DNA from: Chromatiales bacterium
GTDB lineage: Bacteria > Pseudomonadota > Gammaproteobacteria > SpSt-1174
Assembly: GCA_014762505.1 (NCBI GenBank)
Contig: JABURS010000028.1
Coordinates: 1-64,000 of the forward strand
Length of the DNA stretch: 64,000 nucleotides
Reading direction: 5' to 3'
Shown here one piece after another: positions 1-64,000 of this stretch. The notes below the pieces were generated by a model. That model was not told where the DNA came from, ran no database searches, and saw nothing but the letters and a program-made list of their open reading frames with translations. The translations under genes were made by a program, and so were the position numbers. Positions within the stretch are counted from its first letter, which is position 1. Each line of letters opens with the position of its first letter.

Positions 1-30
1 GCCGGAGGCGCAGCCCCTGCTGTCCTGGCG

Positions 31-915
31 CTACCCGCCCACCGGCCCCCGCCCGATCGCGCGCCCCATGCGCACCGTCGCCCCGGGTAGCAGGTCGTCT
101 GACCAGTTCACCCCGGAATCGGCGAACAGCAGGATTACCGTCGAGCCCATGTTGAAGCGCCCCATCTCCTCGCCCTTGCGCAGGAAGGGGGCGGGGCGGT
201 CCTCGCCGTAGCGGGTGGTGGTGATGCGCCGGCCGTGGGGCGGGGTGACGAGGCCGGCCCAGACCGTCTCGATGGCGGCGACGTTGATGGCGCCGACCAG
301 GACCATGGCCATGGCGCCCAGCGGGGTGTCGAAGACCGTGACCACGCGCTCGTTGCGGGCGAACAGCCGCGGCACGGTGCGCACGGTATGCGGGGCGACG
401 CTGAACAGCCGGCCCGGGACATGGGTCATGCGGCGCAGGGTGCCGTCCACCGGCATGTGGATGCGGTGATAGTCGCGCGGCGAGAGGTAGAGGGTGGTGA
501 AGCGGCCGCCCGCGAATTCCTCGGCCAGGCCGTCGGAGCCGCCGAGCAGTTCCAGCACGCTGTAGTCGTGTCCCTTGGCCTGCACGAGCCGGCCGCTCGT
601 CACGGGGCCGGCCTGGCTCACGGTGCCGTCCACCGGCGAGGCCACCTGCTGCGGGTCCCTGGCCAGCGGTCGCAGCTCGGGGCGGATGGCCCGGGTGAAG
701 AACGCGTTGAAGCTCGCATAGGCCCCGGGGTCCGGCTCCAGGGCCTCGCTCATGTCCACGCCGAAGTGGCGGATGAACCAGCGCAGGAAGGGGGCCTTCA
801 GCGGCGTACGCAGCCGGGTGAGGGCGAAGATCACGCGGGAGATGGCGTGATGGGGCAGTGCATACAGCGGCAGGGACTTGAGGTAGTCCCCGACGGACGG
901 CTTGTGATCGGTCAT
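31..915 (-). CDS. psd: phosphatidylserine decarboxylase proenzyme
   Basis: Makes phosphatidylethanolamine by decarboxylating phosphatidylserine at the inner membrane. The 294-residue protein has the usual length of the short bacterial family. Near the C-terminus it carries [11 protein letters not shown]; by family knowledge the chain self-cleaves between G257 and S258 to form the pyruvoyl cofactor on the small subunit. The normal LGST reads MGST here. The segment [11 protein letters not shown], with conserved histidines, supports the family. The ATG at 915 lies 8 bases after the stop of the Sco1-like gene, so the two are probably co-transcribed. Confidence 0.96.
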
Positions 916-923
916 GCCTGTGT

Positions 924-1568
924 TCAGCGGTAGTGCTTGCGCAGCGTGGCGAGGTCGCGGGCCATGGCCAGCGGGTCGTGGGGGGCGCCGAACACGGCGC
1001 TCAGCCGGCCTTTGGGGTCGATGAGCAGGATCGAGGCGCTGTGGTCCACCAGGTAGTTGTCCGGGTCGTTCGGGTCCGGCGTCTTGACGGCGAGGATGCC
1101 GAGCGGGCCGGTCAGCCGGGTGATCTCGGCGTCGGGGCCGGTGATGCCGACGATGTCGTCGTGGAAGTAGCTGACGTAGTCGGCCATGCGTTCCGGGTGG
1201 TCGCGTTCCGGGTCCACCGAGACGAAGACGCCCTGCACGGGGTGTTCGCCGGGCTCGACGGCCTTGAGCGTCGAGCTGATGGTGGCGAGCGTGGTGGGGC
1301 AGATGTCCGGGCAGTAGGTATAGCCGAAGAAGACGAGGCTCCAGCGGCCTTCGAAGCGGGTCTGGTCGAAGTCGTCGCCGCGATGATCGGAGAGCCGGAA
1401 TTCGGGGACCTGGTAGGCCTCGCCGCCCAGCGCGGTTCCGACCTCGAGACCGGGGGCCGTGTTGCTGGCCGAGGGGCCCGTGAAGCGGGCGGCCAGCAGG
1501 CCGAGCACGACGGCCAGTATGGCGACCCCGGCGTAGACGAGGGCGGTTTTGAGTTTGCGCGTATCCAT
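924..1568 (-). CDS. Sco1/SenC family copper chaperone, membrane-anchored
   Basis: Thioredoxin-fold protein of the SCO1/SenC/PrrC family, which delivers copper to the CuA site of cytochrome c oxidase or acts as a periplasmic thiol reductase. One N-terminal membrane segment (about residues 8-27) would anchor it with the domain in the periplasm. The copper ligands are visible: C86 and C90 in YCPDIC, and H176 in LVDHSAS. Length (214 aa) is normal. It is followed at 8 bases by psd. Just upstream of the ATG is AATAATACGCCCCC, a possible -10 box very close to the start. No oxidase genes lie nearby, so its partner cannot be read from context. Confidence 0.92.
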
Positions 1569-1616
1569 AGGGGGCGTATTATTCCACAGCTTCCGACCTA
1601 CTCACAGACAATCGCG

Positions 1617-2531
1617 ATGCAGCAACGTTCCTCCACCACCGGCCTCGAGACCATCCGCGACTTCATCCGCTGGGGCATGAGCCGCTTCAACGAGGCGGGC
1701 ATCCATTTCGGTCACGGCACCGACAACGCCCTGGACGAGGCCGCCTATCTCACGCTGCACGCCCTGCACCTGCCCACGGACCTGCCGCCGACCCTGCTCG
1801 ACGCCCGTCTCACGCCCGAGGAGAAGCAGGCGGTCGCCAATCTGCTGGAGCGTCGCGTGAGCGAGCGCAAGCCGGCCGCCTATCTCACCCGCCAGGCCTT
1901 TTTCGCCGGGCTGGAGTTCTTCGTCGATGAACGCGTGCTGGTGCCGCGCTCGCCCATCGCGGAGCTGATCCACGACGGCTTCGCCCCCTGGGTGGCGGCG
2001 GACGAGGTGCGCCGGGTACTCGACCTGTGCACCGGCAGCGGCTGCATCGGCATCGCCTGCGCCCACGCCTTCCCCGAGGCGGAGGTGGATCTGGCCGACA
2101 TCTCCCCCGATGCCCTCGCCGTGGCCGGGGAGAACATCCGCCGCCATCAGCTCGGCGAGCGGGTGCGCGCCATCGAGTCCGACCTCTTCGCCGCGCTGGG
2201 CGATGCCCGTTACGACATCATCGTCTCCAATCCTCCCTACGTGGACGCCGAGGACATGGCGGCCCTGCCCGAGGAATACCGTGCCGAGCCCGAGCTGGGG
2301 CTGGCCGCCGGCGACGACGGCCTGGACATCGCCCATCGCATCCTGCGCGAGGCGGGCCGTCACCTCAATCCGGGTGGCATCCTGGTGGTGGAGGTCGGCA
2401 ACAGCGAGGCGGCGCTGGTCGCGGCCTATCCCGACGCGCCCTTCACCTGGCTGGAGTTCGAGCACGGCGGGCAGGGCGTGTTCCTGCTCACCGCCGAACA
2501 GCTCGCGGCGCTGGAACTGCCCGCGGCTTGA
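1617..2531 (+). CDS. prmB: protein-(glutamine-N5) methyltransferase, ribosomal protein uL3-specific
   Basis: SAM-dependent methylase of the HemK/PrmB family; PrmB modifies a glutamine of ribosomal protein L3. The start at 1617 gives 304 residues beginning [20 protein letters not shown], which resembles the PrmB rather than the PrmC N-terminus. The SAM-binding motif [12 protein letters not shown] is near residue 135, and the catalytic NPPY, which clamps the target glutamine, is near 205. The frame stays open far upstream, but that part is antisense to the Sco1 gene and reads as low-complexity shadow. It is transcribed divergently from the Sco1-psd pair and is not next to prfA, which favours PrmB over PrmC. 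Confidence 0.93.
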
Positions 2532-2576
2532 CCGAGGTCATCGCCCGGGCGCATCCACGCGGGTAAGTTGCCCGGC

Positions 2577-3965
2577 ATGACGACTTCCCAGCAGATCGAA
2601 TTCGATACCGACCTGATCCGCCGCTACGACACGGCCGGGCCGCGCTATACCTCCTATCCCACCGCCGTGCAGTTCCACGAGGGGTTCACGGCGGCGCGTT
2701 ATGCCGAGATCGCGCGGGCCACGAACGCGAAAGGCGGGCCGCTGTCGCTGTATTTCCACCTGCCGTTCTGCGACACGGTCTGTTACTACTGCGCCTGCAA
2801 CAAGGTGGTGACGAAGAACCGCGACCGGGCGCAGCCCTACCTGGACCGCCTGCATCGCGAGATCGCGATGCAGGCGGCGTTGTTCGACGACCACCGGCCC
2901 GTCGACCAGCTGCACTGGGGCGGCGGCACGCCGACCTTCATCAGCCACGCGCAGATGCGCGAACTCATGCGCGTGACCGGCGAGCACTTCAACCTGCGCG
3001 GCGACGACAGCGGCGAGTACTCCATCGAGATCGACCCGCGGGAGGTGCACCCGGACACCATCGCCACCCTGCGCGAGATCGGTTTCAACCGGCTGAGCCT
3101 GGGCGTGCAGGACTTCGATCCGCGCGTACAGCAGGCCGTGAACCGCATCCAGAGCGAGGAAGAGACCCTTGGCGTGATCCGAGAGGCGCGCGCGGCGGGC
3201 TTCCGGTCGATCAGCGTCGACCTCATCTACGGCCTGCCGCTGCAGTCGCCCGGGAGTTTTCACGACACGGTGGCGCGCATCATCGACGTGAATCCCGACC
3301 GCGTCTCGGTGTTCAACTACGCGCACATGCCCGAGCTCTTCAAGCCGCAGCGACGCATCAACGAGACCGAGCTGCCCAGTCCCGCCGACAAGCTCGAGAT
3401 CCTGCATCAGACCATCGATCAGCTGTCGGCGGCGGGTTACGTCTACATCGGCATGGACCACTTCGCCAAGCCCGATGACGAGCTCGCCGTGGCCCAGCGC
3501 GAGGGCACGCTGTACCGCAACTTCCAGGGCTACTCCACGCACGCCGAGTGCGACCTGGTGGCCATGGGCGTGACCTCCATCGGCATGGTGGGCGATGCCT
3601 ATGCGCAGAACCTGAAAGGACTCGAGGACTACTACGCCCGCATCGATGCCGGCGAACTCGCCGTGTTCCGCGGCGTGGAACTCGATGCCGACGATAAACT
3701 CCGACGCGCCGTCATCACCGACCTCATCTGTCACTTCGTGCTGGATTTCGCCGTGGTGGAGCGGGGCCACGGCATCGTCTTTGCCGATTACTTCGCCGAG
3801 GAACTCGAGGCGCTGAGGGTCATGGAGGCCGATGGCCTGTTGAGCCTGGATGCCGGGGGCATTCGCGTGAGTCCGCGCGGGCGCCTGCTGATCCGCAACA
3901 TCTGCATGGTGTTTGACCGCTACCTGCGCGAGGCGCGCGAGCGGCGTTTCTCCAGGGTGATCTGA
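2577..3965 (+). CDS. hemN: oxygen-independent coproporphyrinogen III oxidase (radical SAM)
   Basis: Converts coproporphyrinogen III to protoporphyrinogen IX without oxygen, in haem synthesis. The radical-SAM cluster motif CDTVCYYCAC (C65, C69, C72, then C74) matches the HemN pattern. GGGTPTF follows, as expected for SAM binding, and the HemN C-terminal domain is present. The ATG at 2577 gives 462 residues, close to E. coli HemN (457). A TTG at 2568 in the same frame would add three residues and is less likely. The full-length protein separates it from the shorter HemW relatives, which lack HemN activity. Confidence 0.95.
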   Translation: MTTSQQIEFDTDLIRRYDTAGPRYTSYPTAVQFHEGFTAARYAEIARATNAKGGPLSLYFHLPFCDTVCYYCACNKVVTKNRDRAQPYLDRLHREIAMQAALFDDHRPVDQLHWGGGTPTFISHAQMRELMRVTGEHFNLRGDDSGEYSIEIDPREVHPDTIATLREIGFNRLSLGVQDFDPRVQQAVNRIQSEEETLGVIREARAAGFRSISVDLIYGLPLQSPGSFHDTVARIIDVNPDRVSVFNYAHMPELFKPQRRINETELPSPADKLEILHQTIDQLSAAGYVYIGMDHFAKPDDELAVAQREGTLYRNFQGYSTHAECDLVAMGVTSIGMVGDAYAQNLKGLEDYYARIDAGELAVFRGVELDADDKLRRAVITDLICHFVLDFAVVERGHGIVFADYFAEELEALRVMEADGLLSLDAGGIRVSPRGRLLIRNICMVFDRYLREARERRFSRVI

Positions 3966-3975
3966 CCCCGCAGCT

Positions 3976-3997
3976 GCCCGCCGGGAGGTCGGCGGGC
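3976..3997. terminator. GC-rich hairpin between convergent hemN and the DUF3592 gene
   Basis: Perfect 7-bp stem GCCCGCC/GGCGGGC with an 8-base loop, lying between the convergent stops of hemN and the DUF3592 gene. There is no T-run on either side, so intrinsic termination is uncertain. The position suggests a bidirectional end. Confidence 0.45.
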
Positions 3998-5704
3998 CTA
4001 CGTCGTCAGACCGATGGCCGCTTCCAGCCGCTGCTTGATGTGTTCGGCCAGATGGGAGCCGGGAATGCCGTCACCCAGCGGTATCTTGCGCCCGTTGCGG
4101 GAGAGCGCGTGCAGCTGGTAGTACACCGTGCGCCTGCCGCCCACGGTGCTCGAGCCCCCCTGTTTGATCCGGATCTCCTCCACATCGTCGACAAAGCCAC
4201 GGCGTGCGCGGCTCAGCCCGAGCAGGGTGCGCCGGCTGGTGATCTCGCCGTTGTGCACGATCACTTCCAGCGAGTTGCCGGCGATGTAGACGCCTGCGAG
4301 GAACAGGCCGAGGCCGACCAGGCCGAAGACGAGACCGAACAGCCCCCCGGCCCAGGCGAACCAGTCAGAAGGGTCTTCCACGATGCCGCGCCCGAGGAAC
4401 ACCACCGGCACGAAGAACACCACCCCGAACACGAGCAGGGCGACGCCCATGCCGCGCAGTCGCGAACTAGGGTAGGCGAAGCGATGGCTGTCGCCGCGGG
4501 TCTCGATCCCGACCACCTTCGCCGGGATCTCGATGTCGGCGTGCACGGACTCCAGCTCGGGGGCGGCACGGATGTGGCTGGGGCGTGGATTCTCGTTTTG
4601 CTCCACCGGGATCGTCACGCGTCGGTCCAGGTCCACGCCGGGCACCTCGGCGGTGAGATGCAGTTCCCACTCGTGGTAGTCGCGATCCGGCTCATCGCTC
4701 GGCGGCAGGTCGGGCGGCGTGTCGAAGCGGAACTCGAGCTGGGTGCCGCGGCCCACCGCCATGGGCGTGAGCGTCTGGGTACGCTCCCACAGCACGGTCT
4801 CGCTGCGGCTGGTGCTCTTGCCGCTGCGGCGGATACGCACGTGCTTGCACAGCAGCTGCACGTCCACCTGTTCCCGGCTGGCCAGCCGGCCTTCGAGTTT
4901 GATGGTGCCGGCCACCGCGCCACCGACCTGGCCCGGGTGCGGATCCAGTCGTACCTCGACCACGCCAAAGCGCTTCCAGCCGAGATAGCCCTTGACCGTC
5001 ATGTATCCGAGCCACAGGGCGGCGAGCGGGAACAACAACACAACGAGAATGGCCAGGTTGCCCTTGCCGATCTCCTCCGGGATCGCCAGGACGCCGGGCA
5101 GCGGGATGAGCGTGAACATCGCCGTCATGAAGCCGAACACGTAGACCTGGGCCAGCCCCTTTTCGCGGATCACGGGGCGGCCGTGCAGGTCCTGCCCGGC
5201 CTTGCGCTGGGCAAGGCGGCCGATGAAGGTGAAGAACAGGCCGGCCCCCGCGAAGACGATGGCGAAGATGGACATGAAGCCCATGAGCGGCCAGCGCAGT
5301 TCGCGGTCGAGCAGGGCCTCGGTCGGATCGGCGGGGTTCACCCAGGCGGTGAGGTGGTGGTTGTTGCGCTGGGCATGGGCCAGCTTGCTGTGCCAGCGCT
5401 GGTGGTAGTCGCCGATGTTGTCGCTGCCGCCGTGCACGCTCACGCGGGTGCCCGTGTAGTCCCGGCCATCGAAGCGGTAGCGGTAGGTGGCATCGACCCG
5501 GTAGGTGGTGCCGTCGTCGCTGCGCGAGACGTGCAGGTCGGTGGCAAGCACCGTGGCCTGCACCGGCACCCAGTCGCGGGCCTCGAGATAATTGAGTGCC
5601 GCGCCACCGATCATGAAGATCCCGAAGCCGAGCCCGACGGCGACGAAGATCAGGCCGAAGTAGTTGAGGCCCTTGCCGGCCTTCTTTTTCGTGGTGGTTT
5701 TCAC
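3998..5704 (-). CDS. DUF3592-type multi-pass membrane protein with a soluble middle domain
   Basis: I recognise the N-terminal part as DUF3592-like: a membrane segment near residues 14-40, an extracytoplasmic beta-type region containing YRVDATYRYRFDGRDYTGTR, then a second membrane segment near 135-157. Two more hydrophobic segments follow. A soluble region (about 220-370) rich in beta-type sequence ends in IPVEQ and resembles an arrestin-like or immunoglobulin-like fold (inference). A final membrane pair precedes a basic C-terminal domain. The GTG at 5704 follows a GGGAGCG ribosome site. An ATG 72 bases upstream adds 24 unlikely residues. Function is unknown. It stands alone, convergent with hemN and divergent from aroC. 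Confidence 0.75.
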   Translation of the reverse strand: MKTTTKKKAGKGLNYFGLIFVAVGLGFGIFMIGGAALNYLEARDWVPVQATVLATDLHVSRSDDGTTYRVDATYRYRFDGRDYTGTRVSVHGGSDNIGDYHQRWHSKLAHAQRNNHHLTAWVNPADPTEALLDRELRWPLMGFMSIFAIVFAGAGLFFTFIGRLAQRKAGQDLHGRPVIREKGLAQVYVFGFMTAMFTLIPLPGVLAIPEEIGKGNLAILVVLLFPLAALWLGYMTVKGYLGWKRFGVVEVRLDPHPGQVGGAVAGTIKLEGRLASREQVDVQLLCKHVRIRRSGKSTSRSETVLWERTQTLTPMAVGRGTQLEFRFDTPPDLPPSDEPDRDYHEWELHLTAEVPGVDLDRRVTIPVEQNENPRPSHIRAAPELESVHADIEIPAKVVGIETRGDSHRFAYPSSRLRGMGVALLVFGVVFFVPVVFLGRGIVEDPSDWFAWAGGLFGLVFGLVGLGLFLAGVYIAGNSLEVIVHNGEITSRRTLLGLSRARRGFVDDVEEIRIKQGGSSTVGGRRTVYYQLHALSRNGRKIPLGDGIPGSHLAEHIKQRLEAAIGLTT

Positions 5705-5804
5705 GCGCCGCTCCCGCCCAAAGACCGATGCATTATGCGGTTTTTGGCCGTGGCTGATAAGGCGGAAGGCGGGCACGCGCGAACGGCGACACGGCGCGGA
5801 AACC

Positions 5805-5820
5805 TGCTACAATGCGCGCC
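5805..5820 (+). promoter_or_regulatory. extended -10 promoter abutting the aroC start
   Basis: TGCTACAAT (TG-n-TACAAT, -10 hexamer at 5808-5813) lies 7 bases before the ATG at 5821. No convincing -35 box and no Shine-Dalgarno site fit in the gap. If this is the true promoter, the mRNA starts at or next to the AUG. Confidence 0.5.
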
Positions 5821-6918
5821 ATGTCAGGAAACAGCATCGGCAAACTGTTCACGGTCACCTCCTTCGGTGAGAGTCACGGCCCGGCCATCGGCTGCATCGT
5901 CGACGGCTGCCCGCCCGGTATGGAACTCTCCGAGGCCGACCTGCAGCAGGACCTGGAGCGCCGCCGCCCCGGCAAGACGCGCCACACCACCCAGCGCCGT
6001 GAACCCGACCAGGTGGAGATCCTCTCCGGCGTGTTCGAGGGCCGTACCACCGGCACGCCGATCGCGCTCATGATCCGCAACGTGGACCAGCGCTCCAAGG
6101 ACTACGGCGACATCATGAACACCTTCCGTCCGGGGCACGCCGATTACACCTATTACAGGAAATACGGCCTGCGCGACTACCGCGGCGGCGGCCGTTCCTC
6201 GGCCCGCGAGACGGCCATGCGCGTGGCGGCCGGCGCCATCGCCAAGAAGTACCTGAAGGAACGCCATGGCGTGCTCATCCGCGGCTACCTCGCCCAGCTC
6301 GGCCCCATCCGGGCCGAGGCCTTCGACTGGGACGAGGTGGAGAACAATCCCTTCTTCTGTCCGGACGCCGGCAAGGTGGCCGAGATGGAAAAGTACATGG
6401 ACGCCCTGCGCAAGGAGGGCAACTCCATCGGCGCGCGCATCAACGTGGTGGCCCAGGGCGTGCCGCCGGGCTGGGGCGAACCCATCTTCGACCGGCTGGA
6501 TGCCGACATCGCCCACGCGATGATGGCCATCAATGCGGTCAAGGGCGTGGAGATCGGCGCGGGCTTTGCCTGCGTGGAGCAGAAGGGCACCGAGCACCGC
6601 GACGAGATCACCATGGACGGTTTCCTCTCCAACCACGCCGGTGGCGTGCTGGGCGGCATCTCCTCGGGGCAGGACATCGCGGTGTCCATCGCGCTCAAGC
6701 CGACCTCCAGCATGCGCCTGCCCGGACGCAGCGTGGACCTCGACGGCAACCCCGCCGAGGTGATCACCACCGGCCGCCACGACCCCTGCGTGGGCATACG
6801 CGCCACCCCCATCGCCGAGGCCATGCTGGCCATCGTGCTGATGGACCACATGCTGCGCCACCGCGCCCAGAACGCCGACGTCACCACGGACCTCCCGGAC
6901 ATCCCGGCCTCTGCCTGA
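5821..6918 (+). CDS. aroC: chorismate synthase
   Basis: Last step of the shikimate pathway: EPSP to chorismate, using reduced FMN. The start [20 protein letters not shown] is the canonical N-terminus. Other family signatures are [20 protein letters not shown] and the C-terminal [17 protein letters not shown]. At 365 residues it has the typical length. A second ATG 9 bases upstream (5812) is in frame but overlaps the -10 box, so 5821 is preferred. Four bases separate its stop from the MFS gene, indicating an operon. The chorismate it makes feeds the tryptophan genes near 18.5-21.2 kb. Confidence 0.97.
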
Positions 6919-6922
6919 CGGC

Positions 6923-8119
6923 ATGCGTGCCACCGCCCCAGGCCCGGCCCCGTATTACCGGCTGTCCGGGCTGTACTTCTTCTATTTCGCGAGCATCGGG
7001 GCCTTCGTCCCGTTCTGGTCGCTGTACCTGGCCGACCTCGGCTTCGCCCCCGCCGCCATCGGCGAGCTGATGGCCATCCTGGTCGCCACCAAGATCATCG
7101 CCCCCAACCTCTGGGGCTGGATGGCCGACCACACCGGCCAGCGCATGCGCATCATCCGCATCGCCACCTTCCTCGCCTTCCTCATCTTCATGGGCGTGAT
7201 CTTCGTCAGCGGCTACTGGCCGCTGGCCATCCTCATGGCCGCCTTCAGCTTCTTCTGGCACGCGACCCTGCCGCAGCTGGAGGCCACCACCATGGGGCAC
7301 CTGCGCGAGGACGCCCACCGCTATGCGCACATCCGCCTGTGGGGGTCGATCGGCTTCATCGTCAGCGTGAGCCTGATGTCGCCGGTGTTCGATGCCATCG
7401 GTATCCAGTGGTTGCCGGTGATCGTGCTGCTGCTGCTGGGCGGCATCTGGCTCAATGCCCTGTTCGTGCCGGGCGAGGGGGAGGTGGTCGCGCAGGACGA
7501 CGGCGTCTCGATCTGGCGGGTGCTGCGCACGCCGGCGGTGATCGCGCTGTTCGCCGCCTGCTTCTTCATGCAGGCCAGCCACGGCCCCTACTACACCTTT
7601 TTCAGCATCTACCTCGAGGACCACGGCTATGCGCGCAGCGTGGTCGGCTCGCTGTGGGCGCTGGGAGTGGTCGCCGAGGTGCTGGTCTTCACCCAGATGC
7701 ACCGGCTGCTGCCGCGCTTCGGCGCCTCGCGCCTGCTGCTGTTCGCCATCGTCGTGACCACGCTGCGCTGGGTGCTCATCGCCCTGTTCGTGGACGTGGT
7801 GCCGGTGCTGCTGGTCGCCCAGCTCATGCACGCGGCGAGCTACGGGCTGTATCACGCCGCGGCCATCTCGCTGATCCACAGGCTGTTTCCCGGACGCCTG
7901 CAGGGGCGCGGCCAGGCCCTGTATTCCAGCCTGAGCTTCGGGGTGGGCGGGGCGCTGGGCAGCCTGGCCAGCGGGTATGTCTGGGAGGGCCAGGGCGGGG
8001 CGGCCACCTACCTGCTGGCGGCGATGCTCGCCGGCCTCGGCATCCTGGCCGCCATCGCCACCCGTGTCCTGGTCCCGCGCCTGCTGGCCGCGCAGGGGCG
8101 CTCGCTGAGGGACGTCTAG
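6923..8119 (+). CDS. MFS transporter, HcaT/nucleoside-symporter-like
   Basis: A 398-residue protein with about twelve membrane segments. The N-terminal pattern YYRLSGLYFFYFASIGAF, then WMADHTGQRMRI in the first cytoplasmic loop, matches the MFS_1-like group that includes 3-phenylpropionate permease HcaT. HIRLWGSIGFI around the fourth and fifth helices is also typical. The substrate cannot be inferred. The gene begins 4 bases after aroC and is probably expressed with it. Its stop faces the LysR gene across about 20 bases. Confidence 0.85.
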   Translation: MRATAPGPAPYYRLSGLYFFYFASIGAFVPFWSLYLADLGFAPAAIGELMAILVATKIIAPNLWGWMADHTGQRMRIIRIATFLAFLIFMGVIFVSGYWPLAILMAAFSFFWHATLPQLEATTMGHLREDAHRYAHIRLWGSIGFIVSVSLMSPVFDAIGIQWLPVIVLLLLGGIWLNALFVPGEGEVVAQDDGVSIWRVLRTPAVIALFAACFFMQASHGPYYTFFSIYLEDHGYARSVVGSLWALGVVAEVLVFTQMHRLLPRFGASRLLLFAIVVTTLRWVLIALFVDVVPVLLVAQLMHAASYGLYHAAAISLIHRLFPGRLQGRGQALYSSLSFGVGGALGSLASGYVWEGQGGAATYLLAAMLAGLGILAAIATRVLVPRLLAAQGRSLRDV

Positions 8120-8139
8120 GCAGGGGAGGCGCCTGGCCG

Positions 8140-9012
8140 CTAGTCCGGGTGTGCGGCCAGTGTCTCGATGAAGGCCTGGGCGGCGTTGGACAGCGTGCGC
8201 TCGCGGTGGCGTACCGTGCCGAGCTGGCGAACCAGCCGTAATTCTTCTACATGGAGTTCCCGGAGTTCCGGGCCGAGCATGGTGCGGGGCAGCGCGCTCC
8301 AGCCCAGGCCGATGGAGACCATCATCTTGATGGTCTCCATGTAGTTGGTCTCGAGATTGACGTTGAGTGTGGTGCCCGTGGCCGCCACGGCGCCGGCGAT
8401 GATCTCGCGGGTGTAGGTGCCCACGGCCGGCAGGATGGCGGGGTAGGCGGCCAGCTCGCGCAGCGCCACCTGGCCCCGCCCGGCGAGCGGGTGGTTGAGC
8501 CCGGTGACGACCACCAGCGGATCGTCCCAGACGAGGCCTGTGTCAAGGACGGGCGCGGGGGCCGAGGGTAACGTGACCACCGCCAGTTCCAGATCGCCGT
8601 GCTCCACCGCGGCGCAGGCGGCCTCCGAATCCATGAAGCGCAGGTCCAGTTCCACCTGCGGATGGTCGCGGGTGTAGCGGCGCAGCACCGGCGGCAGGCG
8701 ATGCAGGCCGATGTGGTGGGAGGTGGCCAGGCTGAGCGGGCCGCGCACCTCCAGCGAGAGGTTGGCGATGAGCCGGCGGCTCTCCTCCAGCTCCTGCAGG
8801 ATGCGCCGGGCATTGGGCAGCAGGGTGCGGCCCGCCTCGGTGAGCGCCAGGCGCCGGCCGATGCGGTCGAACAGCGGCGTACCGAGTTCGGTCTCCAGCC
8901 CCGCGAGCCGCTTGCTCACGGCCGGCTGGGTGAGGTGCAGGGCCTCGGCGGCGCGGGAGACCGAGGCCGCCTCGGCCACGGCGACGAAGGTCTGCAGGGC
9001 CTGGATCTCCAT
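8140..9012 (-). CDS. LysR-type transcriptional regulator, divergent from leuC
   Basis: An N-terminal winged helix-turn-helix (residues 1-60; AAEALHLTQPAVSKRLAGLE) and a periplasmic-binding-like effector domain follow the LTTR layout in 290 residues. It is transcribed away from leuC with a shared 114-bp control region containing a T-N11-A palindrome, so leucine-pathway control is plausible. A divergent LysR gene beside leuC is also known in Pseudomonas. The inducer is unknown; 2-isopropylmalate would be the natural guess by analogy with other leu regulators. Confidence 0.92.
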   Translation of the reverse strand: MEIQALQTFVAVAEAASVSRAAEALHLTQPAVSKRLAGLETELGTPLFDRIGRRLALTEAGRTLLPNARRILQELEESRRLIANLSLEVRGPLSLATSHHIGLHRLPPVLRRYTRDHPQVELDLRFMDSEAACAAVEHGDLELAVVTLPSAPAPVLDTGLVWDDPLVVVTGLNHPLAGRGQVALRELAAYPAILPAVGTYTREIIAGAVAATGTTLNVNLETNYMETIKMMVSIGLGWSALPRTMLGPELRELHVEELRLVRQLGTVRHRERTLSNAAQAFIETLAAHPD

Positions 9013-9126
9013 GGCGATGCCTCCTGATTGGATTCCTGTGAGGAATCAAATATATGAAAAATATGAATTGGCGTTATTCTAACGCGATGCGTAGACTGGT
9101 CGCCATCCTCAAGTGAGATCCGATAC
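9013..9126. promoter_or_regulatory. lysR/leuC divergent control region with two palindromes
   Basis: Two inverted repeats are visible. The first, GATTCC-TGTGA-GGAATC (9031-9047), contains a T-N11-A LysR-type box (T9033, A9045). The second is GCGTTA-TTC-TAACGC (9071-9085). The A/T-rich stretch between them (TATATGAAAAATATGAATT) stands out from the surrounding GC. A weak leuC promoter could be TTGGCG (9068-9073), an 18-bp gap, then TAGACT (9092-9097). The second palindrome lies inside that spacer. Confidence 0.65.
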
Positions 9127-10533
9127 ATGGCTGGAAAAACGCTCTACGACAAGCTCTGGGACGCGCACGTGGTGCGCGAGGAAAACGGCACGGCGCTGCT
9201 CTACATCGACCGCCACCTGGTGCACGAGGTGACCTCCCCGCAGGCCTTCGAGGGTCTGCGCCTGGCGGGGCGCCAGCCCTGGCGCGGCAGCTCGGTGCTG
9301 GCGGTGCCGGACCACAACGTCCCCACCACCGACCGCAGCCACGGCATCGCCGACCCGGTGTCGCGCACCCAGGTGGAGACGCTGGACGCCAACTGCCGCG
9401 AGTTCCGGATCACCGAGTTCAGCATGAACGACAGCCGCCAGGGCATCGTGCACGTGATCGGCCCGGAGCAGGGCGCGACCCTGCCGGGCATGACCGTGGT
9501 CTGCGGCGATTCGCATACCTCTACCCACGGCGCCTTCGGCGCGCTGGCCTTCGGCATCGGCACCTCCGAGGTGGAGCACGTGCTCGCCACCCAGACGCTG
9601 CTGCAGAAGAAGTCGAAGTCCATGCTCATCAGCGTGGACGGGCAGGTCGGCCCGGGCGTCACCGCCAAGGACATCGTGCTCGCCATCATCGGCGAGATCG
9701 GCACCGCCGGTGGCACCGGCTACGCCATCGAGTTCGGTGGCGAGGCGATCCGCGCGCTGTCGATGGAAGGGCGCATGACCGTGTGCAACATGGCCATCGA
9801 GGCCGGCGCACGCGCCGGCATGGTGGCGGTGGACGAGACCACCGTCGAGTATGTACAGGGCCGCCCCTACGCCCCGCGCGTCGACGAGTGGGATCGCGCC
9901 GTCGCGGCCTGGTTCGAGCTGCATTCGGACGAGGACGCCGAGTTCGATCGCGTGGTGCGCATCGATGCCGCCGGCATCAAGCCGCAGGTCACCTGGGGCA
10001 CCTCGCCCGAGATGGTCGCACCGGTCAACGGCCGCGTGCCGGACCCGGAGCAGGAGATGGACGCGGTACGTGCCGACGGCATGCGCCGCGCACTGGAATA
10101 CATGGGGCTTTCGCCGAACATGCCGATCAGCGATATTGCGGTCGACAAGGTGTTCATCGGCTCCTGCACCAACTCGCGCATCGAGGACCTGCGCGCCGCC
10201 GCTGCCGTGGCCAGGGGGCGCAAGGTCGCCGACAACGTCAAGCTGGCCATGGTCGTCCCGGGCTCGGGCCTGGTGAAGGCCCAGGCCGAGAAGGAAGGCC
10301 TGGACCGGATCTTCCTCGACGCGGGTTTCGAGTGGCGCGAGCCCGGCTGTTCCATGTGCCTGGCCATGAACGCCGACCGGCTCGAGCCGAGCGAGCGCTG
10401 CGCCTCGACCTCGAACCGCAACTTCGAGGGTCGCCAGGGGCAGGGCGGGCGCACCCACCTGGTGAGCCCCGCCATGGCCGCGGCCGCGGCAGTGGCCGGG
10501 CATTTTGTCGATGTGCGTGAACTGGTTTCCTGA
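9127..10533 (+). CDS. leuC: 3-isopropylmalate dehydratase large subunit
   Basis: With LeuD, isomerises 2-isopropylmalate to 3-isopropylmalate in leucine synthesis. The [4Fe-4S] ligands are visible as C347 (GSCTNSR) and C408/C411 (GCSMC), matching E. coli spacing. [12 protein letters not shown] and [20 protein letters not shown] are aconitase-family signatures. Length is 468 aa. It is the first gene of leuC-entericidin-leuD-leuB and is read from the control region shared with the LysR gene. Confidence 0.97.
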
Positions 10534-10549
10534 GACAGGAGTGGTCGTG

Positions 10550-10687
10550 ATGAAGCGAGTCGTGGCAATGGCATTGCTGGTGATGGTCCTGGTGGCACTG
10601 AGCGGCTGCGAGACCATGAAGGGCCTGGGCAAGGACATCGAGAACCTGGGCGAGAGCATGCAGAAGAGCAGCGAGAACAGAGACTAA
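10550..10687 (+). CDS. entericidin-type small lipoprotein
   Basis: A 45-residue protein with a signal peptide ending in the lipobox ALSGC (lipidated C20), followed by [20 protein letters not shown]. That pattern is the entericidin EcnA/B family of tiny outer-membrane or envelope lipoproteins. GACAGGAG lies just upstream of the ATG at 10550. It sits in the 158-base space between leuC and leuD, an arrangement I know from other Proteobacteria. The frame is open further upstream, but those residues spoil the signal peptide. In enterics the pair acts as toxin and antidote; no partner gene is visible here, so function is open. Confidence 0.85.
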
Positions 10688-10691
10688 GATC

Positions 10692-11342
10692 ATGCAGGCA
10701 TTTACCGTCGTGGATGGGCTCGTGGCCCCGCTGGATCGTTCCAACGTGGACACCGATGCCATCATCCCCAAGCAGTACCTCAAGTCGGTCAAGCGCACGG
10801 GCTTTGGCCCCAATGCCTTCGACGACTGGCGTTACCTCGATCCGGGCGAGCCCGGCATGGACATGAGCCAGCGTCGACCGAATCCCGACTTCGTGCTCAA
10901 CCAGCCGCGCTACCAGGGCGCCGAGATCCTGCTGGCGCGCAAGAACTTCGGCTGCGGCTCCTCGCGTGAACACGCGGTGTGGGCGCTGACCGACTATGGT
11001 TTTCGTGCCGTGATCGCGCCGAGCTTCGCCGACATCTTCTTCAACAACAGCTTCAAGAACGGGCTGCTGCCGATCCAGCTCGACGAGGCGGTGGTCGACC
11101 AGCTGTTCCGCGAGACGGAGGCGACCGAGGGCTACCGCCTGGTCATCGACCTGGCGGCGCAGACGGTGACCACGCCTGCGGGCGAGGCCTTCGGCTTCGA
11201 GGTCGATCCCTTCCGCAAGCACTGCCTGCTGAACGGACTGGACGACATCGCGCTGACCCTGCAGCACGCTGACGCGATTCGCGCCTACGAGGAAAAACGC
11301 CGGGCCGAGGCGCCCTGGCTGTTCCGCGAGGCCGCGTCCTGA
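10692..11342 (+). CDS. leuD: 3-isopropylmalate dehydratase small subunit
   Basis: Swivel-domain partner of Leu[19 protein letters not shown] at the N-terminus and [14 protein letters not shown] in the middle are diagnostic. The 216-residue length is typical of the gammaproteobacterial form. The ATG lies 4 bases after the entericidin stop, so translation of the two is probably linked. leuB follows after 56 bases. Confidence 0.97.
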
Positions 11343-11398
11343 ACACGATGCCTGTGACGCATCACGACTGACATATAAAGATACAGAGGCACTAGATC

Positions 11399-12478
11399 AT
11401 GACGAGCAAACTGCTGGTACTGCCGGGCGACGGCATTGGTCCTGAGATCGTGGCCGAGGCCGTGAAGGTGCTCGAGGCCCTGCGCCGCGACCATGGCCTG
11501 TCCATCGAGATGGAAGAGGCCCCTATCGGCGGTGCCGGCTACGACGCCGAGGGGCACCCGCTGCCCGAGGTGACGCTGGAGCTCGCGAAGCAGTCCGATG
11601 CGGTGCTGCTCGGTGCCGTCGGCGGCCCGCCGTACGACACCCTGCCGCGCGAGCTACGCCCGGAGCGCGGCCTGCCCGGCATCCGCTCGGAACTGGATCT
11701 GTTCGCCAACCTGCGCCCGGCCATCCTCTATCCGCAGCTGGCCGAGGCCTCCACGCTCAAGCCCGAGGTGGTCGCGGGGCTGGACATCATGATCGTGCGC
11801 GAGCTCACCGGCGGCATCTACTTCGGCGAACCGCGCGGCATCCGCACCCTGGATGGCGGCGAGCGTGACGGCTACAACACCATGCGCTACAGCGAATCCG
11901 AGATCGAGCGCATCGCGCGCGCGGCCTTCGACGTGGCAATGAAACGCAACAAGCGCCTGTGCTCGGTGGACAAGGCCAACGTCATCGAGGTCTCCGAGCT
12001 GTGGCGCGAGGTGGTGACCGCCGTGGGCAAGGACTACCCGGAGGTCGAGCTGAGCCACATGTATGTCGACAACGCCGCCATGCAGCTGGTGCGTGCACCC
12101 AAGCAGTTCGACGTGATGGTCACCTCCAACATGTTCGGCGACATCCTCTCGGATGCCGCGGCCATGCTCACGGGCTCCATCGGCATGCTGCCCTCGGCCT
12201 CGCTGAATGCCTCGGGCCTGGGCATGTACGAACCCATCCACGGTTCCGCCCCCGACATCGCGGGCCAGGGCATCGCCAATCCGCTGGCCACCATCCTCTC
12301 CGTGTCCATGATGCTGCGCTACAGCCTGGAACAGCCGCAGCTGGCCGACCGTATCGAGGCCGCCGTCGGGCGCGTGCTCGACCAGGGGCTGCGCACCGCC
12401 GACATCTACTCGGCCGGCTGCCGCAAGGTGGGCACGGCCGAGATGGGCGACGCCATCGTCGCCGCGCTGGCCGACTGA
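11399..12478 (+). CDS. leuB: 3-isopropylmalate dehydrogenase
   Basis: NAD-dependent oxidative decarboxylation of 3-isopropylmalate, the third leucine-specific step. [11 protein letters not shown] opens the protein. [14 protein letters not shown] and [25 protein letters not shown] mark the isocitrate/isopropylmalate dehydrogenase family, and [18 protein letters not shown] completes the NAD site. Length is 359 aa. The 56-base gap before it contains an A/T-rich GACATATAAAG, possibly a secondary promoter. asd follows after 54 bases. Confidence 0.97.
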
Positions 12479-12532
12479 ACCGAGCCCCGCGCGCGACCTT
12501 CATTCACCGAATACAGACTGGGATAGATACTC

Positions 12533-13558
<1,026 letters not shown>

Positions 13559-13698
13559 TCTATAGTTACAGCACTTATTTCGAGTGGCTTGCTTAAAGTA
13601 AACTCTCGGGAGTTGCTGTCAGGGCCCTGGTGTTGGAGAAAAATAAGGGAGGCTGGGGTGCATGGCCGGCATGAACGTCATAATGAGGGGAATAACAA

Positions 13699-16600
13699 GT
13701 GCGTAGATTGGCCTTGGGCTTAGCCCTGCTGGGAACCCTGATTCCGGCAATTTCCCACGCCCTGGGACTGGGGGAGATCGAAGTCGACTCGGCACTGCAT
13801 CAGCCGCTCAAGGCCGAGATCGACCTGGTGTCGGCGACCGAGAGCGACCTGGCGACGTTGCGGGTCGAACTGGCCTCGGCCGAGGTCTTCGAGCGGGTCG
13901 GCATCGATCGTCCCTACCTGCTGCGGGAACTCCAGTTCGAGCCGGTGATGAACGCCAACGGCGAGCCCGTGATCCGCGTCACCACCGCCCAGCCCATTCG
14001 CGAGCCCTTCCTCAACTTCCTGGTCGAGATCCGCTGGCCCCGTGGCCGGCTGCTGCGCGAATACACCATTCTGCTCGACCCGCCGGTCTTCTTCGAGGAG
14101 CGGCGGGCCGCCGCGGCCGCCGCCCCGGAGGTCGCCCCCGAGCCGGCCGCCGTGCCGGTGCCGCCGGTGGCAGGTGCCCCCGAGCTGGCTCCTGCTCCTG
14201 CTCCGGCACCTGCTCCGGCGCCCATGCCCGAGGCGGTCGCGCCCGAACCCGAGCCTCTAGCGGCCCCCGTCGAGCCCGAGCCGGTGCCGGCCTACGAGCC
14301 CCCGCCGCCAGCCCCCGTGTCCCGTACCGAGCCGGTCCCGCGTGCCGGAGGGGACAGCGTGATCCTGCCGGCCCCGCGCGAGACCTATAGCTATGGGGAC
14401 GCCGAGCCGGTCGCCACGGCGCCGGAAGAATTCGAGCTCTTCCCGCGCATCCCGATCGATGTGGCGGCGGCCCGTACCGAGGAGCTGCGTACCCAGCGGG
14501 GCGACACCCTCTCGCAGATCGCCCAGCAGGTCCGTCCCGACGACAGCATCTCCATGCCGCAGATGATGATGGCCCTGCTGCGCGCCAATCCCGAGGCCTT
14601 CTACAACGACAACATCAACAACCTCAAGAGCGGCTATGTCCTGCGCGTGCCCTCGCGCGAGGAGATCCAGTCCCTGAGCCGTGCCCAGGCCATGGCCGAG
14701 GTGAGCGAGCAGAATGCCCTGTGGCGCGAATACCGCGCCCAGGTGGCCGGCCAGGCCGTGCCCCAGGGCGTGGCCAGCGTGCCCGCCGGCGAGGCGGCTC
14801 CGGCCGCCGACGGCGAGACCGTGAGCGAGGCCCCGGCAGAGACTGCCGAGGGACGTCTGGAACTGGTCGGCACCGAGGAGCAACGTGGCACCGAGGGTGG
14901 ACAGGTGGTTGGCGATGGCGAGGACACCGCCAGCCTGCAGCGCGAGCTCGCCATACTGCGCGAACAGGCCGAATCCCGCCGCATGGAGACCCAGGAGCTC
15001 CAGTCCCGGGTCCAGGAACTGGAAGAGACCCTGGCCCGCAAGGACCGCCTGATCGAACTGAAGGACGAAGAACTGCAGAACCTGCAGGCGCGGGTCGAAG
15101 CGGAGGCGTCTGCCGCCCCGGCAGCAGAACAGGCACCGACGGCCGGACCGGCCGAGGAGCCTGCCGCCGAGCCGATGCCGGAGGCAGCATCGGAGCCGGA
15201 GGTCGCGCCCACTACCGAGGAGCGTGCGGAACCGGCAGATACCGAGGCCGCCGCGCCGGAGACCGTCGAGCCCGCCCCGGCCGAAGCCCCCGTGGCTGAA
15301 GAAGCACCCGTGGCTGAAGCGCCCATGGATACCGAGACCGCCCCGGCCCCCGTGCCGGAGCCCAAGGTGACGCCGCCCCAGCCGGCGCCGGCACCGAGCT
15401 TCCTCGATGACCTGCTGGCCAACCCGAACATGTTGATGGCCGCGGGCTTTGGTGGCCTGCTGATCCTGGCCCTGGTCGCGCTGCTGCTGCGTCGCGGCAA
15501 GGGCGGCGACAAGCCGAAGGCCGAGAAGAAGCCCCGGGAGAAGAAGGAAAAGAAGGGAAAAAAGTCCGGGGCGGCTGAGGCAGCAGCTCCAGCCGCAGCC
15601 GTCGCGGCGGCGCCCCTGGCGAGTGAAGCGGCCGAGCCGGCACCGGCGGTCGAGTCGCCGGCCAGTACCAGGGCCGAAGCGCCAGCGGAGATGGATTTCG
15701 ACCTCGAGGCCGAGGCCCCCGCAGCGGTGGATCTGGAGTCCACGCAGGCCCTCAGCGCTGCGGCGCCTGCGGCGCCCGGCGAGTCCGGCGACATCGAAAC
15801 CGACGAGACCACGGAAGAGGCCGATGTCTACATCGCCTATGGTCTTTACCAGCAGGCGGAAGACCTGCTGAAGACGGCGATTGCCGGTCATCCGAACAAG
15901 CCGGTCTACCAGCTCAAGCTGGCCGAGACCCATTTCGCTGCACGCAATCTTGCCGGCTTCGAAGAGGCCGCCCGCGGCCTGCACGAGGCGCTGGGCGACG
16001 AGTCGAGCCCGATGTGGGCGCGTGTGGCGGCCATGGGCAAGGAGCTCAAGAGCGATAACCCGCTGTTTACGGGGACCGATACCGGCGGCTTCTCGGCGGC
16101 CGATTTCGAGCGCGAGAAGCCGGCCACCGCGGATATCGACCTCGGGGCCGATCTCGACGAGTCGCTCTCCGCCCCGCAGGACGATGCACTGGATCTGGGT
16201 GGTGATCTGGACCTGGGTGACTTCGACCTGGGCGAGCCGGAGCCGACGCAGGAAGAGACGTCCCTGGGCTTTGCCGGCGCCGACGAGACCATGAGCATGG
16301 ACATGTCGGACGTCGCGGAGTCGGACGAGGCGGATGCCCTGGATCTCGGCGATTTCGGCGCCGATCTCGACCTGGGCGAGGGCGCCACGGCCGATACGGA
16401 TGCCACCGGCGAGTCCCCCTCGCTGGCCGAGGAGACCGGCGAGCTGGAGTTCGATCTCGGTGAATTCGATCTGGGCGGCGGCGAGGCCGAAACGGAGACC
16501 AAGCCCGACACCGAGGCCACCGACGACGCACTGGACGTCGGTTTCGAGCTCGATACCAGCGATTTCGACCTGGGTGGCGAAGAGGCCATGGAAGAGCCCG

Positions 16601-16893
16601 CGACCGCGGCCGTGGACGAGACGGTGGAGCTGGATGTCGGCGATCTGGACTTCGGTCTGGACGAGGCGGCCACCGCCGAGACCGGGAGCGAGGGCCTGGC
16701 CTTTGGTGAAGAGGAGGAGGAAAGCGACCTCATTTCCGGTGGCGATGAAGTCGGCACCAAGCTCGATCTTGCCAAGGCCTACATCGACATGGGTGATGAC
16801 GAGGGTGCCCGCAGCACCCTGGAAGAGGTCATGACCGAGGGCAACGCGGCACAGAAGCAGGAGGCGCAGGAGTTGCTGAACCAGATCGCCTGA
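13699..16893 (+). CDS. fimV: FimV-like polar hub / pilus assembly protein
   Basis: A 1064-residue protein with the FimV layout. A signal peptide ends near residue 21 (ISHA). A periplasmic domain begins LGLGEIEVDSALHQPLKAEI. A Pro/Ala/Glu-rich linker precedes a LysM peptidoglycan-binding region around 265-315. Next come a coiled coil (about 415-475), a second acidic linker, and one membrane segment (about 575-595: NPNMLMAAGFGGLLILALVA). A long acidic cytoplasmic part repeats LDLGDFDLGE-like units, and a C-terminal FimV/TPR motif (KLDLAKAYIDMGDDEGARST) ends it. FimV proteins organise the cell pole, type IV pili and twitching. The GTG start follows GAGGGG. A strong terminator follows the gene. 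Confidence 0.93.
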   Translation: MRRLALGLALLGTLIPAISHALGLGEIEVDSALHQPLKAEIDLVSATESDLATLRVELASAEVFERVGIDRPYLLRELQFEPVMNANGEPVIRVTTAQPIREPFLNFLVEIRWPRGRLLREYTILLDPPVFFEERRAAAAAAPEVAPEPAAVPVPPVAGAPELAPAPAPAPAPAPMPEAVAPEPEPLAAPVEPEPVPAYEPPPPAPVSRTEPVPRAGGDSVILPAPRETYSYGDAEPVATAPEEFELFPRIPIDVAAARTEELRTQRGDTLSQIAQQVRPDDSISMPQMMMALLRANPEAFYNDNINNLKSGYVLRVPSREEIQSLSRAQAMAEVSEQNALWREYRAQVAGQAVPQGVASVPAGEAAPAADGETVSEAPAETAEGRLELVGTEEQRGTEGGQVVGDGEDTASLQRELAILREQAESRRMETQELQSRVQELEETLARKDRLIELKDEELQNLQARVEAEASAAPAAEQAPTAGPAEEPAAEPMPEAASEPEVAPTTEERAEPADTEAAAPETVEPAPAEAPVAEEAPVAEAPMDTETAPAPVPEPKVTPPQPAPAPSFLDDLLANPNMLMAAGFGGLLILALVALLLRRGKGGDKPKAEKKPREKKEKKGKKSGAAEAAAPAAAVAAAPLASEAAEPAPAVESPASTRAEAPAEMDFDLEAEAPAAVDLESTQALSAAAPAAPGESGDIETDETTEEADVYIAYGLYQQAEDLLKTAIAGHPNKPVYQLKLAETHFAARNLAGFEEAARGLHEALGDESSPMWARVAAMGKELKSDNPLFTGTDTGGFSAADFEREKPATADIDLGADLDESLSAPQDDALDLGGDLDLGDFDLGEPEPTQEETSLGFAGADETMSMDMSDVAESDEADALDLGDFGADLDLGEGATADTDATGESPSLAEETGELEFDLGEFDLGGGEAETETKPDTEATDDALDVGFELDTSDFDLGGEEAMEEPATAAVDETVELDVGDLDFGLDEAATAETGSEGLAFGEEEEESDLISGGDEVGTKLDLAKAYIDMGDDEGARSTLEEVMTEGNAAQKQEAQELLNQIA

Positions 16894-16921
16894 TCTGCCG
16901 ACGCGCCGCGTGCGATCGAAG

Positions 16922-16951
16922 GCCGGGGCCCTGGTGGCCCCGGCTTTTTTT
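16922..16951 (+). terminator. rho-independent terminator after fimV
   Basis: Perfect 9-bp stem GCCGGGGCC/GGCCCCGGC with loop CTGGT, followed by seven T's (16945-16951). It ends fimV and isolates the next operon. Confidence 0.92.
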
Positions 16952-16968
16952 GTGCGCGTCAAACGGGG

Positions 16969-16982
16969 TACCATCGCCGCCC
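16969..16982 (+). promoter_or_regulatory. -10 box next to the CbiQ-like gene start
   Basis: TACCAT (16969-16974) lies 8 bases before the ATG at 16983, right after the fimV terminator, where a new promoter is needed. No clear -35 box is visible. It resembles the -10/start arrangement of aroC, gltX and smpB. Confidence 0.4.
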
Positions 16983-17669
16983 ATGCATCCGCTCATCCGC
17001 ATCCTCGGCCTGCTGGCCCTGCTGGTCTTTCTCGCCCGCGCCGACTGGCCGGCGTTGCTGGTTGCCGCACTGCTGCTCGCCTGTCTCTATGGACTATCCA
17101 CCGTCGCCAACGGGGCGCGGCTGTGGCGCATGGTCGCGCGCCTGCGTTACTTCTTCCTCGCGATCCTGCTGGCCTTCGGTCTGGGGACGCCGGGCGAGGC
17201 GCTGGCGGACTGGCCGGGTCTCGCCTGGTTCAGCCGCGAGGGCCTGGTCCTGGGCGGCGAGCGGGTCGCGGGCCTGGTGCTGATCGTGGCCGCCGTCCAC
17301 TGGCTGCTGGAGACAACCGCGCGCGACGAACTGGCCGCCAGCCTGTACTGGCTGCTGCGGCCGCTGGCCTGGCTGCGGGTGCCGGTCGACCGCTTCGTGC
17401 TGCGCCTGGTACTCACGCTCGAGCGTATCGAGGCCATGCTGGATCATGCCCGGCGCGTACGGGGGCGACCCGGGCAGCCGGAGGCCCGCGATGGCCTGGT
17501 TCAACGGGCCGCAGTGCTCGGCGAGCAGACGCTCGGTCGGGCGGAGGCGGAACAGGGTGCCGTGGTGAACCTGCAGCTGTCGTCCCTCCCCGGGGTGTGG
17601 CAATGGGCCGGCTGGCTGCTGTTCGTGGTCGCTCTGCTGCTGCTGGGGCCGGCGAGGATGCTGTCATGA
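16983..17669 (+). CDS. CbiQ/EcfT-like membrane protein
   Basis: A 228-residue protein with about five hydrophobic segments. The middle (RYFFLAILLAFGLGTPG, then LVLIVAAVHWLLETTARDEL) and the region LYWLLRPLAWLRVPVDRFVL resemble the T-component of energy-coupling-factor transporters (CbiQ/EcfT), including the amphipathic coupling region. No ECF ATPase or substrate-binding S component is nearby. It ends with an ATGA overlap with truA, so the two are translationally coupled. The family call rests on pattern only. Role unknown. Confidence 0.6.
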   Translation: MHPLIRILGLLALLVFLARADWPALLVAALLLACLYGLSTVANGARLWRMVARLRYFFLAILLAFGLGTPGEALADWPGLAWFSREGLVLGGERVAGLVLIVAAVHWLLETTARDELAASLYWLLRPLAWLRVPVDRFVLRLVLTLERIEAMLDHARRVRGRPGQPEARDGLVQRAAVLGEQTLGRAEAEQGAVVNLQLSSLPGVWQWAGWLLFVVALLLLGPARMLS

Positions 17670-18445
17670 GAATCGCCCTGGCCGTGGAATACGATGGCAG
17701 CCGTTACATGGGCTGGCAGCGCCAGTCGCATGGCGACACCGTGCAGGGGCGGGTCGAGGCCGCACTCTCGCGGGTGGCCGATCACCCCGTGGAGGTCTAC
17801 TGCGCCGGCCGCACCGATGCCGGGGTGCATGCGCTGGGGCAGGTCATCCATTTTGACAGCGATGCCGATCGCAGCCTGCGCGCCTGGGTGCTGGGTACGA
17901 ACTGCAACCTGCCGGACGACATCGCCATCCGCTGGGCCCAGCCGGTCGCCGACGACTTTCATGCCCGTTTCTCCGCCCGTTCGCGCCGCTATCGCTACGT
18001 CATCGACAACCGCTGGGTGCGTCCGGCCCTGCACCAGCGGCGCGTCACCTGGCACTATCATCGCCTGGACGAGGCGCGCATGCACGAGGCCGGTCAGGCC
18101 CTGCTCGGCGAGCACGACTTCTCTTCCTACCGGGCGCTGGGCTGCCAGGCCAAGCACCCTGTGCGCGAACTCTACGAACTCAGGGTCACCCGTTCCGGCG
18201 ACTTTCTCTACCTGGACGTGCATGCCAACGGCTTTCTGCACCACATGGTGCGCAACATCGCCGGGGTGCTGATGGCCATCGGCCAGGGCGAGCGCCCGGT
18301 GGAATGGGCGGAGGAGCTGCTGGCGGTGCGCGACCGCACGCTGGGCGGGGTGACGGCCCCGGCGCATGGCCTGTATTTCGTCACCGCCTACTACGATGCG
18401 GACGTCGATCTGCCGCCACCTCCCGCCCCGCCGGTGTTCGGCTGA
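17666..18445 (+). CDS. truA: tRNA pseudouridine(38-40) synthase
   Basis: Isomerises uridines 38-40 in tRNA anticodon stems. The N-terminus RIALAVEYDGSRYMGWQRQ and the catalytic aspartate D51 in CAGRTDAGVHA are diagnostic. NGFLHHMVRNIAGVL near the C-terminus is also conserved. The ATG overlaps the stop of the upstream CbiQ-like gene by 4 bases. Length is 259 aa. The gene lies between fimV and trpF, as in Pseudomonas. Confidence 0.96.
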   Translation: MRIALAVEYDGSRYMGWQRQSHGDTVQGRVEAALSRVADHPVEVYCAGRTDAGVHALGQVIHFDSDADRSLRAWVLGTNCNLPDDIAIRWAQPVADDFHARFSARSRRYRYVIDNRWVRPALHQRRVTWHYHRLDEARMHEAGQALLGEHDFSSYRALGCQAKHPVRELYELRVTRSGDFLYLDVHANGFLHHMVRNIAGVLMAIGQGERPVEWAEELLAVRDRTLGGVTAPAHGLYFVTAYYDADVDLPPPPAPPVFG

Positions 18446-18531
18446 AGACCCCGCCAGGGGCGTGGTTTGCGTCGTCCAGCCCCGCGATTTCTGGTAGGCT
18501 AGGCGGTCCATTGAAAACCCGTGGCGAGGCC

Positions 18532-19141
18532 ATGCGAACCCGCATCAAGATCTGCGGCATCACGCGTCTGGAAGACGCCCTCTGCGCGGCCGAACTCGGC
18601 GCCGATGCGCTGGGCTTCGTCTTCTATCCGAAGAGCCCGCGCCACATCGAGCCGGCCGCGGCGCAGGCGATCGTGGCGGCCCTGCCACCCTTCGTCACCA
18701 CGGTGGGGTTGTTTCTGGATGCGCGCGCCGAGGTCGTACGCGAGACCCTGGCCGAAGTGGCGCTGGACGTGCTGCAGTTCCATGGTGACGAGTGCCCGGC
18801 CGACTGCGGCCTCTACGGGCGGCCCTATCTCAAGGCCGTGCCCATGGGTGGGGCCATCGACGTGGCTGGCTACATGAACACCTATCCGGATGCCGCGGGT
18901 TTTCTGCTCGACAGCCACGCCCCGGGCGCGGCCGGCGGTACCGGCGAGACCTTCGACTGGCGGGTGATCCCGCCCAGACTGCCGCGTCCGGTGATACTGG
19001 CCGGCGGGCTCAACGCCGGCAACGTCGCCCAGGCATTGCACCAGAACCGGGTGTGGGGCGTGGACGTCAGCAGCGGGGTGGAGCAGGCCCCGGGCATCAA
19101 GGATGCCGTCAAGATGGCTGCCTTCATAGACGAGGTAAAAA

Positions 19142-19158
<17 letters not shown>
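18532..19158 (+). CDS. trpF: phosphoribosylanthranilate isomerase
   Basis: Third step of tryptophan synthesis, a TIM-barrel Amadori rearrangement. [20 protein letters not shown] at the N-terminus holds the catalytic cysteine. LQFHGDE and the C-terminal phosphate site [15 protein letters not shown]...GVDVSSGVE confirm the family. The ATG at 18532 gives 208 aa. Upstream CTGGTAGGCT could be an extended -10. The stop lies 17 bases inside trpB. trpF is stand-alone and not fused to trpC, as in pseudomonads. Confidence 0.96.
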
Positions 19159-20367
<1,209 letters not shown>

Positions 20368-20371
<4 letters not shown>

Positions 20372-21186
20372 GCCGTATCCCGCATCGCTTCGCCGACCTC
20401 AAGGCGCAGGGCCGCAAGGCCCTCATCCCCTATGTCACCGCCGGCGACCCGCGGCCGGAGACCACCGTGCCGCTCATGCACGCGATGGTGGCGGCCGGCG
20501 CCGACCTCATCGAGCTGGGCGTGCCGTTCTCCGACCCCATGGCCGACGGCCCGGTGATCCAGCAGGCCTGCGAACGCGCGCTGGAACACCACGTCAGCCT
20601 GCGCAACGTCCTGGAGATGGTGGCCGAGTTCCGCGAGCAGGACCAGGACACCCCGGTGGTGCTCATGGGCTATCTCAACCCGATCGAGATCATGGGCGTG
20701 GAGGCCTTCGCCCAGGAGGCGGCGGCCGTGGGCGTGGACGGCGTGCTCACCGTGGACCTGCCGCCGGAGGAGGGCCACGAGCTGGTCGAGGCCCTGAAGG
20801 CCCAGGCCATCGATCCCATCTTCCTGCTCTCGCCGACCAGCACCGAGGCCCGCATCGACGCCATCTGCCAGGCGGCCAGCGGCTTCGTCTACTATGTCTC
20901 GCTGAAGGGCGTGACCGGGGCCGCCACCCTGGACGTGGAAGCCGTCGCGGCCAAGCTGGCGGCGATACGCCGCCATGCACAGACCCCGGTGGGTGTGGGT
21001 TTTGGCATCTCGGATGCCGACACCGCGGCACGCGTGGCCACCGTGGCCGATGCGGTGGTGGTCGGCAGCGCCATCGTGCGGCGCATTGCCGAAAACGTGA
21101 CCCAGCCCGAGGTCGCCCGGGAGCAGGTCGGGGCATTGTTAAGCGCCATGCGCGAGGCCATGGATGCCGCGGTGAAGGCCGCCTGA
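20368..21186 (+). CDS. trpA: tryptophan synthase alpha subunit
   Basis: Cleaves indole-3-glycerol phosphate to indole, which is channelled to Trp[20 protein letters not shown] contains the catalytic glutamate, and the catalytic aspartate lies in [25 protein letters not shown] forms part of the phosphate site. Length is 272 aa. The ATG overlaps the trpB stop. accD follows after 51 bases, so trpF-trpB-trpA-accD-folC read as one transcription unit. Confidence 0.97.
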
Positions 21187-21237
21187 GCGGTCCACGGAAT
21201 CGAGACAGAGAACAACGACAGGATTGAGGACACCACC

Positions 21238-22098
21238 ATGAGCTGGCTGGAACGACTGCTTCCTTCACGCATCCGCACCGACGCCACCGGCAAGCGCGGC
21301 GTACCCGAGGGATTGTGGAACAAGTGCGACGCCTGCGGCGCCGTGCTCTATCGCGCCGAGCTCGAGCGCAACCTCGAGGTCTGTCCCAAGTGCTCCCACC
21401 ACATGCGCATCGATGCGCGCCGTCGCCTGGATGTCTTCCTGGACGAGGCCCCGCGCGAGGAGATCGGTGGCGAGATCGAACCCGTCGACATCCTCAAGTT
21501 CCGTGACAGCAAGCGCTACAAGGATCGCCTGGTCGCCGCGCAAAAGGCCACCGGCGAGAAGGACGCGCTGATCGTCATGCGCGGGGCGGTCAAGGGCCTG
21601 CCGCTGGTGGCGGCGGCCTTCGACTTCCGTTTCATGGGAGGTTCCATGGGCTCGGTGGTGGGCGAGCGCTTCGTGCGCGCGGCCAATGCCAGCCTGGAGG
21701 CCGAGATCCCCCTGATCTGCTTCTCCGCCAGTGGCGGGGCGCGCATGCAGGAGGCGCTGTTCTCGCTCATGCAGATGTCCAAGACCTCGGCGGCACTGGC
21801 CCGCCTGTCGCGCCGGGGCGTGCCCTTCATCTCGGTGCTCACCGACCCGACCATGGGCGGGGTGTCGGCCAGCTTCGCCATGCTGGGCGATGTGCACATC
21901 GCCGAGCCTAACGCCCTGATCGGTTTCGCCGGTCCGCGCGTCATCCAGCAGACCGTGCGCGAGACCCTGCCGGAGGGTTTCCAGCGCAGTGAGTTCCTGC
22001 TCGAGCACGGTGCCATCGACATGATCGTCGATCGTCGCGACCTGCGCGACCGGGTGGCGAGCCTGCTCGCCATCATGACCCATCGTCCGGCCCCCTGA
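21238..22098 (+). CDS. accD: acetyl-CoA carboxylase carboxyltransferase subunit beta
   Basis: Beta half of the carboxyltransferase that makes malonyl-CoA for fatty-acid synthesis. A four-cysteine zinc ribbon (C30, C33, C49, C52) precedes the crotonase-like carboxyltransferase domain, with [11 protein letters not shown] and [21 protein letters not shown]. Length is 286 aa. AccA is not in the window. It sits between trpA and folC, as in many Gammaproteobacteria. Confidence 0.97.
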
Positions 22099-22122
22099 TC
22101 CCGCCCGGAACGCTGCGGGCCC

Positions 22123-23388
22123 ATGCGCTTTCAGACCCTCGACGAATGGCTGGCCTGGCAGGAGACCGCGCATAGCACCGCCATCGACCTGGGCCTGGAG
22201 CGCGTCGGCGAGGTGGCCCGGCGGCTCGGCCTGACCCGGCCCGACGCCCCCGTCATCACCATCGCCGGCACCAACGGCAAGGGCTCCTGCGTGGCCTATT
22301 TCGAGGCCATCCACCAGGCCGCCGGCCGGCGCGTCGGTGCCTATACCTCGCCGCATCTGCTGCGCTACAACGAGCGTGTGCGCGTGGATGGCCTTCCTGT
22401 CACCGACGAGGCCCTCTGCGAGGCCTTCGCGCGCATCGATACGGCGCGCGGCGATATCAGCCTCAGCTATTTCGAGTTCGGCACGCTGGCCGCGCTGGAG
22501 GTGTTCCGCCAGCAGGCGGTGGACGTGATCCTGCTGGAGGTCGGTCTCGGCGGCCGGCTGGACGCCGTCAACATCCTCGACGCCGACCTGGCGCTGATCG
22601 CCAGCATCGGTCTCGACCACGTCGAGTGGCTGGGCGAGGATCGCGAGTCCATCGGCCGGGAGAAGGCCGGGATCATGCGTGCCGGACGCCCGGTGGTCTG
22701 CGGCGACCGCGAGCCGCCGGGCTCGATCCTGGCGCATGCCGCCTCCGTGGGGGCGACACTCTATCGCATCGGCGAAGAGTTCGACGTCGAGCTTGGGGAG
22801 GGCGACTGGAGCTGGCGCACGGACGATCGGCGGCTGGACGAACTGCCCCGGCCGGCGCTGGCCGGGGCCGTCCAGTACGACAACGCCGCCTGTGTGCTCA
22901 TGGGTCTGGAACTGCTGCGCGAACGCCTGCCGGTCTCGCGTGCCCATATCGAGGTCGGGCTGTCCGCGGCCCGTCTGGGCGGGCGTTATCAGCGGCTGCC
23001 CGGGCCTGCCGAGACCATCCTGGACGTGGCCCATAATCCGGACAGTGCACGGGTCTTCGCTCAGACCCTGGCGGCAGATCCCGTCGCCGGACAGACCCTG
23101 GCCGTGTGTGCCGTGCTGGCCGACAAGGACCTGGAGGCCATCGCCCGGCCGTTCCTTCCCCTGGTCGACGCCTGGTACGTCGGCGGGCTCGACGTCGCCC
23201 GGGCGCGTCCGACCCAGGCGCTGGCCGACGAGCTGCAGGCGCTGGTGCCGGCCGGCATCGGTGTGGAGCGACACCCCACGGTCTTCGAGGCCTACGAGGC
23301 TGCCCGCCGCGCGGCCCTGCCCGGCGACCGCATCATCGTGTTCGGCTCCTTCTACACCGTGGCCGCCGTGCTGGACCGATGCCTATAA
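22123..23388 (+). CDS. folC: bifunctional folylpolyglutamate / dihydrofolate synthase
   Basis: Adds glutamate to dihydropteroate and to tetrahydrofolates. The Mur-ligase-type ATP loop ITIAGTNGKGSCVAYFEAI, YTSPHLLRYNERVRVDG and the C-terminal ILDVAHNPDSARVF are family signatures. Length is 421 aa. It starts 24 bases after accD. Its last codons overlap a TATAAT (23384-23389) that could serve the downstream SPOR-domain gene. Confidence 0.95.
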   Translation: MRFQTLDEWLAWQETAHSTAIDLGLERVGEVARRLGLTRPDAPVITIAGTNGKGSCVAYFEAIHQAAGRRVGAYTSPHLLRYNERVRVDGLPVTDEALCEAFARIDTARGDISLSYFEFGTLAALEVFRQQAVDVILLEVGLGGRLDAVNILDADLALIASIGLDHVEWLGEDRESIGREKAGIMRAGRPVVCGDREPPGSILAHAASVGATLYRIGEEFDVELGEGDWSWRTDDRRLDELPRPALAGAVQYDNAACVLMGLELLRERLPVSRAHIEVGLSAARLGGRYQRLPGPAETILDVAHNPDSARVFAQTLAADPVAGQTLAVCAVLADKDLEAIARPFLPLVDAWYVGGLDVARARPTQALADELQALVPAGIGVERHPTVFEAYEAARRAALPGDRIIVFGSFYTVAAVLDRCL

Positions 23389-23419
23389 TGCCCGTGCCCA
23401 CTGAGTGACGAGAGACAGC

Positions 23420-23995
23420 GTGGATATCCCTATCAAGCAACGACTGGTCGGACTTGCCGTGCTGATCGCCCTGGCCGCGATCTTCCTGCCCATGCTGCTC
23501 GACGGCTCCGGCCGCGAGGGGCATGTGCGGGTGGACATGGACATCCCGCCGGAACCGCTGTTTCCGGCGCCCGAGCGCCTGCCGGAACGGCCGACGGCGC
23601 CCGAGCCGGTCGAACGCAGTCTGCCGGCCGAGGCGCCGGCCCCGGTGCAGGCGTCGGAGCCGGCCCCGGCACCTGCCGAGACGGCCAGGCCGCGGCCGGC
23701 CGAGCCCGTGGCCCGGGCCACGCCCTCCGCCCCCGCCGAGCGTGGTGAGGCCGTGACCGAAGAGGGTTGGGTCGTGCAGGTCGGCAGTTTCAGCGAGGAG
23801 GGGCGTGCGCAGACGCTGCGCAAGAGCCTGCGTGAGAAGGGCTTCGAGGCCTTCGTCGAGCCCTTCAGCAGTGGCGAGATTCACGTGTATCGCGTGAAGG
23901 TGGGGCCGCCGGCCGCGCGCGCCGACGCCGAGGGGCTGGCCGTACGCCTGGAGCAGGAGCAGGGGCTCAAGGGCCTGGTGGTCTCTCAGCCCTGA
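23420..23995 (+). CDS. dedD: DedD-like SPOR-domain cell-division protein
   Basis: A short cytoplasmic tail, one membrane segment (about residues 9-27: LVGLAVLIALAAIFLPMLL), a Pro/Ala/Glu-rich periplasmic linker, and a C-terminal SPOR domain (about 115-190, starting GWVVQVGSFSEEGRAQTLRK) that binds denuded septal glycan. Layout and position before cvpA-purF match DedD. The GTG at 23420 follows GAGAG; an in-frame GTG at 23405 would add five residues. Length is 191 aa. Confidence 0.87.
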   Translation: MDIPIKQRLVGLAVLIALAAIFLPMLLDGSGREGHVRVDMDIPPEPLFPAPERLPERPTAPEPVERSLPAEAPAPVQASEPAPAPAETARPRPAEPVARATPSAPAERGEAVTEEGWVVQVGSFSEEGRAQTLRKSLREKGFEAFVEPFSSGEIHVYRVKVGPPAARADAEGLAVRLEQEQGLKGLVVSQP

Positions 23996-24087
23996 GGTTT
24001 TGCATGTCTTCACGCCGTCGGCTCTGTTAGAATTGCCGGCCTCACACACCACGACCGATCCCTTCGAGGACTGATCCCGCCAATCCA

Positions 24088-24618
24088 ATGAGCTGGTTCG
24101 ATCTTGTCATCCTGGGCGTGATTGCCATATCCGCCGTGGTGGGCGCCTATCGCGGCCTGATCAAGGAGGCCGTGTCGCTGGCCACCTGGATACTGGCCGT
24201 CTGGGTCGCCATCCGCTTTTCCGCCGCCTTCTCCTCGGTGCTGCCCGACGCGCTCTCCAGCGCGAGCTTCAGCCTGGGCGAGCTGGAATTCCGGCTCGAC
24301 AATCTCAAGGTCGGCATCGCCATGGTCATCCTGTTCATCCTGACCTGGATCGTCGGTGCCATCGTCCAGTTCCTGCTGCGCTATCTGGTGCAGGTGGCCA
24401 ATTTCACCGCCACCGACCGCCTGCTCGGCGCCGGCTTCGGCGTGCTGCGCGGCGGCCTGCTGGTGGTGGCGCTGCTGCTGCTCGCGGGGCTCACCACGGC
24501 ACCGCGTGCCGGCTTCTGGCAGAACTCGCTGCTGATCCCGCCCTTCGAGCAGGTGGCCGTCTGGGCCCTGCAGCTGCTGCCGGATCACGTGGCCCACTAC
24601 TTCTCCTATGCTAGTTAA
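24088..24618 (+). CDS. cvpA: CvpA family inner-membrane protein
   Basis: Named for colicin V production and found in front of purF across Gammaproteobacteria. Four hydrophobic segments are visible in 176 residues, with the typical start MSWFDLVILGVIAISAVVGAYRGLIKEA. The pair cvpA-purF is conserved and 39 bases apart. The biochemical role is unsettled; in enterics it affects envelope stress and bile resistance. TTAGAAT near 24030 may be a -10 box. Confidence 0.92.
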   Translation: MSWFDLVILGVIAISAVVGAYRGLIKEAVSLATWILAVWVAIRFSAAFSSVLPDALSSASFSLGELEFRLDNLKVGIAMVILFILTWIVGAIVQFLLRYLVQVANFTATDRLLGAGFGVLRGGLLVVALLLLAGLTTAPRAGFWQNSLLIPPFEQVAVWALQLLPDHVAHYFSYAS

Positions 24619-24657
24619 GGCCTGATAAGGGCATCGTTACACAATCGTGAGGTTTGA

Positions 24658-26163
<1,506 letters not shown>

Positions 26164-26164
26164 G

Positions 26165-26818
26165 ATGCGACGGCTCGGGCTGGCGCTGTGCCTGCTGGTG
26201 TCCGGCCTGCTGCCGCTTGTCGTGCAGGCCGCGGTGGATGACGCGAGGACCCAGGACCTGATGCCACGTATACCCCTCAGCGATCCCTGGCAGCCCGTCC
26301 TCGACGAGCTCGCCCTCCGCTATCCCGGGCATGACCGGCAACGGGTGGTGATCGTGAGCGTGGGCGAGCAGCAGCTGCATTACTTCGAGGAGGGCCGGCT
26401 GGTGCGCAGCTACCCGGTCTCCACCTCGCGCTATGGCATCGGCAGTGCCGAGGGCAGCAACCGCACGCCACTGGGCGTGCACCGGGTGCGGCGCAAGATC
26501 GGTGCCGATGCGCCCCTGGGCACCATTTTCAGGGCCCGCCAGGACACGGGTGTCGTGGCCGAGATCGTGCACGAGCCGCGCTTCACCGACGACGACTACG
26601 TCACCAGCCGCATCCTCTGGCTGGATGGCCTGGAGGAGGGCCGCAATCGCGGCCCCGGGGTGGATTCCTTCCAGCGCTACATCTATCTGCACGGCACGCA
26701 CGAGGAGGGGCTGATCGGCCAGCCGGCCTCGCATGGCTGCGTGCGCATGTACAACCGCGACGTGGCCGAGCTCTTCGATGCCCTGCCCGAAGACAGCCTG
26801 GTGGTGATCGTCGAATAG
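26165..26818 (+). CDS. L,D-transpeptidase (YkuD domain), exported
   Basis: A signal peptide (about residues 1-22, ending VVQA) precedes a YkuD catalytic domain. The active-site motif is visible as HGTHEEGLIGQPASHGCVRM, with the catalytic histidine and cysteine. Such enzymes cross-link peptidoglycan 3-3 or attach lipoproteins to it. No LysM or other binding domain is present, and the 217-residue length fits the small stand-alone class. It starts one base after purF. The riboswitch of the next gene lies about 55 bases downstream. Confidence 0.9.
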   Translation: MRRLGLALCLLVSGLLPLVVQAAVDDARTQDLMPRIPLSDPWQPVLDELALRYPGHDRQRVVIVSVGEQQLHYFEEGRLVRSYPVSTSRYGIGSAEGSNRTPLGVHRVRRKIGADAPLGTIFRARQDTGVVAEIVHEPRFTDDDYVTSRILWLDGLEEGRNRGPGVDSFQRYIYLHGTHEEGLIGQPASHGCVRMYNRDVAELFDALPEDSLVVIVE

Positions 26819-26871
26819 CCTCCGAGTGACGGCCGTTTGACAGCCCGCCAGGGCTGGCATAGGCTTTTCGC

Positions 26872-26939
26872 AACGCGCCGATTTGAATCTCAGCTTGCGG
26901 GCGCTCAACAAATGCAGCTAAAGCGGGAGTCCATCAGGA
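26872..26939 (+). promoter_or_regulatory. SAM-II-type riboswitch with antiterminator, upstream of metZ
   Basis: P1 is GCGCC/GGCGC (26875-26879 with 26900-26904). The conserved GATTT follows P1 (26880-26884), and AAATGCAGCTAAAGCGGG (26910-26927) is the conserved 3' side of the SAM-II aptamer (AAATG-n-AGCTAAA, then GGG). TTGC (26895-26898) can pair with GCAG (26914-26917) as the pseudoknot (inference). AAAGCGGG (26920-26927) can instead pair with CCTGCTTT (26940-26947), forming an antiterminator that uses the aptamer's own 3' strand. SAM binding should therefore free the downstream terminator and turn metZ off. Confidence 0.85.
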
Positions 26940-26971
26940 CCTGCTTTGGCATTGCTGAAGCGGGTTTTTTT
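26940..26971 (+). terminator. riboswitch-controlled terminator before metZ
   Basis: CCTGCTTT (26940-26947) pairs with GAAGCGGG (26957-26964), and further pairs extend the stem toward a 3-base loop. Seven T's follow (26965-26971). The left arm is the same segment claimed by the antiterminator, so the two folds exclude each other. Confidence 0.88.
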
Positions 26972-27005
26972 GTGCCCGCATCAAATGATATGGAGAGGAA
27001 CAGCC

Positions 27006-28202
27006 ATGACCATTGATGACAGCGGCGACGCCTACGGCTTCGAGACCCTGGGCGTACGTGCGGGGCAGACGCGCACCGCCGAGGGCGAACAGTCCGAGCC
27101 CATCTTCCCCACCTCGAGCTTCGTCTTCGAGAGTGCCGCGCAGGCCGCCGCCCGCTTTGGCGGGCAGGAACCCGGCAACATCTACTCGCGCTTCACCAAC
27201 CCGACGGTGCGCATGTTCCAGGACCGGCTGGCGGCGCTGGAGGGGGGCGAGTCCTGCGTGGCCACCTCGTCCGGCATGGCGGCGATCCTGGCCACCTGCA
27301 TGGGCCTGCTCGAGGCCGGCGACCACGTGGTGTGCTCGCGCGCGGTATTCGGCACCACCACGGTGCTGTTCAACAACTACCTCAAGAAGTTCGGCGTGGC
27401 CACCGACTTCGTGCCGCTCACCGACATGGCGGCCTGGGAGGCGGCGATCCGGGACAACACCCGGCTGCTGTTCGTGGAGACACCCTCCAACCCGCTCACC
27501 CAGGTCGTCGACATCCGCGCGCTGGCCGAGCTCGCGCACCGGCGCGGCTGCCTGCTGGTGGTGGACAACTGCTTCTGCACCCCGGCCCTGCAGCGACCGC
27601 TGGAGCTGGGTGCGGACATCGTCATCCACTCGGCCACCAAGTACCTGGACGGGCAGGGGCGCTGCATCGGCGGTGCCGTGGTCGGCGATGCCGAGCGCGT
27701 GGGCAAGGACGTGTTCGGCTTCCTGCGCACCGCCGGCCCCACCATGAGCCCCTTCAACGCCTGGGTGTTCCTCAAGGGCCTGGAGACCCTGAAGCTGCGC
27801 ATGGAGGCCCATAGCGCCAAGGCCCTGGAGCTGGCCACCTGGCTCGAACACCAGCCGCAGGTGGCGAAGGTGCACTATCCCGGCCTGGCCTCGCATCCGC
27901 AACACGCGCTCGCCGCGCAGCAGATGTCGGCCTTCGGCGGCATCATCGGCTTCGAGCTCGCCGCCGGCCAGGCGGACGCCTGGAGCGTGATTGACCACAC
28001 GCGCATGATCTCCATCACCGCCAACCTGGGGGATACCAAGTCCACCATCACCCATCCGGCCACCACCACGCACGGGCGGCTCACGCCCGAGCAGCGGGCC
28101 GATGCCGGCATCAGCGACGGGCTGATCCGTATCGCCGTGGGCCTGGAGGACGTGGATGACCTCAAGGCCGACCTGCAGCGCGGGCTCGACCAGCTGCGCT
28201 GA
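27006..28202 (+). CDS. metZ: O-succinylhomoserine sulfhydrylase
   Basis: PLP enzyme of the Cys/Met-metabolism family that makes homocysteine directly from O-succinylhomoserine and sulfide. The PLP lysine lies in HSATKYLDGQGR, and NIYSRFTNPTVRMFQDRLAALEGG is a MetZ signature. Length is 398 aa. The ATG at 27006 follows GGAGAGG; the frame upstream runs into the terminator. purF-metZ adjacency and the strong resemblance to pseudomonad MetZ favour this over MetB/MetY. The SAM-II element in front ties its expression to the methionine end product. Confidence 0.93.
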   Translation: MTIDDSGDAYGFETLGVRAGQTRTAEGEQSEPIFPTSSFVFESAAQAAARFGGQEPGNIYSRFTNPTVRMFQDRLAALEGGESCVATSSGMAAILATCMGLLEAGDHVVCSRAVFGTTTVLFNNYLKKFGVATDFVPLTDMAAWEAAIRDNTRLLFVETPSNPLTQVVDIRALAELAHRRGCLLVVDNCFCTPALQRPLELGADIVIHSATKYLDGQGRCIGGAVVGDAERVGKDVFGFLRTAGPTMSPFNAWVFLKGLETLKLRMEAHSAKALELATWLEHQPQVAKVHYPGLASHPQHALAAQQMSAFGGIIGFELAAGQADAWSVIDHTRMISITANLGDTKSTITHPATTTHGRLTPEQRADAGISDGLIRIAVGLEDVDDLKADLQRGLDQLR

Positions 28203-29446
28203 TGCGCATGACGGGCCCGCGCGACGACCTGCTGGCCATCTACGCCGCCGCGCTGGCGGCCGTGGGTGGCGAGCGGGCAGTACTGCGCGCGCTGGCCGAC
28301 ACCCCCTTGGCAGGCCAGTGGCAGGTGGTGGCCATCGGCAAGGCGGCCGCCGCCATGTGGCGCGGGGCGCGGCAGTCCCTGGGCGAACGGCTGGGCGCCG
28401 GTCTCGTCATCACCAAGACCGGGCATGCCGAGGGGCTGGTCACGGGGCCCGGGCTCGAGGTCATCGAATCCGACCATCCGGTGCCCGGCACGCAGAGCCT
28501 CGCGGCGGGTCGGCGCCTGCTGGCCTTTCTTGGGGACGCCCCGCCGGATGCCCGTTTCCTGTTCCTGATCTCCGGCGGTGCTTCCAGCCTGGTCGAGGTC
28601 CTGCCCGAGGGGGTCGATGCCGGGTGGCTGGCCCGCCTCAACACCTGGCTGCTTGGCAGTGGTCTCGATATCGCGGCCGTCAACGCCGTGCGCCGCCGTG
28701 CCTCGCGCATCAAGGGGGGTGGCCTGCTGTCCTGGCTGGCGGGGCGGGAGGCGCGCTGTCTGCTGATCTCCGACGTGCCGGGAGACGACCCGGCGGTGAT
28801 CGGCTCGGGACTGCTGGTCCCGGGTGATGCGCCGCCGCTGCCCGCGGGGCTGCCGGACTGGATACGCGACGGGTTGCCGCCCCTGCCGCGGCCGGACAGC
28901 GGTGTTACCGTCGACTGCCGTATCGTGGCCGACCGTCGCCGTGCCCTGGATGCGGCCGCGGCCGCGGCGGCGGCGCGTGGTTACCCCGTGCACCGGCACG
29001 AGGCCTTTCTCGCCGGCGAGGCGCAGGCCGTGGGCGAGCGCCTGGCCGAGGCCCTGCGACAGGGGCCGGCAGGTGTCCACCTCTGGGCCGGTGAGACCAC
29101 CGTGCGCCTGCCGGCACGGCCCGGGCGGGGCGGGCGCAACCAGCACCTCGCCCTGGCCGCCGCGCAGCGCCTGGCCGGTGGGGCCGGCATCTGGCTGCTG
29201 GCCGCCGGCACCGACGGCAGCGACGGCCCGACCGGGGACGCCGGCGCCCTGGTCGACGGGCAGAGCGCGGCGCGCATGGCGCTGGACGGCTGCGACCCGG
29301 GGGCGGCGCTCGCACGGGCCGACAGCGGCCCCTGCCTGGAGGCGGCCGGCGATCTCATCCGTACGGGCCCGACTGGGACCAACGTGATGGATCTCGTCAT
29401 CGGGCTTAAAATCGACGGCCCGACCCAACCCCGCGCGACACCATGA
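28202..29446 (+). CDS. glycerate 2-kinase (GckA/TtuD, MOFRL family)
   Basis: Phosphorylates D-glycerate to 2-phosphoglycerate. The N-terminal DUF4147 part carries AIGKAAAAMWRGA and VIESDHPVPGTQS, the glycine-rich LISGGASSLVEVLPEGV is near residue 120, and the C-terminal MOFRL domain contains AAGTDGSDGPTGDAGALVDG. Length is 414 aa. It starts on the last base of the metZ stop and ends with an ATGA overlap with the next gene, so all three are coupled. A second ATG at 28208 is possible. Confidence 0.88.
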   Translation: MRMTGPRDDLLAIYAAALAAVGGERAVLRALADTPLAGQWQVVAIGKAAAAMWRGARQSLGERLGAGLVITKTGHAEGLVTGPGLEVIESDHPVPGTQSLAAGRRLLAFLGDAPPDARFLFLISGGASSLVEVLPEGVDAGWLARLNTWLLGSGLDIAAVNAVRRRASRIKGGGLLSWLAGREARCLLISDVPGDDPAVIGSGLLVPGDAPPLPAGLPDWIRDGLPPLPRPDSGVTVDCRIVADRRRALDAAAAAAAARGYPVHRHEAFLAGEAQAVGERLAEALRQGPAGVHLWAGETTVRLPARPGRGGRNQHLALAAAQRLAGGAGIWLLAAGTDGSDGPTGDAGALVDGQSAARMALDGCDPGAALARADSGPCLEAAGDLIRTGPTGTNVMDLVIGLKIDGPTQPRATP

Positions 29447-30249
29447 TCCGCAACCTCCACCAGGCGGCCCATGCCGCCCTCATGCTGGACGACCCGGCGG
29501 CCAAGCGCAGCGCCGCCGCCGAACTGCAGGCCCGCTGGGCGGCCGGCGAGCTGCTGCGCGAGACGGCGCCCGCAGCGGTGCCCATCGCGATCCCGGGCAG
29601 GCCGGACCGGCCCTTACTGGTGCATCCGCGCGACGTGCCCCAGCGTCGGCTCAACAGCGACGCGGGCCGGGCGGCACTGGTCCATGCCATTGCCCATATC
29701 GAGTTCAATGCCATCAATCTCGCCCTGGATGCCGTCTACCGCTTCCGTGACCTGCCAGATGCCTATTACGGCGACTGGTTGCGCGTGGCGGCCGAGGAGG
29801 CCAGCCACTTCGCCCTGCTGCAGGAGAGGCTGGCCGAACTGGGCCATGCCTACGGCGACCTGCCGGCGCACAACGGGCTGTGGGAGATGGCGGTGAAGAC
29901 CGCCCACGATCCGCTGGTGCGCATGGCGCTGGTGCCACGCGTGCTCGAGGCCCGCGGACTGGACGTGACACCCGGCATGATGGAGCGGCTGCGCCAGGTG
30001 GGCGATACGCGCACCGTGGCGATCCTCGAGGTCATCCTGCGCGAGGAGATCGGGCATGTGGCGATCGGCTCGCGCTGGTATGCTTGGTGCTGCGAACAAC
30101 GTGGCGTGGACCCGCAGGCGACCTTCCTCGACCTGCTGGACGAATACATGACGGGCCGCCTGCGTGGCCCCTTTCACGAAGAGGCGCGACGCCAGGCCGG
30201 CTTCACCGAGGCCGAACTGGCGAAACTCAACGCGCTCGACAGCAACTGA
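29443..30249 (+). CDS. DUF455 family ferritin-like protein
   Basis: A helical protein of 268 residues matching DUF455. Candidate di-iron ligands appear in the order expected for a ferritin-like four-helix bundle: HIEFNAINLALD, then EEASHFALLQERLAELG, then LREEIGHVAIGSRW. The HIEFNAI and EEIGHVAIGSRW stretches are strongly typical. The biochemical function of the family is not known to me. It overlaps the glycerate kinase gene by 4 bases and is followed by a lipoprotein gene after 15 bases, so it probably belongs to the metZ transcript. Confidence 0.85.
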   Translation: MIRNLHQAAHAALMLDDPAAKRSAAAELQARWAAGELLRETAPAAVPIAIPGRPDRPLLVHPRDVPQRRLNSDAGRAALVHAIAHIEFNAINLALDAVYRFRDLPDAYYGDWLRVAAEEASHFALLQERLAELGHAYGDLPAHNGLWEMAVKTAHDPLVRMALVPRVLEARGLDVTPGMMERLRQVGDTRTVAILEVILREEIGHVAIGSRWYAWCCEQRGVDPQATFLDLLDEYMTGRLRGPFHEEARRQAGFTEAELAKLNALDSN

Positions 30250-30264
30250 AGACGGGATGAAGAC

Positions 30265-31029
30265 ATGCGTTTGAAACTGACGATGGTCCTGGGCGTACTG
30301 GCCCTGGTGACACTGGCCGGCTGCTCCGGCCAGGACGATGAGACGGCCGGCGAGACCGCCCAGAAGGAGAACAGCCGCGAGCTGGTGCTGCACTTCCAGG
30401 AGAGCGAGCCGGGCATCGAGCCCTATCCGGTGCGCATGCTGGTGACGCCGGGCTTTCTGCGCATCGACGACGGCGTGGACGACGGCGGCTTCGTGCTCTA
30501 CGACCGCAGCTCGCGCCAGATCTACAGCGTCAGCCACGAGGCGCGCCAGATCCTGTTCATCGAGCATCGCGACATCGCCATCGAGCCGCCGCATGCCCTG
30601 GTGGACGAGGTGGCGGTGTCCAGCGACCCGCAGGCCCCGACCATCGGCGGCCGTGCGCCCATGCAGGTCGAGCTGACCACCAACGGCGAGCTCTGCCACG
30701 AGCTGGTGGCCGTGGAGGGTCTGCTCGAGGAGGCGCGCCTCGCGCTGATCGAGTATCACGAGACCCTGGCGGGCGAGCAGGCCGTCAATCTCAACAAGAC
30801 CCCGGTGGAGTACCAGACCGACTGCATGCTCTCCAGCCTGGTCTTCGGCGCCACCCGCTATCTCGATCACGGCTTCCCGATCCAGGAACGCAGCTACAAC
30901 GGCTACACGCGTGCACTGGTGGATTACGAGGAGTATGCCGAGCTTTCGCCGGAGCTGTTCGTGCTGCCGGATTACCGGCACTACTCGATCACCCCGCTGG
31001 AAGACGAACCGGCCGGGGAGTCGTTGTAG
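30265..31029 (+). CDS. predicted lipoprotein of unknown function
   Basis: A signal peptide ends in the lipobox TLAGC (lipidated C20), followed by an acidic Gln/Glu/Asp-rich spacer. The mature part (about 235 residues) reads as beta-rich and contains LRIDDGVDDGGFVLYDRSSR, which recalls DUF4412-like periplasmic proteins, but I cannot name a family. Two later cysteines (ELCHELV, TDCMLSS) could form a disulfide. It is the last gene of the metZ cluster and is followed by a strong hairpin. Confidence 0.72.
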   Translation: MRLKLTMVLGVLALVTLAGCSGQDDETAGETAQKENSRELVLHFQESEPGIEPYPVRMLVTPGFLRIDDGVDDGGFVLYDRSSRQIYSVSHEARQILFIEHRDIAIEPPHALVDEVAVSSDPQAPTIGGRAPMQVELTTNGELCHELVAVEGLLEEARLALIEYHETLAGEQAVNLNKTPVEYQTDCMLSSLVFGATRYLDHGFPIQERSYNGYTRALVDYEEYAELSPELFVLPDYRHYSITPLEDEPAGESL

Positions 31030-31069
31030 GCGATCTTCGGAGGCCTGCCCGTGTGGCAGGAGGGGAGGA

Positions 31070-31097
31070 CAGGGCCGGGCGGCAACGCCCGGCCCTG
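31070..31097. terminator. very stable hairpin between convergent lipoprotein and cyclophilin genes
   Basis: A perfect 12-bp stem (31070-31081 with 31086-31097), nearly all G/C, closes a GCAA (GNRA-type) tetraloop. It lies between two convergent stops. No T-run follows on either strand, so the mechanism may be pausing or 3'-end protection rather than classic intrinsic termination. Confidence 0.6.
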
Positions 31098-31110
31098 CTG
31101 CTGAAGCGGG

Positions 31111-31692
31111 TTACTGGCTGACGCTGGCCTTCTCGATGACCACGGGTTCCATGGGCACGTCCTGGTGCATGCCGGCGCGGCCGGTGCGCACGCCCTCGAT
31201 CTCCTTCACCACGTCCATGCCCTCGACCACCTGGCCGAACACGCAATAGCCCCAGCCCTGCTGGGTCTCGCTGGTGAAGTTCAGGAAGTCGTTGTCCTTC
31301 ACGTTGATGAAGAACTGGGCCGTGGCCGAATGCGGGTTCGGGGTGCGGGCCATGGCGATGGAGCCGGCCACGTTCTTCAGGCCGTTGCTGGCCTCGTTGC
31401 GGATCTCGGCACGGGTGGCCTTCTGTTCCATGTCCACGGTGAAGCCGCCGCCCTGGATCATGAAGTTGGGGATCACGCGGTGGAAGATGGTGCCGTCGTA
31501 GAAGCCGTCCTCGGCGTACTGGATGAAGTTCGCCACCGTTTCCGGCGCCTTGTCCGGGTAGAGCTCGATGACGATCTTGCCCTTGTTGGTGTCGAGGGTG
31601 ACGGTGGGGTTGGTGGAATCATTCATGGCGTAGGCCCCTGCGGAAACGATGAGAAGAAGCAGCGCGATGCCCAGACGTGTGATGGTCTTCAT
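31111..31692 (-). CDS. periplasmic cyclophilin-type peptidyl-prolyl isomerase
   Basis: Cyclophilin fold with [15 protein letters not shown], the active-site arginine in FHRVI, and [19 protein letters not shown]. The start at 31692 gives a signal peptide ([20 protein letters not shown], cleaved after AYA) and 193 residues, so this is the exported PpiA-like type. The frame is open for 85 more codons upstream, but these would overlap gltX control sequence and hide the signal peptide. It is divergent from gltX. Confidence 0.93.
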
Positions 31693-31780
31693 GATTACGC
31701 AGCCGTTTGAAGTGGAAAGCGGCATGATAAGAGGGCGGCGCCGGCGAGTCCAACCCACACGCTGCGCATGTGGATAACTT

Positions 31781-31816
31781 TTGTCCGGTTGCGGTGATTC
31801 CGTTACCATTCGCGCC
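31781..31816 (+). promoter_or_regulatory. gltX promoter placed directly on the start codon
   Basis: TTGTCC (31781-31786), a 17-bp spacer, then TACCAT (31804-31809), ending 7 bases before the ATG at 31817. There is no Shine-Dalgarno sequence. Standard spacing puts the transcript start at the AUG itself. Confidence 0.6.
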
Positions 31817-33232
31817 ATGCCAGCCACCCCCGCCAAGACACGCTTCGCGCCCAGCCCCACCGGTGAGATCCACCTCGGCAACGTGCGCACGGCGCTGTTC
31901 AACGTCCTGCTGGCCCGCAAGACGGGGGGCAGCTTTCTGCTGCGCATCGAGGATACCGACCAGGCGCGCAGCCACGAGGACCATCGCCTGGCCCTGCAGG
32001 CCGACCTGCGCTGGCTGGGGCTCGACTGGCAGGAGGGGCCCGAGGCAGGGGGTGCGCACGGCCCCTACCTGCAGTCTGAACGCCATGCGATCTATGACCG
32101 CTATTATCACCAGCTGATCGACGCCGGCCTGGCCTATCCCTGTTTCTGTTCGGACGTCGCCCTCAAGCAGGTGCGCAAGCGCCAGCTGGCCGCCGGCCAG
32201 CCGCCGCGCTACCCCGGCACCTGCACGCGGCTCACGCCGGAGGAGGCGGCCGCGAAGCTGGCGCAGGGCATCCAGCCCACGCTGCGCTTCCAGGTGCCGA
32301 AGGGGCGGGTGATCGAGTTCGACGACCTGGTGCGCGGCCGGCAGTCCTACCGCAGCGACGACATCGGCGATTTCATCATCCGCCGGTCGGATGGCACCCC
32401 GGCCTTCTTCTTCACCAACGCCATCGACGATGCGCTGATGGAGGTTACCCACGTGCTGCGCGGCGAGGACCACATCACCAACACGCCGCGCCAGCTCTTG
32501 CTGCTGGAGGCGCTGGGTCTGCCGGCGCCGGTCTATGGCCACATCGCCCTTATCGTGGGCCCGAATGGCGGGCCGCTCTCCAAGCGCGAGGGCTCGGCCA
32601 GCGTGCGTGGTTTGCGCGAAGCGGGTTATCTGCCGCTGGCCATCAACAACCACCTGGCGCGCATCGGCCACACCTATGACAGCGACGCCTTCATGTCCAT
32701 GGACGAGCTGGCGGCAAACTTCGATGTCGCGCGGCTGGGGCGGGCCGCGGCGCGCCATGACGCGACACAGCTGCGGCATCGTCAGCAGCAGGCAGTCGCG
32801 GCCCTGGATGATGAGGCCATGCTCGACTGGCTGTTGCAGTCCGATGCGGGGCTGGAGCGCCTCCCGGCGGGCGAGCGGCCGGCCTTTCTGCAGGCCGTGC
32901 GCGACAACGTGACGCTGCCGGCAGACGCCCGCCGCTGGGTCTGTGTCGTGTGTGACGACGAACTCGCGCCCTCGAGCGAGGCCCGCGAGGTGATCGAGCG
33001 CGCCGCGGGCGGCCTGTTCGCCGCCGCCATCGAGGCCCTGCCCGAGCGTGCCGACGACTTCCGTGCCTATGCCCGGGCCGTGGGCGAGGCGGCGGGCGTA
33101 AAGGGGAAGGAACTCTTCATGCCCCTGCGCGCGGCCCTCACCGGCGAGGTCCACGGCCCCGAGATGTCCCAGCTGTTTCCCCTGATCGGCGTGGAACGGG
33201 CGCGTGCGCGCCTGGCCCGCTGGCTAGCCTGA
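31817..33232 (+). CDS. gltX: glutamate--tRNA ligase
   Basis: Class I synthetase charging tRNA-Glu. [21 protein letters not shown] contains the HIGH-type motif in the HLGN form, and [19 protein letters not shown] (near residue 252) is the KMSKS equivalent. Cysteines in YPCFCSD and GTC may hold a zinc. The 471-residue length and complete anticodon-binding C-terminus separate it from the short GluQ enzyme. The HLGN form resembles the second GluRS type of some Gammaproteobacteria; whether it also charges tRNA-Gln is not visible. cysS follows after 9 bases. Confidence 0.94.
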
Positions 33233-33241
33233 GAACCGACC

Positions 33242-34630
33242 ATGTTGCAGATCTTCAACAGCCTCACGCGCAGCAAAGAGACCTTCACGCCCATCGAGCC
33301 CGGCAAGGTGCGGATGTATGTCTGCGGCATGACCGTGTACGACTACTGCCATCTCGGCCATGCGCGCGTGCTGGTGGTGTTCGACATCGTCTACCGCTAC
33401 CTGCAGGCCCTGGGGCTGGAGGTGACCTATGTGCGCAACGTCACCGACATCGACGACAAGATCATCAAGCGAGCCAACGAGAACGGCGAACTCATCGGCG
33501 CGCTGACCGGGCGCTTCATCGAGGCCATGCACGAGGACGCCGCGGCACTCGGCGTGCTGCCGCCCACCCACGAGCCCCGGGCCACCGACAACATCGATGC
33601 CATCATCGCCATGATCGAGACCCTGATCGAGAAGGGCTACGCCTACGTGGCAGCGAATGGCGACGTGTACTACGACGTGCACAGGTTCGAGGCCTATGGC
33701 CGGCTCTCCGGCAAGCGGCTGGAGGACCTGCGGGCCGGCGCCCGCGTCGAGGTGGGCGAGATCAAGCGCGACCCGCTGGACTTCGTGCTGTGGAAGGCGG
33801 CCAAGCCGGACGAGCCGAGCTGGCCCTCGCCCTGGGGCGAGGGACGTCCCGGTTGGCACATCGAGTGCTCGGCGATGTCCACGCAGCTGCTCGGCAACCA
33901 CTTCGATATCCACGGAGGTGGCCAGGACCTGCAGTTCCCGCACCACGAGAACGAGATCGCGCAGAGCGAGGCCTGCACCGGCGAGCACTTCGTCAATTAC
34001 TGGATGCACAACGGCTTCGTGCGCATCAACGAGGAGAAGATGTCCAAGTCGCTGGGCAACTTCTTCACCGTGCGCGAGATCCTGGAACGCTACCGGCCGG
34101 AGGAGGTGCGCTACTTCATCCTCACCAGCCACTACCGCAGCCCGCTGAACTATGCCGACGCCCAGCTGGACAACGCCCGCAGCGCGCTGACCCGCCTCTA
34201 TACCGCCCTGCGCGGTCTGCCGGCGGCGGCGCCCGCCGAGCTGCCGGCCGTCCGCGAGCGGTTTCACGCCGCCATGCAGGACGATTTCAACACCCCGGAG
34301 GCCCTGGCGGTGCTCTTCGACCTTGCCCGCGAGGTCAACCGGGCGCGGGAGGCGGGCGACGAGGCGGCCGCGGCCGCGGTCGGCGCCCTCCTGCGTGAGC
34401 TGGGCGGGCTGCTGGGACTGCTCGGCGATACGCCCGAGGCCTATCTGCGGGGTGCGGCCGGCGCCGCCGGGGGGCTGGCGGATGCCGAGATCGAGGCCCT
34501 GATCGAGGCCCGCAACGCCGCGCGCGCCCGGCGCGACTGGGCCGAGGCCGACCGCGTCCGCGACGAACTCAAGGCCGCGGGTGTGGTGCTGGAGGACGGC
34601 CCCGACGGCACGACCTGGCGCCGGGAATAG
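33242..34630 (+). CDS. cysS: cysteine--tRNA ligase
   Basis: Class I synthetase. [16 protein letters not shown] provides the zinc cysteine C28 and the HIGH motif. [10 protein letters not shown] and [11 protein letters not shown] hold other zinc ligands, and KMSKSLGN is the second signature. The DALR-type C-terminus ends in the usual [15 protein letters not shown]. Length is 462 aa. It is coupled to gltX upstream; a tRNA operon with its own promoter begins just downstream. Confidence 0.97.
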
Positions 34631-34666
34631 TCGCCGGCTACACTCGAATTCGGCGCCGATCCGGCG

Positions 34667-34695
34667 TTGACGAGGGCGGGTTGCTTGCGTATGAT
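34667..34695 (+). promoter_or_regulatory. sigma-70 promoter of the tRNA Pro-Arg-His-Lys operon
   Basis: TTGACG (34667-34672), exactly 17 bp, then TATGAT (34690-34695). The first tRNA starts about 50 bases downstream. It lies right after cysS. Confidence 0.8.
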
Positions 34696-34745
34696 GCGCA
34701 GCTTGCGCCGCACTGGTCAGTTTTTTGCGTGTGCCAGGATACGTC

Positions 34746-34822
34746 CGGGGTATAGCGCAGTCTGGTAGCGCGCCTGCTTTGGGAGCAGGATGTCGGGGGT
34801 TCGAATCCCTCTACCCCGACCA
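34746..34822 (+). tRNA. tRNA-Pro (anticodon TGG)
   Basis: 77 bases. Acceptor stem CGGGGTA pairs with TACCCCG, followed by encoded ACCA. The anticodon loop TTTGGGA gives TGG, reading CCA and related proline codons. The T-arm GGTTCGAATCC is canonical. First gene of a four-tRNA run. Confidence 0.97.
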
Positions 34823-34859
34823 ATTCGGGGCAGGGGCCGGGTCCCACAGTTCATACTCT

Positions 34860-34936
<77 letters not shown>

Positions 34937-34986
34937 TTTCCGGTCTGCCCGGCGGGAGGGAATGCAGATTCCCGTAGCAGTTCGAT

Positions 34987-35063
34987 GGTGGGTGTAGCTC
35001 AGTTGGTAGAGCCCTGGATTGTGATTCCAGTCGTCGTGGGTTCGAGTCCCATCATCCACCCCA
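34987..35063 (+). tRNA. tRNA-His (anticodon GTG)
   Basis: 77 bases including the extra 5' G (position -1, base 34987) that pairs with the C before CCA, the hallmark of tRNA-His. The anticodon loop TTGTGAT gives GTG. The CCA end is encoded. Confidence 0.97.
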
Positions 35064-35081
35064 TTATTTCCTGAAGTTTCA

Positions 35082-35157
35082 GGGCCGTTAGCTCAGTTGG
35101 TAGAGCAGCTGACTCTTAATCAGTAGGTCCGGGGTTCGAGTCCCTGACGGCCCACCA
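35082..35157 (+). tRNA. tRNA-Lys (anticodon CTT)
   Basis: 76 bases. Acceptor GGGCCGT pairs with ACGGCCC, ending ACCA. The anticodon loop CTCTTAA gives CTT, reading AAG. Genomes using only the TTT isoacceptor lack this gene; it suits the strong AAG bias seen in the proteins here. Followed by a terminator. Confidence 0.96.
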
Positions 35158-35162
35158 AATCA

Positions 35163-35186
35163 GAAAGCCGCCCTCGGGCGGCTTTC
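35163..35186 (+). terminator. terminator after tRNA-Lys
   Basis: 10-bp stem GAAAGCCGCC/GGCGGCTTTC around a CTCG loop, ending in TTT. It closes the Pro-Arg-His-Lys operon. Confidence 0.85.
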
Positions 35187-35230
35187 GTCGTTTCTGCATC
35201 CCGTGACTGGGTGTTGCCCCGCGGGCAATG

Positions 35231-35236
35231 TATAAT
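35231..35236 (+). promoter_or_regulatory. -10 box of tRNA-Leu
   Basis: A perfect TATAAT with a GC-rich discriminator (GTCCCG) lies about 33 bases before tRNA-Leu. No good -35 box sits at normal spacing. The GC-rich discriminator would suit stringent control of a stable RNA. Confidence 0.6.
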
Positions 35237-35268
35237 GTCCCGTTTACGCCCGCCAGACGGGCCTCGCG

Positions 35269-35353
35269 GCGAAAGTGGCGGAACTGGTAGACGCGCTGGA
35301 TTTAGGTTCCAGTGGGGCAACCCGTGAGAGTTCGAGTCTCTCCTTTCGCACCA
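35269..35353 (+). tRNA. tRNA-Leu (anticodon TAG)
   Basis: 85 bases with the long variable arm of class II tRNAs. Acceptor GCGAAAG pairs with CTTTCGC, ending ACCA. The anticodon loop TTTAGGT gives TAG, reading CTA and CTN codons. It precedes tig by about 100 bases, and no terminator is obvious, so read-through into tig is possible. Confidence 0.96.
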
Positions 35354-35455
35354 GACAGGCGTGCCCGGGTAGCGGTGACTCATCGTGGTCTGGGCGCAAG
35401 CAGTTGATAACGTAAGAATTTTCAGTAATCGAGCATCCCCAGAGGTATCTTTGCC

Positions 35456-36766
35456 ATGCAAGTTTCCGTGGAATCCCCCAGCGCGATCGAGCGCAAGATC
35501 ACCGTCGAAGTGCCGGCGGAGCGCATCGACCAGGAAGTCGAGCAGCGCCTCAAGTCCATGTCCGGCCGCGTGCGCATCGACGGGTTCCGTCCCGGCAAGG
35601 TGCCCTTCAAGGTGGTGAAGCAGCGTTTCGGCAAGGAGGTCTTCAACGAGGTGGTGGGCTACGTGCTGCAGGCCACCTTCCAGGAGGCGGTGGTGCAGGA
35701 GAAGCTGCGCCCGGCCGGCAGCCCCGAGATCGAGTCCATGGACGCCCAGCCCGGCAAGCCGCTGTCCTACGTGGCGAAGTTCGAGGTCTACCCGGAGTTC
35801 GAGGTGGCCGCGGTGGACGCCCTGGAGGTGACCCGCCCGGTGGCCGAGGTGACCGAGGCCGATATCGACAAGATGATCGACAACCTGCGCCAGCAGCGCA
35901 AGGAATTCATCGCCGTGGAGCGCGCCTCGCAGAACGGTGACCGCATCACCATCGACTACGAGGGCTTCATCGACGGTGAGGCCTTCGAGGGTGGCAAGGC
36001 GGAGAACGCCCCGGTCGAACTCGGCAGCGGTCGCCTGATCGAGTCGCTGGAGAGCCAGCTCGTCGGCCTCAAGCCCGGCGAGGAGAAGACCCTGGATGTG
36101 AAGTTCCCGGACGATTACCACGCCGAGCAGCTCAAGGGGAAGGACACCCAGTTCAAGATCAAGGTGAAGGAAGTGGCCGAGCCGCAGCTGCCGGAGGTCA
36201 CGGATGAGTTCATCCAGCAGTTCGGTATCACCGAGGGCGGGATCGAGGCCTTCCGTACCGAGGTGCGCAAGAACATGGAGCGTGAGCTGGAGCAGGCGAT
36301 CAGCGGCCGGATCAAGCAGCAGGTGATGGACGGCCTGTTCGACAGCAACGACGTGCCCATGCCCGAGGCCCTGGTGAAGGAAGAGATCCAGCGCATGCGC
36401 GAGCAGACCACCGCGCAGATGGGCGGCGCGCAGGGCGTGAACCCCGCCATGTTCCCGGACGAACTGTTCGAGGGCGAGGCCCGCAAGCGCGTGAGCCTTG
36501 GCCTCATCATCGGCGAGGTCGTGCGCAGGAATGACATCAAGCTGGATCGTGATAAGGTGGAGGCGAAGATCAAGGAGTTCGCCGCCAGCTACGAGGATCC
36601 GGAGCAGGTCGAGCAGTTCTACCGCAGCAACCGCCAGGCCATGAACGGCCTGGAGGCCATGGTGCTGGAAGAGCAGGTGGTCGACTGGGTGCTCGGCAAG
36701 GCGAAGGTCTCGGAAGAGAAGACGGACTTCGACAGCCTCATGAACCCGCAGAAAGGAGCCGAATAA
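35456..36766 (+). CDS. tig: trigger factor, ribosome-bound chaperone and peptidyl-prolyl isomerase
   Basis: Binds nascent chains at the ribosome exit through protein L23. The N-terminal ribosome-binding loop has the signature GFRPGKVPFKVVKQRFG near residues 44-60. A central FKBP-type domain begins around GDRITIDYEGFIDGEAFEGG, and a helical C-terminal chaperone domain follows. Length is 436 aa. AGAGG lies upstream of the ATG. clpP follows after 3 bases. Confidence 0.97.
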   Translation: MQVSVESPSAIERKITVEVPAERIDQEVEQRLKSMSGRVRIDGFRPGKVPFKVVKQRFGKEVFNEVVGYVLQATFQEAVVQEKLRPAGSPEIESMDAQPGKPLSYVAKFEVYPEFEVAAVDALEVTRPVAEVTEADIDKMIDNLRQQRKEFIAVERASQNGDRITIDYEGFIDGEAFEGGKAENAPVELGSGRLIESLESQLVGLKPGEEKTLDVKFPDDYHAEQLKGKDTQFKIKVKEVAEPQLPEVTDEFIQQFGITEGGIEAFRTEVRKNMERELEQAISGRIKQQVMDGLFDSNDVPMPEALVKEEIQRMREQTTAQMGGAQGVNPAMFPDELFEGEARKRVSLGLIIGEVVRRNDIKLDRDKVEAKIKEFAASYEDPEQVEQFYRSNRQAMNGLEAMVLEEQVVDWVLGKAKVSEEKTDFDSLMNPQKGAE

Positions 36767-36769
36767 GCC

Positions 36770-37402
36770 ATGAATGACTTCCTCAAGGGTGGTGCCGGCG
36801 CGCTCGACACCCGGGCGCTGAACCTGGTGCCCATGGTGGTGGAGCAGACGGCGCGCGGCGAGCGTGCCTACGACATCTATTCGCGCCTGCTCAAGGAACG
36901 CGTGGTGTTCATCGTCGGCCCCATCGAGGACCAGATGGCGAACCTGATCGTGGCCCAGCTCCTGTTCCTGGAATCCGAGAACCCGGACAAGGACATCAAC
37001 ATCTACATCAACTCCCCGGGCGGTTCGGTGACGGCGGGCATGGCGATCTACGACACCATGCAGTTCATCAAGCCGAACGTGAGCACCATGTGCGTCGGCC
37101 AGGCGGCCAGCATGGGGGCGGTACTGCTCACCGCGGGCGAGAAGGGCAAGCGCTACTGCCTGCCGCACTCGCGGGTGATGATCCACCAGCCGCTGGGCGG
37201 CTTCCAGGGGCAGGCCTCGGACATCGACATCCACGCCCGCGAGATCCTCAAGATCCGTGAGCAGCTCAACATGGTGCTGGCGCGCCACACCGGGCAGCCG
37301 GTGGAGCGCATCGCCCAGGATACCGACCGCGACCGCTTCATGAGCGGTGAGGAAGCGGTGGAGTACGGCCTGGTCGACAAGGTCCTGACCGACCGCGGCT
37401 AG
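36770..37402 (+). CDS. clpP: ATP-dependent Clp protease proteolytic subunit
   Basis: Serine protease that assembles into a 14-mer chamber. The catalytic serine S114 is in GQAASMGA and H139 in MIHQPLGG; the third member is the aspartate downstream in [26 protein letters not shown] is typical. The start gives 210 residues with a short N-terminal segment that is probably removed. It is tightly coupled to tig and 185 bases before clpX. Confidence 0.97.
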
Positions 37403-37587
37403 GCCCGGCGAGGTGGCCGGTCGCCCTGGCGGCCGGCCCCGTCCCACCGCCCGAAAACGGGCAGATTTCCCATCCCTGGACTATCCTTTTCCTCAGGAAA
37501 AGCGCGAATTCCCGCGCCGTTTATCGGCTTGCATAATCAGCCCAAAACGGGCAATGTGTAATCAAATCGCATTATTGGGGATTGTCG
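37403..37587. promoter_or_regulatory. clpP-clpX intergenic region with hairpin and repeated palindromes
   Basis: A GC-rich hairpin (37415-37424 with 37429-37438, one G-U pair) follows clpP without a T-run. Two related palindromes follow: GCCCG-AAAA-CGGGC (37449-37462) and GCCC-AAAAC-GGGC (37540-37552), sharing CCC-n-AAAACGGGCA. Between them is CTTTTCC-TCA-GGAAAAG (37486-37502). GCATAAT near 37531-37537 may be a clpX -10 box. Confidence 0.5.
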
Positions 37588-38865
37588 ATGAGCGACGACA
37601 AGCACAACGATCAGGACAACGGAAAACTGCTGTACTGTTCCTTCTGCGGGAAGAGCCAGCATGAAGTACGCAAGCTGATCGCCGGACCCTCGGTCTTCAT
37701 CTGCGACGAATGCGTCGAACTCTGCAATGACATCATTCGCGAGGAGATGCAGGAGCAGACCACGACCGCGGGCAACAAGCTGCCCAAGCCCCACGAGATC
37801 CGCGCCATCCTCGACGAGTACGTGATCGGCCAGGACCGCGCCAAGAAGGTGCTGTCGGTGGCCGTGTACAACCACTATAAGCGCCTGGAATCCCGCGGCG
37901 CCAAGGACGAGGTGGAGCTGGCCAAGAGCAACATCCTGCTGATCGGTCCGACCGGCTCCGGCAAGACCCTGCTGGCCGAGACCCTCGCGCGCCTGCTCAA
38001 CGTGCCGTTCACCATCGCCGATGCCACCACGCTGACCGAGGCCGGCTACGTGGGCGAGGATGTGGAGAACATCATCCAGAAGCTGCTGCAGAAGTGCGAC
38101 TACGATGTGGAGAAGGCCCAGACGGGCATCGTCTACATCGACGAGATCGACAAGATCTCGCGCAAGTCCGACAACCCCTCGATCACCCGTGACGTCTCGG
38201 GCGAGGGCGTGCAGCAGGCGCTGCTCAAGCTGATCGAGGGCACCGTCGCCTCGGTGCCGCCGCAGGGCGGTCGCAAGCATCCCCAGCAGGAGTTCCTGCA
38301 GGTGGATACCTCGAACATCCTGTTCATCGTCGGCGGCGCCTTCGCCGGTCTCGACAAGGTGATCCTGGATCGCACCGAGAAGAGCGGCATCGGCTTCTCG
38401 GCCGAGGTGAAGAGCAAGTCGCAGAAGCGCCCGGTGGGGCAGGTGCTGCACGAGGTGGAGCCGGAAGACCTGATTCGCTACGGCCTGATCCCCGAGTTCG
38501 TGGGACGCCTGCCGGTGGTCGCCACCCTCGAGGAACTCGACGAAGAGGCCCTGGTGCGCATCCTCAGCGAGCCCAAGAATGCGCTCACCAAGCAGTACCA
38601 GAAGCTCTTCGACATGGAGGGCGTGGAGCTGGAGTTCCGCGACGATGCGCTGCATGGCATCGCCCGCAAGGCGATGGAGCGCAAGACCGGCGCCCGTGGT
38701 CTGCGCACCATCCTCGAGCACGTCCTGCTCGACACCATGTACGACCTGCCGTCGGCTGAGGACGTGAGCCGCGTGGTCGTGGACGAGGCGGTGATCCGCG
38801 GCGACGCGAAGCCCTACCTCATCTACGAGGGCGCGGAGTACCAGCAGAAGGCAGCGGCAGACTGA
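37588..38865 (+). CDS. clpX: ATP-dependent Clp protease ATP-binding subunit ClpX
   Basis: AAA+ unfoldase that feeds substrates, including ssrA-tagged proteins, to ClpP. The N-terminal zinc domain has C17, C20, C39 and C42. Walker A is [12 protein letters not shown] near residue 120, Walker B is VYIDEIDKI, and GYVGEDVE forms the pore loop. The ATG at 37588 follows GGGG at 7 bases; an in-frame TTG six bases upstream is less likely. Length is 425 aa. The smpB gene near 61.3 kb belongs to the same tagging pathway. Confidence 0.97.
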
Positions 38866-38922
38866 GTCTGGGGCCCGTCCGGCCCTTGGCGGGTCGGGCC
38901 GCCCGGCGTTCTCCTGCGCCGG

Positions 38923-38948
38923 CTTGAAATGACGTCTGTCGGCCCCAT
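38923..38948 (+). promoter_or_regulatory. sigma-32 heat-shock promoter of lon
   Basis: CTTGAAA (38923-38929), a 13-bp spacer, then CCCCAT (38943-38948) followed by CTTAT. This is a near-perfect RpoH consensus. The predicted start is near 38956, giving a leader of about 135 bases before the lon ATG. Confidence 0.88.
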
Positions 38949-39090
38949 CTTATGGGACATGTCTCCACCCGGAGGCCAGGGCCCATACCGATCCCGGTTC
39001 GATATGACGACGTGCCTGACCATCCGGCCCCGCGACGATGCGTCGTCGGCGGCCGCCCGGATTCACCTCACGTCTTGATGAGGACATTGC

Positions 39091-41535
39091 ATGACTGACC
39101 AGACCAATACCCCCGAAACCACGACCGCCGCCACCGGCCAGGTGCCGGTGCTGCCCCTGCGCGACGTCGTGGTCTATCCCCACATGGTGATACCGCTGTT
39201 CGTGGGACGGGAAAAATCCATCAAGGCGCTGGACGCCGCCATGGCCAGCGACAAGCAGATCCTGCTGGTCGCCCAGCAGAGCGCCGAGGTCGACGACCCG
39301 GGTCCGGACGAGGTCCATCGCATCGGCACCCTGTCCACCATCCTGCAGCTGCTCAAGCTCCCGGACGGCACCATCAAGGTGCTGGTGGAGGGGGGCGACC
39401 GCGCGCGCATCGACCGGCTGATCGAGGTCGACGACTACTTCGCCGCCGAGCTGAGCGTGCTGCCGGCCGGCCTGGGCGAGGACGAGCGCGAGGTCGAGGT
39501 GCTGTCGCGTTCGGTGATGAATCTCTTCGACCAGTACGTGAAACTGAACAAGAAGGTGCCGCCGGAGATCCTCACCTCCCTGGCCGGTATCGAGGACCCG
39601 GCACGCCTGGCCGACACCATCGCCGCGCACATGTCGCTCAAGATCGAGGAGAAGCAGAAGGTCCTCGAGATCGAGAGCGTGCGCGACCGGCTCGAGCACC
39701 TGATGGGCCTGATCGAGGGCGAGATCGACCTGCTGCAGATCGAGAAGCGCATCCGCGGCCGCGTCAAGCAGCAGATGGAGAAGAGCCAGCGCGAGTACTA
39801 CCTGAATGAGCAGATGAAGGCCATTCAGAAGGAACTCGGCGACATGGAAGAGGGCCCCAACGAGCTCGAGGAGCTGGCCCGCAAGATCGAGACCGTGGGC
39901 ATGCCCAAGGACGTGAAGGCCAAGGCCACCGCCGAGCTCAACAAGCTGAAGATGATGTCGCCCATGTCGGCCGAGGCCACCGTGGTGCGCAACTACGTCG
40001 ACTGGCTGGTGGGCGTGCCGTGGAAGAAGAAGACCAAGGTGCGACACGACCTGTCCCGCGCCCAGGCGGTGCTGGACGAGGATCACTATGGCCTGGAGAA
40101 GGTCAAGGAGCGCATCCTCGAGTACCTCGCCGTGCAGCAGCGCGTGAAGAAGCTCAAGGGGCCGATCCTGTGCCTGGTCGGGCCGCCCGGTGTGGGCAAG
40201 ACCTCGCTGGGGCGTTCCATCGCCCGCGCCACCAACCGCAAGTTCACCCGCATGGCCCTGGGTGGCGTGCGGGACGAGGCCGAGATCCGCGGTCACCGCC
40301 GCACCTACATCGGTGCGCTGCCGGGCAAGATCGTCCAGAACCTGTCCAAGGTGGGCGTGCGTAACCCGCTGTTTCTGCTCGATGAAATCGACAAGATGGC
40401 GATGGATTTCCGCGGCGATCCCGCCTCGGCCCTGCTCGAGGTGCTGGACCCCGAACAGAACCACACCTTTGGCGATCACTACCTGGAGGTGGATTTCGAC
40501 CTCTCCGACGTGATGTTCGTGGCCACGGCCAACAGCATGAACATCCCGGGGCCGCTGCTGGACCGCATGGAGGTGATTCGTCTGCCGGGCTACACCGAGG
40601 ACGAGAAGGCGAACATCGCCATGCGCTACCTCGTGCCCAAGCAGGTCAAGAACAACGGCGTGAAGGAAGGCGAGCTGGAGATCACCGAGGATGCGGTGCG
40701 TTCCATCATCCGCCACTACACTCGCGAGGCGGGCGTGCGCAGCCTGGAGCGCGAGATCTCCAAGCTGTGTCGCAAGGTGGTGAAGAACCAGCTGCTGGAT
40801 CACAGCAAGGACAAGATCGTCATCACCGCCGACAACATCAACGACTACCTGGGGGTGCAGCGCTTCCGTTATGGCCGCGCCGAGGACAAGGACCAGGTCG
40901 GCCAGGTGACCGGTCTGGCCTGGACCGAGGTCGGTGGCGAGCTGCTCACCATCGAGGTGACCACCATGCCGGGGAAGGGGCAGCCGCCGATCCTCACCGG
41001 CCAGCTGGGCGACGTGATGAAGGAGTCGATCCAGGCGGCCCGCACGGTGGTGCGCTCGCGCGCGGCGGTGCTGGGCATTGCCGACGACTACTTCGACAAG
41101 CACGACATCCACTTCCACGTGCCCGAGGGCGCCACGCCCAAGGACGGCCCGAGTGCCGGTATCGGCATGTGCACGGCACTGGTCTCGGCCATCACCGGCA
41201 TCCCGGTGCGCGCCGAGGTGGCGATGACCGGCGAGATCACGCTGCGTGGCGAGGTGCTGCCCATCGGCGGGCTCAAGGAAAAGCTGCTGGCGGCCCATCG
41301 CGGCGGCATCACCACGGTCGTGATCCCGGAGGAAAACGAGAAGGATCTGGCGGAAATTCCGGAGAACATCAAGGAAAAGCTCGACATCCGGCCGGTAAAG
41401 TGGATCGACCAGGTCCTGGAGATCGCCCTGGCCCGCATGCCGGAGCCGCGTACCGAGGACGTGGTCAAGGATGCGCCGGTGCGCAAGGAAAAGGCCGCGA
41501 AGAGTGCCAAAAAGGGCGGTGTCCGCCATCATTGA
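39091..41535 (+). CDS. lon: ATP-dependent protease Lon
   Basis: Single-chain AAA+ serine protease that removes damaged and regulatory proteins. The LON substrate-binding N-domain starts [21 protein letters not shown], Walker A is [11 protein letters not shown] near residue 365, and the Ser-Lys dyad is S688 (DGPSAGIGM) with K731 ([14 protein letters not shown]). Length is 814 aa, with a basic C-terminal tail. A heat-shock promoter precedes it and an intrinsic terminator follows. Confidence 0.97.
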
Positions 41536-41560
41536 GCGGGTGTGACCGTCATCCCGATCG

Positions 41561-41590
41561 GGGCCCTGGCAGCGCCAGGGCCCTTGTTTT
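41561..41590 (+). terminator. rho-independent terminator after lon
   Basis: Perfect 10-bp stem GGGCCCTGGC/GCCAGGGCCC with loop AGC, followed by TTGTTTTT. Confidence 0.9.
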
Positions 41591-41616
41591 TCGCGGTTTG
41601 CGTCACGGGGGCTTTG

Positions 41617-41646
41617 TTGACAGCTTTCGAAGGCGCTTGGTATAAA
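41617..41646 (+). promoter_or_regulatory. strong hupB promoter
   Basis: Perfect -35 TTGACA (41617-41622), an 18-bp spacer, then an extended -10 TGGTATAAA (hexamer 41641-41646). It is the strongest sigma-70 match in the window, as expected for an abundant nucleoid protein. Confidence 0.88.
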
Positions 41647-41825
41647 GACCGGGCTTTTTCGCCGTACTACCGGCGAGGTTGGCTTGGGGAACAACTCACT
41701 ATCCACCGCGAGACATTCGTCCGCCTGTCCGGTCCGGGACTGTGCACCCGGCGGCGCTGGACGATTCGAGTACCTGCCACGCACGTGGCCCTGAAAAATC
41801 GATTACAAGACTAAAGGAACCGATA
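41647..41825 (+). other. long 5' leader of hupB
   Basis: About 170 bases separate the predicted transcript start from the HU start codon. No gene is seen. A small hairpin GCCAC-GCAC-GTGGC (41776-41789) and other GC-rich pairing segments suggest structure. AAAGGAACCG provides the ribosome site. No known leader motif was recognised. Confidence 0.5.
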
Positions 41826-42098
41826 ATGAACAAATCCGAACTGATTGATGCGATCGCGAGCAATGCCAATCTGTCCAAGGCCGATGCCGGCCGTGCACTG
41901 GACGGTTTCATCGAGGCCGTGACCACCGCCATGAAGGGCGACGACCAGGTCACCATCGTGGGCTTTGGCACCTTCCTCGTGCGTTCCCGTGATGCGCGCA
42001 CCGGTCGCAACCCGCGCACCGGCGAAAGCATCCAGATCCCGGCATCGAAAGTTCCGAGCTTCAAGGCTGGCAAAGCCCTGAAGGATGCCGTAAACTAG
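41826..42098 (+). CDS. hupB: HU DNA-binding protein, beta-type
   Basis: A 90-residue nucleoid protein. [20 protein letters not shown] opens the helical dimer body, and [21 protein letters not shown] leads into the DNA-binding arm and the conserved RNPRTG motif with its intercalating proline. The position after lon matches hupB of other Gammaproteobacteria. The frame is open upstream, but those residues are leader sequence. A tRNA-Val gene begins only 16 bases after the stop, too close for a normal separate promoter. Confidence 0.96.
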
Positions 42099-42114
42099 CG
42101 CCCTTTCTCGGCGC

Positions 42115-42190
42115 GGGTGCTTAGCTCAGTTGGTAGAGCGTCGCCCTTACAAGGCGAATGTCGGGAGTTCGAGCCTCTCAGCACCCACCA
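42115..42190 (+). tRNA. tRNA-Val (anticodon TAC)
   Basis: 76 bases. Acceptor GGGTGCT pairs with AGCACCC, ending ACCA. The anticodon loop CTTACAA gives TAC. Placed 16 bases after hupB, it is probably cut from a hupB-tRNA transcript. Confidence 0.97.
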
Positions 42191-42205
42191 AAGAAAAAAG
42201 GTTTA

Positions 42206-42282
42206 GGAGCGGTAGTTCAGCTGGTTAGAATACCGGCCTGTCACGCCGGGGGTCGCGGGTTCGAGTCCCGTCCGCTCCGCCA
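42206..42282 (+). tRNA. tRNA-Asp (anticodon GTC), copy 1
   Basis: 77 bases. Acceptor GGAGCGG pairs with CCGCTCC, ending GCCA. The anticodon loop CTGTCAC gives GTC. Identical over its whole length to the copy at 42376. Confidence 0.97.
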
Positions 42283-42290
42283 AGATGGAT

Positions 42291-42313
42291 TAAGGGCGCC
42301 TGGCGCGCCCTTA
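42291..42313 (+). terminator. hairpin between the two tRNA-Asp genes
   Basis: Perfect 9-bp stem TAAGGGCGC/GCGCCCTTA with a 5-base loop, followed by TTCTTT. It could terminate or attenuate, limiting the second copy, or serve as a processing site. Confidence 0.55.
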
Positions 42314-42375
42314 TTCTTTGCCCGCAGGGAAGTCGGGCATCGCACGTTACCCCACGTGCTGGATACAAACACTCT

Positions 42376-42452
42376 GGAGCGGTAGTTCAGCTGGTTAGAA
42401 TACCGGCCTGTCACGCCGGGGGTCGCGGGTTCGAGTCCCGTCCGCTCCGCCA
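42376..42452 (+). tRNA. tRNA-Asp (anticodon GTC), copy 2
   Basis: 77 bases, identical to copy 1 (42206-42282). The flanking sequences differ, so the repeat unit is just the tRNA. A strong terminator follows. Confidence 0.97.
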
Positions 42453-42460
42453 TCTTCGAA

Positions 42461-42495
42461 AAACGCCTCTTCCGCATGGAAGGGGCGTTTTTTTT
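42461..42495 (+). terminator. rho-independent terminator after the tRNA cluster
   Basis: 13-bp stem (42461-42473 with 42478-42490, one G-U pair) with loop GCAT. The T-run continues for eight bases (42488-42495). Confidence 0.93.
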
Positions 42496-42597
42496 CGTCC
42501 CTGGATTTCTTGCCCGTGACGCGGTCATGATAGCCAAAATCCGGTATCATCCGGCTTTCGTCTCGCGAAACAACCAGACAACACGGATTGCCCACAC

Positions 42598-44493
42598 ATG
42601 CTGTTACGTATACACGATCTCGCCAAGGGCTGGATTGCCTATGTCATCTTCGGCCTGCTGATCCTGACCTTCGCCCTCTGGGGTATTCACTCCTATATCG
42701 GTGGCGGGGGTGAGCGTTATGTCGCCGAGGTCAACGGCGAGATCATTACCCAGCGCGAGTTCCGTAACATCGTACAGACCGAGCGCGAGAACCTGCGCCA
42801 GATGTTCGGCGGCCAGCTGCCTGCCGACCTGGTGAGCGACGAGATGATCCGCGAGCGGGCCCTGGAATCGGCCATCGCCCGCAAGCTCATCGAGCAGATG
42901 CTGGCGACCTACGGCTTTGCCGTGAGTGATGCCGAGGTGCTGGCCCACATCCGCAGCCAACCCTTCTTCCAGGAAGAAGGACGCTTCAGCCCCCAGCGCT
43001 ACGAGAACATCCTCAAGCAGCAGCAGATTGCCAAGGGCAGCTACGAGGCCTCGGTGCGTGAGCAGCTGCGCATGGAGCAGCTGCGACAGGGCGTGGCGGA
43101 AACGGCCTTCGTCACGCCGGCCGTGCGTGACGACTTGGTGCGCCTCAAGCGCCAGGAGCGCGAGTTGACCTATGCCCTGATTTCGCTGGAGCAGTTCCGC
43201 GCCGGATTCGAGCCGGACGAGGCCGAGATCCGCGCCTATTATGAGGCCAATCCGCAGGCCTTCATGAGCCCGGAGCGCGTACGCATCGACTACGTCATCC
43301 TCGACGAGCAGCGCCTGCGCGAGGAGGTGGCGGCCACCGAAGAAGACCTGCGTGCCTACTATCAGTCCAATCTGGATGCCTACATCACGCCGGAGACCCG
43401 GCGCGCGGCCCACATCCTCGTACCGGTGGAAGAGGGTGACGCGGAAGCGGCCCGCGCCCGCGCCGAGGCGCTGGTCGAGCGTATCCGGGCAGGGGAGTCC
43501 TTTGCCGACGTGGCTCGCGAGGCCTCTGCCGACAGCCTTTCGGCCCAGGCCGGCGGCGATCTGGGGTTCCTCGCCCGTGGCGACATGGAACCCGCCTTCG
43601 AGGACGTGCTGTTCGTGCTGGAGCAGGGACAGGTCAGCGCACCGGTGCGTACCGAGCTCGGCTGGCAGATCCTCACCGTCACCGAGATCGAGCCCGCCCA
43701 GCAGCGGCCCTTTGCCGAGGTGCGCGAGGCGATCGAGAGGGAATATCGCCTGCGCGAGGCCGAGGACCGTTTCTTCGTGCTCACCGAGCGCCTGCGCACC
43801 GCGAGCTTCGAGCAGCAGGACAGCCTGACGCCGGCCGCCGCCGCCATCGGCGCCGAGCTGCAGACCAGCGACTGGTTCACCCTGGATGAAGGCAGTGGTT
43901 TCGCCGCGGATGCCATGATCCGTCGCACCGCCTTCAGCCAGCGCGTGCTCGATGCCGGCCAGAACAGCGACCTGCTGGAACTCGCCGACGGTCGCCTGGC
44001 GGTACTGCGGGTGGCGGCGCACGAGCCTTCGGCACCGCGTCCCTTCGAGGCCGTGCGGGACGAGGCACGTGCCATGCTGGTGGAAGCGGGCGCGCGTGAC
44101 CGCGTGCGCGAGCTTGGCCGTACGGCGCTGGTCCGCCTGCAGGAGGGAGCGACGCTCGAGGCGGCGGTACGCGGCATCCCGGCCACGCTGGAGCGCCCGG
44201 GCTTTGTTGCGCGTGATGCGGCCGAGGGTGTGCCTCCCGCCCTGCTGCGGCGTGCCTTTACCCTCACCCGGCCCGATACGGACGGGCAGAGCGTGGATGG
44301 TCTGCAGCTCGCCTCCGGCGACTATGCCCTGCTCGTGGTCTCGGCAGTGCGCGACGGCAGCGGCGACCAGGCGCATCAGGCCCGCTATGCCCTGGAGCAG
44401 CAGCGTGCCCGTGCCTCGCTCGAATTCGATGCCTTCTACGGTGCGCTGGAGTCCCGCGCCGAGATCCAGATCTATCGGGAAAACCTCGAATAG
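42598..44493 (+). CDS. ppiD: PpiD-type membrane-anchored periplasmic peptidyl-prolyl isomerase/chaperone
   Basis: One N-terminal membrane segment (about residues 12-34: WIAYVIFGLLILTFALWGI), then a SurA-like chaperone region (about 40-240). A parvulin domain lies near 265-360, with RRAAHILVPVEEGD and QAGGDLGFLARGDMEPAFEDVLF. A C-terminal helical region completes 631 residues. PpiD sits beside the SecYEG exit and helps secreted proteins fold. Placement after hupB and its tRNAs is conserved. The symporter gene follows after 16 bases. Confidence 0.94.
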   Translation: MLLRIHDLAKGWIAYVIFGLLILTFALWGIHSYIGGGGERYVAEVNGEIITQREFRNIVQTERENLRQMFGGQLPADLVSDEMIRERALESAIARKLIEQMLATYGFAVSDAEVLAHIRSQPFFQEEGRFSPQRYENILKQQQIAKGSYEASVREQLRMEQLRQGVAETAFVTPAVRDDLVRLKRQERELTYALISLEQFRAGFEPDEAEIRAYYEANPQAFMSPERVRIDYVILDEQRLREEVAATEEDLRAYYQSNLDAYITPETRRAAHILVPVEEGDAEAARARAEALVERIRAGESFADVAREASADSLSAQAGGDLGFLARGDMEPAFEDVLFVLEQGQVSAPVRTELGWQILTVTEIEPAQQRPFAEVREAIEREYRLREAEDRFFVLTERLRTASFEQQDSLTPAAAAIGAELQTSDWFTLDEGSGFAADAMIRRTAFSQRVLDAGQNSDLLELADGRLAVLRVAAHEPSAPRPFEAVRDEARAMLVEAGARDRVRELGRTALVRLQEGATLEAAVRGIPATLERPGFVARDAAEGVPPALLRRAFTLTRPDTDGQSVDGLQLASGDYALLVVSAVRDGSGDQAHQARYALEQQRARASLEFDAFYGALESRAEIQIYRENLE

Positions 44494-44509
44494 CTGACGG
44501 GGTGGCGGC

Positions 44510-45784
44510 ATGCGTCTGAAACTGCACTGGCAGATCCTGATTGCCCTGGTACTCGCGGTCGTCGCGGGTCTGGTGGCGGGGGACGAGGGGCGGTTTCTCG
44601 GTGTGCGTGCCTATGCCGTATTCGACTTCGTCGGCACCCTGTTTCTCAATGCCCTGAAGATGATCATCGTGCCGCTGGTGGTCTCCTCGATCATCGTCGG
44701 CATCAGCGGGGCGGGGGAACAGGGCGGCTTCGGGCGCCTGGGGATCAAGACACTGGCCTATTATCTGGCCACCTCCACGCTGGCCATCCTTGTCGGTCTG
44801 TTGCTGGTGAATCTGCTGCAGCCGGGCATCGTCGATGGGGCCCCGGCCCAGGAGAGCCTGGGACTGGCCTCGGAGGAAGTGGCAGGCGAGATCGCCAGCA
44901 AGGTCGAGGGCAAGGACGCCACCGATGTGGTCGATGTCTTCAAGCGCATGCTGCCGCCCAATATCGTGGAGGCGGCGGCGGACAACGGCCAGCTGCTCGG
45001 CGTCATCGTCTTCGCCCTCCTCTTCGGTTTCTTCATGACCCGCCTGGTCTCGCCCCGCGGTGACGCCCTGCGCCAGTTCTGGCAGGACGTATTCGACGTG
45101 ATGATGATGATCACCAACTTCGTCATGAAGTTTGCCCCCATCGGTGTCTTCGCCCTGGTGGCCAAGGTGGTGGCGGATACGGGCTTCGAGGTCTTCCAGT
45201 CGGTGGCCCTGTTCGCTATCACGGTGATCCTTGCCCTGGCAGTGCATGTCTTCATCGTCATGCCGCTCATCCTGGGGCTGGTCGGGCGGGTCAATCCGCT
45301 GCGCCATTACCGTGCCATGGCACCGGCCCTGCTCACGGCCTTTTCCACCGCCTCTTCCTCCGCCACGCTGCCGCTCACCATGGACTGCGTGGAAAAAAAC
45401 GCCGGTGTCTCCAACCGCGTGAGCAGTTTCGTGCTGCCGCTGGGGGCGACGGTGAACATGGACGGCACGGCCCTGTATGAATGCGTGGCCGTGATCTTCA
45501 TCGCCCAGGCCTTTGGCGTCGATCTCTCGCTTACCCAGCAACTGCTTATCGTGGTGCTGGCCCTGCTCACCTCGATCGGTGTGGCCGGCGTGCCTTCGGC
45601 AAGCCTGGTCGCCATCGTGGTGATTCTCTCGGTGTTCGGCATACCGCTGGAGGCCATCGGTCTCATCTATGCCGTGGATCGCGTGCTCGACATGCTGCGT
45701 ACCAGTGTGAACGTCTTCGGTGATTCCTGCGGGGCCGTGGTGATCGCCCGCAGCGAGGGCGAGACGGAGATCCTCAAGGCCTGA
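44510..45784 (+). CDS. dicarboxylate/amino acid:cation symporter (DAACS family)
   Basis: A sodium- or proton-coupled transporter of the GltP/DctA fold. Eight or so membrane helices and two re-entrant loops are expected. The family motifs are visible: STASSSATLPLTMDC in the first hairpin and LPLGATVNMDGTALYECVAVIF in helix 7, where the NMDGT motif binds sodium. SIGVAGVPSASLVAI is the second hairpin. Length is 424 aa. Choice between glutamate and C4-dicarboxylate is not possible from sequence. It probably shares a transcript with ppiD, an unusual pairing. Confidence 0.92.
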   Translation: MRLKLHWQILIALVLAVVAGLVAGDEGRFLGVRAYAVFDFVGTLFLNALKMIIVPLVVSSIIVGISGAGEQGGFGRLGIKTLAYYLATSTLAILVGLLLVNLLQPGIVDGAPAQESLGLASEEVAGEIASKVEGKDATDVVDVFKRMLPPNIVEAAADNGQLLGVIVFALLFGFFMTRLVSPRGDALRQFWQDVFDVMMMITNFVMKFAPIGVFALVAKVVADTGFEVFQSVALFAITVILALAVHVFIVMPLILGLVGRVNPLRHYRAMAPALLTAFSTASSSATLPLTMDCVEKNAGVSNRVSSFVLPLGATVNMDGTALYECVAVIFIAQAFGVDLSLTQQLLIVVLALLTSIGVAGVPSASLVAIVVILSVFGIPLEAIGLIYAVDRVLDMLRTSVNVFGDSCGAVVIARSEGETEILKA

Positions 45785-45804
45785 TGGGCCGCTGGTAACA
45801 GGAC

Positions 45805-45840
45805 AAAAAAAGACCGCTTCGTCACCGAAGCGGCCTTTTT
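45805..45840. terminator. bidirectional terminator between the symporter gene and fabI
   Basis: 8-bp stem CCGCTTCG/CGAAGCGG with loop TCAC. An A-run (45805-45811) on the left and a T-run (45836-45840) on the right give a U-tract on both strands. It serves both convergent genes. Confidence 0.92.
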
Positions 45841-45859
45841 CGTCTGATGTCCCGGGCGG

Positions 45860-46642
45860 TCAGTAGCCGGTCATGCCGATGGTGTTGAACCCGCCGTCGA
45901 CATAGGTGATCTCGCCGGTGATGCCGGAGGCGAGGTCGGAGCAGAGGAAGGCGGCGGCGTTGCCGACATCCTCGATGGTGACGTTTCGGCGCAGCGGGGC
46001 ATTGGCCTCGACGTGATCCAGCATCTTGCGGAAGTCGCCGATGCCGGCCGCCGCCAGGGTGCGGATGGGGCCGGCGGAGATGCCGTTGACGCGGGTGCCT
46101 TCCGGACCCAGCGTGTAGGCCAGGTAACGCACGTTGGCCTCGAGGCTGGCCTTGGCCAGGCCCATCACGTTGTAGTTGGGCACGGCACGCACCGCGCCCA
46201 GGTAGCTCAGGGTGAGCAGGGCGCCGCTGCGGCCCTGCATCATCTGGCGCCCGGCCTTGGCCAGGGCGGCGAAACTGTAGGAACTGACGTCGTGGGCGGT
46301 GCGAAAGCCCTCGCGGGTGACGTTGTCGAGGAAGTCGCCCTCGAGCTGTTCCTTGGGGGCGAAGGCCACCGAGTGCACGATGACGTCCAGGTGATCCCAG
46401 TAATCGTCGAGGTGTTCGAAGACGGCCTCGATCTGCTCGTCACTGGAGACGTCGCAGGGCACGATGATCTCCGAGCCGCAGTCGGCGGCGATCTGGTCCA
46501 CGCGGTCCTTGAGCCGTTCGTTCTGGTAGGTGAACGCCAGTTCGGCGCCCTCGCGCTGCATGGCCTTGGCGATGCCATAGGCGATCGAGCGGTTGCTGGC
46601 CACGCCCACGATCAGGACGCGTTTGCCGGACAGGAAGCCCAT
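45860..46642 (-). CDS. fabI: enoyl-[acyl-carrier-protein] reductase, NADH-dependent
   Basis: Last reductive step of each fatty-acid elongation cycle, and the triclosan target. It is a short-chain dehydrogenase. The N-terminus [20 protein letters not shown] has the FabI-type nucleotide motif, and the active-site pair is YNVMGLAK (Y-x6-K). Length is 260 aa. The ATG at 46642 follows GGAGG; the longer open frame adds 87 unlikely residues. Its stop faces the DAACS gene across a bidirectional terminator. Confidence 0.96.
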
Positions 46643-46920
46643 CGGTTCATTCCTCCAAAGATCGACAAGGTTCTGGCGCAGGGGGCCTGTGGTACCCGTC
46701 CGTGAACGGTGTCGGCAATGCCCCGGCGCCTGACCGGCCGGGTCGGCTGATGGATCATTGTATGTGGATTCCGTCGCCGGCATCAACGCCGCGGGCCGCT
46801 TGCGCCCGCGACGGTGATTCCATACCCTCGGGGTTTGCGCCCGCGCCATCCGTCCCGCGCCGGCCCGATTCCCGTGGTGCCCCTGCCGGCACCGCCACGA
46901 CAAGAAAAAAGTGCAGACAC
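46643..46920. other. divergent intergenic region, fabI / ABC transporter
   Basis: 278 bases with no supported gene. The only clear element is the fabI ribosome site (GGAGG). A short GC palindrome around GACCGGCCGGGTC (near 46733) is visible. No confident promoter was found for either direction. An open frame extends through here into the binding-protein gene but has no family-like sequence. Confidence 0.5.
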
Positions 46921-48792
46921 ATGGACCGCCAGTTCACCCTGAAAGACCTCGTCCTGTTCGCCACCCTGGGCCTGCTCATCGTGCTGCTGCTCGTGGCCAT
47001 GTACATGGTGGATCGGCAGTGGCTCAAGCTCGCTGCGATGGAGCACAGCCTGCAGGAGCAGGCCCAGGACATGCGTGCCCTGCGAGGCCAGCTGGGCGAG
47101 CTGGAACGGCGGATACGCAGCGGCGAGGTGGTCGCCGGCGCGACGGGGGAGACGACGGCAGCGCAGCAGGGTGACGCCTTCGATCGTGCCTATGCGGCCT
47201 CACGTCAGCCCGATTATGCCGAGGGCGACTGGGTGGTGACGGCCTTCGGTACCGGACTGCAGACCATCACCCCGCTGGTCTCTTCCGATGCCTATGCCTC
47301 CCAGGTGCAGTCCCACGTCCTGGAATCCCTGCTCACCCGCGACCCGCAGACCCTGGAATGGGTGGGGCTGCTCGCCAGGAGCTGGCAGGTCAGCGACGAC
47401 GGCCTGGAGTTCACCTTCCAGATGCACCCCGAGGCCCGCTTCTCGGACGGCGAGCCGCTGACGGCGAACGATGTCGCCTTCACCTTTGCCTTCATCATGA
47501 ACCCGAGGATCGCCGCCCCGCGCGAGCGCGCCTATTACAGCAAGATCGAGTCGGTCACGGCCACCGGCACGCACGAGGTGGTGTTCCGCTTCCGCGAGCC
47601 CTATTTCAACGCCCTGTCGCTGGCCGGCGGGCTGGCCGTGCTGCCGCAGCACTTCTATGCCCCCTATCTGGAAAACCCCGAGGCCTTCAACCAGTCCAAG
47701 GGGCTGCTGCTGGGCTCCGGCCCCTACCGCCTGGGCGACGCCCGTGGCTGGACGCCGGACCAGGGGCTGGTGGAGCTCGAGCGCAACCCGCGCTACTGGG
47801 GGCGGGTGCAGCCGCCCTACGAGCGGGTGATCTGGCGCATCATCGAAAACGACAGCGCGCGGCTCACGACCTTCCGCAACGGCGACATCGACACCTATTC
47901 GGCCCGCCCGCTGGAATACCGCCGTCTGCTGGACGATGCGGCCCTGAGCGCACGCGCCCGGCACTTCGAATACATGAGCCCGGTCTCGGGCTATTCCTAC
48001 ATCGCCTGGAACCAGGGCAGTGCCGAGCGGCCCTCGCCCTTCGCCGACCGGCGAGTGCGCGAGGCCATGACCTGGCTCACCGACCGCCAGCGCATCATCG
48101 ACGAGGTGTTCCTGGGCTATGCCGAGGTGGCAGTGAGCCCCTTCAATCCGCGCAGCCGGCAGCACGATCCGGCACTCAAACCCCGCGGCTTCAGCATCGA
48201 GAAGGCGCGCGCCCTGCTGCGCGAGGCCGGCTACGACGACCGTGACGGCGACGGCGTGATCGAGGATGCCGAGGGCCGTCCCTTCCGCTTCGAGCTCACC
48301 TTCTTCCAGGACAGCGAGGACACCAAGCGCATGGTACTGCTGCTCAGGGACATCTACGCACGCGCCGGGGTGCTGCTCGAGCCGAAACCCACCGAGTGGT
48401 CGGTGATGATCGAGGCGATCCAGAAGCGCGACTTCGACGCCATCACCCTGGGCTGGACCAGCGGACTGGAGACCGACATCTACCAGATCTTCCACAGCAG
48501 CCAGATCGAGGGGCAGGCCGACAACTACGTCGGCTATCGCAACCCCGAGCTCGACCGGCTGATCGACCAGGCCCGCGCCACCGTGGACGAGGACGCGCGC
48601 ATGCCCCTGTGGCAGGCCGCCGAACGCATCCTCCACGAGGATCAGCCCTATACCTTCCTGATGCGACGTCAGCAACTGCTGTTCGTCGATCGGCGCTTCA
48701 GCAACCTGGAGATCACGCGTATGGGGCTCAATTTCCAGATGCTGCCGGTCGAGACCTACGTGCCCGCCCCGGAGCAGAAGTACCCGCGCTAG
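46921..48792 (+). CDS. membrane-anchored peptide-type ABC substrate-binding protein
   Basis: A family 5 solute-binding protein (OppA/DppA/YejA type) of 623 residues. Instead of a cleavable signal or lipobox, it starts with an uncleaved membrane helix (about residues 10-30). A heptad-like coiled coil follows (about 35-65, [21 protein letters not shown]). The binding domain starts near 95; [22 protein letters not shown] and YGEV-like loops match the family. The anchored, coiled-coil format suggests a protein tethered beside its permease. The substrate is unknown. It is the first gene of a four-gene operon; the ATG has only a weak ribosome site. Confidence 0.88.
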
Positions 48793-48801
48793 GCCCAGCC
48801 C

Positions 48802-50178
48802 GTGTCCACCTATATCCTGCGCCGCCTGCTCCTGATGATCCCGACCCTGTTCGGGATCACCCTCGTCGTGTTCGTGGTCATGGCCGCCTCACCGGGCGGC
48901 ATCAGTGCCCAGACCCTGATCGAGGGGCAGGGGCTGGAACCCGAGGCGCGCAAGGCGCTGGAGGACTACTACAACCGCCTCTACGGCCTGGACGACCCGG
49001 CGCCGCTGCAGTATCTGCGCTGGCTCAACAACGTCTCGCCGCTGGGCTTCGAGTTCGACGCCGAGGGACAGGTCGCCGGCTTCGGCCTCAAGGGCAGCGA
49101 TCTCGGCACCAGCTTTCGCTACGGCAGGCCGGTCACCGACCTGCTGGCTGAGCGCATCCCCATCACCCTGCTGCTCAACGCCCTCACGGTGCCGCTGATC
49201 TACGTGATCGCCATCGCCGTGGGGGTGCGTGCCGCCACCCAGCGCGGCAAGGCCTTCGATGTGGGGTCCAGCGTGACCCTGCTGACGCTCTGGTCCATCC
49301 CCAGCATGCTGGCCGGGGTGCTGATGATCGGCTTCTTCGCCAGTGACCAGCACTGGCACTGGTTCCCCACGGCGGGGCTCAATCGGCGCGAGGCCCTGGA
49401 CATGCCCTTCCTGCCTCACTGGGGCTCGCTGGCTGACGTGCTGCTGCTGTTCGTCTGCGCCGCGGTCGGCACCGCCGTCTTCCTGGCCGCCGCCCTGCGC
49501 CTGCCCGCCCGCTACCGGGCGCTGCTGATGGGAGGCGTGGGGCTTGCCGCCGGGGTGGCCATGGCCCGGGCACATGCCGGGGCCCCGGATGGCCTCTATC
49601 TCTTCCTGCCGCTGCTGCTCGGCGTCCTGGCCGCGGCCGTGGGCCATATGCAGTACGTCGGCATGCGCGTGGTGGCCATGGGCAGCATCGGCCTGCTGCT
49701 CGGCATCGGCCTGGCGGTCAGCCTCGGCGGTGGCGGTTTCGTGCCGGGTTTTCTGCTCGACCGCCTGTGGCACTTGGCCCTGCCGGTGGTTTGCCTGGCC
49801 TACGGCAGCTTCGCCTTCCTCGCCAAGCTCACCCGTACCGCCGTGCTGGAGAACCTGCTGGCCGATTATGCGCGCACCGCGCGGGCCAAGGGCGTACCCG
49901 AATCGCAGGTGCTGTGGCGGCACGTGTTCCGCAACAGCCTGTTGCCGCTGATCACGGTGTTCGCGAGCCTGTTGCCGGGGCTGCTGGCCGGCTCGGTCAT
50001 CGTGGAGCAGATCTTCAGCATCGACGGTATGGGCAAGCTGGCCGTCGAGGCGGTGAAGACCCGCGATCGCGAGCTGGTGCTCTCCATCACGCTCATCAGT
50101 GGCCTGCTGACCCTGCTGGGCTATCTGATCGCCGACCTGCTGTACGCGGTGGCCGACCCGCGGGTGAGCTATGACTGA
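48802..50178 (+). CDS. ABC permease, OppB/DppB type, with extra membrane insert
   Basis: N-terminal STYILRRLLLMIPTLFGITL and the C-terminal EAA loop (YARTARAKGVPESQVLWRHV, about 355-385) are standard for the first peptide permease. At 458 residues it is well over 100 longer than usual. The extra length is mostly a hydrophobic block at about 210-312 holding three or four added helices, plus a widened periplasmic loop (about 60-110). The GTG start lies 9 bases after the binding-protein gene. It overlaps the next permease by 8 bases. Confidence 0.88.
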   Translation: MSTYILRRLLLMIPTLFGITLVVFVVMAASPGGISAQTLIEGQGLEPEARKALEDYYNRLYGLDDPAPLQYLRWLNNVSPLGFEFDAEGQVAGFGLKGSDLGTSFRYGRPVTDLLAERIPITLLLNALTVPLIYVIAIAVGVRAATQRGKAFDVGSSVTLLTLWSIPSMLAGVLMIGFFASDQHWHWFPTAGLNRREALDMPFLPHWGSLADVLLLFVCAAVGTAVFLAAALRLPARYRALLMGGVGLAAGVAMARAHAGAPDGLYLFLPLLLGVLAAAVGHMQYVGMRVVAMGSIGLLLGIGLAVSLGGGGFVPGFLLDRLWHLALPVVCLAYGSFAFLAKLTRTAVLENLLADYARTARAKGVPESQVLWRHVFRNSLLPLITVFASLLPGLLAGSVIVEQIFSIDGMGKLAVEAVKTRDRELVLSITLISGLLTLLGYLIADLLYAVADPRVSYD

Positions 50179-51346
50179 CGTGGCCCGCATGCGCCAGCGC
50201 AGCTACTCGGCCCGCATCGCGCGCGAGGTGCTGGGGGCCTGGGGGGCGCGCATCGGCCTGGCCTGGATCCTGCTGCTGGCCGGTGTGGCGGTGTTCGCAC
50301 CGTTCCTCGCCAGCAGCCATCCCTGGTTGCTGAGCCGTGAGGGCAGCATCCAGAGCCCGGTGCTCGCCCATCTCACCGCCGGTGACGTGATGCTGCTGAC
50401 CGCCTTCCTCGCCATGCTGATCCTGTGGCGGCTGCACCTGGCACTCTACCGCAAGGGGCTCATCCTGCTCGCTGCCGTGCTGCTCGCCGGGCTGGCGGGC
50501 GGCGCCTGGCTCAAGCCGCCGCAGATCGTCATCTACGAACAATACCGCGAGGCCGAGCGCGCGGGGGTTTACGACTGGGTGCTGCACGCGCCCATCCCGT
50601 ACTCGCCCAAGGACTACCTGCGCGATGTGGGACAGACCGGCCTGCAGGGCCCGCTGGCCCATGCGCAGCATCGCCACTGGATGGGCACGGAGGAGAATGG
50701 GGCCGACGTGCTCAGCCGCATGATCCATGCCTCGCGCATCGCGCTCGGCATCGGCTTCGTCGCCACCGGCATCGCCATGGTGCTGGGCGTGATCATCGGC
50801 GGGTTGATGGGCTACTTCTCTGGCATCGTCGACATCATCGGCATGCGCCTGGTGGAGATCTTCGAGGCCATACCGCAGCTCTTTCTGCTGCTCACCTTCG
50901 TCGCCTTCTTCGGCCGCAGCCTGTACATCATGATGGTGATCATCGGGCTCACGGCCTGGCCGGGCTATGCGCGCTATGTGCGTGCCGAGTACCTCAAGCT
51001 GCGTCGTCAGGACTATGTGCAGGCCGCCGTTGCCGCGGGCATCCCGCTCACCTCGGTGCTGTTTCGCCACATCCTGCCCAATGGCGTGGCCCCCATCCTG
51101 GTGGCGGCGAGCTTCGGCGTGGCCTCGGCCATCCTCGCCGAGGCGGTGCTGAGCTTCCTCGGCCTGGGCCTGGTGGACGATCCCTCCTGGGGGCAGATGC
51201 TCAGCCAGGCCGTGAAGTCCTCCACCTTCAACTGGTGGATGGCGCTGTTTCCGGGCGGGGCGATCTTCCTCACCGTGCTGGCCTACAACCTGATCGGCGA
51301 GTCGATGCGCGATGCCATCGACCCCTATCTGAAGAAGTCGAGGTGA
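50171..51346 (+). CDS. ABC permease, OppC/DppC type, with extra membrane insert
   Basis: Second permease of the transporter. After the first helix comes an insert at about 62-145 with two added hydrophobic segments and the periplasmic-looking PPQIVIYEQYREAERAGVY. WMGTEENGADVLSRMIHASR then resumes the canonical OppC sequence. The EAA loop is at about 265-303 (VQAAVAAGIPLTSVLFRHIL). Length is 391 aa against about 300 for typical OppC. It is coupled by overlap to the upstream permease. Confidence 0.88.
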   Translation: MTDVARMRQRSYSARIAREVLGAWGARIGLAWILLLAGVAVFAPFLASSHPWLLSREGSIQSPVLAHLTAGDVMLLTAFLAMLILWRLHLALYRKGLILLAAVLLAGLAGGAWLKPPQIVIYEQYREAERAGVYDWVLHAPIPYSPKDYLRDVGQTGLQGPLAHAQHRHWMGTEENGADVLSRMIHASRIALGIGFVATGIAMVLGVIIGGLMGYFSGIVDIIGMRLVEIFEAIPQLFLLLTFVAFFGRSLYIMMVIIGLTAWPGYARYVRAEYLKLRRQDYVQAAVAAGIPLTSVLFRHILPNGVAPILVAASFGVASAILAEAVLSFLGLGLVDDPSWGQMLSQAVKSSTFNWWMALFPGGAIFLTVLAYNLIGESMRDAIDPYLKKSR

Positions 51347-51350
51347 GGCC

Positions 51351-53015
51351 GTGCTGCTGGAGGTGAAGGGGCTCAGGACCTGGCTGAAACGCGCCGACGG
51401 TGTCGTCAGGGCGGTGGACGACGTGAGCTTCTCCATCGCCCCGGGCGAGACCTACTGCCTGGTGGGCGAGTCGGGCAGTGGCAAGTCGGTGACGGCACTC
51501 TCCATCATCCAGCTGCTGCCGCAGGACATCGCCTCGCACCCCGGGGGCGAGATCTGGTTCGACTACCGCCACGATGACGGCCGGCGCGAGCGCATCGACC
51601 TGCTCCGGTCGGGCACGAGCGTGCGCAGTATCCGCGGCGGGCGCATCGGCATGATCTTCCAGGAGCCGATGACCTCGCTCAATCCGGTCTTCACGGTGGG
51701 TGAGCAGCTGGTCGAGGCCCTGCGTGTGCATTACCCGGGCATCGGCGCCGCCGAGGCCCGGGCGCGCGCCATCGATGCCCTGGCGCAGGTGCAGATCCCG
51801 GACCCCGCCAGCCGTATCGACGACTATCCCCACCAGCTCTCCGGCGGCCAGCGCCAGCGCGTGATGATCGCCATGGCCATGGCCTGCGAACCGGATCTGC
51901 TCATCGCCGACGAGCCCACCACGGCACTGGACGTCACCGTGCAGCGGGAGATCCTGCGCCTGATGCGCGATCTGCAGGCGCGGCGCGGCACCAGCATCCT
52001 GTTCATCACCCACGACTTCGGCGTGGTCTCGGAGATGGCCGACCGCGTGGGCGTGATGCGTCATGGCAAGCTGGTGGAGGAGGGGGCGGTGGACGAGCTG
52101 CTACGCCACCCGGCCCATCCCTACACGCGCCAGCTGCTGGCGGCCCTGCCGGAGAACCTCGAACGCAGGCCTTCTACCGCGGTCCTGCCCCTGGGCACAC
52201 CGAAGGTCCCGGGGCCACTGCTCTCGATCCAGGACCTGGAGGTGCATTTTCCGGTGCGCAAGGGCCTGTTCCGCCGTGTGGTGGATCAGGTGCGCGCGGT
52301 GGACGGGGTGAGTCTCGATGTCCATCCCGGCCAGATCGTTGCCCTGGTGGGCGAATCGGGCTGTGGCAAAACGACCCTGGGGCGGGCAGTGTTGCGCCTG
52401 GAAGAACCCACGGCCGGTTCGGTGCGCTTCGACGGGCAGGCGGTGACGGGGCTGTCGCGCAAGGCGTTGCGACCGTACCGCCGCGCCATGCAGATCATCT
52501 TCCAGGACCCCATGTCCTCGCTCAATCCCCGGCTCAATATCGCCACGACCCTCACCGAGCCCATGAAGGTGCATGGCATCGGCGCCGACCAGGACGAGCG
52601 CATCGCCCGGGCCGAGGCGGTGCTGCGCCGCGTGCAGCTCGAGCCGGACTCGCTGTGGCGTTATCCCCACGAGTTCTCCGGCGGGCAGCGCCAGCGCATC
52701 GGCATCGCCCGCGCCCTGGTGCTGGAACCGCGCTTCATCGTCTGCGACGAGGTGACCAGTGCGCTGGACGTCTCGGTGCAGGCCGAGATCCTCGAGATCC
52801 TCCTCGGGCTGCGCGAGGAGCAGGGCCTGAGTATGCTCTTCATTACCCACGACATCGGCGTGGTGGAATATCTGAGCGACATCACGGCCGTGATGAAGGA
52901 TGGCCGCATCGTGGAGATGGGGGCGACGGCGCAGGTCTGCGGGCGCCCGGTGCATGCCTACACACAGAAGCTGCTGGCTGCCGTGCCGCGGCTGGGCGAC
53001 CGACTGGCTGGCTGA
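51351..53015 (+). CDS. ABC ATPase, fused DppD-DppF type
   Basis: Two complete nucleotide-binding domains in one 554-residue chain, as in YejF. Domain 1 has Walker A GESGSGKS near residue 39 and the signature LSGGQRQR. Domain 2 has Walker [10 protein letters not shown] near 333 and the signature FSGGQRQR. The oligopeptide/dipeptide C-terminal extension follows the first domain ([15 protein letters not shown]). The GTG start is 4 bases after the second permease. It completes the importer; a palindromic hairpin follows. Confidence 0.93.
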
Positions 53016-53042
53016 CCGGGGCTGGCTGCTGCTACCCAAAAC

Positions 53043-53071
53043 GCAGAAGGCGCCCCGGGGGCGCCTTCTGC
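53043..53071. terminator. perfect 13-bp hairpin between convergent ABC ATPase and FHA genes
   Basis: A 13-bp perfect stem (53043-53055 with 53059-53071) with a 3-base loop. No T-run is present on either side. It sits between two convergent stops, like the hairpin at 31070. Confidence 0.6.
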
Positions 53072-53093
53072 ATGATCGGGCTTTCGCGAACGG

Positions 53094-53825
53094 CTACTGC
53101 TCGATGAAGAATTCCATCTTCACGCCCGCCACCTCGATGATGTCGTGGTCCTTGAGCGGGTGGGCCTGCGAGCCGACGTCCTCGCCGTTGACCATGGGCC
53201 GGCGGTTGTCCGTGCCGCCCTCGACGTGGATCAGGAAGAAGCCCTGCGGGCGGCGCGTGATGGCGGCGACCTGCACGCCGGGCTTGCCCAGGGTGGTCAG
53301 CGCCTTGGTCAGTGCCAGCTCCTTGCCGGTGTTGGCGCCACTGAGGATCTGCAGCTTGGCGTTGTGCTCCGGCGGGGTCTCGCGTACGGCACGCGTGGCC
53401 TCCTCGTGTTCGGCCTTGAGCATGCCGACCGACTCGGCGGAGAGCTGCTGTTCACCCGGGTTACTCGGCATGCCGGCGGCATCCGGGCGGATGATCATGG
53501 TACGTTCGAAGTCCTCGTTGCCGCCCTTGCGTGCCGACAGCTCGTTGACGTACTTGAGCTGGTGCTTGCCAATGGCGATCACATCGCCATCGCTCAGGGC
53601 ATGCTTCTTGATGGACTTGGAATTGACGTAGGTCCCGTTGGTGCTGTTCAGGTCCTCGAGAAAGGAATCATTGAGGATGGTGATGATCTGCGCATGGTGC
53701 CCACTGACGGCCAGGTTGTCGATCTGGATGTCATTATCGGGTTTGCGGCCGATGGTGATGCATTCCTTGTTGAGGGGATGCTCGCCGATGACCTTGTCAC
53801 CCATTGTCAGAACAAGTTTCGCCAT
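53094..53825 (-). CDS. FHA-domain protein with two FHA-like modules
   Basis: The N-terminal FHA domain (about 1-95) has the phosphothreonine-binding residues in place: G26-R27, S41-x2-H44 and N63-G64. A linker holds DFERTMIIRP, a threonine (T109) in the kind of context that kinases phosphorylate in other FHA proteins (inference). A second, more divergent FHA-like module (about 145-243) ends the protein; it lacks a clear GR and S-x2-H set. Length is 243 aa. It lies 33 bases after the PP2C gene and is the likely reader of the kinase/phosphatase pair. Confidence 0.85.
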   Translation of the reverse strand: MAKLVLTMGDKVIGEHPLNKECITIGRKPDNDIQIDNLAVSGHHAQIITILNDSFLEDLNSTNGTYVNSKSIKKHALSDGDVIAIGKHQLKYVNELSARKGGNEDFERTMIIRPDAAGMPSNPGEQQLSAESVGMLKAEHEEATRAVRETPPEHNAKLQILSGANTGKELALTKALTTLGKPGVQVAAITRRPQGFFLIHVEGGTDNRRPMVNGEDVGSQAHPLKDHDIIEVAGVKMEFFIEQ

Positions 53826-53858
53826 GATCGTTTGATTTTTTTGTGGTTCGGGGGTCGG

Positions 53859-54683
53859 TTACGAGAACCAGTTGGTGACCTTGTCCACCCAGCCGCGCTG
53901 TGCAGGGAAGGGTTTGATCGGCCGCGCCAGGATGACGGAGATGTTGTCCTTGCCGCCGTTCTTGTTGGCCAGCTCGATGAGCCGGTCAGCAACCTCCTCA
54001 AGGTTATCACCAAAAGTCTTGATCGTTAAGTAAATTTCCTCGTCGTCGACCATGTCGTTGAGACCGTCGGAGCAGAGCACGTAGATGTCGCCCGGCAGGG
54101 CCATCTCCTCCTTCACGTCTACCGCCACGGTCGGTTCGACGCCCAGTGCACGAGTCACCAGGTTCTTGTTCAGCGACTGGCGCGCCTCCTCGTCGGTGTA
54201 GAAACCGCGGTCGACCAGTTCCTGCAAAAGGGTGTGATCCACCGTTACCTGTCCGAGTTTGCCGTCACGATAACGATAGACGCGCGAGTCGCCGACATGT
54301 GCGACGGAGACCCGATTATCGTAAAAAATCACCAGCGCAACCGTGGTGCCCATGCCCTGGTACTGGGGCTGGCTCTGTGAAGTCTGGTGGATGGTCCGGT
54401 TGGCCTTGATGATGGAGTCGCGGGCGGCGATGCTCTCGCGGGTATAGCCGGTCTGTTCGTCCATCTCGCCTGGCGTCAGCCCGGGAACGGACTTGTGCAG
54501 CTCGTCGAGGATGGTGTTGACGGCGATGGCGCTGGCCACCTCGCCACCCTTGTAGCCGCCCATGCCGTCGGCCAGCACCACGGTACCGATCTCGATGTCC
54601 TCGCCGATGCTGTCTTCATTGTGCGAACGAACCCGTCCCGTGTCCGTACGGCCGACGATTTCGAGCTTGCCTTTCAGGTTCAT
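53859..54683 (-). CDS. PP2C-family serine/threonine phosphatase
   Basis: Metal-dependent phosphatase. The PPM motifs are visible in order: RSHNEDSIGE, VVLADGMGGYKGGEVAS (metal aspartate and glycine), GMGTTVALV, VAHVGDSRVYRYRDGKL, LCSDGLNDMVDDEEI and GGKDNISVILAR. At 274 residues it is a bare catalytic domain. It lies 25 bases after the kinase gene and should reverse that kinase's phosphorylation. Confidence 0.94.
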   Translation of the reverse strand: MNLKGKLEIVGRTDTGRVRSHNEDSIGEDIEIGTVVLADGMGGYKGGEVASAIAVNTILDELHKSVPGLTPGEMDEQTGYTRESIAARDSIIKANRTIHQTSQSQPQYQGMGTTVALVIFYDNRVSVAHVGDSRVYRYRDGKLGQVTVDHTLLQELVDRGFYTDEEARQSLNKNLVTRALGVEPTVAVDVKEEMALPGDIYVLCSDGLNDMVDDEEIYLTIKTFGDNLEEVADRLIELANKNGGKDNISVILARPIKPFPAQRGWVDKVTNWFS

Positions 54684-54708
54684 CCCGCCCTGGCTCCGTT
54701 TTTTGTTT

Positions 54709-57354
<2,646 letters not shown>

Positions 57355-57461
57355 CGTCGGGCGTGACCCCGTTTGCCAGCACGGTGTTTCATGCGCGTAT
57401 CTTCGGCGTGGGCCAACGGCCGGTCCTGTCCGGCGAGGCGGGGCAGGGCACGCGGGGGCGG

Positions 57462-59102
57462 TCAGCCACTGAGGTCGGTGACGTCGACATAGAGGGTGAG
57501 GCGCTGCCCCGGGCGCAGCAGGTTGCCATCGATGCGGTTCCAGCGCTGGATGTCATCGACCCCGACACTGAAACGCTGGGCGATACGGTACAGCGAATCG
57601 CCCTGCCGCACGGCATAGCTGAGCCGGCGCAGGGTCTGGCCGGGTATCTTCCGGTCGAGGTCCGGCAGGCGCAGGCCGGCCTCCTGGTCGGGGACGGCGG
57701 CGTCCCGCACCCAGATGATGAGCCGGTCGCCGGCACGCAGGGTGTCGCGCGGAGCCATGCCGTTCCAGCGGGCCAGCTGCTCCACGCTCACCGCATAACG
57801 ACGCGCGATGTCCCAGAAGCTGTCGCCCGGCTGTACCTCGTACTGGATGCGGCGACCCTCGCGTTCGACGTTCTGGATGGCGGCGCGACGCTGGTCGGCG
57901 GTCAGTGCATAGTCGCCGGTGGGTCGCTGTGCCACCGGCACCAGCAGATAGTCTCCGGCGCGGATGCTGGTCGAGCGCAGCTGGTTGGAACGCTTGATGA
58001 CGGATACCGTGGTGTCGTAACGCTCGGCGATATGGCCCAGCGTCTCGCCGCTGCGGATGCGATGGCGTTGCCAGGTGACGAGTTGCTCGGCTGGCAGTTT
58101 TGCCAGGGCAGTGTGGAATTCGGTGGCGCGTTCGATGGGCAGCAGCAGGCTGTGTGGCCCGTTGGGGTCGGTGGCCCAGCGGTTGAAGGCCGGGTTGAGC
58201 AGGTAGATGTCATCCACCTCCATGCCGGCCAGTTCCGCGGCCACGGCGAGGTCCATCTGCCCGGGGAGGGGGACCACGGTGAGGTAGGGTTCGTCGGGGA
58301 TCGGCCAGAGGTTCACGCCATGGTGTTCGGGGTCGGTGACCAGGGCCTTGAGCGCCAGCAGCTTGGGGACGTAGTTTTCCGTCTCGCGCGGCAGGTCCAG
58401 GTGCCAGAAGTCGGTGGGACGCCCGCGGGCCTCGTTACGGCGGATGGCACGGCGCACGTTGCCTTCACCGGCGTTGTAGGCGGCCAGGGCCAGCAGCCAG
58501 TCGCCGTCGAAGTACTTGTGCAGGTACTGCAGGTAGTCAAGTGCGGCTCGCGTCGACTCGACCACGTCACGGCGGCCGTCGTACCACCAGTTCTGCTTCA
58601 GGCCGAAGCGCCGGCCGGTGGCGGGGATGAACTGCCAGAGGCCCGCAGCCCGGCCATGGGAGTAGGCGTAGGGGATGTAGGCGCTCTCGACGATGGGCAG
58701 CAGGGCGAGCTCCGTCGGCATGTCGCGCTGTTCGAGTTCGTCGAGGATGAAATGCAGGTAGGGTTCCGAGCGGGCGCTGACACGCTCGATGAAGTCGATG
58801 CGGCAGCGATGCCAGTCCAGGTGGGACTGGACACGCAGCTCGTTGAGGCCGTCCTCCAGCTGGAAGCCGCGGCGCACCCGTGGCCAGATGTCCTGCGAGG
58901 CCTCGAAGGCGGTGAGCCCCGTGCCGCCCTCGACGTTCAGGTCGGGGAAGGGCGCCTGTTCCTCGGTCTCGGCGATCTGCGGGTCCAGTTCGCGGCTCTG
59001 TTCCGCGGCCGGGTTGGTGCTGGCGTCCGGCTGGCCGGCGGGCTGGCTGGCGCAGCCGGCGAGCAGTCCGGCCAGGAGGAGAAAAATGCTGATGCGTATC
59101 AT
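57462..59102 (-). CDS. mltD: membrane-bound lytic murein transglycosylase D
   Basis: A lipoprotein (lipobox LLAGC, C17) of 546 residues that cleaves peptidoglycan glycan strands. The SLT catalytic domain (about 110-270) shows the active-site glutamate in LLPIVESAY and the signatures GLWQFIPATGRRFGL and ALAAYNAGEGNVRRAI. Three LysM domains follow (about 340-385, 410-455 and 490-540). The order mltD-yafS-rnhA-dnaQ is conserved in Gammaproteobacteria, though gloB is absent here. It lies 107 bases upstream of the kinase gene on the same strand. Confidence 0.95.
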   Translation of the reverse strand: MIRISIFLLLAGLLAGCASQPAGQPDASTNPAAEQSRELDPQIAETEEQAPFPDLNVEGGTGLTAFEASQDIWPRVRRGFQLEDGLNELRVQSHLDWHRCRIDFIERVSARSEPYLHFILDELEQRDMPTELALLPIVESAYIPYAYSHGRAAGLWQFIPATGRRFGLKQNWWYDGRRDVVESTRAALDYLQYLHKYFDGDWLLALAAYNAGEGNVRRAIRRNEARGRPTDFWHLDLPRETENYVPKLLALKALVTDPEHHGVNLWPIPDEPYLTVVPLPGQMDLAVAAELAGMEVDDIYLLNPAFNRWATDPNGPHSLLLPIERATEFHTALAKLPAEQLVTWQRHRIRSGETLGHIAERYDTTVSVIKRSNQLRSTSIRAGDYLLVPVAQRPTGDYALTADQRRAAIQNVEREGRRIQYEVQPGDSFWDIARRYAVSVEQLARWNGMAPRDTLRAGDRLIIWVRDAAVPDQEAGLRLPDLDRKIPGQTLRRLSYAVRQGDSLYRIAQRFSVGVDDIQRWNRIDGNLLRPGQRLTLYVDVTDLSG

Positions 59103-59319
59103 GGTTGGCCGCTGTTGTTAACGTTTGGGCTTAGCTTATCCCGACTGACTCGACGGCAACAAGAGACGTGGCGCCCAGTTCGGGGCCTGACAGCAGGTCC
59201 CTCCATGGCGTTTCGTGAAGCAATGGCGCTATGCTTGGTGCTGATGAGGAGGGACTGACGGTTTAGTTGGCATGAGACGCAGACTCGGTATCCGGTGCCA
59301 GGGAGACTCACAGTCGGCT

Positions 59320-60018
59320 ATGCACGGACTGCGGGCCTGGTATGCCGCCGATCCGGGGCAGGCCCTGCTCGATGGCCTGCAGCAGCACCTCGATGCCTGG
59401 GTGCCGGAACTCTTCGGCTACCACGCGCTGCAGATCGGCGACCTGGCACCGGGGCGTGACCTGCTGGCGGCGAGCCGGATCCGGCATCGGCTGATGATCG
59501 ATCCGGTGCCTGGCCAGGGACGGGTCGCTGCACGGGCGGAGCGCCTGCCGGTGGCCGCAGAGACGGTAGACCTGGTGCTGCTGCCACACGGACTCGAGTT
59601 TTCACCGACCCCTCACGAGATCCTGCGCGAGATCGATCGCGTGCTGGTCCCGGAAGGGCACCTGATCCTCGCAGTCTTCAATCCGCTGAGCCTCTATGGC
59701 GGTCTGCGCCTGGCCCTGGGCTGGCGGGGACGCGCCCCCTGGTGTGGCCGTTTCTATGGGGCCTGGCGGGTGCGCGACTGGCTTTCACTGCTGGGGTTCG
59801 ATACCCTGCGCTGCCAGTCCTACGGCTTCCGGCTTCCGTTGGGTGACAGGCAGCAGCTGCAGCTCATGGAGCGCCTTGGCGAACGCTGGACACCCTATCT
59901 CGGCGGTGTCTCGCTGATCCTGGCGCGCAAGCGGGTGGCCACGCTCACGCCCATTCGTCCCCGCTGGCGACCGGGCAAGGGGATCCTGCGCGGTGGCCTG
60001 ACGCAGCCCACGCCCTGA
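59320..60018 (+). CDS. class I SAM-dependent methyltransferase, YafS-like
   Basis: A 232-residue protein. The middle resembles a class I methylase: AERLPVAAETVDLVLLPHGL, then REIDRVLVPEGHLILAVFNP. The usual glycine-rich motif I is weak (LMIDPVPGQG). Position between mltD and rnhA matches E. coli YafS, whose function is unknown. The ATG at 59320 has a distant GGGAG; an ATG at 59272 would add 16 residues (MRRRLGIRCQGDSQSA) and cannot be excluded. It is divergent from mltD. Confidence 0.8.
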   Translation: MHGLRAWYAADPGQALLDGLQQHLDAWVPELFGYHALQIGDLAPGRDLLAASRIRHRLMIDPVPGQGRVAARAERLPVAAETVDLVLLPHGLEFSPTPHEILREIDRVLVPEGHLILAVFNPLSLYGGLRLALGWRGRAPWCGRFYGAWRVRDWLSLLGFDTLRCQSYGFRLPLGDRQQLQLMERLGERWTPYLGGVSLILARKRVATLTPIRPRWRPGKGILRGGLTQPTP

Positions 60019-60060
60019 CCGGCCCGGCCGGCAACCAACCAACCCCTGGAATGCGTATCG

Positions 60061-60507
60061 ATGCAAGATGTGGATATCTATACCGACGGCGCCTGCCGTG
60101 GCAATCCCGGCCCGGGAGGCTGGGGGGCAGTGCTGCGTGCCGGTGGTCACGAAAGGCTGCTGAAGGGGGCCGAGCCCGAGACCACCAACAACCGCATGGA
60201 GCTGATGGCGGCCATCCAGGCCCTGGAGACCCTCAAGCGCGGCTGCCGTGTGCAGCTCACCACGGATTCGCAGTACGTGCGCAACGGCATCACGCAGTGG
60301 ATGGCCAACTGGAAGAAGCGCGGGTGGAAGACCGCGGACCGCAAGCCGGTGAAGAACCAGGACCTGTGGGAGCGTCTGGACAGCGCGGTCTCGCGCCACG
60401 AGGTCCATTGGCACTGGGTGAAGGGACATAGCGGCCATCCCGAGAACGAGATGGCGGATCGCCTGGCTAACGAGGCCATCGACGAGATGATGATGGCCAG
60501 CCCCTAG
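60061..60507 (+). CDS. rnhA: ribonuclease HI
   Basis: Cuts RNA in RNA-DNA hybrids, for example primers and R-loops. The catalytic acids are visible: D9 in [13 protein letters not shown]48-type in [10 protein letters not shown], the aspartate in [10 protein letters not shown], and the last one in [13 protein letters not shown]. Length is 148 aa. It lies 42 bases after the methyltransferase gene and 24 before dnaQ, the classic rnhA-dnaQ neighbourhood, but co-directional here rather than divergent as in E. coli. Confidence 0.97.
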
Positions 60508-60531
60508 CAGCCGACGAGGAGCGACACCGAA

Positions 60532-61236
60532 ATGAGACAGGTTGTACTCGATACCGAAACCACGGGTCTTGAGCACAAGCAGGGCCATCGCATCATCGAG
60601 ATCGGCTGCGTGGAGGTGGATAGCCGCCGCCTGACCGGTCGCGATTACCATCAGTACCTGCAGCCCGATCGCGAGATCGACGAAGGCGCGATCGAGGTGC
60701 ATGGCATCACCAACGAGTTTCTCGCCGACAAGCCGCGCATCGCGGACGTGATCGAGGACTTCCTCGACTTCGTGCGCGGCGCCGAGCTCATCATCCACAA
60801 CGCCCCCTTCGACGTCGGCTTCATCAATGCCGAGCTCGAGCGGCTGGGGGCCGAGTGGGGGCGCATCGAAGACTACTGCACCATCACCGATACCCTGGCC
60901 ATGGCCCGCCAGATGCACCCGGGGCAGCGCAACAGCCTGGATGCCCTGTGCAAGCGCTACGAGATCGACAACTCGCATCGACAGTTGCATGGCGCGCTGC
61001 TCGACGCCCGCATCCTGGCCGACGTCTACCTGAGCATGACGGGCGGACAGACGCTCCTGTCGCTGGGGGCGGAGGCCGAGTCGGGGCCGAGCGAGGTGGG
61101 GGGGATTCGTCGCCTGCCGGCCGATCGTCCGCGCCTGCGCGTGCTGCGGGCGAGCGATGCCGAGCGCGAGGCGCACGAGGCGCGCCTGGCCGCCATCGAG
61201 AAGGCGGCCGGCACCTGCCTGTGGAAGGACGCGTAG
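60532..61236 (+). CDS. dnaQ: DNA polymerase III epsilon subunit, 3'-5' proofreading exonuclease
   Basis: DEDDh exonuclease. VVLDTETTGL provides D7 and E9, HNAPFDVGFINAEL the third acid, and HRQLHGALLDARILADVY the histidine and last aspartate. A C-terminal tail (about 190-234) would bind the polymerase alpha subunit. Length is 234 aa. It converges with smpB across 15 bases; no hairpin is seen there. Confidence 0.96.
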   Translation: MRQVVLDTETTGLEHKQGHRIIEIGCVEVDSRRLTGRDYHQYLQPDREIDEGAIEVHGITNEFLADKPRIADVIEDFLDFVRGAELIIHNAPFDVGFINAELERLGAEWGRIEDYCTITDTLAMARQMHPGQRNSLDALCKRYEIDNSHRQLHGALLDARILADVYLSMTGGQTLLSLGAEAESGPSEVGGIRRLPADRPRLRVLRASDAEREAHEARLAAIEKAAGTCLWKDA

Positions 61237-61251
61237 CCGGCGCGCTGCGGG

Positions 61252-61731
61252 TCAGTTGGCCTTCAGCAGGCGCTGCTTCTCGCGATTCCAGTCGCGTTCC
61301 TTCTCCACGGCACGCTTGTCGTGCTGTTTCTTGCCCTTGCCCACGCCGATCTCGAGCTTGGCGCGACCGCGCTTCCAGTAGAGCTTGAGCGGCACCACCG
61401 CATAGCCCTCGCGTTCCACCGCGCCGATCAGCTTGCTGATCTCGTGGGCGTGCAGCAGCAGCTTGCGCGTGCGCGTGGCATCCGGATGGACATGGGTGGA
61501 GGCGGAGAGCAGGGGCGAGATGTGTGCGCCGAACAGCCAGGCCTCGCCGTTCTTGATCAGCACGTAGCTCTCCTTGAGCTGCACGCGGCCATCGCGCAGG
61601 CTCTTCACCTCCCAGCCCTCCAGGGCCAGGCCGGCCTCGTAGGTGTCCTCGATGAAGTAGTCGTGGCGGGCCGTCTTGTTCAGCGCGATCACGCTGCCGG
61701 CATTCTGCGGTTTCTTGTCCTTTTTGCTCAT
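61252..61731 (-). CDS. smpB: SsrA-binding protein SmpB
   Basis: Binds tmRNA and enters stalled ribosomes for trans-translation; tagged products go to ClpXP and Lon, both encoded in this window. [20 protein letters not shown] and [19 protein letters not shown] are diagnostic, and the tail ([20 protein letters not shown]) is the basic segment that mimics mRNA. Length is 159 aa. The ssrA gene is not in the window. Its -10 box abuts the start codon. Confidence 0.97.
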
Positions 61732-61743
61732 GGGCGCATTATA
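61732..61743 (-). promoter_or_regulatory. -10 box next to the smpB start
   Basis: On the minus strand a perfect TATAAT (61743-61738) is separated from the ATG by only six bases (GCGCCC). No ribosome-binding site fits in the gap. This predicts a leaderless or nearly leaderless transcript. The -35 box is unclear. Confidence 0.6.
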
Positions 61744-61862
61744 CGTGACTTCGTCATTGCGGCAGCAGGAAAAGCAGGTGTCGACTCCCGCATGCCACCA
61801 TGCAAGTTGAGGCCTTATGCAAAATTCCCCAAAATGGCGACTGATTTTGCTCGAGGTCTGCG

Positions 61863-61922
61863 ATGGCAGGCGATCATGACGGCGTGACCCCCGGTCCGCC
61901 AGGGGGGAATGACAGGCAATGA
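61863..61922 (+). CDS. possible 19-codon leader ORF overlapping the NSS symporter start
   Basis: ATG at 61863 opens 19 codons ([19 protein letters not shown]) ending in TGA that overlaps the symporter ATG as ATGA. The product has no known family. The overlap would allow translational coupling, and the GGGGGG inside it is also the likely ribosome site for the symporter. No own ribosome site is evident, so it may be chance. Confidence 0.25.
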
Positions 61923-63295
61923 GCAGTCCACGCAGATCGATACACGGGCAGTGGTCCTCGCGGCTCGCCTTCGTGCTGGCGGCCACCGGTTCGGCCGTCG
62001 GGCTCGGCAACATCTGGAAGTTCCCCTACATCACCGGCGAGTATGGCGGCGGGGCCTTCGTGCTGGTGTACCTGCTGTGCATCGCCGTGATCGGTGTGCC
62101 CATCATGATCGCCGAGGTGCTGCGCGGCCGGCGTGGCCGGCAGAGCCCGATGAACACCATGCGCGATCTCGCGCACGAGGCCGGCCGCAACTCGATCTGG
62201 CGCTGGATCGGCTGGATGGGCGTGCTGGCCGGGTTCCTGATCCTCTCCTATTACAGCGTGGTGGCCGGCGTGGCACTGGGTTACACCGTGCGCGCCGGGC
62301 TCGGCAGCTTCGAGGCGGTGAGCAGTGCCGGCGCGCACGCACTCTTCAAGGAGTTCATCGGTGACCCCGAGCGCCTGCTGGCCTGGCATACCCTGTTCAT
62401 GGTGATGACCATGGTGGTGGTCTCCCGCGGGGTGCGCTCCGGGCTCGAGCGCGCCGTGACCTTTCTCATGCCCGGCCTGTTCATCATCCTGGTGCTGCTG
62501 ATCGGCTACGCCATGGCCCAGGGGCAGTTCATGGAGGGCCTGCGTTTCATGTTCGCGCCCGACTTCAGCAAGCTCTCCAGCGAGGCGGTGCTGGTGGCGA
62601 TGGGGCACGCCTTCTTCACGCTCTCGCTGGGCATGGGCGCCATCATGATGTACGGCTCCTATCTCTCGTCGAAGACCTCCATCACCCGCGTGTGCATCAC
62701 CGTGGCGGGACTGGACACGCTGGTGGCGCTGATGGCGGGCCTGGCGATCTTCCCCATCGTCTTCGCCAATGCCATGGACCCCGGCGCCGGCTTCGGGCTG
62801 GTATTCCTCAGCCTGCCCATCGCCTTCGGGCAGATGCCCATGGGCACCCTGTTTGCCACGCTGTTCTTTCTCCTACTGGTATTCGCGGCCTGGAGCTCGG
62901 CCATCTCGCTGATCGAGCCGGCGGTGGCCTGGCTGGTGGAGAACCATGGTATGGGGCGTGGCCGGGCGTCCGTACTGGTCGGTGGCATCGCCTGGGCGCT
63001 GGGCCTGGTGACGGTGCTGTCCTTCAACCACTGGGCCTTCGAGTTCCGCTTCGCCGGCCAGGTGAAGGAGACCGGCATGTTCGACGTGCTGGACATCCTC
63101 ACCTCCAGCATCATGCTGCCGCTGGGCGGGCTGTTCATCGCCATCTTTGCCGGCTGGATCATGACCCGCAAATCGGTACGCGAGGAACTGCGGCTGGAAG
63201 ACGGCCCGGGCTTCAAGCTGTGGTATGTGCTCGTGCGTTTCGTGGCGCCCATCGGTATCCTAGTGGTCTTCCTCAACCTGATAGGCCTGATCTGA
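61919..63295 (+). CDS. NSS-family sodium-dependent transporter
   Basis: Neurotransmitter:sodium symporter family (LeuT-type fold). Helix 1 is recognisable as [20 protein letters not shown], which holds sodium and substrate ligands; [18 protein letters not shown] is the helix 6 region. About eleven membrane segments lie in 458 residues, as in the prokaryotic short subgroup. The substrate is probably an amino acid, unspecified. It is preceded by a 187-base gap after smpB and followed after 6 bases by ratA. Confidence 0.93.
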
Positions 63296-63301
63296 CAGCC
63301 C

Positions 63302-63742
63302 ATGCCGACGATTAGTCGCAGCGCCCTGGTACCGTATTCGCCGCAGGACATGTACGCCCTGGTGGATGACATTCCTGCCTATCCGCAGTTCCTGCCCTGG
63401 TGCCGTCGCGCCGAGGAGGCGCATCGCGACGAGGACGAGGTGCAGGCCACCATCGAACTCGCCAAGGGCAGCCTCAACAAGGCCTTTACCACGCGCAACC
63501 GCCTGCAGCACGGCAAGATGATCGAGATGCGCCTGGTGGAGGGGCCGTTCAAGCACCTGGAGGGCTTCTGGCGTTTCGATGCCCTGGAAGGGGGCGAGGC
63601 CTGCAAGGTCTCGCTGGATCTGGACTTCGAGTTTTCCAACCGCCTGGTGGGGATGGCCATCGGTCCCATCTTCAACCAGGTGGCCAATACCCTGGTCGAC
63701 GCCTTCGTCTCCCGTGCCCGCGAGGTCTACGGTGCCCGCTGA
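63302..63742 (+). CDS. ratA: RatA/COQ10-type START-domain protein
   Basis: A 146-residue SRPBCC lipid-binding fold. TISRSALVPYSPQDMYALVDDIPAYPQFLPWCRRAEE is the typical start, and FKHLEGFWRF is conserved. The E. coli homologue was reported to block ribosome assembly, while the wider family relates to ubiquinone-binding Coq10. Its neighbours here, smpB upstream and rnfH downstream, are conserved. It overlaps the rnfH start. Confidence 0.92.
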   Translation: MPTISRSALVPYSPQDMYALVDDIPAYPQFLPWCRRAEEAHRDEDEVQATIELAKGSLNKAFTTRNRLQHGKMIEMRLVEGPFKHLEGFWRFDALEGGEACKVSLDLDFEFSNRLVGMAIGPIFNQVANTLVDAFVSRAREVYGAR

Positions 63743-64000
63743 GCTGATGCCGGTGGAGGTCGCCTATGCGCGCCCGGACGAGCAGGTGATCATCGCCCTG
63801 GACGTGGAGCCTGGTACTACCGTGGAGGCGGCCATCAGGGCCTCGGGCATGCTCGAGCGCTTTGCCGAGATCGACCTGGCGCAGAACAAGGTCGGGATCT
63901 TCGGCAAGCTCACCAGGCTCAATACCGAACTGCGGCCGAAGGACCGGGTGGAGATCTATCGCGCCCTGATCGCCGATCCCAAGGAGGTGCGCAAGCAGCG
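63732..64000 (+). CDS. rnfH: RnfH family protein, cut by window end
   Basis: Ubiquitin-like small protein found after ratA. [20 protein letters not shown] and [38 protein letters not shown] fit the family. The frame remains open at base 64000. Two starts are possible: GTG at 63732, overlapping ratA, or ATG at 63747. The latter begins right at the conserved domain and may be preferred. Function of RnfH is not established. Confidence 0.88.
   Translation, partial: [89 protein letters not shown]

Follow-up and report, generated by a model that had tools for sequence, protein, structure and literature searches.

The 187-base gap upstream of metZ in the window (the whole stretch of 64,000 nucleotides from a Chromatiales bacterium that was analysed) very probably contains a SAM-II riboswitch of a gamma/beta branch with a short, weak P2a, which would turn metZ off through transcription attenuation. 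Comparison with related leaders showed the aptamer and the terminator, pairing arms that exclude each other and are conserved, and the target gene. On a joint reading, it is likely that gamma/beta SAM-II is a widespread, under-annotated weak-P2a branch whose antiterminator captures the ligand-binding strand, and that the metXZ element and Rfam family RF02424, the latter on the wrong strand, are the same riboswitch.

Organization of the metZ locus

The gap contains a promoter-like pair, the SAM-II aptamer, an antiterminator/terminator switch, and a Shine-Dalgarno-like site, and purF was found upstream in the window. The gene positions and leader features are summarized in Table 1. The NCBIfam match of the downstream gene exceeded its cut-off, confirming metZ as the target named in the initial annotation. 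Transcription is expected to start near position 26872. A comparable TTGAC..TAGG pair precedes P1 in several relatives, and near-consensus promoters immediately 5' of SAM-II P1 have been described (Corbino 2005, PMC1273637).

Table 1. Features of the metZ leader and its flanking genes in the window
Feature	Position	Strand	Evidence or remark
L,D-transpeptidase/carboxypeptidase-like gene	26165-26818		Flanks the 187-base gap on the side opposite metZ
Promoter -35 element TTGACA	26837-26842	+	Sequence reading
Promoter -10-like element TAGGCT	26860-26865	+	Sequence reading; 17-nt spacer
SAM-II aptamer (P1, triplex loop, P2 pseudoknot)	26875-26928	+	RF00521 21.3 bits; own model R1 74.8 bits (not independent: R1 was built from 11 sequences, including that of the window)
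P1 5' strand GCGCC	26875-26879	+	Pairs with 26900-26904
GATTTGA loop, third strand of the SAM-II triplex	26880-26886	+	Invariant in seed alignment
P2 5' strand CAGCTT	26891-26896	+	Pairs with AAGCGG 26921-26926, one A.G mismatch
Loop segment CAGCTTGC	26891-26898	+	Sequence reading
P1 3' strand GGCGC	26900-26904	+	Pairs with 26875-26879
GCTAAAGCGGG, aptamer 3' strand and antiterminator 5' arm	26917-26927	+	
CCTGCTTTGGC, shared arm (antiterminator 3' arm and terminator 5' arm)	26940-26950	+	
GCTGAAGCGGG, terminator 3' arm	26954-26964	+	Covaries with the shared arm in relatives
GAAGCGGG, landmark directly before seven T's	26957-26964	+	Sequence reading
T7 tract, intrinsic terminator	26965-26971	+	In metZ leaders, the first five T's each carry about 2 bits
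GCCCGC 3' of the terminator	26974-26979	+	Potential partner of GCGGGT 26960-26965 in read-through RNA
Shine-Dalgarno-like GGAGAGGA for metZ	26992-26999	+	Well outside the aptamer, about 65 nt beyond it
metZ, O-succinylhomoserine sulfhydrylase, 398 aa	27006-28202	+	NCBIfam NF006003 712.9 bits (cut-off 522); TIGR01325 590.5 bits

Identification of the SAM-II aptamer

Every SAM-II landmark listed in the initial annotation was found in the window sequence, in the order and place given there. A search of 261 bases against all 4227 Rfam families gave an RF00521 match of 21.3 bits (E 0.0076). Because this score is below the gathering threshold of 36 bits, a scan at Rfam thresholds misses the leader; at gathering thresholds, the scan returned tRNAs only. 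Within its genome, no other sequence matched RF00521 as well, the runner-up scoring 15.5 bits. Homologous leaders of relatives, which are alignable through the platform and situated before metZ-type genes, scored 42.1, 40.8, and 37.8 bits, and leader L150 scored 36.9 bits, all above gathering. The lack of a significant RF00521 score, named in advance as a refutation, nearly holds for the window alone but does not hold once relatives are included.

A shuffle test of the fold energy of the 100-nt leader was uninformative on structure (z -0.74), and the case for the structure is comparative rather than shuffle-based. The segments GAUUUG, UUGC, and GCUAAA, which are invariant in SAM-II and form the binding site, were unchanged in our alignment (A1) and present in the window, as were all nucleotides invariant among relatives. 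Across 89 distinct sequences, all cells of the five P1 pairs were paired (100%), and three of these pairs showed double changes; 0 of 500 shuffles were as good, and every slid version was far worse. The P2 core in 244 leaders was paired in 100% (UU/AA), 91% (C-G), and 89% (G-C) of cases, followed by a conserved A.G, and being mostly invariant it showed little covariation.

P2a comprised at most a couple of weak pairs in the window, and the next positions were paired in only 29-57% of leaders. A stable P2a helix, a feature tested for SAM-II membership, was therefore absent from this branch; since P2a is not universal in SAM-II (5 bp in 60% of SAM-II; PMC6061858), it is a variable rather than a defining feature. 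The weak P2a, set against the long C-G P2a of the Rfam consensus, is a plausible cause of the low RF00521 scores in the branch. The downstream metZ agrees with the methionine/SAM-gene targets of SAM-II. The scores of relatives, the retained invariants, and the double changes in P1 bear out the SAM-II identity proposed initially, and on this comparative evidence the predicted aptamer is real and well supported.

A regulatory RNA of the same shape that responds to a ligand other than SAM, such as SAH or another sulfur metabolite, would be compatible with the sub-gathering score of the window and the reduced P2a of the branch. However, the invariants of SAM-II are unchanged, relatives exceed the RF00521 cut-off, and the downstream genes are methionine/SAM genes (metZ and, as read by eye, metK, metN, and metF), so that we consider a different ligand very unlikely.

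Antiterminator/terminator platform

The platform was analysed in 252 distinct SAM-II leaders, of which 141 precede MetZ-family genes, 131 of these being at least 55% identical to the MetZ of the window; duplicates were removed and phylogeny was otherwise ignored in these counts, while the sliding control keeps relatedness. Intrinsic terminators were present in 112 of the 131 metZ leaders and their stem covaries, which upholds the terminator coupling put forward initially. In the window, folding placed the stem at 26936-26968 with the T7 tract, between the aptamer and metZ. Compensatory changes across relatives included C-G, G-C, U-A, and A-U at the same pair, and the counts at pair B2:C-3 were C-G 68, U-G 67, U-A 12, G-C 10, and A-U 3.

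The terminator 5' arm was able to make at least 7 bp with the aptamer 3' strand (GCUAAAG) in 103 of the 112 terminator-bearing metZ leaders. The window antiterminator consists of 11 pairs between GCTAAAGCGGG and CCTGCTTTGGC plus TCC/GGA, and spans the entire conserved GCUAAA strand. The three-strand platform proposed initially thus gains comparative support, with an antiterminator that is longer than the AAAGCGGG then claimed. Folded each alone, the window antiterminator had an energy of -20.6 kcal/mol versus -17.7 kcal/mol for the terminator, and the medians of the metZ set were about equal (-12.5 and -12.2, respectively), all of these energies being for RNA without pseudoknot and without ligand. 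The predicted antiterminator is mutually exclusive with both the aptamer and the terminator.

Because the aptamer fixes the GCUAAAG strand, the antiterminator cannot covary over it. Of the arm covariation that had been suggested as a check, compensatory changes were seen in the terminator stem, and the antiterminator was supported by conservation of the shared arm. Antiterminator cells were paired in 86% of cases in register versus 30-50% when slid by 1-3 bases, and all six CUAAAG pairs occurred in 64 of 108 leaders versus at most 2 when slid. The UUURGC half of the shared arm carried 0.3-1.5 bits per column (0.8-1.5 without the A/G position); its terminator partners carried 0.03-0.4 bits per column, and only 35-82% of them pair. 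Of 169 leaders, 80 carried the motif CTTTRGY in the segment separating the aptamer from the terminator, versus 4.3 in shuffles. The shared arm thus appears to be conserved beyond the needs of the terminator, supporting the antiterminator.

In the proposed mechanism, RNA polymerase would transcribe the aptamer first. Without SAM, the aptamer strand GCUAAAGCGGG would pair with CCUGCUUUGGC as the antiterminator, and metZ would be transcribed. With SAM, the P1/P2 pseudoknot and the triplex would retain the GCUAAAG strand, and CCUGCUUUGGC would then pair with GCUGAAGCGGG ahead of U7, terminating transcription before metZ. Stepwise folding of the window predicted P1 first, followed between 26945 and 26965 by the antiterminator, and folding with the aptamer strand held back yielded the terminator, from which we infer that SAM binding would favour termination. 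This is consistent with the OFF logic of the initial annotation, which the comparative data also favour. Beyond the T tract, the predicted fold reverts strongly to the antiterminator, so that the function of the switch would depend on kinetics. As a member of the SAM-II family, the leader would be expected to bind SAM, to terminate in response to the ligand, and to switch metZ off.

Downstream of the terminator, RYGCCY was found in 57 of 112 metZ leaders, and about half of the metZ leaders carried a T7-R-Y-GCCYG-type segment (window 26965-26979) that could pair with the terminator 3' arm. The GCCCGC pairing stabilises the predicted read-through fold, and we considered it as a lock on the read-through form but did not retain it, as its covariation with the terminator 3' arm was weak (full pairing in 56 of 108 leaders versus a shuffled mean of 45; Fisher p 0.09).

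Translational control would require that SAM hide the metZ ribosome-binding site and that the hairpin and T's be incidental. A few SAM-II RNAs are translational, the metX crystal RNA being a rare such case (PMC6061858), and the terminator is absent in several leaders, including L010 and alphaproteobacterial ABC-transporter leaders. In the metZ leader, however, the Shine-Dalgarno-like site lies far past the aptamer and outside P2, and the terminator arms and T tract are conserved, covarying, and present in most metZ leaders. Translational control of metZ is therefore highly improbable, and transcription attenuation is the preferred reading.

Distribution and target genes of the branch

Searches with our own model R1, built from 11 leaders, revealed the element at E <= 0.01 in 193 of the 369 class genomes searched, representing 143 of 272 genera, although a few of the weakest matches may be chance. 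The groups included Halomonas, Billgrantia, Chromatiales, Ectothiorhodospiraceae, Acidiferrobacterales, Gallionellaceae, Nitrosomonadaceae, and Chromobacterium, and matches were also found in alphaproteobacteria; a plasmid search gave two short partial matches only. Where the downstream gene was checked, the branch stood mostly before metZ, and metK, metN, and metF were also read by eye. Gamma/beta SAM-II appears to be widespread rather than sporadic and much commoner than the literature says, which seems to be new. Most members of this branch, which is present in roughly half of the class genomes sampled, go unseen at the Rfam SAM-II threshold. The added value of the analysis lies in recognizing this large under-annotated branch and in the probable equivalence of two elements of other names to it.

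Several further leader types were observed. Eleven SAM-II leaders precede an apparent metK (SAM synthetase), which is not the usual reported SAM-II target; several of them have terminators, and many have CAGATTGC replacing CAGCTTGC in the loop. In Rhizobiales (Microvirga, Bosea), six leaders and others similar to them lack a terminator and precede an apparent ABC-transporter periplasmic substrate-binding protein; these are possibly under translational control. Closely paired SAM-II aptamers were found at 11 leaders, the first aptamer usually with a terminator and the second often with the P1 CCGCC/GGCGG, but such tandems were dropped as a novelty because they are already published (PMC9481103). 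Six matches in records titled Acidimicrobiia, Pirellulaceae, and Latescibacterota may reflect horizontal transfer or mis-binned contigs.

Relationship to RF02424

RF02424 (the Bp2_287 "sRNA") matched the minus strand of the window at 26838-26970 with 25.8 bits, versus a gathering threshold of 70. On the transcribed strand, which carries the promoter, terminator, and gene, no RF02424 match over gathering was obtained. Read as its reverse complement, the RF02424 consensus corresponds to SAM-II, and each of the 20 RF02424 matches in 274 genomes of the class overlaps a SAM-II match on the opposite strand; the bases of L150 score above the RF00521 cut-off and match RF02424 on the opposite strand. 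The exact Burkholderia-type P1 (GCGTC/GACGC) with an RF02424-like linker was found in none of 369 genomes.

In Burkholderia, Bp2_Cand287 was tested by RT-PCR, and the same report locates it ahead of methionine genes and proposes that it acts in cis (PMC3521395). Bp2_287 was reported beside metX, metZ, and purF, the latter two being neighbours that it has in common with the window element (PMC3521395). Unlike the window element, a plus-strand leader, Bp2_287 was assigned to the sRNAs, and its model describes the complementary strand. A small RNA from the opposite strand, as RF02424 implies, could draw on the minus-strand match and the RT-PCR test, but it is extremely improbable given the reverse-complement consensus with its fully overlapping matches, the plus-strand location of promoter, aptamer, T tract, and metZ, and the cis-acting element suggested by the original report itself. 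RF02424 looks like the SAM-II leader modelled on the wrong strand; what is listed as an sRNA family would then be a riboswitch in reverse orientation.

Comparison with known systems

The initial annotation regarded terminator coupling as unusual for SAM-II, a view that the literature contradicts. Intrinsic terminators follow many SAM-II representatives (Corbino 2005, PMC1273637), most SAM-II RNAs act on transcription, the crystallised metX RNA being a rare one that acts on translation (Huang & Lilley 2018, PMC6061858; Barrick & Breaker 2007 is also cited for mostly transcriptional control), and the S. meliloti metZ SAM-II is predicted to terminate (Scheuer 2022, PMC9373788). With terminator-coupled SAM-II already in the literature, the mechanism has precedents, and the switch is a typical member of its class; its useful consequences concern annotation. 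The shared-arm design offers a clean case of a ligand-contacting aptamer strand doubling as antiterminator.

The window element shares with RF00521 SAM_alpha (the metA motif) P1, the GAUUUG loop, the P2 pseudoknot with GCUAAA, a methionine-gene target, a promoter just upstream, and the downstream terminator of many members. It differs from typical RF00521 members in its weak P2a in place of a C-G-rich helix of about 5 bp, its sub-gathering score, and its gammaproteobacterial branch. The SAM-II long loops family RF01726 matched the same bases only weakly (12.5 bits, E 9.4), far below RF00521. The Sinorhizobium meliloti metZ switch (RZ sRNA; PMC9373788) has the same gene, aptamer class, and predicted termination on SAM binding, and yields a terminated RNA of about 100 nt that is more abundant in rich medium. 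It is alphaproteobacterial, unlike the window element, and the two are likened by gene, class, and predicted mechanism rather than by their arms. The tandem SAM-II and SAM-II/SAM-V systems (PMC9481103) have SAM-II plus a terminator as their first unit, and tandem SAM-II pairs occur in relatives, whereas the window has a single aptamer.

Leyn 2014 (PMC4239095) found SAM_alpha confined to Rhizobiales and Rhodobacterales and reported, for betaproteobacteria, a novel metXZ RNA element with no ligand assigned. Like the window element, metXZ has a pseudoknot and a terminator/antiterminator and lies upstream of metX or metZ. It was reported before metZ in Methylophilales and Nitrosospira, a nitrosomonad (PMC4239095), and we found branch SAM-II before metZ in two leaders each of Methylophilales (L150 among them) and Nitrosomonadaceae. 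Matched by description and placement rather than letter by letter, the metXZ element is probably the same RNA as this SAM-II branch, and an orphan methionine RNA element thereby gains a probable ligand, SAM. The branch thus seems to have been published twice already under other names.
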